This document shows, piece by piece, positions 1 to 8,683 of a stretch of 8,683 bases of DNA (the first letter of the stretch is position 1; each line of letters starts with the position of its first letter). Where the stretch lies: NCBI GenBank assembly GCA_026386995.1, contig JAPLMO010000302.1, positions 1-8,683 of the forward strand, read 5' to 3'. The translations under genes were made by a program, and so were the position numbers. The notes beneath the pieces are model-generated. The model did no database searches and was not told the DNA's origin. It was given only the letters and a program-made list of their open reading frames with translations. Source of the DNA: Planctomycetota bacterium (GTDB taxonomy: Bacteria; Planctomycetota; Phycisphaerae; FEN-1346).

Positions 1-285
1 CAGGCCGCCGCCAGAGTCGAGAAGGTGAAACTTTGCATGCGGCAGGCGGCGCTCGGCCTGCTGGATGGCCCACGGCGAAACGTCGCAGCCGGAGAGCGGG
101 CGGCCGTCGTCGAACCGCGCCAGCAGGAACCCGTAGGCGCACCCGAAGTCCAGGATCGGCCCCGCCCCGGCATGCGGCGCGAACCGCCGGGCCAGGCGCC
201 CGAAGTAGGTTTCGACGTCGCGGTATCCGCCGAATCTGTAGAAGAAGGACGTGCGGCCCTCGAAATAATCCTGGTCGTATTGCAT
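1..285 (-). CDS. SAM-dependent class I methyltransferase, N-terminal part (cut by window edge)
   Basis: The first 95 residues of a class I methyltransferase can be read; the C-terminus lies beyond the left edge. Residues 44-55 read ILDFGCAYGFLL, the glycine-rich motif I that binds S-adenosylmethionine. Residues 66-73 (GCDVSPWA) form the end of strand 2, with Asp69 in place to bind the ribose hydroxyls. The N-terminus (MQYDQDYFEGRTSFFYR) resembles small bacterial methyltransferases that start with a DYF(E/D)GR-like segment; these often act on sugars, lipids or small molecules. The substrate cannot be told from this part. The ATG lies 12 nt after the sulfatase stop with no strong ribosome binding site, so the two genes are probably co-transcribed and translation may be coupled. 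Confidence 0.82.
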   Translation of the reverse strand, partial: MQYDQDYFEGRTSFFYRFGGYRDVETYFGRLARRFAPHAGAGPILDFGCAYGFLLARFDDGRPLSGCDVSPWAIQQAERRLPHAKFHLLDSGGGL

Positions 286-297
286 AGACAGGCCCGC

Positions 298-1863
298 TTA
301 CCAGTGCTTCTTCGTCAGTTCCACCAGGTCCGGATACGGCTCGTCGGAGTCGCCGGCGGCGGCCTTCAGGCGCAACAGTTCGGCCTTCAGGTCCTTGACG
401 GCCTTGGCGTAGGCCGGGTCGGCGTAGACGTTCTTCATCTGGCGGGGGTCCTTTTCGAGGTCGAAAAGTTCCCACTCCGGCTCGGTGGGCGTCCTGATCG
501 CTCCGGACATGCCGAGCGGCAGGCCGTAGTAGAAAATGAGCGTGTACTTCTGTGTCCGCAGGCCGTAGTGGGCCGGCGCGTTGTGGTCCGCCAGGTGCAT
601 CCAGTAGCGGTAGTACATGCTGGTGCGCCAGTCGGCGGGGGTTTTGCCGGCGAGGTTCGCGCGGAAACTGCGGCCCTGCATCTCCGGAGGCGCGGTGGGG
701 CGGCCCGCCCAGTCGAGGAACGCCGGGGCGAAGTCGGCGTTGAGCGTGAAATCCTTGTTCGCCGAGCCGGCGGCGATCTCGGGCGGGTAGCGCACCAGAA
801 ACGGCATCCGCAGCGATTCCTCGTAGATGAACCGCTTGTCGTACCAGCCGTGCTCGCCCAGGAAGAACCCCTGGTCGGACGTGTAGATGACCACGGTGCT
901 GTCGGCCAGGCCCTCCTTGTCGAGGTAGTCGAGCAGGCGGCCGACGTTCTCGTCCACGGCCTTGATGCACCGCAGGTAATCCTTGATGTACAGTTGGTAG
1001 GCCCACTTGCGGAGGTCATCGGGGGCGAGGTCCTTCGGGAGGTCCTGCTTAACGTCGGTCTTGGTCATGTTCTCGCCGACCCGCATCCTGGCGTTGGCGG
1101 CGGCGTGCGAGCGGTTCTCGTAGTGGTCCAGCAGGTTCTCCGGCTCGGGCATCGTGACGCCGTCAAAGAGCGTGGCATGCCGCGCGGCAGGCTCCCAGGG
1201 ACGGTGCGGCGCCTTGTGGTGGCACATCAGGAAGAAAGGCTTCGCGGGGTCGCGCTTCTTCAGGAACTCCAGCGAGAAATCGGTGATGAGGTCCGACACG
1301 TAGCCCTGGTGCTTCTTGCGCCCCTCGCCCTTGTGGATGAAGCCGGGGTCGTGGTAGACGCCCTGCCCCGGCAGGATGATCCACTCGTCGAAGCCCGAGG
1401 GGTCTTTGTGCAGGTGCCACTTGCCGAAGATGGCCGTCTGGTAGCCCTGCTCGCGGAGGTACTTGGCCACGTTCGGGCGGTCGGGGTCCAGCGGGTCGGC
1501 CAGCGTGTAGACGCCGTTCTTGTGGCTGTACTGGCCGGTCATGATGCATCCGCGGCTGGGCGTGCAGATGGAGTTGGTGACGAAGCAGTTCTCCAACCTC
1601 ATGCCCTGCCGGCCGATGCGGTCGATGTTGGGCGTCGGGGCGACCTTGGCCAGGATGCCGCCGTAGACGCTGATGGCGGCCGAGGCGTGGTCGTCGGCCA
1701 TGATGTAAAGGATGTTCGGGCGTTTGGCCGAGGCAACAGACCTGGGGTCAGGAGCCCTATCTGTAAGGCTCCTGACCCCTTCGGCGCCGAGACTGGCGCG
1801 CGGCAGCACGACGGCGGCGGCGCCAAGTCCGACGGCCTTCAGGAAATCGCGACGGCGGAGCAT
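298..1863 (-). CDS. Tat-exported family S1 sulfatase (N-acetylglucosamine-6-sulfatase-like)
   Basis: This 521-residue protein hydrolyses a sulfate ester, probably on a sulfated polysaccharide outside the cytoplasm. It starts with a twin-arginine signal (MLRRRDFLK, then a small hydrophobic stretch to about residue 27). The catalytic domain follows: metal-binding Asp57-Asp58 in ADDHAS, the sulfatase signature CTPSR at 100-104 with Cys100 expected to become formylglycine, Lys148 and His150 in FGKWHLH, His216/Lys217/His220 in HHKAPH, Asp330-Gln331 in TSDQG, and Lys343. All key residues are present. The C-terminus has the usual WELFDLEKDPRQMKN segment. The ATG at 1863 is chosen because it begins the Tat signal and has AAGGAGG six bases upstream; the frame is open to 1974, but that extension has no sulfatase features. 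Residues 29-40 are encoded entirely by a palindromic repeat. The exact substrate is not determinable; an N-acetylglucosamine-6-sulfatase-like type is the best guess. No anaerobic maturase gene is in the window. Confidence 0.93.
   Translation of the reverse strand: MLRRRDFLKAVGLGAAAVVLPRASLGAEGVRSLTDRAPDPRSVASAKRPNILYIMADDHASAAISVYGGILAKVAPTPNIDRIGRQGMRLENCFVTNSICTPSRGCIMTGQYSHKNGVYTLADPLDPDRPNVAKYLREQGYQTAIFGKWHLHKDPSGFDEWIILPGQGVYHDPGFIHKGEGRKKHQGYVSDLITDFSLEFLKKRDPAKPFFLMCHHKAPHRPWEPAARHATLFDGVTMPEPENLLDHYENRSHAAANARMRVGENMTKTDVKQDLPKDLAPDDLRKWAYQLYIKDYLRCIKAVDENVGRLLDYLDKEGLADSTVVIYTSDQGFFLGEHGWYDKRFIYEESLRMPFLVRYPPEIAAGSANKDFTLNADFAPAFLDWAGRPTAPPEMQGRSFRANLAGKTPADWRTSMYYRYWMHLADHNAPAHYGLRTQKYTLIFYYGLPLGMSGAIRTPTEPEWELFDLEKDPRQMKNVYADPAYAKAVKDLKAELLRLKAAAGDSDEPYPDLVELTKKHW
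1744..1779. repeat. 36-nt palindromic repeat, copy 1, inside the sulfatase gene
   Basis: Perfect 13-bp arms (GGGGTCAGGAGCC at 1744-1756, GGCTCCTGACCCC at 1767-1779) enclose a 10-nt loop. The same unit occurs at 6031-6066 and, inverted, at 6296-6332. Here it is exactly 36 nt, a multiple of three, and free of stop codons in the sulfatase frame, adding GVRSLTDRAPDP (residues 29-40) just after the signal peptide. It looks like a REP or small mobile palindrome that inserted without breaking the gene. Confidence 0.9.
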
Positions 1864-1911
1864 AAGCGTCCTCCTTGCCTCAGAGTGGTGAGCCGGATGC
1901 CTACAGGATGA

Positions 1912-2118
1912 AACTCTACCGCGGGCACAAAGGCGCCGCAAGGATTGTCCTGGGCCGCAGGTAGTACACGCCACACGCTACGGGCACTGTGTCTGATGAA
2001 GAAGCATCTGGCGGACTTCGCCCTCATGGTCAGCCACAAGGTGCCTCCTGCCGATGCCAACCGCGCCCACGACCTCATGCGCATGGGTGAGGCGATGAGG
2101 GCCGTGCTCGTGCCGTGA
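1912..2118 (+). pseudogene. Probable C-terminal remnant of a zinc alcohol dehydrogenase (MDR family)
   Basis: This frame is open from a TGA at 1909 to a TGA at 2116-2118. An ATG at 1996 would give 40 residues ending in ISH-type sequence: VSHKVPPADANRAHDLMRMG, then EAMRAVLVP. That pattern matches the end of medium-chain zinc alcohol dehydrogenases and S-(hydroxymethyl)glutathione dehydrogenases, whose last strand usually reads (I/V)(S/T)H(K/R)(L/V)PL..(I/A)N.A.DLM..GE.(I/M)R.V(L/V). Residues upstream of 1990 do not look like the rest of such an enzyme, and no catalytic zinc ligands or Rossmann motif are present. The simplest reading is a gene tail left after deletion. It could instead be chance similarity in a 40-residue frame. 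The identification comes from memory of the family pattern, not a search. Confidence 0.42.
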
Positions 2119-2131
2119 GCGCTCCGGCACG
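2109..2131. other. 7-bp stem hairpin, possible weak terminator
   Basis: CGTGCCG (2109-2115) and CGGCACG (2125-2131) pair around a 9-nt loop. It lies about 40 nt beyond the stop of the small minus-strand gene at 2172 and spans the stop of the dehydrogenase remnant. No T-tract follows on either strand, so a terminator role is only possible. Confidence 0.25.
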
Positions 2132-2171
2132 GGGTGGTTCTTGTGGCCTACTTGCTTGCCAAGAAAACGGG

Positions 2172-2384
2172 TTACGAGTTCCTGGACATACGCACAATAG
2201 TGGAACCCGTGCGGCGGGACTTGCTGCCTGTGGGTCCTAGGGCGGGCGTGAGTTGGTAGGTTGGCTTAGACAGAACGCCGGCCTTCTCAAGTGTTTTCCG
2301 GTAGGCATCAGCCTGCTTAATCTTCACGACATCCACACCCGGGTTCGTCGCGGCTACCCGTTCTGGATCAATAGGCGTTGTCAT
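2172..2384 (-). CDS. Small uncharacterised protein (70 aa) behind the SDH protease
   Basis: I do not recognise this protein. It begins 12 nt after the stop of the SDH protease gene in the same direction, with AGGTG six bases before the ATG, so it is probably co-transcribed. Residues 1-50 look like a real, mostly helical small protein: charged and hydrophobic residues alternate around VDVVKIKQADAYRKTLEKAG, followed by a proline-containing turn (SKPTYQLTPALGP). The last 18 residues are Ser, Arg and Thr rich and look like read-through of non-coding DNA, so the C-terminus may have been altered by a nearby rearrangement. There is no signal peptide or membrane segment. A role as partner or regulator of the protease is inferred only from position. 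Confidence 0.6.
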   Translation of the reverse strand: MTTPIDPERVAATNPGVDVVKIKQADAYRKTLEKAGVLSKPTYQLTPALGPTGSKSRRTGSTIVRMSRNS

Positions 2385-2396
2385 CGTGGCACCTGT

Positions 2397-3287
2397 TTAT
2401 TTTAGGCAGACGCCGCTGGTATGCACAGCGCCGTACACCCCTATTTTACCCATATAATCGGCCAGGAACTGGTAGTAAACATTAATCCCCTGGCTCAGTT
2501 CCGCATCTTCCCCGAAGTCGTCAATCTTGAGTTTGAGGTCTCGGCGAAGCGTTTCCATGGATATCGGGCGCCCGTGCGAGTGCCACTTGAGGCGCCCGGT
2601 GTGCCCCATCAGACCTTCGGCAACTTCAACGGCGCGCTGCTCCCGCAACTCCTTGGTAACAGCAAGGTTGCGGGTTTCCGTCGTCGTCCAGTCCTTGAAC
2701 TTATACTTGACCAGCCATTCTTTCAAGAGGGTAATCGACAACTCCCGGGCCTCTTCGAAACTGTGCAGTTCTGCCAAATCCAGTTGCTGCAAGAGCACCA
2801 GTTCGGCACTCGTGATTTCACCCTTTTCTGATCGCTCCTTGAGCCGGTCAAACTGGACCAAGTAGGACAGGGCCGGCACGAGTTTCCCGTTGCGCTCGAT
2901 CTGCGGGTCAATGGGGCCAAGGCACGAGAAATAGTCCATCATGATCGCGTCGCCGGACATGGCAAACACCGTACCGGCCGACATGGCACGGTTGGGAATA
3001 ATCACGACTACTTCGTCGTAATGGTGCCGGATGGTATTCACCATCCGCTCCACAACCTCGATGATACCGCCCCCGGTGTCCAGGATAATGGCCAATCTGC
3101 GGCGCAGTGCGGCCCCCTTTTGCTTCCGCAACTCAATCGCCTGCCGGACACTGTCGTCCACCCCTGGGTAGATAGGGCCGACGATGGCCATCACGTCAGC
3201 TTCCAGCCTTTTTTCAATCTCGCCAGCCAAACGATCCAACTGGTTCTCGACGAACGCATTGACCTTAATCTGGTCGGAATCAGGCAT
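2397..3287 (-). CDS. Serine dehydrogenase proteinase family (SDH, ClpP/S49-like fold) serine protease
   Basis: This 296-residue protein matches the SDH proteinase family (Pfam SDH_sah type), soluble or membrane-bound ATP-independent serine proteases with the ClpP/crotonase fold, related to SppA. Seen in the sequence are an N-terminal helical part (1-60), a strand and glycine turn LDTGGG (69-74) forming the oxyanion region, RAMSAGT with the likely nucleophile Ser103, and YFSCLGPIDPQI (119-130), a hallmark of the family. The C-terminal half is helical and includes WHSHGRPIS. No signal peptide or transmembrane helix is visible, so it is probably cytoplasmic. The ATG at 3287 is chosen over an upstream extension to 3449 because it has AAGGGGG about six bases ahead and homology-like sequence starts there. 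Base composition is nearer 55% GC than the 62-68% of its neighbours, with more A/T-ending codons. Targets are unknown. Confidence 0.85.
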   Translation of the reverse strand: MPDSDQIKVNAFVENQLDRLAGEIEKRLEADVMAIVGPIYPGVDDSVRQAIELRKQKGAALRRRLAIILDTGGGIIEVVERMVNTIRHHYDEVVVIIPNRAMSAGTVFAMSGDAIMMDYFSCLGPIDPQIERNGKLVPALSYLVQFDRLKERSEKGEITSAELVLLQQLDLAELHSFEEARELSITLLKEWLVKYKFKDWTTTETRNLAVTKELREQRAVEVAEGLMGHTGRLKWHSHGRPISMETLRRDLKLKIDDFGEDAELSQGINVYYQFLADYMGKIGVYGAVHTSGVCLK

Positions 3288-3312
3288 GGCCGCCCCCTTA
3301 TTATGTTGCGTG

Positions 3313-3341
3313 ATTTTGACCACACCGCACCTCCAACTCAA
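3313..3341 (-). promoter_or_regulatory. Possible sigma70 promoter of the SDH protease operon
   Basis: On the minus strand TTGAGT (3341-3336) and CAAAAT (3318-3313) are separated by 17 bp. Each matches the consensus at four of six positions. Transcription would begin about 20 nt before the ATG at 3287, leaving room for its ribosome binding site. The elements are modest, so this is a candidate only. Confidence 0.42.
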
Positions 3342-3367
3342 GAAAAATCCGGGTGGCTGGCAGACCG

Positions 3368-3396
3368 TTGACCCGCGCGGCCTCTGCCGATAGAGT
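3368..3396 (+). promoter_or_regulatory. Probable sigma70 promoter of the NDK-thioesterase operon
   Basis: TTGACC (3368-3373) and TAGAGT (3391-3396) are separated by exactly 17 bp and lie about 35 bp before the start at 3431. The predicted start near 3403 leaves a short leader containing AGGAGG (3415-3420). It is divergent from, and does not overlap, the candidate promoter of the SDH gene. Confidence 0.6.
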
Positions 3397-3430
3397 GGCA
3401 GATACGAAAACCCCAGGAGGGGACCAAGGA

Positions 3431-4615
3431 ATGGCCGAAGAACTCGCATACGTAATGATTACGCCGTACAGCCTCCACAAGAGCCGCACGGGGGGGATTA
3501 TCGGCAGGCTCCTCAGCCTGACCCGCCTGGACCTGGTGGGCGTCCACATGTACGCGCCGGGCGATAAGTGGGTCGATGGATACCTGGACCTCCTGAAGCG
3601 CAGCGACTTCGACAACCCCGTCCGCCTCCAGTTCATCCAGTACGTCGACGAGAACCTCCGCCGCAATAACCCCCTCGGCCTCTCCAACCGTTGCTTGGTC
3701 CTGCTCTTCAGGGGCGAGAACGCCCTCGCGCATCTCATGGACCACGTCGTCGGCCACGCCAGCCCCAAGGTGGAGGGCCACACGGTGCGCGGCACGTACG
3801 GCGACTTCCAGCACACGCCCGATGGCCAGATCAAGTACTTCGAGCCGGCCGTCATCTGCGGGCCCGACCCGGCCACGATGAAGGAGGAGTTGGAGTTCTT
3901 CGCCCGGACGGCCGCCACCAACGGCGGCATCGTCGAGTCGGCCGTCCATTTCCTGCCGACCGCCAAGAACGTCCAGACGGAACTGGTGATCCTGAAGCCC
4001 GAGAACTTTGAGAAGCGCAGCCGCCGCCCAGGCAACATCATCGACGTCTTCGCCCGGACGGGCCTCTACATCGTCGGCGCGACGTTGCTCTCGATGAGCG
4101 TCGCCCAGGGCGAGGCGTTCTACGCGCCGCTGCTGGACGTCTTCCGCGAGAAACTCCAGTTCCTCATCGAGAACATGATGCGCAAACGCCTCGCCGGGGC
4201 GTTCGACTTCGAGGTCCCCGACGCGTTCTACAAGTCGGCCAACCAGATGCTCGCCGACCTGAACGCCGAGACCGAGTTCGCCAAGATCGTCCAGTACATG
4301 ACCGGCGTCGACCCGCGCAAGGTCAGGACCGAGGCCGACCGCAAGAAGCCCGGTCCGGTGCGGTGCCTGGCCCTCCTCTACCGCGGCGAGGACGCCGTCG
4401 AGAAGATCCGCCGCTGGCAGGGCGCCACCAACCCCGACAAGGCCGAGGCCGGGACCGTCCGCAGCGATTTCGGCCGCGACCTCATGCGCAACGCCGCCCA
4501 CGCCTCCGACTCGGCCGCCAACGCCGAACGCGAACGCAAGGTCATCGGCATGTGGACCACCGAGAAGGAACCGGAGTTCAAGAAGATCATTGAGGAGTTC
4601 CTGGAAAAGCAATAA
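3431..4615 (+). CDS. Tandem nucleoside diphosphate kinase-domain protein, first domain lacking the catalytic His
   Basis: This 394-residue protein contains two NDK-like units. NDK moves the gamma phosphate of an NTP to an NDP through a phosphohistidine. Unit 1 (about 5-160) has YVMITPYSL (canonical ALIKPD strand), LVLLFRGENA (90-99), GHTVRGTYGDF (116-125) and VICGPDP (141-147). The last aligns with the canonical NVIHGSDS, placing Cys143 where the catalytic His belongs. Unit 2 (about 183-375) has TELVILKPENF, then an insertion of roughly 100 residues rich in helices, then LALLYRGEDA (313-322), GTVRSDFG (341-348) and RNAAHASDS (353-361) with His357 in the catalytic position. The ATG at 3431 is preceded by AGGAGG ten bases away and by a promoter; an in-frame start at 3353 would lie upstream of that promoter. 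The thioesterase follows 17 nt downstream. Usual NDK is about 140-150 residues, so the double unit is unusual. Activity of unit 2 is inferred. Confidence 0.8.
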   Translation: MAEELAYVMITPYSLHKSRTGGIIGRLLSLTRLDLVGVHMYAPGDKWVDGYLDLLKRSDFDNPVRLQFIQYVDENLRRNNPLGLSNRCLVLLFRGENALAHLMDHVVGHASPKVEGHTVRGTYGDFQHTPDGQIKYFEPAVICGPDPATMKEELEFFARTAATNGGIVESAVHFLPTAKNVQTELVILKPENFEKRSRRPGNIIDVFARTGLYIVGATLLSMSVAQGEAFYAPLLDVFREKLQFLIENMMRKRLAGAFDFEVPDAFYKSANQMLADLNAETEFAKIVQYMTGVDPRKVRTEADRKKPGPVRCLALLYRGEDAVEKIRRWQGATNPDKAEAGTVRSDFGRDLMRNAAHASDSAANAERERKVIGMWTTEKEPEFKKIIEEFLEKQ

Positions 4616-4632
4616 CCCCTGAGGAAATTGCA

Positions 4633-5055
4633 GTGTCTTACGTCCACCGCCTGCCCGTCCGCGTTCGCTATCCCGAGTCCGACCCCATGGGCCGGCTCCA
4701 TCACAGCGTCTTCCTGGTGTACTTCGAGATGGGCCGCACCGAGTACCTGCGCGAGCGAGGCGTGGCGTACGCCGACATGGAGCGCGCGGGCCAGTACATC
4801 GCCATCGTGAGCGCCGACGTCAAGTACCGCGCGGCGGCCCGCTACGATGAAGCACTCCTGGTCGAGACGTGGGTCGAGGGGATCCGCGGGGCGAGGATCT
4901 TCTTTAAGAACCGCGTCGTGCGGCCGGACGGTGATGGCGGCGACACGGTCATCGCGGAGGCCACGATCTGCGGCGCGCTCATCGGCCCCGACGGGCGACC
5001 CCGCCGCTTCCCCGAAGAGGCCTCGACGCTGATGCTCGGCCCGCCGAAGGGGTAG
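4633..5055 (+). CDS. Hotdog-fold acyl-CoA thioesterase (YbgC/4-hydroxybenzoyl-CoA thioesterase type)
   Basis: This 140-residue protein has the normal length and order of the YbgC/FadM hotdog family, which hydrolyses acyl-CoA thioesters in the cytoplasm. The N-terminal block VRYPESDPMGRLHHSVFLVY holds the catalytic Asp17 (Y-x-(E/D)-(S/T)-D-x-M-G motif) and leads into the central helix FEMGRTEYLRERG. Later strands (IAIVSADVKYRAAARYDEAL, ARIFFKNRVV) fit the fold. The start is GTG at 4633, chosen because AGGA lies seven bases ahead at 4622-4625 and the motif sits at the usual distance. It is 17 nt after the NDK-domain gene and probably co-transcribed with it. The acyl substrate cannot be told from sequence, and no tol-pal genes, the usual ybgC neighbours, are visible. 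Confidence 0.88.
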   Translation: MSYVHRLPVRVRYPESDPMGRLHHSVFLVYFEMGRTEYLRERGVAYADMERAGQYIAIVSADVKYRAAARYDEALLVETWVEGIRGARIFFKNRVVRPDGDGGDTVIAEATICGALIGPDGRPRRFPEEASTLMLGPPKG

Positions 5056-5066
5056 GCCGTTCGGCG
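5042..5066 (+). terminator. Hairpin over the thioesterase stop codon, weak terminator candidate
   Basis: CGCCGAA (5042-5048) pairs with TTCGGCG (5060-5066) around an 11-nt loop that contains the TAG stop. Only a short mixed pyrimidine stretch follows, so it could be a weak terminator or chance. Confidence 0.22.
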
Positions 5067-5121
5067 TGCTGTCTATTCAGCCCCCGGTGAATATGTCTGT
5101 GTAGCGTAGAGCGCCGGGTGG

Positions 5122-5147
5122 CATGGTCACGCTGTTGCGTGACCATG
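5122..5147. repeat. Perfect 11-bp hairpin CATGGTCACGC/GCGTGACCATG
   Basis: The arms 5122-5132 and 5137-5147 are perfectly complementary around the 4-nt loop TGTT. It lies in the text GGGTGGCATGG, resembling the GGGTGCCACGG border of the larger palindrome at 5348-5428, so both probably belong to one dispersed repeat family. No T-tract follows. Confidence 0.75.
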
Positions 5148-5272
5148 TGCCTGCCGACGGGGGAAAACTCGCCGCGGCGGGCCACCCTACCAAGACCCGT
5201 GCCGTACCCCGCTCGGCCGAAAAGGGTTTACTCCCGCCCGCCGGCCCGCTAAACTCGTGTCAATCATGTAGG

Positions 5273-5291
5273 GTGGGTGCTGTGCACCCAC
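5273..5291. repeat. Perfect 8-bp hairpin GTGGGTGC-TGT-GCACCCAC
   Basis: The arms 5273-5280 and 5284-5291 pair perfectly around three bases. It is a short intergenic palindrome resembling dispersed repeats of large planctomycete-like genomes. Confidence 0.7.
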
Positions 5292-5304
5292 GCGGATTTG
5301 CCTT

Positions 5305-5320
5305 GCGGCGCTAGCGCCGC
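5305..5320. repeat. 16-bp perfect palindrome GCGGCGCTAGCGCCGC
   Basis: The sequence reads identically on both strands without a loop. Its right half (CTAGCGCCGC) starts the copy of the scpB leader that recurs at 5468. Confidence 0.7.
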
Positions 5321-5347
5321 CTGAAGGATCGCTGAGAACCATTAGCC

Positions 5348-5428
5348 GGGTGCCACGGTTGCGCCGTTCAGCAACCGTGCCGCCGTTCGACGCAGAGCGC
5401 GGCTGCAAACAGCGCAGCCGTGGCACCC
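5348..5428. repeat. 81-bp cloverleaf-like composite palindrome
   Basis: An outer perfect 11-bp stem (GGGTGCCACGG 5348-5358, CCGTGGCACCC 5418-5428) encloses two inner hairpins: CACGGTTGC/GCAACCGTG (5354-5362, 5371-5379) and CGGCTGC/GCAGCCG (5400-5406, 5414-5420). The inner arms overlap the ends of the outer stem, so the folds compete. It is probably a nonautonomous repeat rather than a gene. Confidence 0.72.
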
Positions 5429-5497
5429 AGCGTCTTGGATAATGTGCAATCTGAGTGACGCACTAAACTAGCGCCGCTTGAAGGACCCTCGAAACCC

Positions 5498-6025
5498 ATG
5501 AGCGATCAGCCGTTGAAATCGATTATCGAAGCCCTTCTCTTTTGCAGCGACGAGCCGGTCTCCGAGGACCGCCTGGCCGCCACGGCCGGCGAAGACGTGA
5601 CCGTCGGCGCAGTGCGCGAGGCCGCGGCCGCCCTCGCCGCCGAGTACGAGGCCTCCGGCCGCGCGTTCGGCGTCCACGAGATCGCGGGCGGGTGGCAACT
5701 CTTCACGCGGCCGGAATTCAACAAGTACCTGAAGAAACTCCTCCAGGCCCGCAACGAGGCCCGATTCACGCAGGCCGCCCTCGAGACGCTCTCGATCGTC
5801 GCCTACAAGCAGCCGATCTCGCGGGCCGAGATCGAAGACATACGCGGCGTGGCCTGCGGCGATCTCCTCCGGACGCTGATGGAAAAGGGCCTCGTGCGCA
5901 TCGCCGGCCGCGGCGAAGGCCTCGGCCGGCCGCTGCTTTACGGCACCACCAAGAAATTCCTCCTGGCGTTCGGCCTCTCGAGCGTTAAAAACCTGCCGGA
6001 CTCCAAACAACTCGTGCAGCCGTAA
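5498..6025 (+). CDS. scpB: Segregation and condensation protein B (ScpB)
   Basis: ScpB is a 175-residue partner of the kleisin ScpA and SMC in the bacterial condensin that compacts and separates chromosomes. It forms a dimer that binds ScpA. The N-terminal winged helix begins SIIEALLFCSDEPVSEDRLA, the usual family opening. The second winged helix holds the hallmark TQAALETLSIVAYKQPISRAEIEDIRGV (about 88-115) and GLVRIAGRGEGLGRPLLYGTTKKFL. Length is close to the family norm. The ATG at 5498 begins the conserved N-terminus; the nearest AAGGA is about a dozen bases upstream, which is long. scpA, usually just upstream, is absent here. A palindromic repeat starts five bases after the stop, and the next gene is convergent. 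Confidence 0.95.
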   Translation: MSDQPLKSIIEALLFCSDEPVSEDRLAATAGEDVTVGAVREAAAALAAEYEASGRAFGVHEIAGGWQLFTRPEFNKYLKKLLQARNEARFTQAALETLSIVAYKQPISRAEIEDIRGVACGDLLRTLMEKGLVRIAGRGEGLGRPLLYGTTKKFLLAFGLSSVKNLPDSKQLVQP

Positions 6026-6027
6026 GA

Positions 6028-6069
6028 GAAGGGGTCTGGAGCCCTATCCGTAAGGCTCCTGACCCCTTC
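6028..6069. repeat. Palindromic repeat copy 2, just after scpB
   Basis: The core GGGGTCTGGAGCC (6031-6043) pairs with GGCTCCTGACCCC (6054-6066) with one mismatch, and GAA/TTC extends the stem outward by three pairs. It has the same orientation as copy 1 at 1744-1779. Sitting five bases beyond the stop, it could stabilise or end the scpB transcript, though there is no T-tract. Confidence 0.85.
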
Positions 6070-6295
6070 GACCTTACCAGGAGCCCAGTCCTTAACCCTG
6101 CTGGCCCCATGCCTGCGCCTCGTCCCGCACCGACGCTAAGCCCCTGGCCGGTGCCCCACCCCGCTAATTGGCTGGAATTCGTCAACACGTCGCAGTCAGA
6201 ACACGAAGTATCGCGGATTCGCAAGTGTGTGGCCCGCGGCGCGCCGTGCGGAGAATCTACGTGGGCAGCGCAAGTCTGCGGTCGTTTCCATGGAC
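6070..6295. other. Spacer between inverted repeat copies, no gene seen
   Basis: These roughly 225 bases separate two opposed copies of the 36-nt repeat. I see no coding frame with a start signal, no RNA gene and no promoter of good quality. Confidence 0.6.
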
Positions 6296-6332
6296 GGGGT
6301 CAGGAGCCTTAACGGATAGGGCTCCAGACCCC
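6296..6332. repeat. Palindromic repeat copy 3, inverted relative to copies 1 and 2
   Basis: GGGGTCAGGAGCC (6296-6308) and GGCTCCAGACCCC (6320-6332) pair with one mismatch around an 11-nt loop. It is the reverse complement of copy 2 apart from one extra A in the loop, even sharing copy 2's arm mismatch. A partial echo (TCCAGACCCCTT at 6323-6334 and 6342-6353) follows, 12 nt before the stop codon of the siroheme gene. Confidence 0.85.
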
Positions 6333-6364
6333 TTTCCCGAGTCCAGACCCCTTGCCCCGCTGGG

Positions 6365-7012
6365 TTACGCATCCCTGCCGAGCACCTCTCGTATCGCCGC
6401 CTCAATCGCCTGCGTGAGCGTCTCTTTTCCGCCGCGCGCCGCGGCGATGATGTCGGCCTCGGTGAGGCGCTCGAAGAGCGCGCGACGGGTGGCCTCGGGC
6501 AGGGCACCCGCCTTGTAGCGCTGGCGGACGTCGGCCAGGGCGTCCAGGAGAAGGGCGTACTCCGGGCCGAACTCTTTTTCGAAGCGCTCGCGGGTCTTTC
6601 GCGAAAAACTCGGGGCCGCTCCGCCCGTGGAGATGGCGATCAGCAGGCGCCCGCGCTCGATGACCGACGGCACGATGAAATCGCACAGCGCCGGCCGGTC
6701 GACGACGTTCACGAGCACGCCCGCCGCCCGCGCATCGGCCGCCACGCGGGCGTTGACGGCCTCGTCGTCCGTCGCCGCCACTGCCAGGAACATCCCCTTC
6801 ATGTGCCGCGCGGCATACGGCTCGCCGATGCACTCAAAGCGGCCGTCCCGGCGAAGTTCCGGCGCAAGTTCGGGGGCGACCACGCGGACCTCGGCCCCGG
6901 CGTCGGCCAGCGTCTCGGCCTTGCGGAGAGCAACCTTCCCCCCGCCGACGACCAGCGCGCGGCGGCCCTCGAGGCCCAGATAGATCGGATACGTGAATCG
7001 CGGTTCGGGCAT
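6365..7012 (-). CDS. Precorrin-2 dehydrogenase / sirohydrochlorin ferrochelatase (Met8/CysG N-terminal type)
   Basis: This 215-residue cytoplasmic enzyme oxidises precorrin-2 to sirohydrochlorin with NAD and, in bifunctional members, inserts iron to make siroheme. The N-terminus YPIYLGLEGRRALVVGGGKVA (8-28) has the family's NAD-binding glycine turn GGGKVA. VNVVDRPALCDFIVPS (101-116) holds Asp105, the position of the catalytic Asp in Met8p/CysG. ISTGGAAPSFSRKTRERFE is the family's central motif. The C-terminal helices complete the normal length. It lacks the uroporphyrinogen methyltransferase half of full CysG. The ATG at 7012 fits the family's short N-terminus; the frame stays open to 7576 only because it runs through repeats without minus-strand stops. 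There is no ribosome binding site, but a TATACT lies seven bases upstream, suggesting a leaderless transcript. In many genomes such genes adjoin hemA or cytochrome assembly genes; here none is visible. Confidence 0.92.
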   Translation of the reverse strand: MPEPRFTYPIYLGLEGRRALVVGGGKVALRKAETLADAGAEVRVVAPELAPELRRDGRFECIGEPYAARHMKGMFLAVAATDDEAVNARVAADARAAGVLVNVVDRPALCDFIVPSVIERGRLLIAISTGGAAPSFSRKTRERFEKEFGPEYALLLDALADVRQRYKAGALPEATRRALFERLTEADIIAAARGGKETLTQAIEAAIREVLGRDA

Positions 7013-7019
7013 GGGTGCT

Positions 7020-7025
7020 AGTATA
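7020..7025 (-). promoter_or_regulatory. -10 element (TATACT) placed for a leaderless siroheme-gene mRNA
   Basis: On the minus strand TATACT ends seven bases before the ATG at 7012, so transcription would start at or next to the A of the start codon. No purine-rich ribosome binding site lies between. A -35 element is not clear: TTTTGT sits 17 bp upstream and matches poorly. Confidence 0.5.
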
Positions 7026-7052
7026 GCGGCGGGCGGGCGGCAACAAAAGAGA

Positions 7053-7124
7053 GTGACTGAGTAACTGAGTGACTGAGTAACTGAGTGACTGAGTAACTGA
7101 GTGACTAAGTGACTGGGTGACGAA
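7053..7124 (+). repeat. Octamer tandem array (GTRACTGA, nine units)
   Basis: Nine consecutive 8-bp units are readable. Units 1-6 alternate GTGACTGA and GTAACTGA perfectly; units 7-9 are GTGACTAA, GTGACTGG and GTGACGAA, decaying toward the right. Because eight is not a multiple of three, the plus strand has stops in all frames while the minus strand has none. A three-unit inverted copy lies at 8043-8070. Confidence 0.93.
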
Positions 7125-7139
7125 GTGGCATCGGGCCAA

Positions 7140-7240
7140 GGCAGATTTGCGCGGCGGGTCTCCTGACCCGCCGCGCTGACTCTGCACAACCGGGCTTGCG
7201 CGGTGGGTCCGGAGACCCACCGCGCAAAACCCGATCTGCC
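7140..7240. repeat. 101-bp composite palindrome with two long hairpins
   Basis: Outer arms GGCAGAT (7140-7146) and ATCTGCC (7234-7240) enclose two perfect hairpins. The first has 12-bp arms (GCGCGGCGGGTC 7149-7160, GACCCGCCGCGC 7165-7176) and loop TCCT. The second has 14-bp arms (7196-7209, 7214-7227; TTGCGCGGTGGGTC) and loop CGGA. The two hairpins are related to each other and the first shares CTCCTGACCC with the 36-nt repeat. It lies just upstream of the antitoxin promoter. Confidence 0.85.
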
Positions 7241-7260
7241 CCCGCGTCTGAGGCGGCGGC

Positions 7261-7289
7261 TTGACAGACGCTCCTTCTTGGCGCATAAT
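7261..7289 (+). promoter_or_regulatory. Near-consensus sigma70 promoter of the antitoxin gene
   Basis: TTGACA (7261-7266, perfect) and CATAAT (7284-7289, five of six) are separated by exactly 17 bp. Transcription would begin near 7296, giving a leader of about 47 nt. This is the strongest promoter in the window. Confidence 0.8.
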
Positions 7290-7306
7290 TGGACGAGTTG
7301 ACCAAA

Positions 7307-7314
7307 TTGTACAA
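7307..7314. promoter_or_regulatory. TTGTACAA palindrome, candidate autoregulatory operator
   Basis: The palindrome contains TGTACA, the core reported for YefM-YoeB operators, and sits just downstream of the predicted transcription start of a Phd/YefM-like gene. A second palindrome, ACATGT, lies at 7320-7325. Binding by the encoded protein is inferred. Confidence 0.5.
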
Positions 7315-7342
7315 GTCGCACATGTCGCAGGAGTAAAGAGCC

Positions 7343-7600
7343 ATGACCACGTTGAAAGCCTCGCGGACCCGCATCCCGCCGGATACGTTCAATCGCGTCG
7401 CCTACCAGGGCGAGCGGGTGCGCATAGACCGCCGGGGCGCCAAGCCCGTCTTTCTGATTTCCGAGGAGGACCTCCAGCGCCTGGAGCGGCTGGAAGACCG
7501 TTACTGGGCCGACGAAGGCCGCAAGGCCCTCCGGGAGTTCCGCAAGTCCGGCAAGAAGGCCGTCCCGCTGGAGCAACTGAAGGCCAAACTGCGGCGATAG
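7343..7600 (+). CDS. Phd/YefM-like antitoxin, no toxin gene beside it
   Basis: This 85-residue protein resembles Phd/YefM antitoxins, which bind DNA through an N-terminal fold and neutralise a toxin through a flexible C-terminus. FNRVAYQGERVRIDRRGAKPVFLISEEDLQRLERLE (about 16-51) fits the family core of strand, glycine turn, R(x)G(K/R)PVA-like strand and D-L-x-x-L-E helix. The charged tail YWADEGRKALREFRKSGKKA and onward would be the toxin-binding part. The ATG at 7343 has CAGGAG about nine bases upstream and a strong promoter. The next 440 bases contain only repeats, so no RelE, YoeB, Doc or PIN partner follows; none precedes it either. It may be an orphan antitoxin, a plain autoregulated repressor, or the remnant of a module whose toxin was displaced by the repeat element at 7651. 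Confidence 0.75.
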   Translation: MTTLKASRTRIPPDTFNRVAYQGERVRIDRRGAKPVFLISEEDLQRLERLEDRYWADEGRKALREFRKSGKKAVPLEQLKAKLRR

Positions 7601-7650
7601 CGCGAAGGCGAACGTCTTCGGCCGACGGATGTACCCCGCCGCTTACGCGT

Positions 7651-7668
7651 TTGTCGTTACCCACATTT
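7651..7668 (+). repeat. Left 18-bp terminal inverted repeat
   Basis: TTGTCGTTACCCACATTT is the exact reverse complement of 8000-8017. It begins 50 bases after the antitoxin stop. Confidence 0.9.
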
Positions 7669-7682
7669 CGGCAAGTCTGGAT

Positions 7683-7952
7683 AGGCGGCTTCAGCCGCCT
7701 TCCCGCCGCGAAGCGGCGTTTAGCCCCGACCTTTTAGGTCGGGGTGGGCACGGCGAAAACCCTTTCCTTCCTCATCCGCCAGCCCGCTTCAGCGGGCTTC
7801 AAAACACGGATGCTAACAGCGGCCGAAGGTTCAATCGCCCGCTAAAGCGGGCTCGAAGAAGAACAGAGCAAGGGGGCGCCCGCTATGCCACCTCGGCCTA
7901 AAGGCCGAGGCTAAGCCCCGCTTCGCGGGGGGAAGGCCCGTGAAACGGGCCT
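7683..7952. repeat. Array of eight short hairpins with different stems and tiny loops
   Basis: The hairpins are: 7683-7700 (AGGCGGCT, loop TC), 7704-7718 (CGCCGC, GAA), 7724-7744 (CCCCGACCT, TTT), 7781-7798 (AGCCCGCT, TC), 7837-7852 (GCCCGCT, AA), 7891-7910 (CCTCGGCCT, AA), 7916-7930 (CCCCGC, TTC) and 7934-7952 (AGGCCCGT, GAA). Every stem is perfect; loops are two or three bases. Stems differ from each other, so pairing rather than sequence is what recurs. Confidence 0.85.
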
Positions 7953-7999
7953 CAACGGCGTCTGCGTTCAGCCCCGTGCCCTCTACTCACGCTCCCGCA

Positions 8000-8017
8000 A
8001 AATGTGGGTAACGACAA
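8000..8017 (-). repeat. Right 18-bp terminal inverted repeat
   Basis: AAATGTGGGTAACGACAA pairs perfectly with 7651-7668. Confidence 0.9.
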
Positions 8018-8042
8018 GGGCTTCCGCAACGGGCTCGATAAC

Positions 8043-8070
8043 GACTCAGTTACTCAGTCACTCAGTCACT
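8043..8070 (-). repeat. Octamer array copy 2 (three units plus a partial), inverted
   Basis: On the minus strand the units read GTGACTGA, GTGACTGA, GTAACTGA, then a partial GTC. They belong to the same repeat as 7053-7124 in opposite orientation. The first G of the first unit is the last base of the TAG stop of the racemase gene, followed at once by TGA. Confidence 0.88.
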
Positions 8071-8683
8071 ATCCGCCAACATACGGCAGCACGTACGGCC
8101 CCCACGGCATGACTGTCACGCGGGCCTTCGGGCCGTGTTTGGCGAATGCCTGGGCGAGGCCGTCGGAAGGGCTCGGCACGGGCGTCACGAACATGCGGTT
8201 CTGGAGGTTCCGGGGCACCTTGTCGGACCAGAACATGATCTCGGCGTGGCGTGCGGCCTTGGCGAGGTTCTCCAGGCCCCACTGGTCCTTGACGACCTCG
8301 GCCCCGGGGGCGGTGATCGCCGCCGTGAACTCCTCCAGGCTCTTATAGCGCATGACGAGGTCGGTAAACTCGCGCTGCCCCAGGCCGTCCTCGCACGCCG
8401 CCGCAAAGAGGAACGTCCCGCCGCGCTTCAGTATCGGCAGGCCCGTCAGAAGCCCCTTCTGGCACTGGTAATACGTGCCGTCGAGCGGATACCCGCCGTT
8501 GGTGGTGACGAGAATGTCGCACGGCTCGCGCACGGGCTGGGCCACGTGCTTCCGGAGGAACGCTACGCCCGCCTCGTGGGCGGCCCGCATCTCTCCGGCG
8601 AAGACGCCCGTCAGCCGCGCGTCCCGGTCGACCGTAACGTTGACGATGAAGTGCGGCGGGGCGAAGCCGGCCACCGCCAGGGC
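8069..8683 (-). CDS. LarA-family nickel-dependent racemase, C-terminal part (cut by window edge)
   Basis: The frame is open past the right edge, so about 204 C-terminal residues are seen and the N-terminal half with the histidines and lysine that carry the nickel pincer cofactor is missing. LarA interconverts D- and L-lactate; relatives racemise or epimerise other 2-hydroxy acids. FAPPHFIVNVTVDRDARLTGVFAGE and HEAGVAFLRKHV fit the C-terminal domain. DILVTTNGGYPLDGTYYQCQKGL holds the Y-Q-x-x-K spacing that matches Tyr294, Gln295 and Lys298 of Lactobacillus LarA, and AAACEDGLGQREF follows as usual. The protein ends PWGPYVLPYVGG; its TAG stop overlaps the octamer array. LarB, LarC and LarE maturation genes are not in view, and the true substrate is open. 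Confidence 0.87.
   Translation of the reverse strand, partial: ALAVAGFAPPHFIVNVTVDRDARLTGVFAGEMRAAHEAGVAFLRKHVAQPVREPCDILVTTNGGYPLDGTYYQCQKGLLTGLPILKRGGTFLFAAACEDGLGQREFTDLVMRYKSLEEFTAAITAPGAEVVKDQWGLENLAKAARHAEIMFWSDKVPRNLQNRMFVTPVPSPSDGLAQAFAKHGPKARVTVMPWGPYVLPYVGG

Follow-up and report, generated by a model that had tools for sequence, protein, structure and literature searches.

An element of 367 bp at positions 7651–8017 of the window, the whole 8,683-nucleotide stretch of planctomycete DNA analysed here, is probably a composite: a gene-less palindromic element of the IS200 type lying inside a MITE of the IS4 type, mobile by the action of either transposase in trans. The element is bounded by perfect 18-bp terminal inverted repeats (TIRs; TTGTCGTTACCCACATTT) at 7651–7668 on the plus strand and 8000–8017 on the minus strand, which face each other with 0 mismatches; only 0.01 matches at up to 3 mismatches would be expected by chance in the window. 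They enclose eight perfect hairpins, whose stems are 6–9 bp and whose loops are 2–3 nt long. The first-pass annotation had described these ends and hairpins in the same way and had added that the element holds no gene and is not a CRISPR. All of this stands: the open reading frame list has only mechanical ORFs overlapping the element, and among the 20 repeat families shown there is no family of identical direct repeats within it. The features are as follows.

7640–7649, plus strand: left copy of the proposed 10-bp target duplication, CGCTTACGCG, 7/10 identical to the right copy
7651–7668, plus strand: left TIR, 18 bp
7683–7700, plus strand: hairpin H1, AGGCGGCT-tc-AGCCGCCT, also in covariance models R1 and R2
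7704–7718, plus strand: hairpin H2, CGCCGC-gaa-GCGGCG
7724–7744, plus strand: hairpin H3, CCCCGACCT-ttt-AGGTCGGGG
7781–7798, plus strand: hairpin H4, AGCCCGCT-tc-AGCGGGCT
7799–7836, no strand: gap of 38 bp between H4 and H5, without a gene; position of the IS200-family transposase gene in the relative L226
7837–7852, minus strand: hairpin H5, mirror of H4
7891–7910, minus strand: hairpin H6, mirror of H3 with 2 compensated pair changes
7916–7930, minus strand: hairpin H7, mirror of H2 with 1 compensated pair change
7934–7952, minus strand: hairpin H8, mirror of H1 with 3 compensated pair changes
8000–8017, minus strand: right TIR, match to the 18-bp end
8019–8028, plus strand: right copy of the proposed target duplication, GGCTTCCGCA, 7/10 identical to the left copy

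The count of eight hairpins compares with a mean of 0.67 and a maximum of 5 in dinucleotide shuffles of the element (n = 1000), and with a mean of 0.85 and a maximum of 3 in 146 overlapping windows of equal length to its left. The hairpins form a mirrored unit, H1-H2-H3-H4 / H5-H6-H7-H8, and are not eight unrelated units. The arm at 7690–7734 is an inverted copy of 7900–7944 (82% complementary), and H4, preceded by a pyrimidine-rich spacer that by eye is also seen in relatives, lies innermost together with H5, 38 bp away. The element is therefore a palindrome built of palindromes. When H1-H2-H3 is compared with the reverse complement of H8-H7-H6, 17 of the 23 stem pairs are unchanged, 6 are changed on both sides, and none is changed on one side or broken, a result equalled by 9 of 500 shuffles. 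Single-strand folding gave z scores of −11.4 for the plus strand and −11.9 for the minus strand, with 0/100 shuffles as good. In the lowest-energy fold of the plus strand H1 and H8 stay hairpins and most of the remainder pairs arm to arm, so that the strand may form either the eight hairpins or a single long stem.

The element lies between convergent ORFs at 7343–7600 (+) and 8069–8683 (−). The former encodes 85 amino acids resembling a Phd/YefM or RelB-type antitoxin, with scores below the curated cut-offs. Tandem 8-bp repeats (GAGTGACT/GAGTAACT) occupy 7049–7130, left of this antitoxin-like gene, and recur in the opposite orientation at 8044–8070, 26 bp right of the element. A second nested palindrome at 7146–7228 is made up of a hairpin with a 12-bp stem and another with a 14-bp stem (GCGCGGCGGGTC / GCGCGGTGGGTC), which are 90% complementary to each other, differ by one compensated pair and have a REPIN-like look. 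Elsewhere in the window a hairpin of 36–40 nt, GGGGTC(A/T)GGAGCC...GGCTCCTGACCCC, is present at 1744–1783, 6031–6070 and, inverted, 6296–6335; these copies are possibly a REP family of the source genome.

The ends point to a known family. A nonautonomous transposon had been among the first suggestions for this element, together with a search for facing ends in other genomes; the suggestion is supported by the IS4-family ends and by target duplications in relatives. The exact 18-mer is found in 62 stretches of contigs sampled at one genome per species, about 7 being expected by chance at equal base frequencies; 28 of the stretches are from planctomycetes (Kuenenia included), 28 from cyanobacteria and 6 from others, and some may be chance matches. 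Facing ends occur repeatedly outside the window, many times 97–797 bp apart and in three cases 1437–1612 bp apart. Each of these three longer spans, from MAGs of Kuenenia (L101), Pyrinomonadaceae (L141) and Acidobacteriaceae (L142), encloses one transposase gene, whose product carries the Tn5-type domains PF14706, PF01609 and PF02281 (Tnp_DNA_bind, DDE_Tnp_1 and Dimer_Tnp_Tn5); the L101 protein scores 314 bits with the NCBIfam IS4 model, for which the cut-off is 160. The ends of the window element differ from those of the three spans by 0–1 bases and, judged by this resemblance, are the ends of a Tn5-like insertion sequence of the IS4 family. An ISAzo13-type identity was considered and dropped, as the 1.6-kb relative encodes an IS4-family transposase. 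At 367 bp, without a transposase gene and with TIRs in common with transposase-bearing elements, the element has from the outside the make-up of a MITE. The base just beyond the TIR is C in 49 of 62 ends of relatives and seems to be part of the TIR; the window has T at 7650.

Relatives of the L101 transposase were not found in six of the nine genomes searched, G001 and G003 included, and none was confirmed in viral contigs. The inner 16-mer of the end occurs in eight viral stretches, each time as a single site without a facing partner. A DNA search for further copies of the element, with at most two candidates scored per genome, retrieved only ends or short hairpin pieces, in at least 4 of 294 genomes, and nothing in plasmids. 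In G001, 17 ends are situated near contig ends (L002, L008, L010 and others), as expected of a repeat that breaks assemblies.

From their flanks, the IS4-type relatives evidently leave a duplication of about 10 bp, which is often itself a small hairpin. Over 10 bp after one outer base, matched flanks are 51.7% identical and mismatched ones 36.8% in a set of 40 elements that includes the window, the long elements, one span counted with two left ends and at least two pairs of homologous cyanobacterial sites (two species); 0/20000 permutations were as high in this frame, the best-looking of 12 tried apart from an 8-bp frame inside it. At 9 bp, 7/20000 permutations reach the observed value. Six of the 40 duplications are perfect (10/10), and L103 and L106 match at 9/9 and 9/10; many others match poorly, and old or rearranged copies are therefore common. 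All 17 exact ends in G001 adjoin a 10-mer with a perfect 3-bp stem and a 4-nt loop, which is one of four 10-nt palindromes. At the remaining 45 ends a perfect 3-bp stem is adjacent in 4 cases and a stem with two of the three pairs in 17, against backgrounds of 1.8% and 15%. Read together, the flanks in the window by eye resemble two halves of an interrupted hairpin; at an unoccupied site a single 10-mer close to GCTTNCGC would be expected within a hairpin.

The inner hairpins have another origin. The long IS4 relatives show no hairpin excess in L101 (1 against 1.7 in shuffles) and L141 (2 against 1.5), while L142 has 5 against 2.2, reached by 2/30 shuffles. Among the 40 TIR-bounded elements, 13, the window included, have an excess reached by at most 1% of shuffles (0/30 for L075); in the other 27, those of G003 among them, no clear excess is seen under this strict rule, more than 1% of shuffles reaching their counts. 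Hairpins are therefore not a general part of the IS4 element.

Several other sets of similar ends were inspected. Genome G272 gave 61 matches and many TIR-bounded copies, and was set aside: by eye, seven aligned copies show little covarying change in hairpins. In G002, IS4-type ends 1466 bp apart (L143/L075, 301–1766) enclose the gene of a REP-associated tyrosine transposase, which has two sets of hairpins of its own; the flanks of this span show no duplication (4/10), and we do not count it as proof. Cyanobacterial elements with similar ends (L108 and L110 in Microseira, G006; L114 in Nostoc, G005) have mirrored hairpins inside them (AGTCCACTTAAGTGGACT and others), next to a GCTATTAGC motif. 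Support for an HUH origin of these was not found in the Y1 loci L220, L227, L234, L241 and L248 (5 of 42 matches in G006), which are without the CTATTAGC motif of the cyanobacterial elements.

The first-pass annotation had held that the units are not repeated. On the contrary, the unit of three hairpins is present twice in the window, in mirror image, and in at least six other planctomycete genomes, there without IS4 ends. We searched with two covariance models, R1 built from the two arms of the window alone and R2 from 12 copies; all counts are lower bounds, with at most 17 candidates per genome scored for R1 in 294 genomes, 13 for R2 in 392 genomes, and 150 for R2 in 13 chosen genomes and in the class of G166. 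R1 matches at least 3 of the 294 genomes of the phylum of G001, namely G166, with two facing copies (E = 2.5e-8 and 6.4e-6), G120, and G001 itself, with at least five copies. R2 matches at least 6 of the 13 chosen genomes at E = 0.01 or better (G001, G166, G120, G003, G398 and G399), at least 2 of the 9 genomes in the class of G166, and at least 5 of the 392 genomes of the phylum sample at E = 0.001, G137 and G177 being weak. Genome G120 has 8–9 copies of the unit, and 9 is the largest number of matches in any genome searched with 150 candidates scored. Copies occur in several arrangements: L212 (G166) and L260 (G398) are mirrored units of about 220–250 bp without a transposase gene and without IS4 ends, and the pairs L250 and L253 in G120 have their units in the opposite order, back to back.

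Covariance analysis, another of the checks first suggested, showed strong covariation of the stems. Of 677 cells in 30 copies, 96.5% are paired; double changes occur at 21 of the 23 stem pairs, in 155 cells altogether. These counts lean towards structure, as the copies (A3, A5) were gathered with structure models and several, those of G001, are close kin; R1, on the other hand, had been trained on the window arms alone. None of 500 shuffles comes near this covariation, and sliding the structure by 1–3 columns leaves 28–59% of cells paired and at most 39 double-change cells. The loops and feet vary less. The H1 loop with its closing pair has the form T..A in 29/30 copies and reads TTCA in 22, its reverse complement TGAA being found in 0; TAG precedes H3 in 26/30 copies and TTAG in both window arms.

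It had been proposed that stems which vary and yet pair are under selection for structure. The strong covariation of the stems agrees with this proposal, although the same pattern could arise without selection if template switching during replication copied one arm onto the other, a mechanism treated in PMC8794818 and PMC8604942. Consecutive compensated pairs, as where GGC/GCC is exchanged for CCG/CGG in H1, would fit a single switch. Such a switch can also invert the spacer between the arms, according to PMC8604942, whereas the orientation of the H1 loop is kept in 29/30 copies, which speaks for recognition over template switching alone; the order of the hairpins, the spacers and the loops would also be kept without explanation. 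We therefore think it unlikely that mutation is what keeps the hairpins perfect, although this would be compatible with the composite reading.

The link to IS200-family transposases comes from one locus, L226 of G001. It contains H1-H2-H3, the spacer, H4, an ORF of 160 amino acids, H5, the spacer and H6-H7-H8, in the order of the window; H3 and H4 are 45 bp apart (36 bp in the window) and H5 and H6 44 bp (38 bp in the window). The ORF takes the place of the 38-bp gap that separates H4 from H5 in the window, and its product scores 70.2 bits with the NCBIfam IS200/IS605 transposase model NF033573 (cut-off 55), the best of nine Y1 matches in G001, with no match to REP_Tyr_transpos. R1 matches L226 alone among 25 Y1 loci tested, and a tblastn search found the L226 gene at none of the other unit-bearing places. 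That the gene stands at a single such place, the other copies being without it, would also be expected if it had landed midway in a pre-existing unit of eight hairpins; these would then not be its ends, and the unit would be a different kind of repeat, such as a REP family belonging to another enzyme. Against this, the stop codon of the gene lies within H5 and its start 31 bp after H4, and by eye 4 of 23 Y1 loci inspected (L223, L225, L228 and L235) also have mirrored flanking hairpins of their own. We consider insertion into an older unit quite improbable, and take the hairpins as end structures of the IS200 type.

The window is the only copy found of this particular composite. Facing IS4 ends at up to 4 mismatches were present in 0/32 other unit-bearing sources, several of which overlap, within flanks of about 1500 bp or to the contig end; two sources have one end with 4 mismatches. 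At genome level, G120 has no IS4 end at up to 3 mismatches. A second kind of composite is found in G003. Four elements of 312–335 bp (L103–L106) carry mirrored two-hairpin arms of another hairpin family between facing IS4-type ends; they are 65–73% identical over their whole length, ends and arms included, and occupy different sites, where the flanks match at 9/9, 7/10, 8/9 and 9/10. They were aligned out of seven facing-end spans fetched from G003 (L102–L107 and L151); L102 (= L085), whose flanks do not match and in which the strict rule finds no hairpin, was excluded, as were the longer L107 and L151. Another IS200-family gene of this genome (L242/L196) is flanked on both sides by sequence that matches the arms of L103–L106. 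From these alignments the four composites appear to have moved whole, and IS4-type ends around IS200-type arms therefore occur more than once.

The G003 elements bear on whether the two parts of the window element are mere neighbours, IS4-family ends having inserted left and right of a hairpin array that was already there, the whole never having been one mobile unit. IS4-type insertions do enter hairpins (17/17 ends in G001), the hairpin unit lacks facing ends in 32/32 other sources, and in the window the flanks match at 7/10 only and the left outer base deviates (T). Nevertheless, the two facing ends agree in all 18 bp and span 367 bp, within the size range of the gene-less relatives, and the four G003 composites of similar layout look moved whole. 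Such an accident seems to us quite improbable. We regard as very improbable that the element is a structured RNA or a transcription terminator, for which the convergent ORFs at 7343–7600 (+) and 8069–8683 (−) and the very stable fold of both strands would speak, since no Rfam family matches the element at the gathering score, by eye no T-run follows the stems, and the mirrored layout with unit copies at other places fits a mobile repeat.

The composite reading may be put as follows. The outside would be the TIRs of a Tn5-like IS4-family insertion sequence whose preferred targets are small hairpins and which duplicates about 10 bp on insertion; an IS4-family transposase supplied in trans would cut at these ends and insert the element into hairpins. 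The inside would consist of two arms in mirror image, each with four hairpins, from an IS200-type (HUH, Y1) element minus its transposase gene; this unit would be palindrome-associated or REPIN-like, and an HUH transposase, again in trans, would act on it in the folded single strand. We infer from the parts that the composite can move by both routes. The conserved loops and feet beside free stems suggest that the HUH enzyme reads the shape of the hairpin, its loop and its foot rather than the stem sequence, and this freedom would explain stems that are varied and yet paired. A further-reaching version is possible, and we put it forward tentatively: a mobile element with two engines, in which one unit bears ends of the DDE type together with a full set of hairpin ends of the HUH type, and in which the HUH enzyme recognises hairpin order, loop and foot, not stem sequence, so that stems may change pair by pair. 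The DDE element would in addition land in the hairpins, so that each system would depend on the other.

No known class of feature had seemed to fit when the element was first described. Its outside does fit an IS4-family MITE and its inside the end structures of IS200-type elements. With the Tn5-like group of the IS4 family (IS50-type transposase) it shares ends 0–1 bases from those of L101, L141 and L142, and its relatives share the duplication of about 10 bp (7/10 in the window) and the preference for palindromic targets; it differs in having no transposase gene, and its inner hairpins do not derive from an IS4 element. For another IS4-family element, ISRm22, PMC1525189 places the nine copies (10/10 in the table) within REP palindromes. 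The PATEs of Haloquadratum, in the account of PMC3119063, are gene-less, carry palindromes of IS605-type transposons, and have SMR-A and MITEs inserted into them. The window element is likewise gene-less, with palindromes of the IS605/IS200 type and another element associated; the palindromes that flank the IS200-family gene of L226, a single locus, correspond to its own in the same order. In contrast, PATEs as presented there have no TIRs and carry palindromes near both ends, while the window unit has four per arm, mirrored, inside IS4-type ends. A PATE-like element would have neither TIRs nor a duplication; IS4-type ends enclose the unit in the window, and the unit alone in L212 and L260 has none.

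REPINs and REPtrons, as characterised in PMC6006769 and PMC3116915, similarly have mirrored palindromes without a gene and, as at one locus here, around a Y1 transposase gene; the inverted arms of the window show this mirror image. Here, however, there are 3–4 hairpins per arm, stems are more variable than loops, and the foot counted at H3 is TAG (26/30), the GTAG or GTGG expected before a REPIN stem being represented by GTAG in 3/30 copies. The L226 enzyme also differs from REPtron enzymes in matching the IS200 model and not REP_Tyr_transpos. The TnpA Y1 class 3 enzymes, found in Planctomycetes among others, have several atypical flanking structures according to PMC6006769. The TIR sequence was not found in the literature text searched, and at the level of titles and abstract openings no paper naming the eight-hairpin unit or the IS4/IS200 combination was found. 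A REP-targeting IS4-family element, gene-less IS605-type palindromic elements with insertions, and Y1 flanks with multiple structures are already in print; what appears to be new here is the combination of both systems and the eight-hairpin unit, a variant on known elements.

If the composite reading is true, two unrelated transposition systems are stacked in one small element. The hairpin unit would then be a structure family with strong covariation in which it could be measured whether a shape-reading enzyme or template switching drives compensatory change. An IS4-type element with a marked preference for hairpins, in planctomycetes and cyanobacteria, would also help to explain the pile-up of hairpins and insertion sequences.
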